Made by a program: the position numbers and the translations under genes
NCBI RefSeq assembly: GCF_964019385.1
Contig: NC_088645.1
Coordinates: 5,228,382-5,292,381 of the forward strand
Reading direction: 5' to 3'
DNA length: 64,000 bases
From: Sycon ciliatum
Taxonomy: Eukaryota > Porifera > Calcarea > Leucosolenida > Sycettidae
Notes under the pieces: model-generated
Told to the model about the DNA's origin: nothing
Database searches by the model: none
Seen by the model: the letters and a program-made list of their open reading frames with translations, nothing else
In this document: piece after piece, positions 1-64,000 of the stretch
How the letters are laid out: every line of letters starts with the position of its first letter
Position numbering within the stretch: position 1 is the first letter of the stretch

Positions 1-304
1 AGTGTCACGTTGAATAACAAGCAGAATGCCACGTCGCATAGAGATTACTGATTAGAGTACCATGTGTGCATGTACCATGATGTTTAGTCGTCATGGTTAC
101 CGTGATGTAAAGTGCACGTGACTGTAGCCAGCAGCAAAGCATGAGCATGCAGTAACAGCACTAGCAATCATAGCAGCATAGTTTGAGTGGTAGCAGGGAG
201 CAGCTGTGTGCACCCATTAATCTGCATTATTAGTATATTACTATAATACTACACACACGCACGCACGCGTGCCCGCGCGCACACACGCACATGCACACAC
301 ATAT
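1..304. other. Non-coding DNA with CA/CG microsatellite
   Basis: No coding signal is visible. Positions about 250-302 are an alternating purine-pyrimidine tract (CACG and CA repeats). The Penelope-like sequence begins directly after it, so the tract marks the 5' truncation point of that element. Confidence 0.6.
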
Positions 305-705
305 ATGGATTTCCAGCCGTATCCAACGCCATGTCCAATCACCCACAATCCATACTACGGAACATCCCTGATATGATCGCTCGACGTGTCTCAAGCATAT
401 CTGCTGACAGCGGCGTATTTGCAGATGCTGCCCCTATATATCGCAATCCATTAGCGGCCAGCGGATTACCTGCCAACATCAAGTACTTAAGTACATTGAC
501 CGAACGCCACCTACTGTAATGAACGGCAGCAAGCAAAAATGAAAAATGAAACGGAATGTGGTGTGGTTTAACCCGCCATACTCCAAGAGTGTCCGGACCA
601 ACATCGCCGGCACCTTCCTCCGGCTGATCGACAAGCATTTTCCTAAGGGGTCCAAAATGAACAAAATCTTCAGCCGCTTCAACGTGAAGGTGAGCTACTC
701 CTGTT
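305..705 (+). pseudogene. Penelope-like RT C-terminal region, frameshifted
   Basis: Two reading frames carry the conserved stretch that links RT to the nuclease in Penelope-like elements. At 331-519 the frame reads SNHPQSILRNIPDMIARRVS, the usual motif after the RT thumb. At 546-710 it reads VVWFNPPYSKSV and then KHFPKGSKMNKIFSRFNVKV, the well-known NPPYSK block. The two parts lie in different frames with stops between them near 519-545, so at least one frameshift has occurred. The frame breaks off at the codons for SCLPN, where the LINE tail is inserted, and resumes after 1407. Confidence 0.75.
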
Positions 706-715
706 TGCCGAATAT

Positions 716-1406
716 TATTATTATTATTATAGGCTTTTCCGCGTTGGCATCGCCAAGCAAGCTTGGCTAGCCTTCGCATAAGCTGCTCCATAATGATGAG
801 ACGAAACAATAAATGCATGTATATACGATCTAGGACAGAACCAAGGTTGAGGATATTTTTGAAGAAAGCTGCAGGTTGTGTTGAGGAACACAAAGTTGCA
901 AACTCTACGAAAGTAAACTGCAAGAAATGTTTTGGGGTTGATCTCATGATTATTGTAGTCACAGGTTGTGTTAGTAGCATTCAAGGTTGTGTTTTCACAG
1001 GTTTTTTGTTTACATTCCTATTCTTTTACAGGATAATATTTTCACACAATATGTTAGTCAATGAGTTATGTTATGGTACACCGTACAGCCATGCACCTGC
1101 CACAGATGGAAGCAGTATTAGGCTTTGATGTTTGTATGCTTTTATCACATTGCTGCATACATGTAGGTCTTTCCATTCTTGAGCCACCCCCCGATACGCT
1201 GCAGGTCCTGGTGCAGACTCAGTGGCAGAGTGGTACGTGGCCCGCCCCGCCAGGTGGCAGCGGAACTTGGGTTTTCGAAGTATGCTGCCATCATAACGCG
1301 TGCTGGTACATCGTCGTTTAGTCTCAGGACGTGACCAAAGAGCCGCCACCTCGCTTTCACAATGGTTTCCCCTAGGGAAAAAGGAAACGGAATATGGCCC
1401 ACCGAA
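716..1406 (-). mobile_element. 5'-truncated LINE 3' end nested in the Penelope element
   Basis: On the reverse strand the segment 1190-1385 encodes WRLFGHVLRLNDDVPARVMM followed by a GGPRTTLP motif, the C-terminal signature of an APE-type LINE reverse transcriptase. Its 3' end, at low coordinates, is an (AAT)n tail at 714-731, the microsatellite tail common in CR1/L2-like LINEs. The flanks are TGCCGAATAT (706-715) and TGCCAAATAT (1407-1416), a 10-bp near-perfect target-site duplication. Joining the flanks restores the Penelope frame (SCLPN then MAHISSGHNK). The LINE therefore inserted after the Penelope element. Confidence 0.75.
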
Positions 1407-1885
1407 TGCCAAATATGGCCCACATTAGCAGTGGCCACAATAAGCGTCAATTGTGCGTCCAGGAACCGGACAAGCCATGCAACTGCCGTCGCGAGGACCA
1501 GTGCCCTCTCAACGGAGCGTGCCAAGCAACCAGCATAGTCTGCGCGGCGGAGGTGTCGAGTGATGGCTACAGCGATGGGCCCAAGACCTACATTGGCAGT
1601 ACGGAGCCTCCATTCAAGCTTCTATACGGGAACCACAAGACACCCATCAAGCTTCCTGGATACCGCAAATCCATGGGCCTCTCAAAGCATGTGTGGGAAT
1701 TGAAAGATAATGGCAAGACGCACGACATCAAGTGGCGAGTGGTTCAGAAGGCCAAGGCCTACAGCAACGTAACAAAAAAGATGCAGCCTGTGCCTCGAGG
1801 AGAAGGCGAGAAGAATTACTGCCGACAGGAGATCGAGCCTCAACAAGCGGTCGGAGGTGATATCCAAATGTCGACATCAAAATAA
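1407..1885 (+). pseudogene. GIY-YIG endonuclease domain of Penelope-like element
   Basis: An open frame from about 1394 to the stop at 1885 carries a cysteine cluster (CNCRREDQCPLNGAC) followed by KTYIGSTEPPFKLLYGNHK and LSKHVWELKD. This is the arrangement of the GIY-YIG nuclease in Penelope-like elements: the zinc-binding CCHC-like segment precedes the YIG strand, and an Arg or Lys plus a conserved Asn-His follow. The nuclease nicks target DNA to prime reverse transcription. The usual GIY half is represented only by VCAAEV, so the domain may be partly degraded. The first residues of the open frame belong to the LINE flank, so there is no genuine start codon. Confidence 0.75.
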
Positions 1886-2157
1886 TTTCATGCTATCAAC
1901 ACCGATAACATGATCTTCTCGGCACCCTGCTTCCAGGCAGTAGGGCCAGTTGATAGCTCTCTGCCGCCTTGTCACCATCATCATCTTTGCACCCCGCATC
2001 TCACTAGCTGGGCCAGCTCGTTTTCATCACCTTTATCACCTTAGTACCGCGATCCTTACTGGCTATGACACTGAATCGGATATGAGTTGATAGCGCCCCT
2101 AGCGCTTTCTGTTATCCTTGTCCCGCCATACTGGGCTTTAAATAGTGGGTTATTTTT

Positions 2158-2223
2158 CTTGATGTTCATATCACCCGATGAGTGCCTGAGATGGCATGAA
2201 ACTTTAAGTTGTGACTGATCAAG
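2158..2223 (+). ncRNA. Hammerhead ribozyme fold (degenerate, type I) of Penelope-like element
   Basis: The sequence folds as a type I hammerhead. Outer stem I pairs 2158-2163 with 2218-2223 (CTTGAT/ATCAAG), and inner stem I pairs 2172-2174 with 2211-2213. The core strand 2175-2181 reads CCGATGA against consensus CTGATGA. Stem II is TGCC (2183-2186) with GGCA (2193-2196). GAAA is at 2198-2201. The very short stem III ACT/AGT has a 3-nt loop (2201-2209), and the cleavage position is U2210. Short stem III is typical of Penelope hammerheads. Only one conserved core base differs (U4 to C at 2176), which would be expected to cripple self-cleavage. The fold is visible in the sequence; activity is unknown. 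Confidence 0.75.
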
Positions 2224-2978
2224 CCATCTGTTGTTCTGACTAGTGTCACGGCTCTACCTTCCCGGTATCGAGCTCTCTTGGATTTCTGCTGGAATTCACA
2301 ACAGTGTGTATATATATATTACTAGTATATAGTACACAAACAAACACACACACCGACACACACAAACAAAGACACCCACCCACACATGCATACTATGGCT
2401 GCAGCTATAGAGTCCTGCAGCATGAAATGCACTTGACCATGGTAGGGTCTGGACAGCGTGGGTATGCCACGGATCCAGGTAACAAAACAGGTCATTTCCT
2501 TGGAACATAGGTTTGTTGTGGTACATTAAACGATGAACTGCAAATATGGTGTTGCTATCAAATCGGAATTATTACTACATGCATAGCACTGTTCAGTGCT
2601 ATCTCCACATGCATGACTATTTAGCCACTGCCTTCGTGCAGTCTTTACCCTTGTCACACCGAGTGTATCTTTTTGGAAACTATTCTTTATCACGTAGCTC
2701 AATATCATCAAATCATTATCCCCTTCGTTTAATCCATCCGGCACGAGCCAACCTGTGGGTGGACCTAATGGATCCACCGACTTGAACGCGGAAATAATAA
2801 TAATATCGACATCTGTGTCAGATCTGGGTTGAATGGAGCATAATTTCTCGCCGTAAACTCTGAGTGTTAGACTTGGATTGAATGGAGCATGATCACTCAC
2901 TCTCTGAACTCTACACACTGGGCAAAGCTGTTGAAAGTCAAGTGACTAGCAGCTCACAGATTGATATTGTCTTTGTTG
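2224..2978. other. Intergenic, microsatellites only
   Basis: A (TA)n/(CA)n tract lies at about 2306-2390 and a short (AAT)n run at 2790-2803. A sequence containing TTGAATGGAGCAT occurs twice in direct orientation, near 2828 and 2877. No coding frame with recognisable content was seen on either strand. Confidence 0.5.
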
Positions 2979-3043
2979 TCTCGGTCGGTGGAGCATGAGA
3001 CTCTCAATCTCATCGTCATCTTCGAGCCCCACGTTGGGCGCCA
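2979..3043 (+). other. tRNA-Lys-like segment acting as primer-binding site of a reverse-strand LTR element
   Basis: Read forward, the segment matches a lysine tRNA from the D arm to the 3' end: GGAGCATGAGACTCTCAATC covers the D-stem/anticodon arm and GCCCCACGTTGGGCGCCA (3026-3043) the T arm and acceptor including CCA. CCA is not encoded in animal tRNA genes, so this is a copy of a mature tRNA. On the reverse strand the last 18 bases form a classic tRNA-Lys primer-binding site beginning TGGCGCCC, two bases inside the LTR end. The anticodon triplet reads CTC rather than CTT, and the 5' acceptor half is absent. Confidence 0.6.
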
Positions 3044-3045
3044 AT

Positions 3046-3340
3046 TGTCGTCGGATTTTTTATGCAGACGCTAGGGGACGATAGGCTGTTTAAATATCTC
3101 TCTGTACGTCTGCCGTATACAACACACAAAGGTCGAGTTGTTCTTGCTCATTGAGAGTCTCAGGAAGAAGGCGTAGAAGAAACAAGAATGCGTACAATAT
3201 GCGCATGTGTGCTGTGGCGCAACCTGCGCAGTCTGTGCGCGGTACACAGCCCCGCGAGGACACAGCGCCACACAGTATAAAAAGGCCAAAAGGGGAACTC
3301 GTAGATGTCACGGATGGGACCTCCAAGGTCACGGACAACA
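3046..3340 (-). repeat. Candidate LTR (about 295 bp) of a truncated retrotransposon
   Basis: On the reverse strand the segment starts TGTTGTC and ends GACGACA, matched LTR termini with one mismatch, and it is followed after two bases by the tRNA-Lys primer-binding site. A TATTTAAA box lies near 3090-3098. The internal region after the primer site (below 2979) shows no gag or pol, so the element is deleted there. The partner LTR was not found in the window. Confidence 0.55.
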
Positions 3341-3762
3341 TGTAGACTATTCACACCAACCCGCATCAAATGTATCGTCAGGGAAGCACAAGCGGGAAAA
3401 GAGCAGTGCACTTCTAATAATTGTAAATAGCGGACAGCAGAGAGCTTTCTCTCTACAGCAGACCCAGGTTCAATACACGTAGCAAAATCTGGTGGGAAAG
3501 CTGAATACCGTAGAGCCGGCCATCACCAATGTATCATGTCTGCAACTCTGCATTCCTGATAGAACTAGTGGTGTTAGGTTTGTTTTCAAACCAGACATGA
3601 TCACGTGATACTTGTAGACACCAGTCCAAACAGTTGCCCAGTAACATTCCATTACAGCAGTAGTTACAGTAGCTATACCTGACACGATTCTTTCCTTTCA
3701 TACATACATGTTACGTGTGAATTAGTCAAGTTACTTTCATGTACTCACCATGCATGCGCACG

Positions 3763-3778
3763 CACACACACACACACA

Positions 3779-3847
<69 letters not shown>

Positions 3848-3905
3848 TCACATACACACACACACTCACACACACACACACACACACGTACACACACACA
3901 CGCAC
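3763..3905. repeat. (CA)n microsatellite
   Basis: Long CA repeat with few interruptions, next to the left arm of the foldback element that begins near 3957. The open frames here that encode only THTHTH are artefacts of the repeat. Confidence 0.95.
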
Positions 3906-4406
3906 TTATAGACACCTTCACAACGAATCATACACATGTAAACACACACACGTAATCAACACACGAAGCACAGTTGCCATATAGTTCCGACTAGACCATT
4001 CGTGCCATTACTTTTCAAGTCGAATACAATTAACAAGGTAGCAAGTACCGCAATGTCGCGTATAAAAGCATGACCTGTATAGAAGCATGACTCGAATAGA
4101 AGCCGATTTTTCGAACCGCGCCGTGACAGAGAAGCACGATTTGAATAGAAGCCGTGCTTCTATTCGAGACAAAAAAGTTGCAACTAGAAACACCATACAA
4201 CTGCAGGCCACGTAGACAGGCTGCAGAGTACACGTGCAAGTACTGCACATGTACAGTACAAGTCATGTGTGACAGTGCAGTGCAGTGCACTAGTGCGCGC
4301 GCACTGCACTGTCGCAGTTTGTCGATTCGTGTCACGCACTGCAGTGCACTACTAGTGTAGACTGAAATTGATGGGGCTCCGTCGACTACAGTCTACACTA
4401 CATGTA

Positions 4407-4719
4407 GAGTAGAACCCGGGTTAAGGGTCACACACCGGATTAGGGATCGGAGCCCGGGGGGGGGGGGGGGGGGTGGGGGGACGGGTTCACTTGGCATGTA
4501 CATTGTGCGGGTGATCCTTATACCGAGGATTTAATTTCCGGCCCAAGGGTGGTCCCCCGTCGGTTTCCAAGGAAGCAGTAATTTTTCACTCCAAACTAAT
4601 TTTCCGGGGTCCATCTACTAACAAAAAGTCGTTTTGCACACCTTTTTGCCCATCCCAGTACAACTGAGACCAGCTATGTCCGCGCAGAGTTAAGTGGATC
4701 CCTAACCCGGGTTCTACTC
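4407..4719. mobile_element. 313-bp MITE with TA target duplication
   Basis: Inverted termini GAGTAGAACCCGGGTTA are near-perfect at 4407 onward and 4703-4719, flanked by TA at 4405-4406 and 4720-4721. The interior has a 19-base G run near 4458-4476 and no coding capacity. TA flanks and small size suggest a Tc1/mariner-type non-autonomous element, nested inside the pogo transposon's 5' region. Confidence 0.75.
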
Positions 4720-5045
4720 TAGTAGTAGTACACTGCATAGCACTGTGCATCTTTCCAACAAACCTGGACACATGCCAGAGCAGTAGACTATCCACACTGC
4801 AGACCTACAGTGTACCATCATGGAAGACTTCTTGGTGGTCGCAGACGTGATCGTGAGTGCAACACTGCATAGGGCACGCAACACTTCATGCAACGTTGTA
4901 GAATGAAACCGCTGCGTAGTTGTTGTTGCAATACCGATTCTCCGTTCGGTCACAGTCATGGCTAGCCAGGGAGAACAAAATTGCTTCAATCCTAGCAGTC
5001 GATCCTCATTCTTCCTTCGAGGATTCACCGACAACAGCTGCAAAG

Positions 5046-6600
5046 ATGCCAACACCGACGACAGGAAAGAGAAAAAAACTACAGCCTTACTTTCAAGCTG
5101 GATGTCATCAAGTCCGCGAAGGAAATGTCCTGCAGTGCTGCTAGCCGCCTCCACAACGTGAATGAGAGCATGGTTCGTCGCTGGAAACAGAAGGAGGCCA
5201 GTCTAAAGGGAATTAGAAATTTCACAACCTGTCGTGATCGTGCACGGGCGCGTAGTCAGCGGTGGCAAAAAGTTGCTTTTGTGTGACCTTGAAGATGAGC
5301 TGTTCGGATGGATCGTTGCGGAGCGCCAGCAATGTTGACGAGTAACGTGGAAGTCGGTCCAGACAATGGCTAAGCGGATTCACGACAAGCAAGGAGGACA
5401 GGAAACGTTCAATGTAAGTGCTGGAAGGTGTAGGAATTTCATGGAGCATCTTCAACTAATGACAAGAGTGAAGACGCACCAGAGCCATCGAACTCCTGCT
5501 GACCTGACCCCCAAGTTGACGGACTTCCTTGTGTTTGTCAGGAAGCTGTTCGCAGACAACAATGATCTAAACCCTGCCAACATCTTTGCCATGGATGAGA
5601 CTGCCGTTTGGTTTGATGTGACTAGCAACCGGACAGTCAACGAAATTGGCGCCAGGACAATCAGCATTGCCTCACAGGGCATAACAAACAAATTGTCACT
5701 GTGGCAGTGACGGCATCTGCGTCTGGTGCAAAGCGGTTTCCCTTTGTCCTCTTCAAAGGCAAGGGCAAGACGGCAGAGGACAGGGAGCTGAAGGCCCGGC
5801 GGGACATCGTAGTAGCATTCTCTGACAATGGATGGTTTAACAAAGAGTTGACAATTGATTGGTGTCAGAGAGTGATGGGTTCCATGGCCTTGGGAAAGAG
5901 GCTTCTAGTGTGGGATTCTTATCGCTGCCATCTTACCGACTCCATCACTGCAGAGAGGTGGTAAAAACGCATCCTGAGTGCTGTGATCCCTGGTGGATTC
6001 ACCCCGCTTGTCCAAGCCCCGGATGGCAGCTGGAACAAGCCCTTCAAGAGTAGCATCCGGGAATTGTATGATGAATGGCTGGCAACAGGTGACAAAACTT
6101 ACACTGCTGCATGCAACATCCGTGCCACTACGAAGTCGAAGCTGTGCGACATCATCGTGAAGTCATGGCGTTCCCTGTCACCAGACCTCGTCAAGAACTC
6201 CTTCACCTGCTGCGGACAGGTTCCTGGCACCACTGTTGACCAGGTGTCCTGCTTCAAGGAAGGTCGTCCCACAGCTGATGGACGAGAACGTCTTGAAGAG
6301 CTTTTCTCATTGCCGCCTGCGCAGCTGCTGCCAGCCAATGTTGTGGAAGAGTTCGAAGATGAGCTTGACCAAGAGGCGAATGTTCTTGGTGAAGTGGCTG
6401 CTGATGATGGTGCTGCTGGCGGCACCTCCAGTGAAGACGACGATGACGACGATGATGTCAACTCTGCTGCGACCGCTGTATCAGCTGCGACTGCCGACTC
6501 TCTCTTGACTGAAGAATCTGCTGCAACTGCTCATCTTGAAGTAGCTCATTTCACCATGGAGACTGCCGATAGCGATGATGATCTTGTTGTAGTACTGTAA
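5046..6600 (+). pseudogene. pogo/Jerky-like DDE transposase, frameshifted
   Basis: From ATG at 5046 the frames give KRKK and then FKLDVIKSAKEMSCSAASRL plus VRRWKQKE, a CENP-B/pogo helix-turn-helix. The catalytic domain (DDE_1 family) carries NIFAMDETAVWFD (first Asp codon 5594), LLVWDSYRCHLTD (second Asp 5914) and PGGFTPLVQAPD (third Asp 6022). The spacing of the last two is DD35D, as in pogo. The tail 6340-6600 is acidic with a poly-Asp stretch. Damage: frameshifts between 5250 and 5366 and near 5693, and an in-frame TAA at 5962 between the second and third catalytic residues. The protein would cut and paste the element at TA; this copy cannot make it. It stops with TAA at 6598-6600. Confidence 0.85.
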
Positions 6601-7120
6601 GTGTAAATTTCCACCCTGGCTTTCCAAATCTTTGTTTTGGTTTGTTGCTGGCAGATTTCAGTCTTTTTACAAGCAAAATTGTCGGGAATTCCTTACCTTG
6701 CCATGTTCATTGCTTTTTAATACCGTCAACTTGATTTTGACTTGATTTTGATGTGTCAATTGCAAATCTGAACAGACTTTTGCATCTCAAATATCTCCCT
6801 GCCATGTTTTTGCATTTTGTATTTCGTTTTCGTGTATTCTCAGACAATTGGCGTGTCTCAGTCATGAATTTCAAATCCGAGTGGCATATTATCGAGTGAT
6901 TACCGGACTGACGTACTGTGACTTTGATGTTGACGTAGAAACATGTTTTGAAGAGAAGCATAACTTATATATTATAGAAGCATGGTTTGAACCCCAGCTT
7001 ATACGGCCGTAAGCACCTGCTTTTATATGCGGCATTACGGTATGTCCTTATTACTGGCACTTTGGCGGTCAGAGCATTGACAAAATAGCACTTTAAAAGA
7101 TAGCGCTAGTGGCGCCAACT

Positions 7121-8258
7121 ACAGTGACGTGTCCAGGATTTGGCTGAGAGGGGGGGGGGGGGAAGGGGGTGGGGGGGGGGGGGGGAGATGACATGGTGCA
7201 CATGACTGTAACAATGTACGTCACACTGCTAGCTATCCAACCGATTACAAATTATTACATGACAGGTATTTCTTGCAGACGTACACTAGGCTACAGACTA
7301 CAGTATCTCATGCTTAGTTACTACATAATTATTGTACAATCATCTGTCATGTTACTTCTACACTACATCAATCACCTCATTTTAGTTCATCTCCATATGG
7401 CATGAATCAATTTTTCTGCGTTCCCGGTTCGTAAAGGAACGTATGGAATGGGAGCCTCAGTTCCATATCTCGTCTGCTGGTGCATTGAGAAGCGCAGCAG
7501 CGCTTCCGCATGACGAATCCAAATCAAAACAACTCTAGCCAAAAAACTAGCTCAGCGTTCGTCAGGCAAAAAGCGAAAGTCTCAAAGTCAAAGTCAAAAG
7601 ATCGGGAAGTGAGAGTCAGAAGGTCCACTAGCCACATCTCAGACCCAGACAATCTTTGTGCAAGTCATCTATTGAACTTGCAACGACTTGATCAATCCCA
7701 CGGTTTCCTGTTGGAACAGGAATTACGCCGTCGCAAGAATGCTCTGCAAAATCCATCCAGGCTCTGCAGCCCAGAGCTTGGCTTCTTTAAGTCCATGGAT
7801 GTGCCTGAGACTTCGCAGAACAGTCTTCAAGTCAACCAATGCATGATTCGAATCCCGAGGGGGTCATCCTCAAAACACCGTTGTACAATGTTGCAGAAGG
7901 ATGCGCTTAACGATCCCAAGCTGTGTTTTTCAGTCCCGCTTGGGTAGTGCTGCATTCTGCACATCACTGCACGCCTTTCTCAAGACGCATCGAGCGTGTC
8001 CTGGAATGTGAACAAAAGTGTAGACATTGTGTGGAGTCAATCGTTTCATCTGCAGTGCACCGCTACACACCAACGGTCAGTACAGCTGCTTTTGGAAGCT
8101 GCTTCCCACCGTGTAGAGTCTACCGCCTGTGCATGCAGCAGTCTGGTGTTTCTTTCAAACCCAGGTCGAACTTTTTGGGGAAAAGGGGAGGGGCGTGGGA
8201 AGGGGGGAGGGCGTGCCCCCCCCCCCCCCCCACCCAACCTAAACACACCACTACACCT
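7121..8258. other. Interior of foldback FB1: poly-G/poly-C ends and a dispersed repeat
   Basis: The segment starts CAGTGACGTGTCC with poly-G runs (7151-7186) and ends with a C run (8215-8232), an arrangement seen at the tips of many invertebrate MITEs. A dispersed repeat occupies 7400-7690. The open frame 7510-7947 (145 codons) is Ser/Lys-rich. Its alignable part is in a different frame from the paralogous copy at 31.8-32.1 kb, so it is unlikely to be a real protein. Confidence 0.45.
7400..7690 (+). repeat. Dispersed repeat family X, copy 1
   Basis: About 290 bp resemble the reverse complement of 31790-32105. Shared blocks include GGGAGCCTCAGTTCCA, AAAACAACTCTAGCCAAAAA and ACCCAGACAATCTTTGTGCAA. 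In the second copy one frame stays open for 72 codons (EPQFHLSSTGTYRQCVAVLQ) and the same peptide pattern (EPQFH-SS-G) is present here before a stop, so the family may derive from a coding sequence I do not recognise. Confidence 0.7.
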
Positions 8259-8262
8259 CATA

Positions 8263-8725
8263 TTTGGCGGTCAGAGTATTGACCAAATAGCGCTCTAAAA
8301 GACAGATCTAGTGGTGTCAACTAAATAGTTAAGCAATGAATTTTACAAGTATCAAACAACAATGGGGACCACAGTACTACAATGTCAAAACAGTGAGAAC
8401 TTTCACACATGCTTCTATCGCACACACAGTTCAGGCTTCAGCTTTGCAATGTACACTGCCTCCAGAACAGCAAGGTGAGATTTGTTGAGCACACACGCTT
8501 GAGTGGTGAAGTGAAAAGGAGTGCCATGTTTGCAATGAGTGCCATGTGCATATTTGAACTATGTGTGCAAAAGAAGTATGTGCAAAAGTTCTCACTATTT
8601 TGACATTGTAGTACTGTGGTCCCTATTGTTTTTTGATACTATTAAAATTAAGTATTTCACTAGGTGGTTTGGTGCTACTAGCGCTATCTCTTAAAGTGTT
8701 ATTTGGTCAATGCTCTGACCGGTAA
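8263..8725. repeat. Foldback element FB2 (about 145-bp inverted arms)
   Basis: Arms at 8263-8410 and 8583-8725 are inverted copies. Shared blocks are GGTCAGAG-ATTGACCAAATA, GACCACAGTACTACAATGTC and GTGAGAACTTT. The spacer of about 170 bp has no coding content. The arm tips share the GGTCAGAGCATTGAC motif with FB1, so the two are relatives, and FB2 lies directly inside the FB1 right arm. Confidence 0.75.
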
Positions 8726-8950
8726 ACATGTAGTTGGGGTCACAATAGCTATCATTTACGATGCTATTTTGTTAATGTTCTGACCGCCAAAGTGCTGGCA
8801 ATAAGGACATGCTTGCTACCTTGTTTATCGCCATTGTATTCGACTTGAAAAGTAATGTTACAAAAGGCCTAGTTAAAACTGTATGGCTTCTGTGATTCGT
8901 GTGCTGAATTGCTTTTCTCCAACCAAGAATCTATACACATAAGCCTAGGG

Positions 8951-9206
8951 GCCATCCATTAAATATAGATATTCATTTAAAAACGAAAACTATTCGTTTA
9001 GGGGGGAGGGGGCTGAGCGCCTGTTCGCTCGAAAAATATCGATGCACAGTTTGTATGTGTGGGCACGTCCTGAAGAGAAAAGAAAAAATATCGATACTAT
9101 GCATCGTTTGTATGTGTTCGTTGCTGAGGGAGGGGGGGGGGGGAGGGGGGTTGAAGAGAAACGACTAGTTTTCGTTTCTAAATGAATATCGGTATTTACG
9201 GATGAC
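8951..9206. mobile_element. 256-bp MITE with about 50-bp TIRs and internal G-runs
   Basis: The left end CCATCCATTAAATA, then GATATTCATTTAAAAACGAAAACTA, is mirrored at the right end, which reads GTCATCC, GATATTCATTTAGAAACG and AAAACTAGTCG on the reverse strand. G-rich tracts lie just inside the TIR on the left and again before the right TIR. This resembles the widespread CCATCCATAAA-type invertebrate MITEs. No target duplication was clear. Confidence 0.65.
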
Positions 9207-9264
9207 TTTTAAACACACAAACGTACACAAACACACACACACACACACACATCTCAGATCTGCC

Positions 9265-9440
9265 TATCGCGGAAGCGATGATAGCGAACAGCTATGTTAG
9301 ACATAGCAACTTGTGCTGGGATTACACCATTCAACAACTTGCAAGGCTGATGAATTGACCGCCACTAATTTAGCCTGGTATCCACCACACAGCTGATTGA
9401 AGTGGCTTTTTCTGGCCACTGAAACCCTATTTTTCATTTT
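9265..9440 (+). repeat. Dispersed repeat family Y, copy A
   Basis: Shares ATAGCAACTTGT, CACCATTCAA, TTGCAAGGCTGA and AAGTGGCTTTTTCTGGC with copy B (14205-14285 plus 15911-16055). The similarity resumes after the hairpin at 9800-9815 (CATACTCCGGCA; copy B 16051-16062). Copy A is interrupted by the long hairpin at 9451-9652. Confidence 0.7.
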
Positions 9441-9450
9441 TCTTTTTTTA

Positions 9451-9652
9451 GTAAAAAAAAGAGAAGAAACATATCAGAACGAGTTATGCAGCAACTATCC
9501 ACGACTGTAACAAGATGATAAACGGTCAGAATGTCTCAGTAGCCTGTAAGTTTTGTGCCTTCTTATCGCACATTCTGACCGTTTATCATCTTGTTACAGT
9601 CGTGGATAGTTGCTGCATAACTCGTTCTGATATGTTTCTTCTCTTTTTTACG
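9451..9652. repeat. Near-perfect long hairpin (about 78-bp arms, 37-bp loop)
   Basis: The arm 9456-9533 is the exact reverse complement of 9571-9648 apart from the length of an A/T run at the outer end (8 A on the left, 6 T on the right). The loop is 9534-9570. No open frame is present. The lack of divergence implies a recent origin or ongoing gene conversion between the arms. Transcripts from either strand would form a long RNA hairpin. Confidence 0.9.
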
Positions 9653-9781
9653 TATTATTCCTGGCTCAAAAATTGGTTGTGAGCAACACTGGCTCACACT
9701 CAAATCACTGCTTTTCACCAGAAAAATATTATTCCTGGCTCAGTATGCGAATATAAATTATATTTTTTATTTTTTTTATTT

Positions 9782-9812
9782 TACACACACACACACACCA
9801 CCACATACTCCG

Positions 9813-9867
<55 letters not shown>
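9782..9867. repeat. (CA)n tract at the 3' end of LINE A
   Basis: CA repeat with a short unique piece (CCACCACATACTCCGGCA, 9798-9815) that belongs to repeat family Y. LINE A's 3' tail joins the tract directly at 9867. Confidence 0.9.
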
Positions 9868-9868
<1 letters not shown>

Positions 9869-9904
9869 GTCCTGTCCTGTCCTGTAGAGCCACTGCCACA
9901 GGGG

Positions 9905-11266
9905 TCACGTGGACCCCAGCGGGGCATCAGAGAGGAAGATGGAGCACGCAGCCTGATGACGCGGGAGATGGTGGGGCAAACGGAACCGGCGAGAACACAC
10001 GCATACATGGCTGAACGAATTACGCTGCTGGGCAGTCGGGCGCGGGCCAGTCCTCGAGCACCGGTGACGACCGCGGCCTTGCACAGACCGAAAGCAGCGG
10101 GCACACACGGCACAGTGCGCAGCACAGCAGGCATCCTGCACATAGACTTGCCGGGGCTCGGGAGGCTGAGGCTGAGGTGCGGAACAGCGGTGAACAGCTA
10201 AACCACCCTTGCTGCGAAACCAACGCCCACAATCTCCACAGTGGCAAGCCCCTCGCTGCTCAGCAATCGGCTTTGCCCGCTCAACCACACATTTGTGGCG
10301 AGCGCGATCTCCAGGGCGCGAGAATGACCGATTGCAATCCGCACATACCACTGGGTCAGGCTGAGGCACATTCTCCACAGGCTCGGCGTACATAGTCCGC
10401 CAGTCAGCGCGGGACTCACAGGCGATAGGGTACCATTCCTTGGTGAGGCCACGAACTCTTAGGTCGGAGACAACGCAATCCTTCCAGCGCTTGCGAGGGC
10501 CATGTGCTGGGCGACGTGTGAGAAGTGAGCCAAACAGGATCTGTCTCGGCATCCGGCTACTGTCCATTCGGGCAACATGGCCCAGCCACTCTAGGCGACG
10601 CTGTGCGACCTTCACGCAGATGGTATCAGAGTCACCCCACATCTCCAACAGTTGGGCGTTGGTCGTGTGATTATTCCAGCAATCTCTGCGGGACACACCC
10701 AGGATGGAACGGATGCACCGCATATGAAAGACTGACAAACGTTGCAGATCGTGTTGCAATGGTGTCCAACACTCTGACCCATAGAGGAGGAGCGACAGCA
10801 CACATGCATTAAACACACACCTCTTGATATGCAAATCAAGGTCAGGATTGCTGAAGATGGTTCCTTGCAAGGCCCCACAAGCACGAGAGGCATGCGCAAT
10901 CCGAGCAGTGATGTCCTGTGTCGACCGGCCACCGTGATGAATGAGAGATCCCAGATACCGGAACTCCGAAACACACTCGATGACCGTGCCAGCTAGCTCG
11001 ATTCGAGCGCAGTCCCCAGGCGAAACATCCCTACCTGCAACCAAGAACTGTGTCTTGGTAGCGCGAACTTTAAGCCCAAACTCAGCTGCGGTCGTGTCAA
11101 ACACTGCAAGTGCCATCTCCGCCCCTGCACGAGTCGTCGCGAAAAGTGCTGAGTCGTCTGCAAACTGTGACTCAATGGCAATGGCAATCGGATCTGTCCT
11201 GGTAGGCTTGCGGTAAAGGTTATTGTCACCATCACAATGCCGGAACTCAAAAACAACACCGGACAT
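9905..11266 (-). CDS. LINE A reverse transcriptase C-terminal half with four zinc fingers
   Basis: An open frame of 453 codons continues the polymerase after a frameshift near 11265. FADDSALFATT supplies the catalytic Asp pair, followed by the thumb motif FRYLGSLI and the connection block RRLEWLGHVARM. The last 120 residues hold four cysteine/histidine modules of the form C-x2-C-x12-H-x-C or close variants: VCADCNRSFS, CHCGDCGRWF, HCAVCARCF and HVCVCSRRF, with a distal HKC, HRC, HRC and a degenerate HQAAC. Such a tandem set after the RT is not the single CCHC knuckle usual in I and R1-type LINEs. It could bind the element RNA or the (TG)n target; that is inference. Confidence 0.85.
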   Translation of the reverse strand: MSGVVFEFRHCDGDNNLYRKPTRTDPIAIAIESQFADDSALFATTRAGAEMALAVFDTTAAEFGLKVRATKTQFLVAGRDVSPGDCARIELAGTVIECVSEFRYLGSLIHHGGRSTQDITARIAHASRACGALQGTIFSNPDLDLHIKRCVFNACVLSLLLYGSECWTPLQHDLQRLSVFHMRCIRSILGVSRRDCWNNHTTNAQLLEMWGDSDTICVKVAQRRLEWLGHVARMDSSRMPRQILFGSLLTRRPAHGPRKRWKDCVVSDLRVRGLTKEWYPIACESRADWRTMYAEPVENVPQPDPVVCADCNRSFSRPGDRARHKCVVERAKPIAEQRGACHCGDCGRWFRSKGGLAVHRCSAPQPQPPEPRQVYVQDACCAAHCAVCARCFRSVQGRGRHRCSRTGPRPTAQQRNSFSHVCVCSRRFRLPHHLPRHQAACSIFLSDAPLGST

Positions 11267-11876
11267 CTCGGACTCGTCGCTGCCACACAGTCACCACCGC
11301 CCACATGAAGATGTTAAACAGCACAGGTGCCATGGTGCACCCCTGACGGAGACCATTCGTGACACGGATAGGGTCAGTTGTCGTGTTCTCTACCCGAACC
11401 ACCGCCGACATGTCAGTGTGAAAGGAACGGATCACAGCAAGCATGGGAGCAGGGATACCCGCTCGGGATAAGACTTCCCACAGGCAATCCCGAGGCACGG
11501 AATCATAGGCTTTCTTGAGGTCTATAAATACAAAGAAGCCTTTGCAGTTGTGCTCAATGGTCTTCTCGAGGAACTGCCGAACACTGAAAACCATATCTGT
11601 ACAAGATCGGCCACGCCTGAAGCCACACTGAGACTCTGGGAGAAAATCCGCAGCCACGGACTGGAGACGAGTCTGGATGACGCTCGCCAAAACCTTGCCC
11701 ACAACATCCGGCAGTGAGATACCCCGCCAATTATCACAGCGAGATAAATCCCCTTTCTTTGGGATGGGGACCAACGTGGCGTCCACCCACTCCTGCGGGA
11801 CCACCCCAGCACGCCACACATCGCCAAACAGCTCCACAAGCTTGGCGGTGAGGTCAGGGCCACCCCTCTTCAGCAT
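11247..11876 (-). CDS. LINE A reverse transcriptase N-terminal half (fingers and palm)
   Basis: An open frame of 209 codons has the canonical RT blocks: VPIPKKGDLSRCDNWRGISL, CGFRRGRSCTDMVF, FFVFIDLKKAYDSVPRDCLW (catalytic Asp of motif A) and LRQGCTMAPVLFNIF. The first ATG (11874-11876) lies inside the polymerase lead-in (MLKRGG), so it is not the true start. The peptide continues from the upstream endonuclease frame across a one-base shift near 11930 and into the downstream frame across another near 11265. Confidence 0.85.
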   Translation of the reverse strand: MLKRGGPDLTAKLVELFGDVWRAGVVPQEWVDATLVPIPKKGDLSRCDNWRGISLPDVVGKVLASVIQTRLQSVAADFLPESQCGFRRGRSCTDMVFSVRQFLEKTIEHNCKGFFVFIDLKKAYDSVPRDCLWEVLSRAGIPAPMLAVIRSFHTDMSAVVRVENTTTDPIRVTNGLRQGCTMAPVLFNIFMWAVVTVWQRRVRDVRCCF

Positions 11877-13543
11877 CTCAGGGAGGATGCCAGAGGCTCC
11901 AGCGGACTTGCCGTTCTGTAGGCGGGAGATAGCGCGCTGACTTCACGGAGAGTCGGCGCCTCAGCAAGATGATCAGCCTCCTGTCGCTGTGGGATGTCGT
12001 CCAGGGCATTGCGATTCCATGCACTTGCCACGTTGAGAACACCGTCAAAGTGTCTTCCCCACCTATGGCTCTGCTCCTCTGGTGAACTGCAGATGTTACC
12101 GTTCTCATCCAGCACGGCGGAAGTGTGCACAGGGGCGAGGCCCCGGGTACAAGACTGGAGGTCATGGATGCACTTCCATACGACCGCTCCATTGAATCTC
12201 GACTCTGTGGCCGCCTGTGCCTTTGCCTTTATCCAGTCTACCCTAGCCGAGGATATGAAAGCACGCGCCCTGGATCTAGCCACCTTAAACGCTGTGTAGT
12301 GCGAGCAGTCGCGGCTCTGGCCACTACATAGCCAGTCGGTATAGCACCGATTTCGTTCATCTAGCAATAGCTGGATGGCTGACTCTGCCTCCCGAAACCA
12401 GTCTGGTTGGCGACGCCGGGAGAAGCCCAAGACAGACGCCGCAGACTTGTCGATAGCCGCTTTGACGTTGGACCATTTCTGATCTATGTCGTGCTGTTCT
12501 TGCCATGTATCTACAAGCTCGGGTGCAATGGTAGCTTGGTACCTTTCTGCAGGCGAAGGTGAGTCCGGGCCCGAGGTGCGCACCCGCAGCTGGGCAACAT
12601 CATAACGGCGGCGCCGCACATTTGCCTGGTCGCGCTCCCGAACTAATCGTCCACACGGGAGTGCAAAAGTTAAACAGAGGAGTTGGTGGTCACTTCCACA
12701 CTCAGCACTGCGCGCGACCGCAGTGTCCATACACCAACGGCGGTCCTCCTGGCGCACTAGAATGTAGTCGATACAGTGCCAGTTCAAAGTGCCTGGGTGC
12801 TGCCAAGTCCGCTTGAAGAGGTCTCGCTTGGGGAACCAAGTGTTACAAATACTCAACTGATTTAATGCAGCAAATGATAGCAGGTCAGCTCCTGAAGAGT
12901 TCAGTGCACTTAATCCATGCGAACCACATGCAGTGGACCACTCATCACCCTGCTCACTAGATCTGACTCGAGCATTGAAACCGCCAAGCACTACACAATG
13001 GTCAGTCTGGGGTACATCGTACAGAGTGCGTTGTAGATCGTCATAAAATAATTCCTTGCATGCCCGCGACGCAGCAAACGTTGGAGCATAAACGCTGACC
13101 AGAGTGAGCCAAACATCCGGTCCATCAGCTGCACAGTACTTCAAACGTACACTCACAATCCGAGAACTCACCGCGTTCCATACGCAGCCGCCAGCCCTCC
13201 ACGCCGAAGTTGTATCACGATTCAAAACAAGAGCAACTCCCTCACCTCGACGTCGATTATCCTCTTCGCCAGGAGTGGGGCGGCCCGAACAGATCACAGT
13301 AAATCCGTTGACAGCGTAGATAGTTTGTCCAAACCAGTGGGTTTCCTGCAGGCCTGCCGCCGCCACTTTCAGCCTTTTCAGTTCAGAAATAACTCGGTGA
13401 ATTTTTTTGTCTTCCACGACGCGTCCAGAAACACAAGCAGTGTCGATGTTGCCGTCCCGCTCCACCAAGGATCTCACGTTCCATGAGCCCAAACACAGCA
13501 GGCAACGTCTCCCTCTCCCTCTCTTCTCTCTGACAGATTTCAT
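11870..13543 (-). CDS. LINE A APE-type endonuclease and linker
   Basis: The 557-codon frame starts with ATG at 13541-13543. The AP-endonuclease-like domain shows GSWNVRSLVE, GLQETHW (catalytic Glu), VSVYAPT, VVLGGFNARV, HCIDYILVRQE and AECGSDHQLLCLTF (SDH catalytic pair), covering about residues 18-290. A long basic linker follows, with LDENGNICSS before the RT. The final residues of this frame run out of register (frameshift near 11930); the other frame reads GKSAGASGILPEMLKRGG. The nuclease would nick target DNA at CA/TG repeats if the (CA)n context reflects specificity. A nearby 5' leader of 255 bp reaches the (CA)n border. Confidence 0.85.
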   Translation of the reverse strand: MKSVREKRGRGRRCLLCLGSWNVRSLVERDGNIDTACVSGRVVEDKKIHRVISELKRLKVAAAGLQETHWFGQTIYAVNGFTVICSGRPTPGEEDNRRRGEGVALVLNRDTTSAWRAGGCVWNAVSSRIVSVRLKYCAADGPDVWLTLVSVYAPTFAASRACKELFYDDLQRTLYDVPQTDHCVVLGGFNARVRSSEQGDEWSTACGSHGLSALNSSGADLLSFAALNQLSICNTWFPKRDLFKRTWQHPGTLNWHCIDYILVRQEDRRWCMDTAVARSAECGSDHQLLCLTFALPCGRLVRERDQANVRRRRYDVAQLRVRTSGPDSPSPAERYQATIAPELVDTWQEQHDIDQKWSNVKAAIDKSAASVLGFSRRRQPDWFREAESAIQLLLDERNRCYTDWLCSGQSRDCSHYTAFKVARSRARAFISSARVDWIKAKAQAATESRFNGAVVWKCIHDLQSCTRGLAPVHTSAVLDENGNICSSPEEQSHRWGRHFDGVLNVASAWNRNALDDIPQRQEADHLAEAPTLREVSALSPAYRTASPLEPLASSLRC

Positions 13544-13792
13544 CGCGCGATGTTGTGCAAATCCGCTCGGGGGCTTGTCAAACCTCCGCGAGCGGCGACG
13601 TCGGGTACAACTAAAAGTGACGGCACCAAATTGCCGTCCCGTCTCTCAGCTGTATGCTTCCCTCTGTCATGCGCTTTCCCTGGCCTAGAGGCGGCCCAAA
13701 GAGGGCCACCTCAGGCCTCTGTGAAGTTTACAAAGGTCGAGGACTTGCAGTAAGCAGCAGCTCAAAAAAGCACAACCGTCCCCAGTGAACAC

Positions 13793-13796
<4 letters not shown>

Positions 13797-13840
<44 letters not shown>

Positions 13841-13856
13841 ACACATATACACACAC
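13797..13856. repeat. (CA)n tract at the 5' end of LINE A
   Basis: CA repeat directly joined to the first base of the LINE A 5' region. Confidence 0.9.
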
Positions 13857-14058
13857 ATTATGGACATCCTCCTAGAACAATAGCCTAACCTGGATACGGT
13901 GATTGGACTGATCAACAAGCAGCAATCTGCCGTTGGACGAGACAATACCCACTGGGTTGTTGAACTGTCCTGGTCCACTTCCTTTAGTACCAAACTTGTT
14001 CAACTGCCTTCCTCCTTTCTCAAACACCTATATGTTGATCATATAAATAGGCGCAATC

Positions 14059-14188
14059 ACACACGCACACCCACCCACACACACCCCATACCATACATAC
14101 ATACCCAGACACATGCATGCTCTCTCACGCGTGCACACACACACACGGAGACACACAGACACACACATATACACACAGATACACAAAC
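14059..14188. repeat. Interrupted (CA)n tract
   Basis: CA-rich alternating tract immediately before copy B of repeat family Y, as also occurs before copy A (9215-9250). A CA tract may be part of that repeat family. Confidence 0.85.
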
Positions 14189-14296
14189 ACTTGCCTTTTG
14201 ACATGTTGACCTTTTGACGCTGGAGGTCATGATAGTGATGCTACAACAGAAGCTATAGCAACTTGTACCGGGACTGCACCATTCAATAGAATAATT

Positions 14297-15910
14297 GACC
14301 CGCGCTCCGCGAAAACCGACCTTAGGTGCTTCTAAATTTTTCGAGAAAAAGAACAAAACGTCACGGTCTGTCGATTTTTGAAGATCACAAGGTGAGAGTC
14401 ATGGCAGAACGAAGCAGAAGACAGTCGCTAGCTCAAATAATTGCTGTGGGCTTCTCCCAGAGGTTTCATCCGAACTCCTTTATGATGAATAGTCATTTTT
14501 TGGAATGGTCCAATCGCAGTTCTGATGACAGCAGGGCCAAGGAGAGTTGGATGTGGAATCGCAGGACGCTACCCAGATCGAGCTGGACGGCCATGGGGTG
14601 GAGAATTTTGATCAGGCATCAGTTTTGCCACCAGCCCAGCACCTCAATGCCGGCAATAAACAGAGTGCAGACCAAGAAAAATCGGTTCAAGTACTGTCTA
14701 CAATCCAGGAGGCGCGCGACAAGTTTGACAAGGGCTGTAGTTGTTCCGCACTGGTGCTGTTTCAAGAGCTTGACACTTGAAACCTTGCTTTACATTTACA
14801 ACGCACACAGCGCACGTCCTGACCAAGTCAGAGCGCTGCTTGTGTGTAGGCGGAAAGCTAGAGGTGCTCAGGAGACGTGGTGAGGCTACCCAGCGCGTCC
14901 AGCATGCTGGGACATGTGATAAGATGGGGCTCAACAATACTACTATGAACTACTAGTCAGTGGCTGGTGTGGAAGTCATGTACATGCATGTCAGGAAGTC
15001 TTTGTGTATGCCTCCAGCCCAGGATCAAGCCCTGGGTGCTGAAATCTGTGCAGGCTGCTGTCAGTGCAAGGGAAATCAGCCCAACACAGGAATTGAATGA
15101 ATTCTGGAAAGCACTGCCTGTGGAAGATGTTGTGGAGCTGAAGCATTTTATAGAGCATTATGCTATAGCTCATGGCCTCCCTTAACCTGCAGATCCACAT
15201 GGGCACAACAAGCCAGTACCAACCTACATGTATTTGCCCAGTATCACTACGAAGAAGCTTGTTCACCAGGCGTTCACAAAGCCTGGTGGCAAAGCTGCAT
15301 ACAGTACGTTTGGCAAGATTTGGAAAAGAGACTGCCATGATATCACCGATTATGAAACAATGTGTGCGGCAGATGTAGACATAACTAGATGTTCTACTAC
15401 CAGTACCAGATAAAACTATCAATATTCTTTAACCTGGCATTGATCTGAGCTTCTTCACTACTTTGCACCTGCCTCTACCCGTCACTCTGGCTGGCATATC
15501 CTCATACAGAGCCAAATACCTCTTCCAGCAGATTCGTGAGCAACACCATCCACAGAAGAGAGAAAGAATATGTCTATCTCCACAACAGGAAGATCCAATG
15601 CCATCATAAACCTTTCCTTTTGAAGATTATGACATGCAGATTTATTCTGCAAAGTTTGGCTGCAATCATGCTGCTTGAATTCTCACAGCATTGGCTCCAA
15701 AATTAAGCATAAAATCCAGGATTTTTGCTACTTTTTCTCAAAATATTGTAGGAAAAGTGCAAAGAAATCGTCATTGTATCTAACTGAATATGTATGCAAT
15801 CCACATCAAACTTCACCCGAAGTTGAAGAAAGGGTCATGGGTCAAGAATCCAGCACAAACTCAATTTCGCCAAAATAGCACCTAAGGTCGGTTTTCGCAG
15901 AGCGCTGGTC
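14297..15910 (+). mobile_element. 1.6-kb TIR DNA transposon of unassigned superfamily
   Basis: Inverted ends of about 34 bp (14297-14330 and 15877-15910) share GCGCTC-GCGAAAACCG and ACCTTAGGTGCT. The surrounding repeat Y is colinear with copy A, showing this is an insertion. The interior holds a degraded coding region (14380-15413). No target duplication is obvious because the TIR boundary (GACC) is ambiguous. Confidence 0.75.
14380..15413 (+). pseudogene. Fragmented transposase-like coding region
   Basis: Pieces in several frames resemble the N-terminal half of a large uncharacterised invertebrate family. There is a KFDKGCSC cysteine segment (about 14722-14745) with a following LETLLYIYNAHSA, then ALPVEDVVELKHFIEHYAIA (15113-15170), then YMYLPSITTKKLVHQAFTK and YSTFGKIWKRDCHDIT (15225-15350). 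In that family a DDE domain follows; it is missing here, so the copy is internally deleted. There are stops and frame changes at 14780, 14883, 15183 and elsewhere. I cannot name the superfamily. The match is from recalled family patterns, not a search. Confidence 0.5.
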
Positions 15911-16350
15911 AGATTGCAAGGCTGAAGATTTGAACTCCGCTATTCAGCCTGGTCTACACCACACTGCAATTTAAAGTGGCTTTTTCTGGCTGATGAATCC
16001 CTACTTTTTGATCTTTTTTCTTATTTCTATTCCACAGAAACATCACACCGCATACTCCGGCATGCACTGGTTGTTACCATGCAGCAGAATGAAGGAAAAG
16101 CCAGGAGGAGTCTGAGAAAAAGAAGAAAGACGTGTGTGACCATAATCTTCGTGAATCGAACCCGCCACCTCTTGATTGGAAATCGACTGAACTTAGAACT
16201 GCACCATATGAGACACACACGCACACACCTGGTCCTGGTCCTGGTAAACACTGCCATTACGGTCACGTGTCCCCTCGCGGGGCCGACAACATGGAAAACG
16301 AGGCGCGACGGCAGAAAGTCGGCAGTCTGCCGAGAGATCAGGGACCATGT

Positions 16351-17856
16351 TCAATCGGCACGACGAGAGGGCCATCTCCGGCGGCTATGGATTTGGAATC
16401 CACGAGTAGAGCGGCAGCATCGGCCACAGGCCCCACAGTGGGCCTTGCAATATGAGAGAGCGAGCCGCACACGCTGCGGCGGAGGAGTCGCCTGACCAGC
16501 AATGGTAGACACCGCCGTCCGGCACGGAGCCCGAGACGATGTCGCGGGGAGCATCTGGGAGTTGGGGCACTTGTGGGCCGCCAAACCTCCGGCACTGCGG
16601 AACCAGCGCTCGCAGGAAGAACATTGTCGGCTACCTCTCTGTTCTGATACAGGTTTGCGGCACTCATCGAGGCATTTATGACGAGGCAAACCACTCCTGG
16701 AGAAGAGACAGCCACACTCGGCACAAGGTATCCGCAGGGGCTCACAAACGGGTTCGGGCGGGGGCAGAACACTGCAAGCGGCCCGCCATTCCCGTCTATC
16801 CTGGGCCAAGTCATACCATTCGTCGATGCCCAACGCCGCCAGATCCTTCCGCGCAGCATCGCGCCACCTTTTCCTCGGGCCGCACATTGGACGCACAGGA
16901 TGTAGGGTGCCAAACAGTAGTTGACGCGGGGCACACTCCTCATGCATTCGCACAACATGTCCAAGCCACTCCATGCGGCGCGATGTCAGCAGGCTGGGGA
17001 TGTCACGGGGCTGACGCGGATTCCACCGCTCCAGAACATCAACCCTGGTCAGTCGTTCGTCCCAGACATTCCGCTGGCTGATACCCATCACGGAACGGAT
17101 GCAGCGCAGATGGAAAGAGCACAGTGCATCAAGGTCGGGCTTCAACGGCTCCCAACACTCAGCACAGTACAGAAGCAGAGACAGCACGCATGCCCCGTAC
17201 ACAAGCCGCTTTGTAGCAAGTGAGAGGTTGCTGTCAGTGAAAACCGACTGGCGCAGGGCTCCAAATGCACGTGATGCACCGGCAATGCGCGAGCTGATAT
17301 CTGGGGTAGAGCGGCCATTCATGGGGAGGAGAGAGCCAAGATAACGGAAACTATCTACACACTCGACCACGTCACCCGCCACGTCCAGGGGCAGCCTGTC
17401 TGCTTCCGCGAGTCCATATCCAGCAGCCATCACCTTTGTCTTGTCCAGGTTGACTGTCAAGCCGAAAGAATACGCTACATGTATGAATTGGTCAAGGGCC
17501 CGCTGTGCACCATCATGAGTGGTCGCCAGCAGAGCAGATTCATCTGCAAATTGACACTCGCGATGGACCTTGCTCTTGTCTGTTGACTTCCGACTGAATA
17601 GGAGACTGCCCCCAGGGTTTGTTGCCACAGGAATACCAACGCCAGGAATGTCGGCAACAGCACGATGCCACTGCTGGAAAACGGCCCACATCAACAGATT
17701 GAAGAGTACCGGTGCCATGCAGCAACCCTCCCGGAGGCCGTTCCGCACCTCAATTGGTGGCGCATCAACTGCCGGGATCTTCAACGTTGCTGTCATATTG
17801 GTGTTGAAAGAGCATATGATATTGATGAGGCGCTCAGGGACACCTGCCTTAGGCAT
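16351..17856 (-). pseudogene. LINE B reverse transcriptase C-terminal half with zinc fingers
   Basis: The 501-codon open frame carries LREGCCMAPVLFNLLMWAV, then FADESALLATT where the catalytic pair Asp-Asp of other RTs is Asp-Glu, then FRYLGSLLPMNGRSTPDISS and RRMEWLGHVVRM. Two intact C-x2-C...H-x-C fingers follow (IPCAECGCLFS with HKC; RQCSSCERWFRS with HKC), then a degenerate third (HCGACGRCCRS). The Asp-to-Glu change in the active site suggests a dead polymerase even without the frameshifts. Confidence 0.85.
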
Positions 17857-18284
17857 TGGCGGCTGACAGAGTCATATGCCTTACGGAGGTCTACGAAGAC
17901 TAGAAAACCCTTGCACCGATGTTCGTAGAGCTTCTCTGCGACCTGCCGAACGGCGAAAACCATATCCGTGCATGACCGACCTTTCCTAAAACCACATTGG
18001 GAGTCGGGAAGGATGGTCTCGGCCAAAGACTGCAAGTGGCGCTGAATCATGGCAGCAACGACCTTGCCAACCACCTCAAACAAAGCAATGCCCCGCCAAT
18101 TATCGCATTTGGCAAGGTTGCCCTTCTTCGGGATGGGGACCAGATTGCTAAAACACCCACTCTTGAGGGACTGCTTCGGCCTCCCACACGGTACACACGA
18201 GGTCCAAGAGGGCACACATAAGAGCGGGGCCACCGACCTTAACCATCCCAGGTAAGATGTCAGAGCCGCCAGCCGCCTTCCCAT
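17793..18284 (-). pseudogene. LINE B reverse transcriptase N-terminal half
   Basis: The frame contains LVPIPKKGNLAKCDNWRGIA, CGFRKGRSCTDMVFAVRQV and FLVFVDLRKAYDSVSRQCL, the fingers and motif A of the RT. It is out of frame with the endonuclease frame upstream (shift near 18160) and with the C-terminal frame downstream (near 17855). The first 40 residues of the open frame are out of register and not RT sequence. Confidence 0.85.
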
Positions 18285-19570
18285 TGCTCATGGCTGACAC
18301 CACACGCTGAAGCTCAGCAAAGTTCGGTGGTTCGCCAAGCTCCTCGACGATGTCCCGCTGTTCCACCTGATCGATAACACCGGAGTCGATTGTGCTGGGG
18401 ATGTTGTAGACCTTGGTAAAGTGGCGCGACCATCGCTGTCCCTGCTCCGCCGGAGAAGTACAGATGTTGCCATTCTCATCTAGGATTGCCATATTTGGGA
18501 TTGGCTTGAGGCCAGATCGGGCATCTTGTAAGGACCGTACTCCGGCCCACACGCGTGCGGAATTAAACCGGCCAATCTCAACCCTGCCCGCAACTGTGGC
18601 AAACCACTGGTTCTTAGCCGTGCGCACTGCCTGCCTAGCCTGTCGTCGTGCCGTGCGCAGCTTCTGGTAGTCATCGTTCCGACGACCATTCGTTATCCAA
18701 GACCGATGGCAGGCATTACGTTCCACCAGTAGCGGCTTCAAAGTATCCCTGCTATCAGCAAACCAGTCCGGCTGTCGGCGACCCTGGCGGCCCAAGGCAG
18801 ACTGTGCGGCATCTGTCATAGCACTACGGATGTTGTTCCATTTTTCACCAACAGTGGAGCAGGGGTCGGCGGCACTCCTGAGCCTGGCAGCGATACTGTC
18901 TTGATACTCGTCAACAACACGGCGGACTTGACCATTGTCATCAGTGGATACAATATCCGGTAAGCGGCACGTTGCAAAACGAGCACTCTTGGACTGTGCG
19001 GCCGGCTTCCGCCACCTGACACGACCCAGCCGGAAGCGCATTGCGAGTAGACTGTGATCACTGCCACACTCAGCCGATGGGATAATCTGTGAATCCGTAC
19101 ACCGGTGACGGTCCCTCTGAGCAACTATGATGTAGTCGATGCAGTGCACATGGCGACTCCTAGGGTGCATCCACGTACCCTTCAACTCTGCTTTCTTACA
19201 GAACCAAGTGTTACATATCCAGCCCTCATGCATGGCCAAGAAACTGAGGAGGTGCTCACCAGAAGAGTTCAAAATGCCAAGGCCATGTGGGCCACGCACC
19301 CTGCACCAGCTGTCCTGACTGTGTCCACTTCCGACCCTGGCGTTGAAATCGTCCAGCAAAATAAATTTTTCACTTGGGGCGATGTTGTTCATGACATTCT
19401 GGAGCGACGCATAGAACTCGTCCTTTGCAGAGCGTTTGCTCTGAAAAGTCGGGGCATACGCGGTGACAATGGTAATCCAGTCTGTATTCCCATTTTCCAG
19501 TTCGAATCTCAAGCTGAGTGACATGACACGAGCAGAGAGCGGCGACGATTGACACCCACCCGCACGCCAA
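18148..19570 (-). pseudogene. LINE B endonuclease (5'-truncated) and linker
   Basis: The frame begins inside the endonuclease at AWRAGGCQSS and includes IVTAYAPT, KFILLDDFNARV, HCIDYIIVAQRD and AECGSDHSLLAMRF, then the basic linker and LDENGNICTS. The N-terminal third of the nuclease with the catalytic Glu motif is missing. The open frame extends upstream into the CA tract as a Cys-Val repeat, an artefact of the microsatellite. Confidence 0.85.
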
Positions 19571-19605
19571 GCACACACACACACACACACACACGATGAT
19601 ACACA

Positions 19606-19656
<51 letters not shown>

Positions 19657-19660
19657 ACAC
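19571..19660. repeat. (CA)n tract between LINE B and the tail of LINE C
   Basis: A CA repeat joining the truncated 5' end of LINE B to the 3' tail of a third related element. It fits LINE B having inserted into the (TG)n that follows LINE C's tail. Confidence 0.9.
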
Positions 19661-19735
19661 TGTACTGTACTGTATTGACAGCTACCCTAACGGGTCACAC
19701 CGCCCTCCACCCAAGCATGGGTATGATGAGCGGCA
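19661..19735 (-). mobile_element. LINE C: 3' terminal fragment of the LINE A/B family
   Basis: On the reverse strand the segment ends with a CAGTA-type 5-bp repeat (19661-19675) followed by (TG)n. It shows the same sub-terminal pattern as LINE A and B (GTGACC... then a GCAGTG-like block). Only about 60-75 bp can be aligned. Confidence 0.45.
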
Positions 19736-20188
19736 GTGGCAACAAAAACAAAAAAACAGCAAGAAGAGAGAGATAGCAGGAGAAAGACAGCGATAGTAGT
19801 ACATCTGGTGTGCGACGTATAGAAAAGAGAGATGACAAGAGATACGAACAAAAAGGAAACAATAAGTATTTGAACCTGTATTATTGCAGTTCCGAAATAA
19901 TCAACCAGGTGATGGAGTGTGAGCACCCGAAGTCCCACCTGGACTCCACTGGAAGAACATTCCACGCAGGGATATCAGCGATAGGCCAAGCGTTGAAAAA
20001 CAGCCATGAGGACACATCGTCTAGAAGTCCACCGGGCTCGAACTGAAATTGCAGCATCGTGCATGCATACATGTTCGCACGTGCAAGCGAGAAGCATGCA
20101 GATCCATCAGTAGATCTACGAGTCATGCAATCAGCTCGATCGTAGTCAGAGCTGACCCTGCAGTGGGTTCTGTTGTCATGTAGATCTA
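19736..20188. other. Intergenic, no gene seen
   Basis: A-rich stretch near 19740-19790 and ordinary DNA after it. Open frames here show no recognisable domain. Confidence 0.4.
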
Positions 20189-20243
20189 CAGTGCTGACCC
20201 GCAGAGAAATCCAACCTCATAAATAGAGTATCGCCGCGTTCGA

Positions 20244-20826
20244 GTGCACATACCAGTATGTGTAGTGTTAGGGCAGTGTAGTGCACAGACCAGTATGTGT
20301 AGTGCTAGGGCAGTGTAGTGCACAGACCAGTATGTGTAGTGTTAGGGCAGTGTAGTGCACAGACCAGTATGTGTAGTGTTAGGGCAGTGTAGTGCACAGA
20401 CCAGTATGTGTAGTGTTAGGGCAGTGTAGTGCACAGACCAGTATGTGTAGTGTTCGGGCAGTGTAGTGTACAGACCAGTATGTGTAGTGTTAGGGCAGTG
20501 TAGTGCACAGACCAGTATGTGTAGTGTTAGGGCAGTGTAGTGCACAGACCAGTAAAGGCAGTATGTGTAGTGTTAGGGCAGTGTAGTGCACAGACCAGTA
20601 TGTGTAGTGTTAGGGCAGTGTAGTGCACAGACCAGTAATATGTGTAGTGTTAGGGCAGTGTAGTGCACAGACCAGTATGTGTAGTGTTAGGGCAGTGTAG
20701 TGCACAGACCAGTATGTGTAGTGCTAGGGCAGTGTAGTGTACAGACCAGTATGTGTAGTGTTAGGGCAGTGTAGTGCACAGACCAGTATGTGTAGTGTTA
20801 GGGCAGTGTAGTGCACAGACCAGTAT
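20244..20826. repeat. Tandem array, 37-bp unit, about 15-16 copies
   Basis: The unit contains GTGTAGTGTTAGGGCAGTGT and AGTGCACAGACCAGTAT. Copies are nearly identical, with small insertions near 20553 and 20637. It lies between the outer TIR and the inner inverted arm of the ISL2EU-like element. Open frames made of repeating TALTLHILVCALHCPNT are read-through of the array, not genes. Confidence 0.95.
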
Positions 20827-22205
20827 ACACTCATTGCCGAAGATGCGTTGCCATGGTGCAAAAATGGCGTTGGATGGCTACGCCTGAGCGCTCGCGCTGT
20901 CATCGCAGCCCACGACACGTCTTCCTCCTGTGCTTTCTTGACAAAATTATTTGTTTCGCTTTGTCCTTGTTGCTGGAGGGTTTGATTCTTTGAGATACTG
21001 TAGAGCGATTTGGAGTTGGTCAGCCGAGAGTAGTCGTGAGAAATGGAGAAAGAATGTAAGAGAACCTGAACTGCGGATAAAGTCGCTCTGTTCCAGCAGA
21101 GGCGAGCAGAGGGTTACGATCTCAGTGCCCAGGCACGTCGCTCCTGATTATTAATTTTCGAGTGGCTTGATGTGCAAGTGGCACTCGAAACCAGCACTGT
21201 GCAGAGTACCGATGTTCCTGCCAGTGTCGCTGCTTTAGCCGGGCTGGCGCTGGCGTCTCCAGCGCAAGCAGTAGCTAAAACCATTCCTGAACCGGTTCCA
21301 GTCGAACAAACTGTCGCTGCAGCTAGTGTTGGTGTTGTTCCTTCGCCTTCAGTGTCCGTGGGGTCAGCCGCAGTGGAATCTGGCACTGACAGCCAACCTG
21401 CCAAGAAGCCGAAAAGAACTTCAGGCAAGGGCTACTACTGTGCTGTTCCGCTCTGCAGTAATCGGTCTTTAGATTATGTCACTTGCATTTCATCGTTTTC
21501 CCAGTGATGCAGAAAGGTGCAAGTTATGGCAATTTGAAATTAGGAGGGACGTGGGATCAAATTTCAAGATCACATCAAACACCAGAGTATGCAGCTCTCA
21601 TTTCAAACAAGATGATTACGTCGGCAAGCTCCTGTCTGGTGAGAAGCCAGAAAGAAAATGGCTCAACCCCACCGCTGTGCCAACCCAGTTCCAGTGGACG
21701 GCAACTCCTAAACCAGCGAGACGAGTTCTGAAGAGAAAACGTCAAGAGTCTGAGGAGCCACAAGATATTGATGATGCCGGGGTCGTTTCTGTGGTGTCTG
21801 GTGTCTGTTCGGCTATTGACCCAGCACCGACCCCTGGTCCTGTGCAGGGTTTGCCATGTGATCACAGATATATCAGTGTAAGTGACCCGAGTGAAGTTGA
21901 TGATCACATGCCTGGCCTAGAAAAAAGACTTCAGTGAAATTAAAAATGAGTACGAGAGCCTGAAGTGTGTTTCGATCGATTTAGCCAGCATCAGAAACAA
22001 TCCTGACAAGTTCAGGCACTTCACCGGGCTGCCTAACTACGCAGTGTTCTCTGCCCTGTTCAAATACCTCGAACCCAAAGCCAAGAGGATGCAAACTTGG
22101 CGCGGCCTATCTACCCTTAGACATTTGTATGCCACTGGTCCTCAGCGATGGCCATTAGACGTTTCACCGACACTGGCTGACCATCATCATCACAGAATAT
22201 GAATT
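20827..22205 (+). pseudogene. THAP-domain transposase gene, disrupted and truncated
   Basis: The first part (20951-21154) lies in the inner inverted arm and is shared with the minus-strand gene. A stop and shift at about 21150 interrupt it. From 21430 the frames give GYYCAVPLCSNRS, then LAFHRFPSDAERCKLWQF, TRVCSSHFKQDDY and KWLNPTAVPTQF. This is a THAP zinc finger (C-x2-C ... C-x2-H) with the AVPT box, split by one frameshift near 21485. After a stop at 21937, frames continue with HFTGLPNYAVFSALF and KYLEPKAKRMQTW (about 22015-22100), the segment that precedes the DDE domain in THAP/DDE_Tnp_4 transposases. The DDE core itself is absent. A polyadenylation signal AATAAA lies at 22213. Confidence 0.75.
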
Positions 22206-22639
22206 TGTTCCAATAAATACTGCGTGAATGTGAAAAAGATTGTTACATATATTCCACCGGAAATACAAGTTCTATCAACCAACCAAGTATTCCACTTAGC
22301 TCAATCTGTGCATTCAGAAATGATTTGTTCCAGTAATAATCTAACATCAGTCCGAAGTTCATTATTCAGAAATGTCTTGTAAGTCAATGTTTTACTATGG
22401 TGACAGACCATTTTGATCTCTGCCAATTTCTGGTTTGAAGACATAAAAATGATGATTATTGATCCAGAAAGTCGTTAAAAAATCAGTGCAATCGATGACG
22501 AGTTTTCGGTTGTTTGTGAGGGGTTGAGAGGTGAGGTGGAATGAAATGTTGCTTTCGTTCACAGTGTACTGTGTTTATGTTGGACAAGATGATATAATTC
22601 ACAAACGTCAACAGACATGACGAGGAAAGATCAGAAGAG

Positions 22640-23799
22640 AAGCCACGATCTAGAAAAACAGTCAGAAGCACAAGCGTGCATGCATACAACATGTCTGTTA
22701 CGGAAGGTCCAGACAAACTCTGCATGCCATGGCTGCAAAAATCATCCTGCGCAAACAGCAAAGCCGCGACATGTGAACAGCACTCTCCTTATCCGGAAAT
22801 GCACTGGCAGTATCCACCTTAGCACACTGGATCGTCCCTGCTGATGCAGACGATACACGTGTAGGCTTGCTTTGATGTATCTTGTGATGGCCAGCATTTC
22901 GCACGGACGAAACAAAAGTTTGTTCCACCTGCAAACAGATTTCCCTCCAAATGGTGAAGGTGGTGCTCATCAAATAATTGGTACGCACGAAGTTGCTTGT
23001 AGCACTGCAAGCTCTCCTTGTCATAATCTTTTTCCGGGGAATTTAACAGATAGTGCTTGACAGCCTCAGTAATGAAGAAAGGGATTTTAGTTAGGCGAGA
23101 TAGAGACCAGCCAGATGTTATGTGTGAAAAGCTTGGTAGCTTCTTGTACGCTGCCATCACTGGCTTTGGTAATGCAGGCTTGTCTGCCTCCTCGTCTGGA
23201 ACCCCTTCGCCAGCAGTACTCAAGTGGAGATGTTCACAAGATGAGAAGGTAAAGATCACGTCTGGATACACGCCCTTGGTAGGGAATACTGTCTTTGCAA
23301 AGTTGGCGCAGCCCTTGCATGCGTAAGCGCATGATATCCCCACAAGAGGTGGGAGCGCGCAGGACAGAGCTGGACAGAAGTGAATATGGGGCCCTTTCGG
23401 TAGCAGCATCAGTTGCTGTTTGCACTGGCCCTGAGCGGCGGGTTTTACAGCAGGTTCAGGAGTGGTTTCAGCTACTAGGTATACTGCTTGCACTGGAGAC
23501 GCCAGCGCCAGCCCGGCTGAAGCAGCGACACTGGCAGGAACATGGGCACTCTGCGCAGCACTGGTTTCGAGTGCCACTTGCACATCGAGCCCCTTGAAAT
23601 AATCAGGAGCGACGTGCCTGGGCACTGAGATCGTAACCATCTGCTCGCCTAGGCTGGAACAGAGCGACTTGATCCGCAGTCCAGGTTCTCTCACATTCTT
23701 TCTCCATTTCTCACGACTACTCTCGGCTGACCAACTCCAAATCGCTCTACAGTATCTCAAAGAATCAAACCCTCCAGCAACAAGGACAAAGCGAAACAA
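22640..23799 (-). pseudogene. SWIM-finger gene of ISL2EU-like element (YqaJ-type ORF, nuclease lost)
   Basis: The minus-strand frame of 326 codons to 22819 shares its first 80 or so codons with the plus gene through the inverted arm. It continues with AYACKGCANFAKTVFP, LTKIPFFITEAVKHYLLN, LQCYKQLRAYQLFDEHHLHH and FCFVRAKCWPSQD. A shift near 22815 leads into CQCISG and GECCSHVAALLFAQDD, a SWIM zinc finger (C-x-C...C-x-H). In ISL2EU proteins a YqaJ-like exonuclease domain follows; here nothing recognisable remains. The open frame begins at a TTG, and the leader within the TIR may be untranslated. Confidence 0.65.
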
Positions 23800-23910
23800 A
23801 TAATTTTGTCAAGAAAGCACAGGAGGAAGACGTGTCGTGGGCTGCGATGACAGCGCGAGCCATCCAACGCCATTTTTGCACCATGGCAACACAACTTCGG
23901 CAATGAGTGT

Positions 23911-24110
23911 ATTGTGTAGTGTTAGGGCAGTGTAGTGCACAGACCAGTATGTGTAGTGTTAGGGCAGTGTAGTGCACAGACCAGTAATATGTGTAGTGTT
24001 AGGGCAGTGTAGTGCACAGACCAGTATGTGTAGTGTTAGGGCAGTGTAGTGCACAGACCAGTATGTGTAGTGTAGTGTAGTGTAGTGTAGTGTTGTGCAG
24101 TGTAGTGCAC
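23911..24110. repeat. Tandem array, 37-bp unit, about 4 copies plus degenerate GTAGT run
   Basis: Same unit as the array at 20.2-20.8 kb and in the same orientation on the plus strand, although the arms beside it are inverted. It ends in a (GTAGT)n run at 24065-24100. Confidence 0.9.
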
Positions 24111-24159
24111 AGCAATGCTATTCTATTCATGAGGTTGGATTTCTCTTTGCCCAGCACTG

Positions 24160-25555
24160 TGCAGAGTACTTGACAGGCGCTAGGCTCAGAAAGTCTACAC
24201 TGGATGACATCTATAATACTTCAAGTAGAAGCGTGTGCCACCGGTGTGAAGCATGATCGCTAGATCATCATCGCTTGGTCGTCTTTGAACCGTAGCTGCT
24301 AATTTAAAAGCGTTGTTTTCCGTGGGCGGTTTTCTTCGAAATCGGAAAGGTGGCAGTACTTTGCTTCATTGCTATATCGCAGCTTTCTGGATAAAACCAC
24401 TCTCCAGAAGAAGTTTTTGAGACTTACTTCAAGACTTACTGTTACTTGTCGGAGAGCAAGGTACGACTGATCAGTGCTCATACATTTCAACATGTTCATG
24501 GAGAAACTGAGCCCGAGGCTTGCACCTATAATTCGATGACCTCTAGACGATTAATTTTCACCATGGTCACATTAGTCATCTACACTATCGTGGAAAATTC
24601 GTTATGAACGGAACATGCTACTCCTAGTCGCAGGGGTTTTATCACTGGCATGTGATGAGTCCGGGGTTCTTGTTTGTAATAGCTGAAAATCGGGAGTTCT
24701 TAAACGCAGACTTATCCCACTGCCCTCACCAGTAAGTATTGCTCTATGGTTGCCTCTAGTTCACCATTACGGAAACATTTCGCCTTCAGATAAATTTCTC
24801 CTTGGACATTGACCAGGCTGTCAGTCAGAGCTACTTATCCAGTGGTCGCTGCATGCAATCTCTTGTATTCAACATACATGCACAGGACTTTCATTGTTCT
24901 TCTCCAGATTCGAGCACTAGTACTAGGTTTTCACATGTCCAGTGATGAAGAGTGAAATACTTGAACAATTACAACTTTCTGTAGAAGGACTACCGGTACG
25001 ACCACACCAGTATATGAGCAGGTCAGTGGCTGGAAGTCCCCCCACCCCCCCCCCCCCCAAACTAAAACATCTCCCTACGCCACTGCATGCACACACAGTA
25101 TACACTTCTCGCACTTGTTCACTTCTGAAAACTTGGGTCTCCTCCTCGAGGGAGGGCAGAGAATTTCAAACAGAATCTTTAAAAGGTGATTCAATTGGCT
25201 TGTGAACCGCCCAACACCTGAAACCCTCTGAAATGTCCAAACTCTGCGTGGATTTGACAATAATCTCACTTTTGGGCTCATCCCTCCTTTATAAGTGGGT
25301 AGGAACAAGGTTCAGAAAGCAGATTGGCAGCATCAGGGCATCGTCCTGGACTTCAACTGCATTTGTAGAGGCTTCAGCTGCCTCTCACTTCAAGTAATAC
25401 ATGTATGTGTTCTCAGACAAGTGGTATTAAGACACACCCAACTTGGCAAGTACACCAGAAGTTTTATGCATAGCAGTTATCTGGCACATATGAACACAAA
25501 GAAGGGATGAAAACGGGAAAGGAGGGAGAAAAGTGGCATTGTTCCTAATCTATTA
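24160..25555. other. Intergenic, no gene seen; one candidate MITE tip
   Basis: No frame with recognisable content. Around 25035-25090 a C run (25040-25058) is followed on the plus strand by CTACGCCACTG, so the reverse strand reads CAGTGGCGTAGGG...poly-G, a tip typical of widespread invertebrate MITEs. The matching end was not found. Confidence 0.4.
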
Positions 25556-26947
25556 TAAAAAGGAGTCACGCCAAATATTGAAATAAATCAGGAAAGATTG
25601 AAAGGCTGAAGAATGTGGAGGAGATGACTAAGCGTGGCTGTGAGAAGGAACGGACTCGACACTACACCAAATTAATGGCAAGCGGCTGAATCGGTACACT
25701 ACTATGTTGTCTTCGGAGATTGGTTGATGGACATTTCTGAGCCAAAGAAATCGGGTGACGGCTCGACCAGGCATCGCCCGCCCGACTTGCAAAATGCCTT
25801 CTCTACATCACTGGTTATGCTGATCGGTTTCAGATGAAATCTGACCAGAATTCCACACAGATCTGGTACCAAGCTTGGCCCGCTTTCGAGGCAATCATTA
25901 AGGCTGTGGTTGTTGGATTTCGTCTCGGCTGACGCATCATAAAGAACTCGAATCTTCGTTGTCGTGTTGTCAGGCTTCACTACGCAGTGGTGTGGAGTGT
26001 TGTGTTTCAAGGCGTCAGTGTTCTCGGTCATGTTGACTGTCTCGATGATGCCACTGTTGAGTTGTCGTTGAATGGTGTCGTTGCATTTGTCGAGGATTTC
26101 TGGGGTCTTGGACAGACGCAACACAAGCCAGCGGAGCCGGCCACTTGCAAGCTCGTAATTCTCTGGTAGAGATGTGTCAGTCGCACTATCTTTCTACGGC
26201 CATTCAACGCTATACCCCCCGTTGACAAACTTCACCGTCTCATTGAATGACTTCAACACTGCATCTTCAGGCAGCAGAGTGCTGGTGATGCTGGTAATAC
26301 CGATTTCTTCAAGGGACCAGAACTTCTTCAAGTCGAAGTCGTCATGCTTGTATACATCCGCTGCAGTCAGCATCATGGCGTGGACTTGGGGTAGATCTGC
26401 AGACGTGGTAGCCCGACCTGTCAGAACGAATCCAAGCTTGCTGTCCAGAAGAACTAGGCCATCGGAGAATCTGACATGGTCGCTTCCAATGATATCGTAG
26501 TAGTAGTCACTACCAATGAGCATGTCTATTGTCACGACTTCTGGTCGATCAGCAATGGGTTCTGCTAAGACCATTCGCTGCAGGCTGGGGTGTTTCCTCA
26601 TACCGATTGGCAGGCGCCTCATTGTAGAACTGATTTTCGGGGTGATGTTTGCTGTAATGGAGACGTTACCGCCATCAATGGTCTTCACTTGGATTTGGAC
26701 CCCTTTTCAAGACCTTGGTCTCCCTCTTCTTTGAACCAAACGTAGCAATCGACAGGGCATCTTCACCAATGACGTCGGCATACAAGATATTCTGCGTCGC
26801 CTTGCTGATAAAGGACCGTGTAGAGCCGGTGTCGAAAAACACTCGCACTCGGCAAGACCGCTTGCTGTCGTTATCTGTGAGGTCAGCTAAAGCCATCTGC
26901 ATAAGCAACGCCGATTGGTCTGTGTCACTCACTGTGTGAATTTCCAT
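25556..26947 (-). pseudogene. BEL/Pao protease and partial reverse transcriptase
   Basis: VRVFFDTGSTRSFISK (about 26820-26870) is the retroviral-type aspartic protease active site (DTGS). IDMLIGSDYYYDII and KLGFVLTG (about 26400-26530) mark the peptidase-A17 extension specific to BEL/Pao. IRVLYDASAETKSNNHSLND and LCGILVRFHL (25830-25950) open the RT, and fragments YRFSRLP and SPFLL (near 25600-25690) follow. The region between ITSDVEKAF and RAVTRFLW is shifted. The active-site YVDD block is absent because the element ends near 25560. Confidence 0.8.
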
Positions 26948-26949
26948 TG

Positions 26950-28410
26950 GCTCAAGCTGTCAAATTTGCAATCAGCAAGTGTTGCTGTTTCGAACCGTGC
27001 GTTTGCAGATCTTGATTGAAATGGTTTCGCATCTCCATTCCGTGCGTTCGTGCTTTTGCCTCCAAATTTCTCCGGGCACAAGGTTCTGTGGTGAGTGTCG
27101 CGTCCACAGTGATAGCATGGTCGAGGATTGTGGCAGTTTCGTGCGGTGTGCCCCGACCGAAGACAGACGAAGCACCGGTTTTCTGTCTTTGCCTTCCTCT
27201 ACTCTAGCATCACAGACTTCGTACATTCGTCTGTAAAGTGGGTATCTTTGCAGTTAAAGCATCGGGGTGGTGACCGCTGTGCTGTGTGTGATAGTAGAGC
27301 TTCTTCCGATGAATGTGTGTAGCTTGGCAAACCGCCAATACTGCGTGGGCTGTCTGTGACTAGCCTACTGTCGGCGTGTGCAGTGCATGTTTCCTTTACT
27401 TATATCGTAACAGAACTTTGCATAGTGCGTGGACAATCCGGGCACTGTTTCCGCGTATGATCTCCAATTTGAAAATTACGTTTCTGGCAGCTTTCCCATG
27501 ACAATGGACAAGAAGATTTTCTGGTTCATATCTTCGCCAACAGCCTTCAGTGATCGCAAATGCCTTTCGATCTGCGTGTGGAGTTTTCTTAGTGCGATGG
27601 TGTTGTTTTCTGCCGATGGAATTTCCATTAGCGATTTGTAATGAGCATTGACGACGCGACGCGTTCCTGCTTCCTAAACCGCTCCTTCAACATTTGAAAC
27701 GCGCCATCGTAATTTGCATCATCTAGCGGTATGCCCTCTAAAACATCCCTTGCGCTGCCTGTAAGACAACCTTTCAAGCAGCTCATCTTTTCTGCATTGG
27801 AGATTTTTGATTTATCCACCGAATGTTGAAAAATTCGCAGAATTCATTCCACTGTAGAATAATGCCATTGAATTTTGGCACCTCGAGTTTCGGTAACCTA
27901 ACCCCAGTGGAGTTGCTAGGAGTCTGGCTGGAGCCCTGAGACATTTTTGCTTTATTTAGATCAACCAGTTCCGTGAGTATGTTCTCCAAATTCCGTGTGT
28001 GGGTTCCAAATGTGTCATTTGAGTCTTTGCTTTGTTTCCCATGCACTTCATCAAATTGTAGAATTAGGCTCTTGAGAGTAACTGATTATTTTTCTATTTC
28101 AGATGTCCTCTTCCATGTCATCAAGTTCTGACAACTCCCTTTGTTTCATATCTTTGTTGTCCAGCTTCTAAGGATTGCACGAAAGCAGGGTTTTCGTGTA
28201 CTTGTCTAGTGCCTCATTGGATCCCTCTAAACGTTGGTCAAATTCCATAATTACCTGCCTCGCTGAGGTAATCGCGGTCTCCGAAATTGCATTGCCAATG
28301 GCCTTGTTTAAGTCCACTTCCAGTTCTGCCAGGGTTTTGAAATGGCTCGTCGTGCTCCGTTTCCTGGTTTGTAGCCCAGCCGATGGATCCGCCATATTTG
28401 CTCGTAGGAT
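26950..28410 (-). pseudogene. BEL/Pao gag with two zinc knuckles
   Basis: The gag start MADPSAGLQTRKRST lies at about 28393 just after the primer-binding site. RLPKLEVPKFNGIILQWNEF (about 27860) and MSCLKGCLTGSARDVLEGI (about 27760) are the DUF1759-like capsid segment. CFVCLRSGHTARNC and CYHCGRDTHHRTLC (about 27105-27180) are two C-x2-C-x4-H-x4-C knuckles that bind element RNA. The pieces are in different frames (28168-28467, 27783-28046, 27628-27819), so the gene is broken by several indels. Confidence 0.8.
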
Positions 28411-28689
28411 CGGGTTTTGGCACCAAAATGTGGTGAACACACGAATATACGAACTCACACTCATCACTGTGACATTGCCATAAATAGTAGAATACTTTCA
28501 AGGTTCTATCTTTGCATCTCTCTCTCTCTCTCAGCAAAAGTAAAAAAGCCCTGAAAAGGATGGCACATGCGCCTCACAAGCGGAGCTGGGGAAAGCAAAT
28601 GACGTCGGGTAGAGCCGACGTGAAAAAAAGTAGTAAAATTATAACTAAGTAATCGAGATTCCAATCACGAAGCTGACGTATGTGACAAT

Positions 28690-29420
28690 TGTCTGAGTCC
28701 ATGAAAGCAGACTTCAAGCGATCAACAGAGATAAACTGTGATCGTCCACTGACTTCGACGGAGCAGTACTTTGGACTGTTCTTCAAAAGCGAAACAGACC
28801 ATTGGATGGCACTTGCAAGGGATTCTGCATTGTATCATAATGAACAAAAACTAACGCAAGATAGATGGCAGGTTGATGGGTACGCAGAGAGTGGAACTGC
28901 TAGCCGTGTGAGTTGGTGGCTGCAGACGGACCATAGCAGAACGCAAACGGCACACCTACTCTGTAGTGGATAGTGTCAGCTCAGTACTGTTGGCAAGGAA
29001 TGCACCCGGAATATGTGTGGTTTAGTTCCTTACACTAACTCAGCAGTTAAAGAGGATAGGCCAGATATAACAAAGTTGATATGATGCCGAGGAGCACTAA
29101 GAGAAGAGCCTTACTCCAGTGTGCAGTATTTCCAGTGGCAGTGATGATGGCTTTCAGGTGACAATGCAGACGTTCCACCATGCCGTTTACAGCGGGGTGG
29201 TGAGTTTTTGGTACGAATACGTGAGGTACTAAAGAGGTGGAGTTAAGTGGACAGGAAGTGAGATTCAAACTGACTACCAAGGTTAGCAGTGTTAGTGCTG
29301 AACACGCCGATACGACTGATGCAGTGTGTCAAAACTACTGTGTCGGACTGGATCAGTGGAATAGCTTCAGGCCAATGGTGAATGCCTGGTTAGAAGTACA
29401 GCACTGGACAGGATTATGGT
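28690..29420 (-). pseudogene. Ty3/gypsy integrase fragment
   Basis: Reverse-strand frames give WPEAIPL-like and GSQFESHF pieces (29290-29420), then HHPAVNGMVERLHCHLKAI and HWSKALLLVLLGI (29080-29200), the C-terminal half of the integrase core including the conserved Glu. Next come FVHYDTMQNPLQVPSNG (about 28800) and FISVDRLKSAF (28705-28735), the gypsy integrase C-terminal beta-barrel. Several frameshifts separate these. It sits directly upstream (in reverse orientation) of the BEL/Pao LTR, so two different LTR elements are juxtaposed. Confidence 0.75.
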
Positions 29421-29524
29421 GACGGGAATGCAAACATTGACTGTATCATAATTTAGAATTGCAATCAACAGAACTGTTTGGATAGACATACAGTGGAACT
29501 CACTCAGTACATACATGGGCGAGG

Positions 29525-29551
29525 CGTGAACCTGCTATTAGCAGGTTCACG
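29525..29551. repeat. Perfect 12-bp stem hairpin
   Basis: CGTGAACCTGCT (29525-29536), loop ATT, AGCAGGTTCACG (29540-29551). No T-run follows on either side; purpose unknown. Confidence 0.8.
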
Positions 29552-29764
29552 TTTAAAGTTTGGTTCTTCTTCGTCGCCGAGATTTTACTCCCATAAGCAC
29601 ATATACAAATGTGGACGGATACGACATCCTCTGATAAGATGTACTTCGAGTACAACTCGTGTATGACAGACTTTTCAGCTGGGTTCCAACAGAGATTAGA
29701 ATTAAACACTATTGGTCGGCTGTTTGCGATGCCAAGCAGTAGTCATTGCACCCAGTCGCTGATA

Positions 29765-29940
29765 CTATGGCCGCTCAAGCATGAGCAATTGCTTTTCCCG
29801 TTTGAAACGCCAATTGCTTCACCATGGTTGGCTGTTTGCAACGTCGATCAGGAACCTTTGCACCCGCTTGCAGGTACTGTTGCGACTCACTCAAGAGCGA
29901 TTGCCTTGGCTGTTTGCAACGCAAAATCGGGACTGAGCAG
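29765..29940 (+). repeat. Dispersed repeat family Z, copy 1
   Basis: Shares GCCAATTGCTTCACC, GGTTGGCTGT, GATCAGGAACCTTT and GAGC-ATTGCC with the reverse complement of 47090-47270. No coding potential. Confidence 0.65.
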
Positions 29941-29951
29941 AAGTGTTCGGA

Positions 29952-30150
29952 TTAACCCTTTATGTACGGTGTGTACGCGAATCGATCACATATGATCGAT
30001 TCATGATCGATCCGTAAAACCTTCGTAACTCCATCATGAATTCAACAATCGAAGGATCTATTCAGTAGCGGAAACTCTAAGCTTTCCAATGCAACAATCG
30101 CCGAAGAGGGACGATGTACGAATCCAGAGATATCGCGCCGTATTCTTGTC
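29952..30150 (+). repeat. Repeat W, copy 1, starting TTAACCCTT
   Basis: Begins TTAACCCTT, the form of a piggyBac-type terminus with its TTAA target. It contains an ATCGATCA/TGATCGAT palindrome cluster and shares CGTAACTCCATC and AAGCTTTCCAATG with 47841-48045. No opposite terminus was found, so the superfamily is tentative. Confidence 0.45.
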
Positions 30151-30292
30151 TCGGCAAATTCAATTTTTTATCGATCTCTTCGCCATTTTAGGGGGAAATC
30201 CCTTTTTGTGTGCTCTTTGACCAACTCAGCACATGATAATGACGTAGTTGGCTGAAGTTTGAATCGCCTCGAAAAGAATCCTGTCTTCAAGA

Positions 30293-31525
30293 GTGGCTAA
30301 AGCACTCGACAAGCGCACTGACTACCACGCTCTATTCTTGGATTTCGCGAAAGCGTTTGACAAGGTACCTCACACAGTTCTTCTCCCTCAGCTCGCTACT
30401 ATCATATCCCCTGAAGCCATTTCGTGGTTCACCAACTACCTCAGAGACCGTTCCTTCTGTATCAAAGTTCTCTCTGCCAAGTCACCGACCCACCCAGTTT
30501 CTGCAGGCGTTCTCCAGGGATCTCACCTTGGACCCATTCTTTTCATTCTCTACATTAATGCCCTGCCTCTCACCATATCGTCTGATGTCACTACTGATGT
30601 GCTCTTATTTGCCGATGACACAACTCTTGGGAGAGCAGCCGGAGAACCTAACCAACAACAAATGGTCCACCCCCTCCAGGCCGCCACTGATGGCGTTCTG
30701 CAGCGGGTTGATTCAGTCGGAGGGTGCTTCAACCCTTCGAAGTCTTGCACCATGCAGTTCTCTCCTAGAAGTCGTGAAGAACGTGCCCACCCTACTCATC
30801 CGACTCCGCACCTGAGAATGCAGGGAGATGACGTGTCTGATGATGTGTCTGATGTAACGAATCATCGACATCTTGGAGTCATCTTGGACTCTAACCTCGA
30901 CTTCACCAACCACATCTCCACCATCACGACAAAGTTTCGCCAGCGAGCGGTCCTGCTGATCCACATGACCAAGCGTATCACCCCAGCCGTAGCCAGATGC
31001 TTGTACACTGGATATGTCCGACCTGTGGTTGAACACGCCTCATCCCTCTGGCAATTTCAGCTCTCCAGTGCTCAGGCTACTACCCTTGAACGGCTACAGG
31101 CAAGAGTGGCACGTGTGATCCTGTGGCAGTATGGCGTGTACCCTCCTCAAACGGAGCCGAAAGCCTCACTTTTCGCGCACCTCCAGTCACCCAGCCTCGC
31201 ATGGCAAAGACACATTCAGTGCCTTCTTGAGCTCCACCGCCTTATCAATAGCCAGATGATGACCTTCGAGGACCTAGGCTACTCAGTGTCAAACAGCGCC
31301 AGGCGCCCCCCCCCCCCCCCCCAACATGTACTCCCACCTGCTAGAGCCAGCACACACACCCATGCCAACTTTCTCTTTGTCACCACTGCCACAGGGAACT
31401 CCCTCCCGGCTGCCATTTGTACTGTATCCAGCCCACAATGTTTTACCGCTCTTGTCCGCACACACTTTGCTATCACCCGTTATGATCCCTCTGGTTTCAT
31501 TCCACGTAGGGTAGCGACGTCATAG
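30293..31525 (+). CDS. LINE D reverse transcriptase, 5'-truncated but open
   Basis: The 410-codon frame carries RT motif A (HALFLDFAKAFDKVPHTVLL), the AGVLQGSHLGPILFILYIN block, the catalytic LLFADDTTL, the HRHLGVILDSNLDF block and the usual thumb/connection region. It is of the jockey/CR1-like type, distinct from LINE A/B. The frame's first codon is GTG inside the RT, so the element is truncated 5'; endonuclease and N-terminal RT motifs are missing. A C run (31308-31322) encodes a poly-Pro insertion. The frame ends at TAG-type stop 31525. Not functional alone. Confidence 0.85.
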   Translation: MAKALDKRTDYHALFLDFAKAFDKVPHTVLLPQLATIISPEAISWFTNYLRDRSFCIKVLSAKSPTHPVSAGVLQGSHLGPILFILYINALPLTISSDVTTDVLLFADDTTLGRAAGEPNQQQMVHPLQAATDGVLQRVDSVGGCFNPSKSCTMQFSPRSREERAHPTHPTPHLRMQGDDVSDDVSDVTNHRHLGVILDSNLDFTNHISTITTKFRQRAVLLIHMTKRITPAVARCLYTGYVRPVVEHASSLWQFQLSSAQATTLERLQARVARVILWQYGVYPPQTEPKASLFAHLQSPSLAWQRHIQCLLELHRLINSQMMTFEDLGYSVSNSARRPPPPPQHVLPPARASTHTHANFLFVTTATGNSLPAAICTVSSPQCFTALVRTHFAITRYDPSGFIPRRVATS

Positions 31526-31529
31526 AGCA

Positions 31530-31789
31530 CTGTGTTATATTACTACCACCCCGCATCATTCTATTTCCTATATTTATTTTCTCCTCAGCTTCTTCATAAG
31601 CTGTTGACGGAGACTCCCTCGATTTAGGCTAAGGCCTGTGTAGAATCCATAAATACAAGTACAAATACAAAGTGTCAAATTCAGGAAGAAGCGTGTGTTC
31701 CTCGATTGAGCAATCAACTTTTTTTGGTACAAAAGAGTGCAGATTAATACTGAAGTAGGTTGGTGACAGGACATCATTGGTTTTGCCGA
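31530..31789. other. LINE D 3' flank, no gene seen
   Basis: AT-rich sequence after the RT stop, probably the LINE D 3' region in part. No clear tail was identified. Confidence 0.35.
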
Positions 31790-32105
31790 GTTCTTTGTTT
31801 GAAAGAAGCAGGGAACCCGCAATAGATCAATTGCACAAAGATTGTCTGGGTTCGAGACGGGGCATGTGGACCTTCTCACTCTGACTTCCTGACCTTTTGA
31901 GTTTGAGACGTTCGATTTTGCTTGACTGAGCTTGCTTTTTGGCTAGAGTTGTTTTGATTGGGCTTGTATAGTCATGCTGAAGCACTGCTACGCACTGCCT
32001 GTATGTACCAGTCGACGAGAGGTGGAACTGAGGCTCCCGTTTCATTCGTTTCTTTCCGAACTAGAAAGCAGAAAAATCGATGCATGCCGTCCATCGAGGT
32101 GAGCT
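31790..32105 (-). repeat. Dispersed repeat family X, copy 2
   Basis: Inverted relative to 7400-7690. One minus-strand frame (31827-32045) is open for 72 codons over the alignable part. Confidence 0.7.
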
Positions 32106-33498
32106 TGAATGAGGGAATGGGAATTTTAGTATCGTTGTAAATAGGGTAGGCTTCAGCAAGCACGTCTGAGAAAGCACTCTATTCAGTTCTAGTGCTGCAC
32201 TAGCTCTAGAGCGACCCTCTCATGAGGACAGACTGTGGAGAGGCCAGAAACCTGCCGAGTCAAGTGTTGAAGTCCAAGTTACGGAAAATGAAGCGTGAAG
32301 AGACCTAGCGTGAGAGTCAGTTGGTCTTTAGTAGTGCTATCTGTAATGTTCCTGCATGAACATCAATTTAGATCCTGTACTCCATAAATTATCAACTTCA
32401 CTCCATAAGTCCCGGACAACAACTAAAGTATATTTACATAGAACAAGTAAAGATAAAGATGAACAACCAGGATCCGTATATGTACACAGTACGGGAGTGC
32501 AAAGGGATAACCGATCACGGAACGGATCAGGTACAACAATCAACTCATAAGACCGCAGTCACACCAAGCGTGATTCAGCCATTCAACGGAAGAAAAGCGC
32601 TTTTTGATGTCAGCGTTGCTACAGAACTACTGGATTTTCGGTTTCATCCGTTCTCAGCAGTCATCCGTTTTCAAAGCGCTAAATGGAGCGCTGAATGGAT
32701 TAAGCCACTTTCAGGCATTCTGGGGCAGTGGCGGGTAAAACAAACTTTTGCAAATCCAAAGCGCATTTTACCATCGATGCATCGTTACTAAGGCATCCGG
32801 TGTTTGATTTTTTGTTCGTCCAACTTCTCTCTTTGCCTGCTGTCTGTTATTGTCCTTGTCTTTCCTTGTGCGCTTTTTACTAGTTGCGATGTGGTTCAGC
32901 AGAGTCAGACAAGCGAGAGTATTGTTTGATAAGAGCTTGCGCATCATGATATCGGTGCAGAGCAAGGTGCAGACAACGGCACGGAGTCTAGTTTCAGGAT
33001 CCATGGCTGCACTACAAGCTCAAACCTCCCTGAATTTGTCAAACAAGCACCCTGATTACAATGTGGCAATGAAGCTCCTCTCCCAGTACAGTACCAAAAC
33101 TCTGCTGATTTACACATACAAGTTCAATAGAAAATCAAATGCGAAAATGACCGCGAAGAAAAAACCTCTACAGCTCACAAAAAAATCCAGCGGATCTCTG
33201 TCGATGTGACCAACCGCTTATTCAGCACAAGCCACTTTCAGCGCAAGCAGGAAATGGTTTGTTTTGTGTGACCGTGGCCTAAGAGTGCAGAGTGTAGAGA
33301 GTGTTATCCATGTATAGGTAATTGTAATGGAACCACAACATCTTCCTTTTTATGTTCGAAGAGAGAGGTAACAACTCCAAGAATACATAGTCATACCCAT
33401 TTAAACGAGATAGGGCAGAGACAGAAAATTACTACATGCAGTTGACAATCATCAGTGTCAGTAACTGCAGTGGTCATAGCATGAGTAATGTGTATATA
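32106..33498. other. Intergenic, no gene seen
   Basis: Open frames of 60-119 codons occur (for example 32850-33209) but show no recognised domain, no start context and no repeat paralogue. I see nothing else. Confidence 0.35.
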
Positions 33499-33740
33499 CT
33501 GTACAGCAGGAATTTTTCGGACGGAAATATTTTCGGACAAAGCCGAATTTCGACCTTTCGGACGGATTTTATTTTCGTACAGTGCTGCATGCTAAATGCA
33601 CGTGTTCGCATGCGGTACGCATGTATAATGTAAATAACTTCACAGGAACAAATTTTAGTACGGAATTAATTTTAGTACAAAAGAGGCCGTGCACGAAATC
33701 GTACGAACAAAATTTCGTCCGAAAATTTCCTACTGTACAG
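33499..33740. mobile_element. 242-bp mariner-type MITE
   Basis: Inverted ends CTGTACAG-AGGAA followed by TTTTCGGACG lie at 33499 onward and ending at 33740, flanked by TA at 33497-33498 and 33741-33742. The interior repeats TTTTCG/CGAAAA motifs. Non-coding. Confidence 0.8.
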
Positions 33741-33769
33741 TACGTTGAGTGTGTTCAGCGGCCGGGATA

Positions 33770-35760
33770 GACATGTTGATTTGCGCAAGGTAGGTTAGAA
33801 CTGTACATCAACGGATCGAGGTTCTGCAGATGCAGTGGCAGTCAACTGCGGTGTTGGTGTTGGTTACACATCAGGTAGTAGCTTGCCGTGACGACGGTTG
33901 CGGTGGTACTTGGACAAGTTGTCGGTGGTGGCAATATAGGATCTGTCCGAGATGCGGTCAGCAATTAGAGCTTCAGCAGCGAGATCTTGTACCTAGACTT
34001 GGTCTCCTTGGGTCAACGGTGGCAGGGATTGCGTTCCGTGTGATGAGTCGTAGGTCTCACGCTGTTTCTCCTTTTGCCTCACCTCGAATTTTCTTAGCTT
34101 GGCAATATCAGGCCAACTTGGAGCGAGGGATTCCGCTGAACATGGGAGGTGGTGGAGTAGATGACCAAACAGGAGCTCGGCTGGCGAGTAACCACTTCCG
34201 AGGGGCGTTGGTCTTCAAGAGACGCTTGAAGGTTCAAACAGCTCGCTCAGCTTCACCATTGCTCTGTGGGTAGTGCGGGCTACTGGTGCGATGGGTGAGC
34301 TGAATTTGGGCTGCAAATGTGACCAATTCAGCACTTGCGAACTGTGGACCGTTGTCCGAAACAAGACATGAGGGATGCCATGGATGGCGAACAGCTCGTG
34401 ATGCTTGTTGATGACGGCTTTAGATATAGTCTTTCGTAGCGGGATAGCGTGAATGTACCTGGAGAAGTAGTCGACAGCAATGAGGTACTCCTGACCGTCA
34501 TGATGGCAGAGGTCGACTCCTATTCTCTCCCACGGCAAAGAGGGAAGCACAGTTGGTGACAGAGCCTGTGGCGGCGAAAAAAGATGCTTGGCGCAGGTCA
34601 GGTAGTTCTAGATGCATTCTTAAATGGCACGCATGATACCTGGCCACCAGATGGGGGACTCCGCACAGGCCAGGCACTTTGTTATGCCCTGGTGACCGTC
34701 ATGCAATGCTGCAGGCGTAGCTTTGCGCACGGATGCCGAAATTACGATCCGAAATCAGTGGTACAGCAGACCGTCGTGAACTGTGAGCGAGCCACATTCG
34801 TTGCGGTAGGCCTCCAGGTCTACGTTGACCTTGGTCGGCCAGCCATGCAGGGTATGCTGGATCAGTTGTTGCAGAACTGGATCGTCAGCAGTGCCTGTAA
34901 CGAGAGCATGTTGCTCAGCAGGATTGCATAGAGACGACAGGACAGCAAGGATGGGGGCTTCCAAGTCACTCTGTAGGTTGGATTTGGTTGCTGGTGTGTC
35001 AGAAAGAGGAGCTCTGGGCAGGTTGTCAGCAAGAACCATGTTTTTGCCAGCAACATACTCCGCCTGTACATCATAGCGCATGAGTCTGATCAGTAGATGT
35101 TTTCAACATGGAGATACCCGGTTTCTCTGCTGCTATCATGGTGTGTGAGGCGCACGCGACCGGATTCTACTTATTGTCGTCGAACTGTAGCAGTGCTGTA
35201 GTCAATCATTAGCTGCTGCCATCGGCTGTGACGATAAATGGTGCAGACGGGTAGTAGTACGCGAGACATGAGGCTGAGGCAGCTAGGCGTTTGAGCTCTG
35301 TGAAAGCTGGCTCATGTGCTTCGGTCCATTCCCATGTCGTGTCAAACCGAAGTAGCTCACGCAGTGGGGCGACTACTTTCGACAATGACGGCAGAAAAAT
35401 GGAGAGGTGAGTGAAGAGTCAAAGTGCCCAACGCAGCTCTTCCACGTTAGTTGATGCTGCGAGGCGCTCGATGGCATGGATCAGGGTGAACACCCTAGTC
35501 CCTAATCCAATGGCCCAGGTACTTTAGGGACAATGGGTCCATTGCTATTTTAAGCATCATGCCTGTTTCATTTTCCTTTATAAATAAAGTAAGAAGGGAT
35601 GCGCATCTGAACTTAGACATGTTCGGATTAAGTGTCAGACCGGCATCACGGAGTTGGTTCTCAACAGCGAGCAGAGCATCATCATGCTCTGCCATCATTG
35701 AAAGCATAGATGATGATGTCTATGAACATTGGTACGATGTGAATATCGCTGAGTAGACCC
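33770..35760 (-). pseudogene. Ty3/gypsy pol remnant (RT, RNase H, integrase)
   Basis: In reverse-strand order: an RT piece (35495-35707, LRDAGLTLNPNMSKFRC and LKYLGHWI, preceded by a degraded catalytic segment FIDIIIYA at 35720), the RNase H end with VQAEYVAGKNMVLADNLPRA (35030-35075), the integrase zinc linker region (34755-35000), and the integrase core WERIGVDLCHHDGQEYLIAV plus DYFSRYIHAIPL (34440-34530). The C-terminal YSPAELL and KYHRNRR blocks (33870-34200) follow. Multiple frameshifts and internal loss between RT and RNase H. Ends near 33770; LTRs not found. Confidence 0.8.
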
Positions 35761-36204
35761 TAGAGGGTGAAGTAGACCCAACCAGTGAAAAAGAGATCCA
35801 ACTTGAATGAGATTGGAAATTTGCCAGGTGATAGTTGGTCATTACAGAAATTGACTCATACACGTGATGATGAGCTAATTATCTGGATGTTGGATATCAC
35901 TAGAGCTATAAGCATTCTTTTGACTGTTTCTGACAATGCAATGTCAATATGTGTAGAAACTAATATTATGATATGGCCCAATATTTGAGAAAATCGAACC
36001 TCAGGGCTGTTTTGGTGAAATTGATTTTTTTATTTTTTATTTATGTCTAGCCATCATAGAGTATTGTGACTTGGTTTCACGGCCATCACACCAATATTGA
36101 CTATGAAGCAATGCATTTTATGGTCAGTAGTCATGATAATAAATATATTATTAACTGGTTTGAGGGAAAGAGACAAACGGGAAAAGTCTGAAGAAAAAAT
36201 TGAC

Positions 36205-36278
36205 TGCCACCACCAGGACTCGAACCAGGGACCCTCGCTTGTAGCCAGCGATGCTCTAACCACTGAGCTATGGTGTAG
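36205..36278 (-). tRNA. tRNA-like sequence 1 (pseudogene or SINE head)
   Basis: Reverse strand: TAGCTCAGTGGTTAGAGC (D arm, A box), stem TCGCT/AGCGA for the anticodon arm, GGTTCGAGTCC (B box), and TGGTGGCA at the 3' end pairing with part of the 5' acceptor (ACACCA). Against a functional tRNA: the anticodon loop GGCTACA lacks U33, the first two acceptor pairs fail, and the T stem has a mismatch. It has Pol III A and B boxes, so it may head a tRNA-derived SINE. Confidence 0.55.
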
Positions 36279-36485
36279 TCGTCATCCCAGCAGAGGCCGT
36301 TCAACATTTTCTTCAGACTTCGTAACTCACACTTCCTGTGAATCCACACAGGCGGGTGGGACGCAGCCCTCACTGTAACCCACACACTTCACGTACAAAC
36401 TAGCACGCGGGGAGCCCCAAGTCATAAAATATTAACTGGTTTGAGGGAAAGAGACAAACGGGAAAAGTCTGAAGAAAAAATTGAC

Positions 36486-36559
36486 TGCCACCACCAGGAC
36501 TCGAACCAGGGACCCTCGCTTGTAGCCAGCGATGCTCTAACCACTGAGCTGTGGAGTAG
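36486..36559 (-). tRNA. tRNA-like sequence 2 (pseudogene or SINE head)
   Basis: Second copy, 281 bp from the first, with the same A and B boxes and anticodon arm. The acceptor differs by two bases (CTCCACA in place of CTACACCAT), which weakens the stem further. Confidence 0.55.
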
Positions 36560-37812
36560 TCGTCATCCCAGCAGAGGCCGTTCAACATTTTCTTCAGACT
36601 TCGTAACTCACACTTCCTGTGAATCCACACAGGCGGGTGGGACGCAGCCCTCACTGTAACCCACACACTTCACGTACAAACTAGCACGCGGGGAGCCCCA
36701 AGTCATAAAATATTAACTGGTTTGAGGGAAAGAGACAAACGGGAAAAATTATATTATTATTCTTTTTTTACAATTTTGAAAGGTTAGTGTGTTTGATGCC
36801 ACCAAAACTTGTTTCCATGTGATATCAATAGCCAACTATAGTAGAGTGTTCTGACTGTTCTGGTACTTCAGTTCCAGCATTCACTTTATTGAGGTTGTGT
36901 AGGTACAACAGCAGCAATAGCAGCATTAAAAGGAGAGGTGATTTATCTCTTCTCCTGGTGACGGACATGCTTGACAGGATAGTCTGCAACAGCTTTTGAT
37001 GGATAAGCATGAGAATAGCATTTACATAGTGTGTAAGTGCGAAGGAGCCAAACAGGGCAAATGTGTCCAGATGTGCCTTGTTGCACTTTGTAAAGATTGA
37101 CGGAATTATTTCCAAACATCAGTAACACAGCCTGGCAAACGTTTCACACCACCAACTAAAGAGTTACAGAATGTTACTCTAGATTGCCAAGCCTCATGTG
37201 TTCCATGATCCATGATGGTCTGATTCGCCATTATTAGCTGGAGTACCGAGCTTGCCATTCAAAAACATTTTAGGATCATAATCGCAAAGAAAACTCGCAT
37301 CATTTCGTGCTGTTTCAGCAGGTCTGGCGTGTCACTCAGGAAACAGTTCTGCCACCCGCGCAAGGGCGGCCAACGACCTTGCAAGCGGCGTACCCTCAGG
37401 AATCCACCTGTGCGTTCTTGCCTGGAGCTGTAGCTGCTATCGCTAAGGCAGACTGTGGTTGGCCCTGACCATACTCATCCAGGCCAAGTCTCATCATCCT
37501 CGCCCCCGACAGGTAAGTACTGCGTGTCACTTGCGATCGATTCACATGACCTGCGCTCTCAGAACTAGCAGCTCTGCCACCGCTTGACAGGATATCCACA
37601 AAGAATGATACATCACGGTCGATGGGATCGCGGCTACTGTCCACCGTGAGCACCAACTGACACAAGAATCACCTTCAATTTTGTTCCGACATTGTCGTCT
37701 CTACAGTTTGCTTTGATGGAATCGATTTTTTTGCGAACAAATTTGTTTTTAGTGTTTTCTCAAAAAAAACGCGTAGCCCCGAAGGTCGAAGGTCTCAGAT
37801 ATCGGGCCATAT

Positions 37813-38532
37813 GTATTTGTTGTGGTTCCATTTGTCATGGGTGTGTCATGCTTCTTACCTCAATGCAGCGTCATCCGTAGTCTGCTTCCATTGAAGGGCA
37901 GGCGGAACTGGTCTATACGATCCAGCCATGGCCGGACCAACCTTTTGGCCCAGATATTTTTTCTTGGAGACATCACATCAAAAATGGATAAAACCCGTCG
38001 ATCAACTGATAGAGTATTAAAGCGTTAGTCAGAGAGTGTTTGGAAGTCTTTGAGACATTGAGAAGTGGTTGGAAATGTTTTGAGGAGTGTGTAGTAAGTC
38101 GAGCTAAGATGTTACGACACTGAGTCAGCGGTACATTAGTGAAGAAACTGCATTCTCCCAACGTCGGAGCTCACGCTTCCTGTCGACTGGACTGACACTT
38201 AACTGACTCACGACTGCGTCTGGAGCACTCGAGAAGCCTGTCGTACCCGGGAAGTTACTGTTTTTGCTTGTTCTGCCAAAGTTTCCCTGCCAGCAGTGGC
38301 TGTCTACCCAAACTCGGCGTTTGAACAGTCGTGCACACGTGCTTGTCTGACTGTTCAAGATGTGACTTCTGCAGACTTCAATGGCATTTAAATAACAGGG
38401 TCAATAAACCATTTTGACTTTAAAACCGTTGTTTTTCTACTCCGTGGTTTCGATACAACCTCACAGCCAAACTCATACCGGGTAAGTGCCAGGTTTTGGC
38501 CGGTGTTCCAGTGGTGTATGATTGACTAACTA
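37813..38532. other. Spacer between transposon T copies; possible solo-LTR end
   Basis: No coding content recognised. Near 38400-38475 the sequence has CAATAAACC, TTTTGACTTTAAAACC, then a CAACCTCACA terminus, which resembles an R-U5/LTR 3' end. A TGTTGTGG at 37818 could be the 5' end, but no flanking duplication confirms it. Confidence 0.3.
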
Positions 38533-40130
38533 TATGGCCCAATATCTGAGAAAATCGGCGTTCGGGGCTGTTTTTGTGAAATAATTTTTTATTGCAAATT
38601 GATGTCTAGCCTTTGTAGAGTATTGTGACTTCGTTTCACGGCCATCTGACCAATATTGACCATGTAGAAGTGCATTTTACAGTAAGGAGTCATGTAAATG
38701 AAGTTTTCTTCTTTTTTTAATTTTGAAAGATCAGTTTGTTTGGAGCCGCCAAAAACTGTTTCCATGTGATATCAATAGCCAACTAATATAGTAAAGTGTT
38801 TTGACTGTTCAGGGACTTCATTTCCAGCATTCCGTGACTTTATTGAGGTTGTGTAGTTGCAACAGCAGCAATAGCAGCATTAGACGGAGAGGTGATTTAT
38901 CTGTTCTCCTGGTGATGGACATGCTTGACAGGATAGTCGGCAACAGATTTTGACGGAACACCATGATACATGTAACAGCATTCACATACTTATTGTGAAG
39001 GAGTCAAACAGAGCAAATGCGTCCAGATTCGCCTTGTTGCACTTTGTGGAGACTGACCATTTCCAAACATCAGTAACACAGCCTGACAAGCGTTTCATGC
39101 CACCAACTCAAAAGTGACAGAATGTTACTTGAGATTGCTCAGCCTCATGTGCTCCGTGATGGTCTAGGATCATCGTCGCAAAAAAAAAGTCGCATCATTA
39201 ATTTTAGTGCTGTTTTAGGAGGTCTGGATTGACACTCAGAAAACAGTTCTGCCACTCGCGCAAGGGCGGCCAGTGACCTTGCAAGCGGCGTACCGTCAGG
39301 AATTCACCTGGTTGTCCTTGCCTGGAGCTGTAGCAGCTATCGCTGAGGCAGACTGTGACCTTGATCATACTCATCCAGCCCAAGTCCTCATCATCGTCGC
39401 CCGGCCCGACAGGTAAGTACCGCGTGTCACCTGTGATCGATTCGCCTGACATGCGCTCTCAGAACTAAAAGCGCTGTCACCGCTTGACAGGATATCCACA
39501 AAGAACGATGCATCACAGTCCATGGGATCGCGGCTGCTGTGCTCCGTGAGCCCAATAACCAACTGACACAAGAATCGCCTCCAATTTTCTTCTGCCATTG
39601 TCATCACCGCAACAAGCCATGGCACTCTACTTCAATCCACCGAACACAGCCAAGCCAGGAAGACCTCTGACTACTTTAGTCACCCAGATCCAGCAAGACT
39701 GCGTCCACAGACAAACGCCACTCAAGAGGAGCCCGCATCTGCAGAGCCTCCGGCAGAAGGCATCCAACAGGCAAGTGTGGAAGGCCTTCGTAAAAAACGC
39801 ACAGTGAACACTGACGAAACAGAAGTTGCCCATCCTTCTCAGTGCTATTTGCTTATTGTCGATTTGTAAGCCGTACCTTGCAGTCCATGTCTTCCCTTGT
39901 CATCATCATAATAGTATAGTTTTGTCTCTCTCCTTCTATTGCTCAGGAACACAGAGGCGGAAAGAGGCTGGTCCTCAAGTACGCGAAACTGTTCATAATA
40001 ATAATAATATATTGTCATCTCTGCACTTTTCTTTGACAGAATCGATTTTTTGCGAACAAATTTGTTTTTAGTGTTTTCTCAAAAAACCGCATAGCTTCGA
40101 AGGTCGAAAGTCTCAGATATCGGGCCATAT
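38533..40130. mobile_element. TIR transposon T, copy 2 (with LINE tail inside)
   Basis: Termini ATATGGCCCAATATCTGAGA (38533) and TCTCAGATATCGGGCCATAT (40111-40130). Body as copy 1, same orientation. The minus-strand frame MAEENWRRFLCQLV and FFVDILSSG (39371-39625) is the better preserved of the two copies' unrecognised genes; LSGR and GWMSMIKVTVCLSDSC continue in another frame. Function unknown; it may be the transposase or an accessory protein. Confidence 0.8.
39606..40010 (+). mobile_element. LINE 3' fragment with 9-bp target-site duplication
   Basis: Encodes GRPLTTLVTQIQQDC and ASNRQVWKAFVK, the C-terminus of an APE-LINE RT, and ends in an (ATA)n tail at 39995-40010. It is flanked by ATTGTCATC at 39597-39605 and 40011-40019. 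Copy 1 of the transposon shows the empty site (ATTGTCGTC near 37690). It is of the same RT tail type and tail form as the LINE fragment at 716-1406. Confidence 0.85.
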
Positions 40131-40384
40131 GACCCATGATCACTTTAGGCAGGCCGGACCAATCCTTATCTGCTTCCACTGGGCCAGTCGCTACACTTTT
40201 CATCATTCTTTGAAATAGTTTATTCGAATTTTATTTGTTTCCCTGCAACGATCGCTTGCTATGTTATTTATTTGCGTGCTTTTTGCGTTATCCATTTTAC
40301 CAGCGCCTGCAAGGCTGCATGCTGTATTCGAGCATGACTAATGATGTCATTGTTTATGTCTTTGCTGTGGATAGTCACGTAGCT
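40131..40384. other. Short spacer, no gene seen
   Basis: Ordinary sequence between transposon T copy 2 and the repeat beginning at 40385. Confidence 0.35.
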
Positions 40385-40620
40385 GCGTTGACATTTTTAT
40401 TTTACCACCATTATTACACTCTGTGGACGACCACATACATCCACTCGCTTGCACACAGCAGCAACAAGAGGCTCCTTCCAGCAGTGAAGTTTTATTCCTT
40501 CTCACAATTGTTTCAATCACTAAGGCCTCGTCAGAGAAGGTTGAGTTGTTGCATGACTGGAAAAGAAATAGTCGCCTACTTTATACTGTGAATAAGATGT
40601 TGGTGCGACTTCAACGATAC
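40385..40620 (+). repeat. Repeat V, left copy (inverted copy on the other side of LINE E)
   Basis: Shares CAAGAGG-TCCTTC, GAAGTTTTATTC, TCAGAGAAGGTTGAG and TTTATACTG with the reverse complement of 42935-43145. Both copies keep an open frame encoding PSS-EVLF-L, then a SSEKVE-L motif and KRN-LYT, so a coding origin is possible. Confidence 0.7.
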
Positions 40621-41035
40621 TTGGGGAAATGTGTGTTGCTCCTTACAAGGGAGCTCGTGATTTCCCTGCCGACTTGAATTCTCACTTGCCTAACTCACGA
40701 CTGCCATCTAGAGTGCACGAGATGTCCATCGAACCTTCCACTCGTTAAAATATGTTATGTTGGCACTTGAAATGAGAGATAGTGCGCTGATGAGCGTGCA
40801 CTTGATACTCGAAGTGTGAATGCAAGGTGTTAAAATGTTAACCGGTTTCTGAAATCATGGGACACTCTGCAAAGAGGTGATAGTTACTGCCGGATACTGC
40901 AACACAGCACGGAGACAGCAGTCATGCAAGTACTTGTAGTTCACCTGGCATCAACCCCATGCTCTCCCTATCTACACTGCACCATAGGCTCTCTCTTCTA
41001 GCGCATGTCTCATTTAGCTCACGTTCATACCGTCA

Positions 41036-41036
41036 T

Positions 41037-41067
<31 letters not shown>

Positions 41068-42945
41068 TTCAACATCTCCTGGCCCGTCCGAAGACTGCCA
41101 ATAAACATGAGAGGTCAGGTGATAGCCAACCACGGCAAGCTAAAAGGGAAAAAAAGAAAGATGCTGTCAGAGAGGGAAAGGAGATAGGGAGAGAAAAAGA
41201 AAGGGAGGCACATTAATAATACATGGGATCACTTCGGATGAGACAGTGTGGAAAGCTGGACTGTGAATTTCCTGATATCCTGGCATGTCTTAATGCTAGT
41301 AGGCAGGTTAGACCAAAGGGAGTATGCTGAGAAGAAAGGGGATTTCAAAAACAGAGAAGAACTAGCTCGGGGCAGTGATAAGGCATTGCGTGTTGGTCTA
41401 GTGGTAACAAACCAGTTGTACTTGGCAATATGTTTCGGGACTTGGGCTAGGAAGATTTTTTGCACAAGGATACAAAGATGCTGCTGATGTCGGGCAAGAA
41501 GAGGGTGCGTGGAAGCAAGTTTATAAAGACAAAGGGAGGCAAATGTTTGGTCTTTTCGAAACAGAATTTTCAGAAGCAAGCGTTGATGTACCTCCAGTCT
41601 GTGGAGTAAAGTCTGAGACAACCCGCACCAAGCTATATCGCAATAGTCAAATATAGGCAAAATGTACGACTTAAAGAACAATTCTCTGCAGTTATCATTC
41701 AAGTGATGGCAGTGGGGTTGTAGCATACCTAAGGACGCACTCGCACGCTTGCACACAGACTGGACTTGTGGAGACCAGGAGAGTTGGCGGTCGAGAATAA
41801 CGCCCAGGTGCTTGTGCTCGTTAACAACTTTAATAGGTGTACTATTTAGACCAGGAAAATACAGAAGTTGAGTGGGGGGCGAGGGAGAGAAGAACATGGC
41901 CTCGGTTTTGGCGAGGTTAGGCTTCAGTTTCCAGGTTTCCATCCATGTTACTGTAGCGTTGACCCCGGACTGCATGGAGGCCGTGAGGTTGTCTGCCGAG
42001 CTGTCGGAGCACATCAGAGCAGTGTCGTCAGCAAAAAGACTTACATTTGGTACAAGGGCTGGCAAGTCATTAACGTACAGTAGAAATAGGAGCGGCCCAA
42101 GTATGGACCCCTGGGGTACCCCAGACACGACTAGTAATGGGTCTGATAGGGAGGTAGATACTCTGACAGTCTGGTGGCGGCAGGAAAGATAGGATGAGAG
42201 CCATTGCAGGGCTGGACCATGTACCAAGAAGACGGACTCTAGCTTTGCAAGCAGACCACGATGCCAGACGGTGTCGAAAGCTTTCGCTAGGTCAAAGAAC
42301 ACGATGCCAACATGCCGCCTGAGGTTCCGCTGGGTGTAGATGTCTTGTACTAGACGTGTTAGTTGGAAAGTTGTGGAGTCTCCACGGCAGAAACCGGATT
42401 GAGATGGTGAAAGCGCTGGGGTGACGTGGCAGTACAGAGACTCAAAGAAAATACGTTCACAGACCTTGGACACAGCGGGAAGGAGAGAGATTGGTCTGTA
42501 GTTGCCAGCCTGAGAGCGTTGGCCTTTCTTATAGATCGGGACGATAACAGCAGATTTCCAGACGGACGGAAATACTCCTGTACGATATGACATGTTAAAG
42601 AGCAGGCACAAGGGATAGGACAGAGATGGCGCAAGCCATTTGAGAACCTCATTGGGTATGCCATCTTCGCCAGGGGACTTACAATTCTTCAGGAGTTTGA
42701 GGTGCTTACAGACGGTAGCAGTCGTGGTAACGACGCGTGTGAGTGGTGCGCTAAGTTCAGGGGCTGGGGACAGCGATGGAATGACCCAATTCGGATCTTC
42801 CGGAATGCCGGATGAAACAAACTGCTTGTTCAGTGTGTCTGCAATCGCCTTCACATCGTGCTGGCGGTTGCCATTGGAGTCCGTCAGGTACTGGATTGGC
42901 GCGCGGGAGGTCCCGCGGCACTGGTTGCGAAAGGAACAGTCAGTA
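41036..42945 (-). mobile_element. LINE E: 5'-truncated CR1/jockey-like retrotransposon with (TTTA)n tail
   Basis: Reverse-strand element with an open RT (41229-42945), a 3' region with pyrimidine-rich stretches, and a terminal (AATA)n tail (41036-41070 on the plus strand as TTTA repeats). The 5' truncation point lies within repeat V. Confidence 0.8.
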
Positions 42946-43100
42946 TAAACTAGGTGATTGTTTCTTTTCAAGTCTTTCAACACCTCAACCTTCTCTGATG
43001 AAGTCTTAGTGACCAAAACATCTGCCAGAATGAATAAAACTTCAATGCTTGAAGGAACCTCTTGTGCCCTGTATTGGGCAAGTGAGTAGATGTGTGTCAT
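41229..43100 (-). CDS. LINE E reverse transcriptase, intact 623-codon frame
   Basis: The frame starts in repeat V (about 50 codons, MTHIYSLAQYRAQ...), then runs into the RT: KNCKSPGEDGIPNEVLKWL, VIVPIYKKGQRSQAGNYRPI, SGFCRGDSTTFQLTRL, VGIVFFDLAKAFDTVWHRGL (motif A), SGVPQGSILGPLLFLLYVND, LFADDTAL (catalytic Asp pair), EHKHLGVILDRQLSW, and the terminal LWSNLPTSIKTCQDIRKF block. All seven RT motifs are present without a stop, so the loss is only of the endonuclease and first ORF. Repeat V supplies the N-terminal 50 residues by fusion, so the given start is not the element's own. Confidence 0.9.
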   Translation of the reverse strand: MTHIYSLAQYRAQEVPSSIEVLFILADVLVTKTSSEKVEVLKDLKRNNHLVYTDCSFRNQCRGTSRAPIQYLTDSNGNRQHDVKAIADTLNKQFVSSGIPEDPNWVIPSLSPAPELSAPLTRVVTTTATVCKHLKLLKNCKSPGEDGIPNEVLKWLAPSLSYPLCLLFNMSYRTGVFPSVWKSAVIVPIYKKGQRSQAGNYRPISLLPAVSKVCERIFFESLYCHVTPALSPSQSGFCRGDSTTFQLTRLVQDIYTQRNLRRHVGIVFFDLAKAFDTVWHRGLLAKLESVFLVHGPALQWLSSYLSCRHQTVRVSTSLSDPLLVVSGVPQGSILGPLLFLLYVNDLPALVPNVSLFADDTALMCSDSSADNLTASMQSGVNATVTWMETWKLKPNLAKTEAMFFSPSPPTQLLYFPGLNSTPIKVVNEHKHLGVILDRQLSWSPQVQSVCKRASASLGMLQPHCHHLNDNCRELFFKSYILPIFDYCDIAWCGLSQTLLHRLEVHQRLLLKILFRKDQTFASLCLYKLASTHPLLARHQQHLCILVQKIFLAQVPKHIAKYNWFVTTRPTRNALSLPRASSSLFLKSPFFSAYSLWSNLPTSIKTCQDIRKFTVQLSTLSHPK

Positions 43101-43145
43101 CGGCTACAGGGCACAATGATGATGGTGAATATCAATGCAGACACT
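42935..43145 (-). repeat. Repeat V, right copy
   Basis: Inverted partner of 40385-40620; fused to the truncated 5' end of LINE E. Confidence 0.7.
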
Positions 43146-43640
43146 TTTAAAGGCCGAATGCTGTTTACGCTGTGGTTAGTCGCGTAGCTGATCTTGTTTT
43201 GTTTCTTTGTTGCAGTTGCTGTTTTCTTCACTTCATGTTCAGATCTATTTCAGCCACGACGAGATATTACTGGTTGTTCTGCCGCCCTTTTGTATGCCTT
43301 GTTCCACGTGTCTTTTCCTGGACTAAGTGCTGTTGATTTTGTTCTTCCTCTTGTTCTTCTCTTTTTCTCTTCACTGCTTACTTGCATTATCTGTACTACA
43401 ATTTTTTTTCTCCTAGAGGTTTTTGTGTTGTGCTGGTGTTGTGTTGGGAAAAGGAGGAGTTTTAGAAAAATATATGGCACCTTTCGCACCACATGTACAG
43501 ATACGAAACATATGCTGTACCTATTTACTTGCTCTGCTGTGAGAACAGAGAAAAAGTCCATGTTGGGGCTAATCATAGCAACCATCAAATTAGAATTCTG
43601 AGAAATCTCAGCAATAAACACCACACAAGCACTAACTTAC

Positions 43641-43778
43641 TCTCACACAACCGTCATACCAATCGGTTACAGCATAACAAATACCATGCTGGGGCAGAGA
43701 CAGTGCTGCAACACCAAACGAGATACCGATAGCACCGTTACCAATCGTTTTTACGTAAGACCCATCCTGATGTAGGAC
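43641..43778 (-). CDS. Possible exon of an NHL-repeat protein
   Basis: The reverse strand reads VLHQDGSYVKTIGNGAIG, then LSLPQHGICYAVTDWYDGCVR, the pattern of an NHL beta-propeller blade (DGS-V-IG-G, then P-GI-V-D...-VRV). The 138-bp open stretch is 46 codons. It is preceded by a good acceptor (TTTCTCTTCCAG, before 43778) and followed by a donor (AGA then GTAAGT, 43635-43640), giving a phase-0 exon. NHL blades occur in TRIM/NHL ubiquitin ligases and related proteins. No neighbouring exon was identified within several kb, so it may be a lone or decayed exon. Confidence 0.4.
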
Positions 43779-43920
43779 CTGGAAGAGAAACACATTTGAT
43801 TTCCACAACAACAAGGAATACAGTCAACAACGAGGTGAACAGAGTGTTGCAGCAGGCTTGATAGGCAATTGGACAGGGAGGATGAGAGTAGAGAGGGGTA
43901 CAACACAGGAAGTGAAGGTG

Positions 43921-44988
43921 CAGGCAGTGAGTTGAGATAGGAGAGTGTCAGGCAGTGAGTTGAGATAGGAGAGTGTCAGGCAGTGAGTTGAGATAGGAGA
44001 GTGTCAGGCAGTGAGTTGAGATAGGAGAGTATCAGGCAGTGAGTTGAGATAGGAGAGTGTCAGGCAGTGAGTTGAGATAGGAGAGTGTCAGGCAGTGAGT
44101 CGAGATAGGAGAGTGTCAGGCAGTGAGTTGAGATAGGAGAGTGTCAGGCAGTGAGTTGAGATAGGAGAGTGTCAGGCAGTGAGTTGAGATAGGAGAGTGT
44201 CAGGCAGTGAGTTGAGATAGGAGAGTATCAGGCAGTGAGTTGAGATAGGAGAGTGTCAGGCAGTGAGTTGAGATAGGAGAGTGTCAGGCAGTGAGTTGAG
44301 ATAGGAGAGTGTCAGGCAGTGAGTTGAGATAGGAGAGCATCAGGCAGTGAGTTGAGATAGGAGAGTGTCAGGCAGTGAGTTGAGATAGGAGAGTGTCAGG
44401 CAGTGAGTTGAGATAGGAGAGTGTCAGGCAGTGAGTTGAGATAGGAGAGTGTCAGGCAGTGAGTTGAGATAGGAGAGTGTCAGGCAGTGAGTTGAGATAG
44501 AAGAGTGTCAGGCAGTGAGTTGAGATAGGAGAGTGTCAGGCAGTGAGTTGAGATAGGAGAGTGTCAGGCAGTGAGTTGAGATAGGAGAGTGTCAGGCAGT
44601 GAGTTGAGATAGGAGAGTGTCAGGCAGTGAGTTGAGATAGGAGAGTGTCAGGCAGTGAGTTGAGATAGGAGAGTGTCAGGCAGTGAGTTGAGATAGGAGA
44701 GTGTCAGGCAGTGAGTTGAGATAGGAGAGTGTCAGGCAGTGAGTTGAGATAGGAGAGTGTCAGGCAGTGAGTTGAGATAGGAGAGTGTCAGGCAGTGAGT
44801 TGAGATAGGAGAGTGTCAGGCAGTGAGTTGAGATAGGAGAGTGTCAGGCAGTGAGTTGAGATAGGAGAGTGTCAGGCAGTGAGTTGAGATAGGAGAGCGT
44901 CAGGCAGTGAGTTGAGATAGGAGAGCGTCAGGCAGTGAGTTGAGATAGGAGAGTGTCAGGCAGTGAGTTGAGATAGGAGAGTGTCAGG
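43921..44988. repeat. Minisatellite, 28-bp unit, about 38 copies
   Basis: The unit GGCAGTGAGTTGAGATAGGA plus GAGTGTCA repeats from 43921 to 44988 with very few single-base variants (for example AGTATCA, AGCATCA, AGCGTCA, one GTCGAG). Its length is not divisible by three and stops occur, so it is non-coding. Confidence 0.95.
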
Positions 44989-45281
44989 GTGCGGATGATA
45001 GCTTTTATACAGGCGTTATTTCTCACTTAAGAAATTCAAAATATTAGTCCTCCGGCCTAATTTGTGTTATTTAGAACAATGTTTTCTTCCTGATGAGAGC
45101 TGTATAATAACTAGGTTTTTTGAATTTCAATCATTGTCCATCACCAACCGCTATACTATTATCCCCTTTTCTTCTTTGTCCATCACATAATTAGTGAAAA
45201 TTTTCATGATTTGTTTGTTCTTCCAAGAAAAAAAAGCTTTCATACCTGGCAATTCGGCTTTTTATTATGATGGTGGTTCTA

Positions 45282-46118
45282 CTAGAGAGGTTTTGCATAC
45301 CGAATTTCGGAATGTTTTTCGACTGTGTTTTTCCGAAAAAAAGTGCGTGCCGAAAAACGGCATTTTCAGTGTTTTGCATTCCGAAAATCTGATTCGATTT
45401 CCAAGGGTTGCCATGCAAAACAAAATGGAGGGAGTCGAAGGCGCCAAAACCGAAAACGTTTTACAACCGAATCTTGCATATTCGGTTTTGAGGCGTGTTG
45501 GTCCAACAGAAGCAGCGTGTGTTCATGGTGTTCTCTGACGGACTTCCTGGTGATACCAGCAAATTTTGGGTCAGACAAGGCTAGAACTTTTGCAGTCTCC
45601 TCGGATCCCACAGAAGCGCGAACAAAGGGGTTGAGCACAAAATACATGTAGGGGTTGCCTGAGCAGGATCAAATCCATGTGCAGGTCAAACTGAATCTGG
45701 GCGCGGTTCGAAGACGCGGACGGACTGATGGTGGACCGAGTGATCCAACGTCTGAAGACGAGGTTGTCGAACTACTGTCTTGTACTGTCAGTAGGCTCCA
45801 TGGCAAAGGAAGATAGAGTGTGATGGAGTGTGAGAAGATCTAGTCAACATGGCGAGATCAGCGAGAGCAGCAAAAACCAAAACTACACATGTGGAAAATT
45901 TTCCAATAATTATAATCAGCGAGAGCAGCAGAAAACAAAAATACACACGTGAAAAATATTCAAATACGTGTATGCGCTCCCAAACAGGAAAGAGCCGAAA
46001 ATCCATTTTCGAAAAACCATGCATTTTCGCCACCACACTTCCGAAAGTTCAACTTCATTTCCGACTCCTGCCACCAAATTCCGAAAATAATTCCGAAATT
46101 CGGAATGCAAAACCTCTC
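45282..46118. mobile_element. About 0.84-kb TIR element (MITE-like)
   Basis: Left end GAGAGGTTTTGCATACCGAA then TTTCGGAATG; right end, on the reverse strand, GAGAGGTTTTGCATTCCGAA then TTTCGGAAT. The interior is rich in TTTTCGG/CCGAAAA motifs and contains two copies of a CAGCGAGAGCAGCA stretch (45857, 45917). No transposase was recognised. Target duplication unclear. Confidence 0.7.
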
Positions 46119-46389
46119 CATTAACAATTGAGCCATGATCTCAGTAAATGGACCTTAGGGGTGAAATTTTTGAAATTGCCTTTTTATTTGGACAATGTAC
46201 TTTAAGTCTTTAGTATGTAGACTTTCATGTGACAAACTTTCAAATCAATATTAGCCTTGCAAGTACCTTGAATTCTCCATATTGTAGAATGCACTATAGT
46301 TGTCAAATCCGGCTATGTACATGTATGCAGTATCATACTTGTTGCCGGGTTTGCGAATCTCACAGTCACTGAGGCAGCTAGTTCATCCA

Positions 46390-46800
46390 GTCCGTACTTT
46401 TTGAAGAGTGGGCGTGACTTTGGCGAGAGCAGCGCTTCAGCTGGCGGTGCGACATGGCAAGATTTTCAAGAGGTCCTTGTCAAGTGCAGCAAAGTGATTG
46501 TCACCAGAGCAGCTGCATCCGATTGACATCCAGTCCACTATCTCTGCGGTGGTTAGGGTTTCCTCAACACGCTGACCTTCCTGCTCCAAGTCATTGTAAC
46601 TCTCATCTTCGTCATTGTCAGACGGACGGAGCTGGCGCTTTTCTGCCGCAGGTGCGATCGGGTTGTTGTCTCCGTCATCGCAGTCATCGCGTTCACTGTC
46701 ATCGTTCCCGGGGAGACATCGCAGTAGAACATCTCGTCGTGCTCTTCTAGGAGAGACGCGTCCTCATGCGGCACACCGACAAACTCAATCCTACATCATT
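46390..46800 (-). pseudogene. Unidentified acidic coding remnant
   Basis: One reverse-strand frame reads NDSERDDCDDGDNNPIAPAA, then RPSDNDEDESYNDLEQE, then LTTAEIVDWMS and a later VRTG. Acidic, low-complexity tails of this sort end pogo/Tigger transposases, but no catalytic domain is nearby. Identification is weak. Confidence 0.25.
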
Positions 46801-47089
46801 ACTCGCCATTCTGACTACCTACAATCGATCGATTGCTCGATCAAACCTGCAAACAAAAAAATTCAAGATCGACTTCGTCTTTGACTTCGTTGCCTTCACG
46901 ATCGCGGTCGCGTTTTCTTTGAGTAACTTTAACGTCACATTTTGATGAAAGTTGGAATCAGGTCCTAAGGTACATTAGAGATAGCCGAGGGACTACATGC
47001 AATGGAAAGCCACAGAGTGAAGTTGTTGCATACCCGTGTATTCTCATAACACGGCTTAAGAATAGTCTGGCTAAACCAGTGTGCTGGTT

Positions 47090-47270
47090 TCGATTAACTG
47101 GTGCAGCAATTGGCATTGCAAATAGGCAATTGCTCATGAGTGAGCCGCAACATTGCCCTGGACCAAGTGAAAAGGTTCCTGATCCACGTTGCGAACAGCC
47201 AACCAGGGTGAAGCAATTGGCATTGCAAACAACCAAATCAATCGCTCATGCTTGTGCGGCAATGAAACCT
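47090..47270 (-). repeat. Dispersed repeat family Z, copy 2
   Basis: Inverted relative to 29765-29940. It contains an internal near-duplication of GCAATTGGCATTGCAAA (47106 and 47213). Confidence 0.65.
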
Positions 47271-47491
47271 GCAACCGGATGCAATGACTATACTATTTAC
47301 GTCACAAAACAATTGACCAATAGTGTGTGATTTAAGCACAGATAGTAGCAGCATAGGCACCAGTTAATGGAAGCTCTTCTCACTTGAAGTATAATGTGAA
47401 TGGGAGGGTGGTGGCACCTAGAATCCCATGCATGGCTGCTCAGGGACCCAAAAAAGGAAAGCGTGAGCCAAAGTCAATGCAGCAAGAGCTA

Positions 47492-48134
47492 AAGCAGACT
47501 CGTACGCCCAAGAACGCGGTTTCAGAGGGCCAGCCTAGCAAAGTTCTTATTTTTCAGCGCCCCAGGCTAAGTTCTTATTTCGCGTTCTTACGCGTCCAAC
47601 ATGACCCGTGACGCTCATGTACAATGCACTTTGCGCTACATGTACCGGTTGTACACTTAAACTTTACATGCACGTGTAGTATGTAGCGCTGCACTCGGTG
47701 ATGTTTTCGTGAGGACCCGACAAGAGTTTGTGGTTGCGGACTTGTTTTTCGTGCTCGGACAAGATCATGAAGGTCCAATTCGCTTGCAAAACGTGCAATA
47801 CTAAAAAACGTTGCGTTCTTAAAAATCTTGGAGTTTTTTCTTAACCCTTAGTGGTGCATCAGTCATTAACGACTGATATTGTGTACGTACCGTAAAACTG
47901 TCGTAACTCCATCGATTTTAGTCCTGTTGCAAATATCGAAATATGTAGATCAAAGAGGAAGCTCCAAGCTTTCCAATGGTGTAATCGCTTTTGCGATAGG
48001 AGAAACGATGATAAAGATATGACGCTCGAAAGTTGGATCGCGGCACTAAATTGTTTAAATCCAGGCTGGGGCATTCTTAGATTTCCAGCCTGGACGTTCT
48101 TGGGCGCTACGTTCTTGGGCGTACGAGTCTACTG
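47492..48134. mobile_element. 643-bp pogo-type MITE with TA flanks
   Basis: Inverted ends share AGACTCGTACGCCCAAGAAC at 47496-47515 and 48111-48130 (reverse). They are flanked by TA at 47490-47491 and 48135-48136 (the outermost 3 bases differ). Sub-terminal GTTCTTGGGC/GTTCTTA repeats are present and a 9-bp hairpin (CCAGGCTGG, 48061-48093) lies inside the right end. Repeat W copy 2 lies within it. No gene. Confidence 0.7.
47841..48045 (+). repeat. Repeat W, copy 2, starting TTAACCCTT
   Basis: Same features as 29952-30150, same orientation: TTAACCCTTAGTGG, an AGTCATTAACGACT palindrome, CGTAACTCCATC and AAGCTTTCCAATG. Confidence 0.45.
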
Positions 48135-48632
48135 TAACTAAGGCGGTTTGGGAGCACATCCGCAGCCGTTGAATGCACACGTAAAGCAAACTCAGTTGAA
48201 GCGCGATAGAGAGCAGTGCATCATTCTTATCACTAACTGTTGTTAGCCTCAAGGCTAACCCATCATCTCTATTTTTGGATTGCTAGGCAATGTTTTATTG
48301 TTGGAGTGCTGTTTCATGTGTTGCTATGAGCAGTGGACACTTGTAGTACAGCAGTTCATCAATGTATGATTAATTGTACGTCACGAATAACAGACTTGGA
48401 TGAGCAGCTTTTCATGATCCCTTCATGTAATAGGGAACGTTTCCAAAAGTTGCTACTATGCGCAGTGGATCTCGAGTCAAGTCTGTATGTCATAGGATCA
48501 TAGGTCTTGCAGGCAATTATACTGACTGATGTACGCATGGCAGCACTTGTGAGCATAGAGTGTGCCTGCCCTTGTGTGTCTGATTCCTCCATGCAGACAC
48601 ATATTCATCGATCTCATTGCATAAATTGGGTA

Positions 48633-48813
48633 CAGTCAGATCTCACTTATGCGGTACTCTTGTATCCGGATCCCTCGCCATCCGGAAGAAAATGGTTGGT
48701 TGCCGATTCACAGCACATGTCATGCATACATACAGTATGTGTGTTCGATTCCCTCGCCTATCCGGATTTTTTTTGTTGAAAACAGATGTGTGCGGTTATG
48801 GGAGGTCTGACTG
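48633..48813. mobile_element. 181-bp pogo/Tigger-type MITE
   Basis: Ends CAGTCAGATCTCACTTATGC and, on the reverse strand, CAGTCAGACCTCCCATAACC, flanked by TA at 48631-48632 and 48814-48815. CAGTCAGACCTC with TATCCGG is the terminus of Tigger-like elements. Confidence 0.75.
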
Positions 48814-48815
48814 TA

Positions 48816-50167
48816 TATCAATATCAAGGCTCAGACAAACAGGACTGTGTGTGTAATGATCGTGATAACACCAGAGACAGTGAGCAATACGTGAGTATGA
48901 ACAGTCGCTCTGTGGATCGGCGAATGTACAGTTTAACTACCACCCTTAATTTTTTGCAATTTCTCTGCAGCATCAGTGTTCATGAAGATGAACTGCCAAA
49001 GAATTCTAATACTGTGAGAGTTGAATTTCTAATGGGCCCCAAAGTCTAGCGTTTTAATAAGAAAGAATCCATCGTTAAACTCAATAAACGTTCTACTAGT
49101 ACGCATGTTATTCCTTCTCTCCTCTGTACTAGAGATGTAGAAGACAGGTGTGTGATGGCAGGATCGCTAAACTTTGCGCCTGCTAAGTGGGAATGTTTTG
49201 CAAATTGCTTAACTTTAGACTCGTCACACTTTCAACTCTTACAGTAAACCAGCAAGTAGAATCAGATCATGCAGCGCATAGAGAAGAAAACATTAAACTA
49301 AAGAAGATTTCCAATTCCCGTCAACATGCAAAAGAACGTGAATAGAACCACACATCATTGCTGAAGCATATGGGAGGACAAAAGACCTACAAACGATTCA
49401 TGTATCATCTTGAAGTCTGGCGAATTCTCTAGTTGGGCAGCACACATTCATTGTGCTTTTCCATAGACTTCTCCACAGAGTGCGATGGCGCCCAAGGGCT
49501 CACAGCTGTAGGAGATTATTATTGCTGGCAAGCGACTTGCACACTCTCATTAACATGGTGGAGCACAACCAGTAAGATGCTTTGCAGTCTACTCCTCTAA
49601 TACGACTTTTAGCGGTAACACAAGTCAGGATCGCTTATTACTGTCACGTTTTATTATACATGGTTCGTGTCTTGTGGAGTCCGTTGTTTGATGTCATACA
49701 TTGTCTAGTGTACGTGTGAGTTTGGTGTGATGGGTGACACCTATGGTATGTGGTGCACACAAGAGTCCAGGTCGTCAGGGCGTGATTTGTATGTGGTGCG
49801 GTTGCCTTGGTCTTTTGCTGTGTGTTCTGTACAATCATATTGGTCTCAGATTGTTGGTCATGATTCACCCCACTGTCATCACTGCCTGTTCTTTGTTCTT
49901 CCTTTCTCAGCTCTTTGGTGTCTTTCTTTGTTTAACTTTTCCTCTCCTTCTGCGCCCTCGTCTCTTATTAGTCATACTTTGAAATTCGAATTTATATAAC
50001 CTATCAAATCGTTTATGTTGTCGTGTGGCGGAAGCCATTGGAGAAGTTGATGTGCTAAATGTTAAAAAATTGTAAAAAATGGCGATCTGTGCTAATGATT
50101 GTATCCCTAGGCAGGTGAAGAGAGTGCTCAAAAATTCTCGACCTCGCCTCAACAATGACCATGCTGA
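48816..50167. other. Intergenic, no gene seen
   Basis: Several 60-90 codon open frames, none with a recognisable domain or splice structure. Confidence 0.35.
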
Positions 50168-50602
50168 GTGGGGCCGTGTTGGTTTGTTTGTACAGGCTCT
50201 TGTTGCTTGTTTGGTTTCAAGATGACTTGTCAATCAACGGACGTAGTGGTTTCTGATAAAACGCATCTACTCAAGTGCTGCGAGGTCAACAGTGCCCATG
50301 TGCCACAGGTTGACAAAATGTTCAGTGGAATCAGCAATGATTCGGTCACCATCAATCACCGTAACATCACTCTGCTTTTCCAACTCTCACATGTACGTCA
50401 CCCAGAGGCACATGATGCTATTTTATCCTTTGACTGCTACGGGGTAGAGGGAATGGTTCGATACCGGAACGGTATGAGCCATTCCTTTGTGTTGGCCCAT
50501 TGCCTCCAAGTTGCCCAATTGTTCGCATCAAATCAGAGATGGCTCCAAACCGGAAAGGTATTAGAGTGCACGTCAAATTCACTCAGTTCTGAAATTAGGT
50601 AA
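50168..50602 (+). CDS. Unidentified 144-codon open frame
   Basis: Reads MTCQSTDVVVSDKTHLLKCC from codon 19, later NHRNITLLFQLSHVRHPEAH and VEGMVRYRNGMSHSFVLAH. Cys and His are scattered without a clear zinc motif. No family was recognised. The frame ends TAG-type at 50602 without a poly-A signal nearby. It may be a transposon relic or chance. Confidence 0.2.
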   Translation: MGPCWFVCTGSCCLFGFKMTCQSTDVVVSDKTHLLKCCEVNSAHVPQVDKMFSGISNDSVTINHRNITLLFQLSHVRHPEAHDAILSFDCYGVEGMVRYRNGMSHSFVLAHCLQVAQLFASNQRWLQTGKVLECTSNSLSSEIR

Positions 50603-50734
50603 TTGCTATCACTCCATGACGGCCAGTACAGAGTAACAGTAAGCCTTGTGTGTGCTTTCATTACTTTTCATTGGTGCTTTAAAGGCGAGAGGCGAGCCGC
50701 TGTTTACCTGCGCACGGCTGTTTTTTGTGCGATT

Positions 50735-51608
50735 TCACGCCACTTTACAATATGGCCGCCGAAAGTCTCGATCGGGCTTCAATGGCAAGAAATTTTTTTC
50801 AAATCGCCAGAACCCAAGTAGGCCATGGTTTCCCGTGGATTTTGGTGACTGGTTAGCCCGGACAGCCTTGGGAACACGCTGATCGCGTGCGTCTTGTTTC
50901 AAGCTTTCCGCTCGTACCTCCAATGCCTGCCTTTCCTTCAAGAAACATTTGTTCTGCGTCGTGCAGCATTCGCTTCACTCTGAAGTACTCCTTGTGTCGT
51001 CGCTGTCAAACTCGGCCCCGAGAAGTCTTTCCTGGATTTTTCCCAGGCTAGATGGCAATTTTTCCAGGTAGAGGACTATCCTCTGGTTTTCTTCCCTGAG
51101 TGTCGTTGTTGTTCGCGCATGAACTTCTGAGTTCGCGATGCGGGTCAGGAACATGTTTTCTCTTGATTCGGAAGACAAATGGCGTGGCCCTTTAGTTGCT
51201 GTTGAGTCTAGAAGGCTGCTTCCTGCTGTAAATTGCTTAGTTGGCATGTGGGATATTGTAGAAGAAGACAGCAGCTGGCCAAGTGAGCTGGAAATTGTGA
51301 CATCTCTCCTATTGTGCGTTGAACGAGTACGAAATGTCCAATTTGAATATTGTACACGCGTGAACGCCAAGCAGAGGCCGATAATCACAGGGGCGGTCAA
51401 TCTCTGGACTACCAGGAGTAGTTTTGAGCAAGTTTGAACTGGAAAGACAGCTAACTGGGCAGGCCAGGAAGCCTTTCCACCCTTTTTCTCTCTCAAAAAG
51501 TCGAGTATCTCGCTCGAACGCTTTCAAAACTTTCCTCTTGGATTCGCTTCCCAAATCGTGAAACCACGCGAGGAGTAACATGAGTTTCTTCCAAAAACGC
51601 AAACTCAT
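50735..51608 (-). pseudogene. Unidentified coding-like region
   Basis: Three overlapping reverse-strand frames look partly protein-like: MSLRFWKKLMLLLAWFHDLG (51608), then a 173-codon frame ending LYLEKLPSSLGKIQERLLGA with a following acidic EFDSDDTRSTSE, then ERQALEVRAESLKQDARDQR. The last two could be a coiled coil interrupted by a shift near 50975. No domain was recognised and the order of frames suggests indels. Confidence 0.25.
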
Positions 51609-51649
51609 CCAGTATTTGCACTATTCCTACAATGTTACATAAATCGCAC

Positions 51650-53169
51650 CGAACGACGCCATATTGTTAAGTGGCTGCACTGGAACAGCCGTGTGCGACA
51701 AGAAGTTGATGTTTCGAAAGAGGTAAAACTCAAGTCGCAGTGTGAAGCAACAGGTCAAAAACTCACCTGCTTGTTATGGCGCTTTTGGTAATCGCAGAGC
51801 CATGAAATGTTGGCTCGGAGTAAAACACATCGTAGTCTCACTGTGACATATTATGTTTTCTAATCAAAATACCAAGAGAGAAAGTGAATATTGGGTCCAT
51901 TCCGGTTTTTAACCTATTTCCTATTTAAAACCGTCCCCTCTTTTGCTGCCAGAGCTCGAAGAACCAGGGGAAACGGTTCATTTTTACTGAAAACACACAT
52001 CACACTTAAAGGACGGTAACTCGGACATCTTTCCTCGAAATATTATAGTCTTCCTGGAAAGCTATTGCAAGAAGGAAAATGATGAGCTGAAGCACCAATC
52101 TTCAAAACAAAGTCGGAGACAAGCTGAAGAACCAAGAAAATTTTTCCCCTTTGTCCCATTCGACTCTCCTTGGTCGTATCGAGCGCAAAGATGTTTTAAC
52201 ACTTCTGTGAGTACATTGCTCGATTTTAACTGAGGGTGTCATGACTGCAAGCTGGGAAAAAGAGCTAAACAATGAATATCAAGTGTCCAAGCAATGTGCA
52301 AAAAATATTGGACCGCGTGTGGATATGCGTCTCTGTCGAGCGCCATAAGTCAATGAATAGTAAATCCATTAACTCAAGGATTGTTGCAAGCGCAAGCTGA
52401 GAGCATTCTTTTCGACCTACATAATATTTCGATGGTGAGAATCGAGTAAGACCTCACCACATAACAATCATCTACACGTACACCTGCCCTGCAAATTCTC
52501 ATCAACACACCATGTATATGACCACGTAATACTACAGGCTCAGAGCCTGGTCGTCATCTAGAACCCCGGTATAGTATGGGATCAGCAGTGATGGGTTACA
52601 GAGGCACTCCAGTCTCATTATCCAGATCATGTTTCCGATGGCAAAACAAAAGTATGGTAGGTGTAACAGAAGACCTCTCCAACAAGAACAACCATGCACA
52701 AGTATTATTGAGTGGAGTGGGAAATATTTTTTGGAATTTCCCAAAGCGAGGAAGACCTGATGACATCACATGTGCTTAGCTTGCCAGCAAAGGTCCACCA
52801 CAGCATATACATTTTGAAGCATTTTTAATTGAAAAGGTAGGTGCTTGGTACATTCTGAACCCTTGAATAGACCCCGTAGTAAATAGTTCCTCCCGACGAG
52901 ACTCCACCTCCAGGGAAACGAACTTGGCTAATATTTTGTGAGGATACATATGGTAAACATTTGATAGAGGAACATGTTGAAATGGTGAGGCAATACTCAT
53001 TTTTGACAATGGAGAGGGAGGTTGATAACCAATGTTGCAGGGAGAGTGAAACTGCTGTGAGTATCAACATAAAGTTCAGTTATACTCCCATCACCTGAGC
53101 ATCCAGACTAAGCACCCAGACTGACCAGTCAGACTAACCACCCAGACTGACCAGTCATACTGACCACTC
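51650..53169. other. Intergenic, no gene seen
   Basis: AT-rich ordinary sequence. A short imperfect tandem of CAGACTGACCAGTCA lies near 53105-53160, and a 7-bp palindrome CAGGCTC-A-GAGCCTG at 52537-52551. Confidence 0.35.
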
Positions 53170-53420
53170 ATAGTCAGGGGCATCGCAAGCAGTTTAACAT
53201 TGGTGCGGCCAAAGTGTGTGTGTGGGGGGGGGGGGGGTGCGGGGGTCCTCCCGCGGGGAAAATGTTTTGAAAATTGGGCCTAAAAGGCCATATTTTAATG
53301 CCACAGAATAATATGAGAAATAAGAATATGCATGGATCATGACGCACCGCATTGTTGATGCAAAACATGGTAGCTGTACAAGAGTCGACAAGCCACCAAC
53401 AATGTTTCTAGGGAATCACT
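53170..53420. repeat. Candidate MITE tip with poly-G
   Basis: Starts TCAGGGGCATCGCAAGC and runs into a G tract (53223-53237) and CCCGCGGGG. This form is common at the ends of invertebrate MITEs; the other end was not found. Confidence 0.35.
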
Positions 53421-53574
53421 AGATCAAAAAGAGTAATGAAACACGTACTGATATATGGAAACAACAAACGAGGCATACAAGGTAAGAAAACAATGAAGCG
53501 CGAATTGAGGTTGCTGTTCTGAGCATTGACAAATTCACAAATTGACAAAGCAACATTGTTTTAAAAAACACATT

Positions 53575-55690
53575 TAAAACTTTCCGAAAATGCCTCTGCA
53601 ATACTCACACTCTCCAACAAAGTCATTCGCAACTGTCTTCAAGTCCAAAGCATCGCAGTCTTCCTTGCGAACATGAAGAAGAGCTTTAGTGGCCGGTGAT
53701 ATCAGCAGCAGCTGGAGCAGGACACACACTTCTGACAAGAAGAATTGAGGACTGGACAAAGACGGCACGTAAGACACAACACTCAGCACGGTCGGTGCAC
53801 CATCACCTTCAGCAACGCAATGCGCATGAAGGACTGACAGCTGGTCATGAATGAGATCCGTCTGGATGTCATCCTTGTACAGTGTGGCAATGGCTGTTAG
53901 CTCTGTACTGTAGTCCCGCCCAGCACAACCTTTGAGAAGAAGGTCTTCCAAAATCCGGTATTTGCATTAGCCTTCCTGGTCAAGCTGCTGGCGGATGGGT
54001 GGCACAACTGTTTCAACTGCAGCAAAGTACACAGGGCGATTGTAGGCCTCGACTGTGGCAGGGAATGAGGGAGCACCAGTACCTTCTTGGAGCCTTGCTG
54101 GTACCTTCCTCTTTCTCGGTAGTTGAGATTCAAGCATGTCATTTGACTGCTGCAGCTCCATCACGCTCGACCAGAAAGCCTCAAAACTACTGTCAGTACG
54201 GAGAAGCAGGAGAGTGTCAACAGTAGCTTTTGCAATAGCTTGGCCTTCACTTTGCAGACAAGGTGGTAGACTGCAATGACTTGCCGAGGTTATCAGCAAG
54301 AGATAGAACTTTTGCACCGAGAGTGACACTGAAAAGGAAGTCAAAATTTGACATTTGACTCCTCACACCATTGCACTTTGCTGACATCTCCTTATCATTC
54401 TTTCCAAGCTCGGTACACGACTCCAGGCACTGTTGAAGGGCGCTGTAGTTGGTCTGGATGCTCTTCAGAGATGCAGCTCGAACTGTCCACCTGGTCGGAC
54501 ACCAGGTGCGGGATCCAGGTTCTTCAGGTGCAAGCTCAGCTTTCAGGCGCTTGTATTCAGCAGTATGCTTCGCAGAATACTTTAGGAGCTTGACATCATG
54601 AATCATGTCCTGAGAACCGAGATTCAGGGTATGCCCATAACAGTGAGTATAATGAGCTCTGGGCTCCTCTGCCAAGATCTGGGTTGCAACTCCTGTTCGG
54701 CTACCCTTCAAGGTAGAGGCACCATCATAACACTGGCGTCGACAAAACTCCAGCTTGAGGTTCATCCTCAACAGGGCAACCTTGATTACGCTGACAATAG
54801 TGTCAGCATTACCCGTTGCGATGGCATAAAATCCTCAGAACTCCTCATGAAAATGGAGCTCCGAATCTACCTATCGAATGACAATTACACACTGCTCCGT
54901 ACAGCTGGAGTCAGTGGTTTCATCCACCATGATGGCGAACTTACTTTCACCTATACTGAGTGCAAGTCCACGGAGGATCTGGAGTGCCATCACCTTCAAC
55001 ATTTCGTTCTGCATATCGGCACTCGTGTATTTTCCCTTCTTCTTCTCATGCCACTTATGTAGCCACGGTTGGAATTCGCTGAAGATGGTCAGGAGCTGGT
55101 GGAAATTGCTATCTACTGGCCAACTGCAATGACTTGCTGAGGTCTACTTCACTATCTACTTCACCTCCATCTTACGATGCTCCTCGGAGAGGCAGCCCTT
55201 GGCGAGCATGAAACTTGATGTTTCGAAGAATGGGGAGGAAAGTCTCTCGAATCTCTTTACGGTCCGACAAAAACTGTGAGTTTTCACTCACAAAGCGACT
55301 GTTCAGTACATGGGGTAGTGGTCTACCAGAGCAATCACACTCACTTCAACTACCACGAGGAAAAACAAAGACCACGATGGCAGGTTCAACGGAGTTGCGC
55401 AGAACAAGAGCAAATGCTCGAAAATATTTGTAAGTGAAAAATACGTTTTTGCACTCTTTCGCTACGCTCAGCCGTGAAAAAACAAAACTTGAGAAGTTCA
55501 CCAACGTGACCAGTTGTCTCAGGAGTTGTCTCCAACTTTTCAACAGCCTCCTTGTGACAGTCGCTGGACTGATATTTCGAGAATCCTCCCGGACCATACT
55601 TCCAGTTTTGAAAGCCAGTTGAAATAAATGCAGCGTCGGTCTTCGTATTGAAGAGAGAGATTTCCTTAACCTGCCTTTACGCACGTGAAG
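53575..55690 (-). pseudogene. hAT-type transposase (ZMYM-like, DUF4371) remnant
   Basis: Reverse-strand order: a CFTC zinc-like segment (about 55680), GKYTSADMQNEMLKVMAL and SIGESKFAIMVDETTDSS (about 54900-55040, the DUF4371 start with the first catalytic Asp region), then CRRQCYDGASTLKGSRTGVA and HCYGHTLNLG (54640-54740), RTWCPTRWTVRAASL (54480-54520), and the C-terminal dimerisation-side region (53574-53951, LLQLLLISPATKALL). This matches the hAT superfamily proteins annotated as zinc finger MYM-type 1-like. Frameshifts occur near 54770, 54290 and 53950, and short duplications near 54270/55120. The transposase is dead. TIRs were not located. Confidence 0.8.
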
Positions 55691-55919
55691 CAAAATACTC
55701 GTTTACGCTTCATATCCCAATGCAACCAGGGATAATTGTCATACCCATATGGCAAGAATACACGGAACACAACTAACTGGCTAACCCCGAAGGCTCGCTT
55801 TGGCTAGTTATGTGACCTGGTTTGGAAAAGAGCATGTCCTATTTCGGGGTAACCATGGTAACCATCCATCTCTTCGAGTCAGAACAATAAACTGCCACCA
55901 ACCTGGCCCACCTATTAAC

Positions 55920-56755
55920 GTACTACCTCTGACAAGCGAAACTTGGCGCGTTTTTTTGTTGATTTTTTTGTGTTGGTACCACAACTAACTTCACAAGGCT
56001 GTGAGGCACTCGTAGATCTACGACCTACTTGTAGCTCCATGCAACCGGTTGCAGTAAGCCAAGCGACGAGCTGTTGAGTGGCTCAGAGGCAGGCCAGTCT
56101 CTCGTGTACCAGCAAAACAGTGCGTGCGTCCCTTCTGCGAAGGAGAATCGTCGTGCTTTCGCGTTGTAATGGAAACCAAGGAGTTCTCTCTCTCTCCACT
56201 TGATCATTCCGCCAGCACAGAGTCCATACGTCCATTCCAAACAATCCTAGCATCTTTCAATAGCCACCAGAGCGATGCGTCTCTGGTGGCTAAGGAAAAT
56301 CGCCGGGAATTCCTGCAGGCAATTTTGGGCAGTTGGCGAGAATACCCGGCAAAACAATTCGAGTCCAGGCGCTTGTGGAGGTGTTGCACAGTTCTTAGCA
56401 CGTCAACCTGGATAGTGGCGGCTGAAACGACTACCCTCGACACTGTGGCTCGAGCACAGCACACAGGAGCGACATCGAGATTTTCAGAGCGATTACAACA
56501 GAGGTACTTGCTGCAACAGAATCTGCTCTAGTCGAACTTTGGTCTCAAAACAGGAACAATTCCTCTCCAGACGAAACTGCGATCTCTGAATCAGAGGAGA
56601 GTGATTCAGCCGAACAGGATGTCTCTAATGTCCTTGTTGAGGAATACAAAATTGAATTTTGGTGAGTCAATCTTTAGTTTTGATTGTAAAGTGAGAGTTA
56701 TTTCTAGAAATTTGAAGTAAAAAACGCGCCAAGTTTCGCTTGTCGGAGGCAGTAC
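55920..56755. mobile_element. 836-bp TIR element
   Basis: Inverted ends of about 37 bp: GTACT-CCTC-GACAAGCG then AAACTTGGCGCGTTTTTT at 55920-55957 and, reversed, 56718-56755. The interior includes a 135-codon plus frame (56124-56531) without recognised domain. Target duplication unclear. The element lies just upstream (reverse sense) of the hAT relic. Confidence 0.75.
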
Positions 56756-56826
56756 ATGTTTGTGTCGTACATCAAAACTTAGGGATTTTCTGTGTCAATC
56801 CAAGTACTTCGTGGAATGCATATCTA

Positions 56827-56877
56827 TAACATACACTTGGGAATACGAGTGCATAGGATATTCCCAAATGTATGTTA
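56827..56877. repeat. 17-bp stem hairpin
   Basis: TAACATACACTTGGGAA (56827-56843) pairs with TTCCCAAATGTATGTTA (56861-56877) with one mismatch and a 17-base loop. Confidence 0.75.
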
Positions 56878-56989
56878 CATGTTTTGTGTATGTTACAATG
56901 CTTCCTGACGGTATGCGTTGTACAACTGCTGGATTAGAAAATCGAATTGTGTACAGTTTGAGTGATTTGTTGCAGAAAATCGCTGCTGG

Positions 56990-57112
56990 AGGCGGAATTC
57001 AAGTGCCGGATTAAAGCATAGAAAATAAACTGAAAAAATCCGTTTTGCCAGAAAGTGTGCTGGTTTACAAGGGTGCTGAATAAACAAGTGCCGGATAAGC
57101 GAGGTCTGACTG
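56990..57112 (-). mobile_element. Tigger/pogo-like terminus
   Basis: On the reverse strand the segment starts TACAGTCAGACCTCGCTTAT then CCGGCACTTG, a Tigger-type terminus, with a second AATCCGGCACTTGAATTCC near 57000. The other end was not found; the satellite begins directly at the outer TA. Confidence 0.6.
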
Positions 57113-59570
57113 TACTATGATCATACTGTACACTCTAGTACTATGATCATACTGTACACTCTAGTACTATGATCATACTGTACACTCTAGTACTATGATC
57201 ATACTGTACACTCTAGTACTATGATCATACTGTACACTCTAGTACTATGATCATACTGTACACTCTAGTACTATGATCATACTGTACACTCTAGTACTAT
57301 GATCATACTGTACACTCTAGTACTATGATCATACTGTACACTCTAGTACTATGATCATACTGTACACTCTAGTACTATGATCATACTGTACACTCTAGTA
57401 CTATGATCATACTGTACACTCTAGTACTATGATCATACTGTACACTCTAGTACTATGATCATACTGTACACTCTAGTACTATGATCATACTGTACACTCT
57501 AGTACTCTGATCATACTGTACACTCTAGTACTATGATCATACTGTACACTCTAGTACTATGATCATACTGTACACTCTAGTACTATGATCATACTGTACA
57601 CTCTAGTACTATGATCATACTGTACACTCTAGTACTAAGATCATACTGTACACTCTAGTACTATGATCATACTGTACACTCTAGTACTATGATCATACTG
57701 TACACTCTAGTACTATGATCATACTGTTCACTCTAGTACTATGATCATACTGTACACTCTAGTACTATGATCATACTGTACACTCTAGTACTATGATCAT
57801 ACTGTACACTCTAGTACTATGATCATACTGTTCACTCTAGTACTATGATCATACTGTACACTCTAGTACTATGATCATACTGTACACTCTAGTACTATGA
57901 TCATACTGTACACTCTAGTACTATGATCATACTGTACACTCTAGTACTATGATCATACTGTACACTCTAGTACTATGATCATACTGTACACTCTAGTACC
58001 ATGATCATACTGTACACTCTAGTACTATGATCATACTGTACACTCTAGTACTATGATCATACTGTACACTCTAGTACTATGATCATACTGTACACTCTAG
58101 TACTATGATCATACTGTACACTCTAGTACTATGATCATACTGTATACTCTAGTACTATGATCATACTGTACACTCTAGTACTATGATCATACTGTACACT
58201 CTAGTACTAAGATCATACTGTACACTCTAGTACTATGATCATACTGTACACTCTAGTACTATGATCATACTGTACACTCTAGTACTATGATCATACTGTA
58301 CACTCTAGTACTATGATCATACTGTACACTCTAGTACTATGATCATACTGTACACTCTAGTACTATGATCATACTGTACACTCTAGTACTATGATCATAC
58401 TGTACACTCTAGTACTATGATCATACTGTACACTCTAGTACTATGATCATACTGTTCACTCTAGTACTATGATCATACTGTACACTCTAGTACTATGATC
58501 ATACTGTACACTCTAGTACTAAGATCATACTGTACACTCTAGTACTATGATCATACTGTACACTCTAGTACTATGATCATACTGTACACTCTAGTACTAT
58601 GATCATACTGTACACTCTAGTACTATGATCATACTGTACACTCTAGTACTATGATCATACTGTACACTCTAGTACTATGATCATACTGTACACTCTAGTA
58701 CTATGATCATACTGTACACTCTAGTACTATGATCATACTGTACACTCTAGTACTATGATCATACTGTACACTCTAGTACTATGATCATACTGTACACTCT
58801 AGTACTAAGATCATACTGTACACTCTAGTACTATGATCATACTGTACACTCTAGTACTATGATCATACTGTACACTCTAGTACTATGATCATACTGTACA
58901 CTCTGGTACTATGATCATACTGTACACTCTAGTACTATGATCATACTGTACACTCTAGTACTATGATCATACTGTACACTCTAGTACTATGATCATACTG
59001 TACACTCTAGTACTATGATCATACTGTACACTCTAGTACTAAGATCATACTGTACACTCTAGTACTATGATCATACTGTACACTCTAGTACTATGATCAT
59101 ACTGTACACTCTAGTACTATGATCATACTGTACACTCTGGTACTATGATCATACTGTACACTCTAGTACTATGATCATACTGTACACTCTAGTACTATGA
59201 TCATACTGTACACTCTAGTACTATGATCATACTGTACACTCTAGTACTATGATCATACTGTTCACTCTAGCACTATGATCATACTGTACACTCTAGTACT
59301 ATGATCATACTGTTCACTCTAGTACTATGATCATACTGTACACTCTAGTACTATGATCATACTGTACACTCTAGTACTATGATCATACTGTTCACTCTAG
59401 TACTATGATCATACTGTACACTCTAGTTCTATGATCATACTGTACACTCTAGTACTATGATCATACTGTACACTCTAGTACTATGATCATACTGTACACT
59501 CTAGTACTATGATCATACTGTACACTCTAGTACCATGATCATACTGTACACTCTAGTACTATGATCATAC
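57113..59570. repeat. Satellite array, 26-bp unit, about 94 copies
   Basis: The unit is TACTATGATCATACTGTACA plus CTCTAG. Each unit contains two palindromes (TATGATCATA and TAGTACTA). Copies are almost identical; variants are CTAAGATC (57636, 58207, 58520, 58806, 59041), TGTTCACTC and CTGGTACT (58902, 59137). The AAG and CTGG variants recur at the same 96-bp distance in two consecutive 234-bp blocks, so units have been duplicated nine at a time. It starts at the end of a Tigger-like terminus and ends 538 bp before the RAG1-like gene. Confidence 0.95.
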
Positions 59571-60107
59571 ACGGCTGTCTCAGTGTACATGAATCCGCGC
59601 ATGGAAGTACGGGTATGAGTACAGACGGCAAGGCCGTGAATGTGGGGAAACCCCTCACTCAAATTCAAAAAAATTCTCAATTGCACTTGACGCGACCACT
59701 GATATCTGTCGGTGTCGAGACCATTCTGAGCTGCACATAACAACAAGAATCTGTTCAACTAGTCCTATGCATGCAGGATAACGGTACCTTGATGCGGACG
59801 AGCCGAAAAAACTGCTTCTTTCCCGATTCAGCTGTTTCTTTGCTGAGTTCGTTCTTGATCAGTGCTACGTAGTGACAGTTGAGTAACGATTTCGATGTGA
59901 TTTTGAAGACGCCTGCATACCCTACCGGAGCAAACGCCGCTGCTTTGGCAGGTTTTTGAAGGCAGAATCATCCTTCGTCTCCACGCTGAGAAAAGTTCGT
60001 CGTGTTCTGATGGGCAGATCCATGTTCTTGGCCGCTTATTCAAAGGTACTTTCTGTTGTTTTTGAATTTTTTCATATTTGTGTGCATAGGTTCTGTAGAG
60101 TGTTACG
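59571..60107. promoter_or_regulatory. 5' flank of the RAG1-like gene with possible leader intron
   Basis: No open frame. A possible short leader intron runs from AAAGGTACTT (donor at about 60048) to TTTGTGTGCATAG (acceptor at 60089), 19 bases before the ATG. No TATA box or RSS/Transib-like CACAGTG or CACAATG terminus was found here. Confidence 0.3.
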
Positions 60108-63100
60108 ATGAGTTCTACTCTTGATCATGCATTTCATGTGGAGCATGTAAATTCCCTGTGTCGTTTGGGTGGCTGCAAATTACCCACAAATCGCAAAGGC
60201 CACAAGTCATGGAGTGCTACTACTTACACCGTCAAGGAACACTCCCTTGATATATTCCGTGCGTTCAACGTTAAAGTTGAAGAGGATCAAGAAGGAGTGC
60301 ATCCCAATCAATTTTGCAAATCGTGTTTTGATTTTTTGCATTCGACCCTGAAGAAAGGCTCATGCAATGCAGGTGGCTGTGGGCAAAGTTTGCCAACTGT
60401 TCACGAATGGTCTGCACATACAGACAGCAAATGTAGCACCTGCACTCGCATTGTTGCAAGCAGAAAAGGTGGACGGCAAAAGAAGGCAACGAAAACGATT
60501 CGCGGCGCACGCATGACACATGGTGACAGTGATGTGTCTACTTGCACCAATGCTGTTGACATTGACCAAGAGAAGGTCGCAGCTCTGGTCACTGACAACT
60601 ATGTTTCTTGTTTGCCTCTGTCGCCGGACCGCTTCACGTTTGTGCCGAGCGCACTCATTTGCCACATTTGCGGTCTTGTTGCAAATCGTGCTGTGCAATC
60701 TCCCTGCTGCAGTAAATTAGTTTGTGCTGAATGTATTGTGGGCTGGCTGGAAACCTCTTTGTCCTGCCACTCCTGCAAAAAGGTTGTTCTCTTGTCGTCA
60801 TACCAATCTGTACATCCGTTTGCTCGGGTGACGTTGTCTGAACTTGTCCTGTCCTGTGACAATGCTGGTGAATCAGTGCTCGAGGGTTGTCCAGCCAGAG
60901 TCACATTAGCATCTTTGCAGAGCCATGTTGCCGAGTGTCCATTCGCCAAACACCCGCCACCCAAGCGCTACTTGACGCTTTCCTCCACCGTGGCAACTGT
61001 GTTGGCTGCACCACATGACCTTTTGCAAGGTGATGTTGCTTCCAAGCTCCTTAACAGGCTAGTTGAAGCTCGAGCGGAGGATGGCCGACTTGAGCAGCGG
61101 ACGCGTGGCAGCACATCACTGTGGCACAGGGTTCCTGTGGCAAGGGTGTCATCTTCAGATGCCTCATCGTCCACGCTGCGGCGAAGAGAGAGCCTACTCG
61201 ATGGCATCCAGCAGGCAGCATGCGGAGGAGCTAAAGGCAAGGAAGCGCAGAGCGTTCACGCTCTGCAGTCCCTTCGCCGAAGCCAACGGGAAGACCTTCT
61301 CCGTGAGGCCGGCTTGCTACCGGAGGGGCTCCAGAAGGGCATCGGTCTTGCCATCAAGTCTGACCTCCAGCTACCCTGGAATGGGCTGCGCAAGCTTCGC
61401 CGATATTTGAGATTGTGTGGACTGTCGCTGGAGTCGGAAAGAGAGATGCGGAAGCAGTTGTCCGAGGAGCTGCCGTTTCCCCTTGTCGCCAAGGAAGTTC
61501 CCCTTTTGGACAGTTCTGGCACTGTCATCATGAGCCCTGTTGTCTGCTTTGACAATCTGGTGGAGCTAGTTCTTCACTTTGTCGAGTTGAATGAGGAAGC
61601 TGGCACACTTGTCTGGGAAGGTGCCTGCCCAGAAGATGAGCTTTGGGTGAAGATAGGTGGAGACCATGGAGGGCATTCATTCAAGCTTTGCTTCCAGCTT
61701 GTGAATGTCCTCCACCCCAACTCCCTTAGCAACACAGTTCCTTTCTTGGTCTTTGCTGCGAAAGACTCTCCGTCAAACCTAGCCACGGCGTTTCAACCGT
61801 ATGCAGAGCAAGTCGACAGACTCCGCAGCTGTTCTTGGAAGGGAAAGAAAATCAAAGTTTGCCTCTTCGGGGACTACGATTTTATGATGAAATTGTATGG
61901 CTTGTCTGGAGCAAGTGGAGTCAGGCCTTGTCTGTTCTGTCTGGCAACAAAGAAAGACATGCAACCATCCCCTACCACCCCCTTCCCCGACAGAACGCTC
62001 GACATGCTGAAAGAGGACTTGGGTCGTTTTGTGGAATCTGGCTCGAGGCTGCAGAACGCCAAACAGTTCAATAATGTTATTCGCCCACAAATCCTGCCAA
62101 TTGAACTGGATGATGTATGTGTCCCCATCCTGCACCTCGACCTGGGAATCTTTCCCTTGCTTTTTGAGGCTATGGTCCGAGATGCAGAGGAGATTGACCT
62201 GATGCTAGCCAGAGAAAGCACAGACACATCTTCGAGCTCCACATTCAACGATGCAGCTAAGATGCAAAGAGAGTTGTGGGTACTCTTAGCAGAGAAGGCA
62301 CAGCAAGAGCAGCAGCTTTATGTCGCACAGACACAGCTACAATGGGCAGTGCTAAATGCAGCTCAGGCCATGCAAGCCAATCATGTGGCAGAAGCACAGC
62401 ACGCAGGACTAGCTGCTCAGCTACAACAGCACTGGGCAGCGCAGCAGCAGCAGCTCAACGACATGAATGTGCGAATATCTAGTTTGGAGGAACGGCTTGT
62501 GAATGCAAAGGTTAAGAATGGTCCTTGTGCTTCATCATTCGAGCCAGTATTGGTGAAGCACAGGATAGATCGGCAGGCCTATCACTCGGGTGCTTTCGTT
62601 GGCAACCACATCAACAAAGCACTACAGCCATCAGTGACACAACAGATTGTGTCTGCTCCGTTGACAGTGGTTGCTTCTTTTGTAAATCCGGATGGTGCCT
62701 CCTTTGCTCCCACGCAGGCACAGCATCAACTACTGAAAGCTGCCGAAGAATGCTCCGCTCGATATGCGTCTCTCTTTGGCAAGTACGCTAGTTGCAGAGC
62801 CATATTCGCATCGACTATCACTGCAGACGACGATATGGTCAAGAGCTTGGAGGAGAAGATCGTATCCTTCATGGCGAACGTGCGGTCGGAGGTTGTTGTG
62901 CGGCACAAGCGTCCTGTCACGCCTAAGTTGCATCTGCTTGAGTGTCACCTCGTTCCTTGTGTTAAGAGATTCGGCATGGCACTTGGTGCTCTCGGAGAGC
63001 AAGGCGGTGAGTCAATCCACCACAAGTTTAACCTGCTGCGAGCAACACTGCAGAATACGAACAAGGATGTCGACCGTCTCCGGACTCTAGTGGCTCAGTA

Positions 63101-63173
63101 CCTGACGACAGCGCTGCCAACCCACAACAAGCTGATCGTGCCAGCTGCCAAGCGCAAGAAATCAGCTAGCTAG
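60108..63173 (+). CDS. Full-length RAG1-like DDE recombinase/transposase
   Basis: An uninterrupted 1021-codon frame (ATG 60108, stop TAG 63171-63173). N-terminus: C18-x4-C23, HPNQFC-x2-C (H65, C70, C73), H78, then HEWSAHTDSKCSTC (C109, C112) and a basic stretch, following the zinc-rich N-terminal region of vertebrate RAG1. RING: C185, C188, C201, C206, C209, C220, C223, with Lys at 203 where RAG1 has His; then a C250/C261/H273/C277 finger, as in RAG1. Core: KIGGDHGG (D519), LFGDYDFMMKLYGLSGASG (D589), PCLFC (C608, C611), HLLECH (H942, H947), GEQGGES (E964, E968). D589-C608-C611 spacing (19 and 22) equals RAG1 D708-C727-C730, and H942-H947 spacing equals RAG1 H937-H942. Residues 718-800 are a Gln/Ala-rich coiled coil. 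Most like RAG1-type transposases such as Aplysia N-RAG-TP. It could be an active transposase or a domesticated gene; no RAG2-like partner is seen. Confidence 0.9.
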   Translation: MSSTLDHAFHVEHVNSLCRLGGCKLPTNRKGHKSWSATTYTVKEHSLDIFRAFNVKVEEDQEGVHPNQFCKSCFDFLHSTLKKGSCNAGGCGQSLPTVHEWSAHTDSKCSTCTRIVASRKGGRQKKATKTIRGARMTHGDSDVSTCTNAVDIDQEKVAALVTDNYVSCLPLSPDRFTFVPSALICHICGLVANRAVQSPCCSKLVCAECIVGWLETSLSCHSCKKVVLLSSYQSVHPFARVTLSELVLSCDNAGESVLEGCPARVTLASLQSHVAECPFAKHPPPKRYLTLSSTVATVLAAPHDLLQGDVASKLLNRLVEARAEDGRLEQRTRGSTSLWHRVPVARVSSSDASSSTLRRRESLLDGIQQAACGGAKGKEAQSVHALQSLRRSQREDLLREAGLLPEGLQKGIGLAIKSDLQLPWNGLRKLRRYLRLCGLSLESEREMRKQLSEELPFPLVAKEVPLLDSSGTVIMSPVVCFDNLVELVLHFVELNEEAGTLVWEGACPEDELWVKIGGDHGGHSFKLCFQLVNVLHPNSLSNTVPFLVFAAKDSPSNLATAFQPYAEQVDRLRSCSWKGKKIKVCLFGDYDFMMKLYGLSGASGVRPCLFCLATKKDMQPSPTTPFPDRTLDMLKEDLGRFVESGSRLQNAKQFNNVIRPQILPIELDDVCVPILHLDLGIFPLLFEAMVRDAEEIDLMLARESTDTSSSSTFNDAAKMQRELWVLLAEKAQQEQQLYVAQTQLQWAVLNAAQAMQANHVAEAQHAGLAAQLQQHWAAQQQQLNDMNVRISSLEERLVNAKVKNGPCASSFEPVLVKHRIDRQAYHSGAFVGNHINKALQPSVTQQIVSAPLTVVASFVNPDGASFAPTQAQHQLLKAAEECSARYASLFGKYASCRAIFASTITADDDMVKSLEEKIVSFMANVRSEVVVRHKRPVTPKLHLLECHLVPCVKRFGMALGALGEQGGESIHHKFNLLRATLQNTNKDVDRLRTLVAQYLTTALPTHNKLIVPAAKRKKSAS

Positions 63174-64000
63174 TGACTTGGCAGAGTTCGTAGCAGCAGG
63201 GCCGGACAGCTCCAGGATCCAGACTTGGTGCAGGTAATTCAATTGTGTTGCTAGTAGTTCTGACATGTTCTCTTGATTCATATGAATGTTGTGTATCCAC
63301 AATTTACAAGGTAGGTGAAACTTGTGCAGGTAAGTGGTATCCACACATTTGAAGAAATGAATAAATCACTGCAGTATTTTTACTTTGTGAGGCGCTGCAA
63401 AATATCACCTTGCTGGACATACTGGCATCCAAGCTCGGAACATGGCTGGTTAGCATGCAAGGTACGTAAACCATGGTCGCTCCTTCAAGAACGCACTGCA
63501 GGCTGGAGCAGGTGAGTCGAAACTGCAGAAACTCTAATTAAATCTAAATTTACAAGTTCAACTAGACTGGCTGCGATTGGAAATTCGACACAAGGTACGT
63601 AGAAGCTCAGCTTCAGCGGTTTCCGTGTGTGATGCTTGAGCAGGTTAGTCACGTCCACAAGGTGAGGTATACTAGTATTGACGCCATCATCGCCACTTGG
63701 CGAGAACGCAATCGTAACCCAATCGTATAATCATTCTGATTCTAAAATAAATAATTGTCTAAGGTGGAACTGGGGCGCTCTTTCAAGAGCGGGTGGCAGG
63801 TGGGACAGGTAAGTCACTTCTACAAAATCGAACCAATGAATAGAGCACTTCACAGACATACTTCTGGGGAACTTGCCTTCTAAAGCTCAAAAACAAAGCT
63901 GATAATGAAGCGAGCTAGCTTCGAATGAGCCTACAAGAAAAAGAACATTATTCAAAAAACGCCACAAAACACGATCGCAAGTACGGTCGCAGCATGACGC
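63174..64000. other. 3' flank of the RAG1-like gene with repeated splice-donor-like motifs
   Basis: No long open frame. The motif GCAGGT(A/G/T)A(A/G)T or a close relative recurs at 63230, 63326, 63508, 63640 and 63806, alternating with CAAGGTACGT or CAAGGTAGGT (63307, 63459, 63590, 63658). The intervals of roughly 100-180 bp suggest a decayed tandem unit, or small exons. No clear terminal repeat was found. Confidence 0.4.

Follow-up and report, generated by a model that had tools for sequence, protein, structure and literature searches.

In vertebrates, antibody genes are cut by the enzyme RAG1, whose origin is usually told by way of a hypothetical ancestor uniting the N-terminal domain, the RING and the core. 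A transposon of Aplysia, N-RAG-TP, was reportedly described by Panchin and Moroz in 2008. PMC8355894 presents N-RAG-TP as a transposon with a RAG1 N-terminal-like protein, and it is set beside the sponge element here by that description only. Canonical Transib, as described in PMC4411706, consists of the core alone with no other domain, and its target duplications are given as 5 bp in PMC7204232. The same source gives 5 bp for RAGL duplications, invariably in protostomes and almost always in deuterostomes. For Chapaev transposons the hallmarks listed in PMC4079192 are duplications of 3-4 bp and CAC...GTG ends, and DUF1280 is equated with the Chapaev transposase in PMC3985635. In two Chapaev subgroups a RING has been described next after the Chapa domain (Kapitonov & Koonin, 2015, PMC4411706), and the same paper already stated that some Chapaevs combine a RAG1-like N-terminus with a RING and a DDE core.

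We describe here an open frame in a 64,000-nucleotide stretch of the calcareous sponge Sycon ciliatum (the window, meaning the whole stretch analysed), which covers positions 5,228,382 to 5,292,381 of contig NC_088645.1. Judged from its sequence, the frame very probably encodes the transposase of a Chapaev (CMC) DNA transposon that is complete and recently mobile. The protein has the overall layout of RAG1, but is a member of the known sister group of RAG1 and not RAG1 itself.

The frame, its domains and the predicted fold

The frame (60108-63173, + strand) runs for 1021 codons from ATG to TAG with no internal stop. The preliminary description held that it carries a RAG1-type N-terminal zinc region together with a DDE core; the frame was verified, and the residues named there lie where they were placed. 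The features are collected in Table 1.

Table 1. Features of the element and its transposase in the window
Feature	Position	Strand	Basis
Left copy of the 4-bp target site duplication CATA; right copy beyond the window	59566..59569	.	Empty-site test
Predicted Chapaev transposon, 4518 bp	59570..64000 within the window; final 87 bp, including the right inverted repeat, past the window end	+	Homology borders
Left terminal inverted repeat CACGGCTG	59570..59577	+	
5' leader	59570..60107	+	77% identical to lineage B, against 42% at fourfold sites
Left-end inner box GGGTATGAG, element positions 42-50	59611..59619	+	Near this place in 7/10 lineages
Transposase, 1021 aa, uninterrupted frame	60108..63173	+	ORF list, translation, Pfam, genome-wide matches
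RAG1 N-terminal zinc region ("Chapa domain"), residues 6-118	60123..60461	+	PF12560, profile against RAG1, 21wb
RING and C2HC finger, residues 170-285	60615..60962	+	
DDE core, RNase H fold, Chapaev type, residues 405-1015	61320..63152	+	
D519, likely first catalytic aspartate	61662..61664	+	41/42 rows; in model strand 511-521
D589, likely second catalytic aspartate, 19 residues before C608	61872..61874	+	41/42 rows; directly after model strand 580-588
Long helical hairpin, residues 709-804, between second D and E	62232..62519	+	Model helices 711-754 and 759-798
E968, likely catalytic glutamate, expected counterpart of RAG1 E962	63009..63011	+	26/26 rows; E964 equally conserved

Residue conservation was scored on an alignment of 42 rows (the window protein and 41 homologues, several of them truncated), each count being taken over those rows that have a residue at the position. 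C18 is conserved in 30/30 rows, H65, C70 and C73 each in 31/31, C109 in 31/33 and C112 in 32/33. The preliminary description also counted C23 in the N-terminal cysteine pattern, but this position is cysteine in only 6/30 rows and is therefore not a zinc ligand common to the family. In the RING region, conservation of the eight cysteines ranges from 30/33 to 32/32. C608 and C611, like D519 and D589, are each conserved in 41/42 rows, H942 in 27/28, H947 in 26/26, and E964 and E968 both in 26/26.

Pfam identifies RAG1_imp_bd (PF12560) at residues 6-143 (E 8.5e-9) and DUF1280 (PF06918) at residues 417-574 (E 1.9e-15, 57.5 bits against a cut-off of 25). DUF1280 is found in 42/42 alignment rows, and RAG1_imp_bd in 27/42, several rows being truncated. 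Even with matches allowed up to E 10, neither the window protein nor its C-terminal part matches the RAG1 core model PF12940. A relative, the Chapaev-like fragment L037, does match it (E 1e-6, 27.6 bits against a cut-off of 25), and is the sole place with a match among the seven candidates from the genome that were scored, which makes this a lower bound. When seven relatives are combined into a profile, its positions 6-278 match RAG1 98-375 (E 3.3e-21); the N-terminal profile by itself matches 21wb, a structure of the RAG1 N-terminus (E 4.5e-8). 

A GGR-x-x-K motif of the AT-hook type is found at residues 120-127 (60465-60488), after the N-terminal cysteines. It resembles the GGRPR of the RAG1 nonamer-binding domain, but is at a different place.

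A structural search of the PDB with the predicted model has RAG1, ProtoRAG (BbRAGL) and Transib cores as its top matches, RAG1 being the best, while the hairpin matches coiled coils of other proteins. The preliminary description had named as refuting the absence of a profile match to the RAG1 N-terminal domain or core, or of an RNase H fold: the N-terminus supplies such a match, and the core is predicted to adopt the fold. C608-x2-C611 and H942-x4-H947 correspond to the C(2)C and H(4)H motifs, as defined in PMC12730594 and PMC4079192, and lie between the second D and the E. Their columns are conserved, and the D589-C608 spacing of 19 residues noted earlier holds.

For comparison with RAG1 we used D600, D708, C727, C730, H937 and H942, which we take to be its residue numbers. 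D519 is the presumed counterpart of D600, and D589 is paired with D708 because the spacing to the C-x2-C is equal; the two aspartates are 70 residues apart, against what would be 108 in RAG1 by that numbering. In hhalign there are gaps around D589, which leave it unpaired with D708, and neither D519 nor D589 is cleanly paired in the profile alignment. A weak collinear piece of the profile (E 370 alone) puts H942/H947 on the RAG1 histidines and E968 (in GGES) on the RAG1 GNES, a pairing that is only suggestive; RAG1 E962 is named in PDB titles. Homology of the catalytic core to that of RAG1 rests on the fold, the imperfect profile alignment and the match of the relative L037 to PF12940.

Borders, target duplications and copies

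The near-identity of three other copies (L010, L011 and L012) to the window copy ends sharply at both element borders, and L013, which has lost its right end, has the same left border. The tips of the window copy, whose right end was read in the fetched locus L009, are CACGGCTG...CAGCCGTG. A 26-bp minisatellite of about 95 copies occupies 57112-59570 of the window, before the element, and goes on for about 1.5 kb after it. In an empty-site test, 274/276 flank bases fit one 26-bp phase when the element and one CATA are taken out, against 167/280 when both CATA are kept; because this removal restores the phase, the element is read as an insertion into the minisatellite.

Twenty loci were fetched with flanks, of which 18 have both ends, L013 and L021 being incomplete at their ends. 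An exact 4-bp duplication is present in 13 of the 18, one of 6 bp in L010, and none in L014, L015, L016 and L022. Eight further loci, alongside which L028 was rerun, gave five both-ended copies: 4 bp in L034 and in L029 (where, of two right-end sites, the one giving a duplication was chosen), 5 bp in L031 and L032, and none in L030. Two others (L033 and L036) are without one end, and L035 was set aside, its sole left-end pattern being 1.8 kb from the frame. The total is thus 15 duplications of 4 bp, two of 5 bp and one of 6 bp among 23 both-ended copies, five having none; the relatives mostly have 4 bp, and the 5/23 without duplication and the 3/23 with 5 or 6 bp count against the Chapaev reading. 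All ten aligned lineages have CAC...GTG ends, though the ends were located by patterns starting CAC, and the independent part is the sharp homology border of the window copy.

The 538-Mb assembly was searched for the same frame, and the match counts are lower bounds. It occurs in at least 51 matched stretches at unlinked places, and 34 of these 51, as counted from the match table, are open across at least 900 query residues. Over about 4.5 kb the window copy is 99.93, 99.96 and 99.58% identical to L010, L011 and L012, with 1, 2 and 10 coding substitutions respectively in the 1021 codons, and each of lineages B to E likewise has copies at least 99.0% identical to one another. A 90-bp query from the right end finds 18 places, ten of them at 96-100% identity. 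Lineages A and B differ by a dS of 1.58 with a dN/dS of 0.098, falling to 0.041 in residues 401-700 (core); to lineages other than A/B, dS is saturated. The number of stretches open over at least 900 residues, together with this dN/dS, puts the observation far beyond chance. Comparison of A with B gives identities of 77% for the 5' leader, 87% for the final 60 bases and 57% for what remains of the 3' leader, whereas 379 fourfold sites give 42%. A 98% identical protein under a Sycon-style gene label is on record (transcript or predicted), and a Sycon ciliatum homologue, LOC135819357, was found.

Elsewhere the window holds broken retrotransposon-like frames, as judged by eye, in agreement with the earlier remark that the frame lies amid dead elements. 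A 981-bp element at 50713-51693 has the same tips as the Chapaev element (CACGGCTGTT...AACAGCCGTG), a 4-bp duplication (TGCG) and, at either end, an ATGGC box; it is probably a non-autonomous relative of Chapaev whose ends are symmetric. At 36205-36277 (- strand), within a 281-bp tandem duplication, is a tRNA-like sequence with anticodon CTA, perhaps a tRNA-derived repeat.

Inner boxes at the two ends

The ends were compared in ten lineages, one copy each (L009, L014, L019, L022, L026, L028, L029, L031, L032 and L034), with proteins 39-77% identical to the window protein; L030 was omitted, its ends being nearly equal to those of L028. Following the common tip CACGGCTG, positions 29-37 of the right end read AAGATGGCG and positions 42-50 of the left end read GGGTNYGAG, and the boxes are kept in most lineages. 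Within positions 25-40 of the right end, A.ATGGC is present in 9/10 lineages and ATGGC in 10/10 (background 0.00235 per such interval). Within positions 35-60 of the left end, GGG[TA].[CT]GAG is present in 7/10 (background 0.0003 per such interval), and it is found in 0/10 right ends. The left end of L034 has a right-type box. This test is partly circular, the boxes having been first seen in six lineages and the final patterns set after viewing all ten ends; in the four lineages added after first sight (L029, L031, L032 and L034) the right box is present in 4/4 and the left box in 2/4. Lineages A and B are related and not fully independent.

It is conceivable, though we think it rather unlikely, that the two ends are two different signals of which a RAG1-like transposase must pair one of each, and that an asymmetry like the 12/23 rule predates RAG. 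The boxes may instead be promoter elements. The symmetric 981-bp element is at odds with a strict two-signal rule. In L026 the left-end box reads GGTTCGAGTCC, which we take to equal the RNA polymerase III B-box consensus; this observation concerns the left ends of L026 and L019, at element positions of about 41-55.

Relationship to RAG1 and proposed mechanism

Like RAG1 and RAGL/ProtoRAG, the sponge protein has an N-terminal zinc region, a RING and finger unit, the core fold, C(2)C and H(4)H motifs and a D-D-E. A RAG-like (RAGL/ProtoRAG) transposon or relic, belonging directly to the RAG1 lineage, would account for this full layout, for RAG1 being the best structural match, and for the 5-bp duplications in two copies. 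We nevertheless consider such an identity very improbable. The core belongs to another sequence family, DUF1280, and has a helical hairpin inserted, and PF12940 is matched by the relative L037 but not by the window protein. The 5-bp duplication that is a trait of RAG1/RAGL is found in only 2/23 both-ended copies, the window copy having 4 bp. RAG2 is about 500 aa in size, for which the 538 + 914 non-coding bases of the element are too small, and no ORF of at least 80 aa starts after 63173 on either strand within the window, space and ORFs being the means by which a RAG2-like gene was judged. Of the preliminary description as RAG1-like, what stands is the RAG1-related N-terminus and the catalytic fold in one intact frame; an assignment to the RAG1/ProtoRAG type does not.

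That description took the open frame to suggest recent activity or selection for a host role. Recruitment of the window copy as a host gene kept by selection would fit the intact frame and the low dN/dS, but a mobile transposase likewise shows purifying selection between lineages. Moreover both ends and the target duplication are present, the insertion sits in a minisatellite array, and near-identical copies exist elsewhere, which makes a host role less probable still than membership of the RAG1 lineage. The same ends, duplication and copies are signs of recent movement, as the first of the two suggestions had it.

Assignment to Chapaev follows from the DUF1280 core, the mostly 4-bp duplications, the CAC...GTG ends, and the C(2)C and H(4)H motifs. 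In these features, and in its Chapa domain and RING, the element resembles the Chapaevs described in PMC4411706. The comparison is by description only, and the differences are the calcareous sponge host, five lineages each with copies at least 99.0% identical, and the unlike inner boxes at the ends. A complete, recently mobile Chapaev best explains the intact frame, inverted repeats, mostly 4-bp duplications, near-identical unlinked copies and purifying selection; its recent movement is read from these sequence data.

We propose that the transposase would bind both element ends through its N-terminal and pre-core domains and pair them as a dimer. D519, D589 and E968 would cut the DNA much as RAG1 and Transib do, and the ends so freed would be joined to the target with a stagger of 4 bp. 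The RING would probably regulate the transposase by acting as a ubiquitin ligase, as in RAG1.

The sponge element is of a known kind, an additional member with the full RAG1 layout that is recently mobile. With several Chapaev lineages in one sponge genome, and near-identical open copies, the branch sister to the V(D)J recombinase could be put to the test in the laboratory. The origin of asymmetric signal pairing would become open to experiment through the difference between left and right ends, and if one end of each type is indeed paired, the family would be a living model of the passage from symmetric Transib ends to the paired RAG signals.
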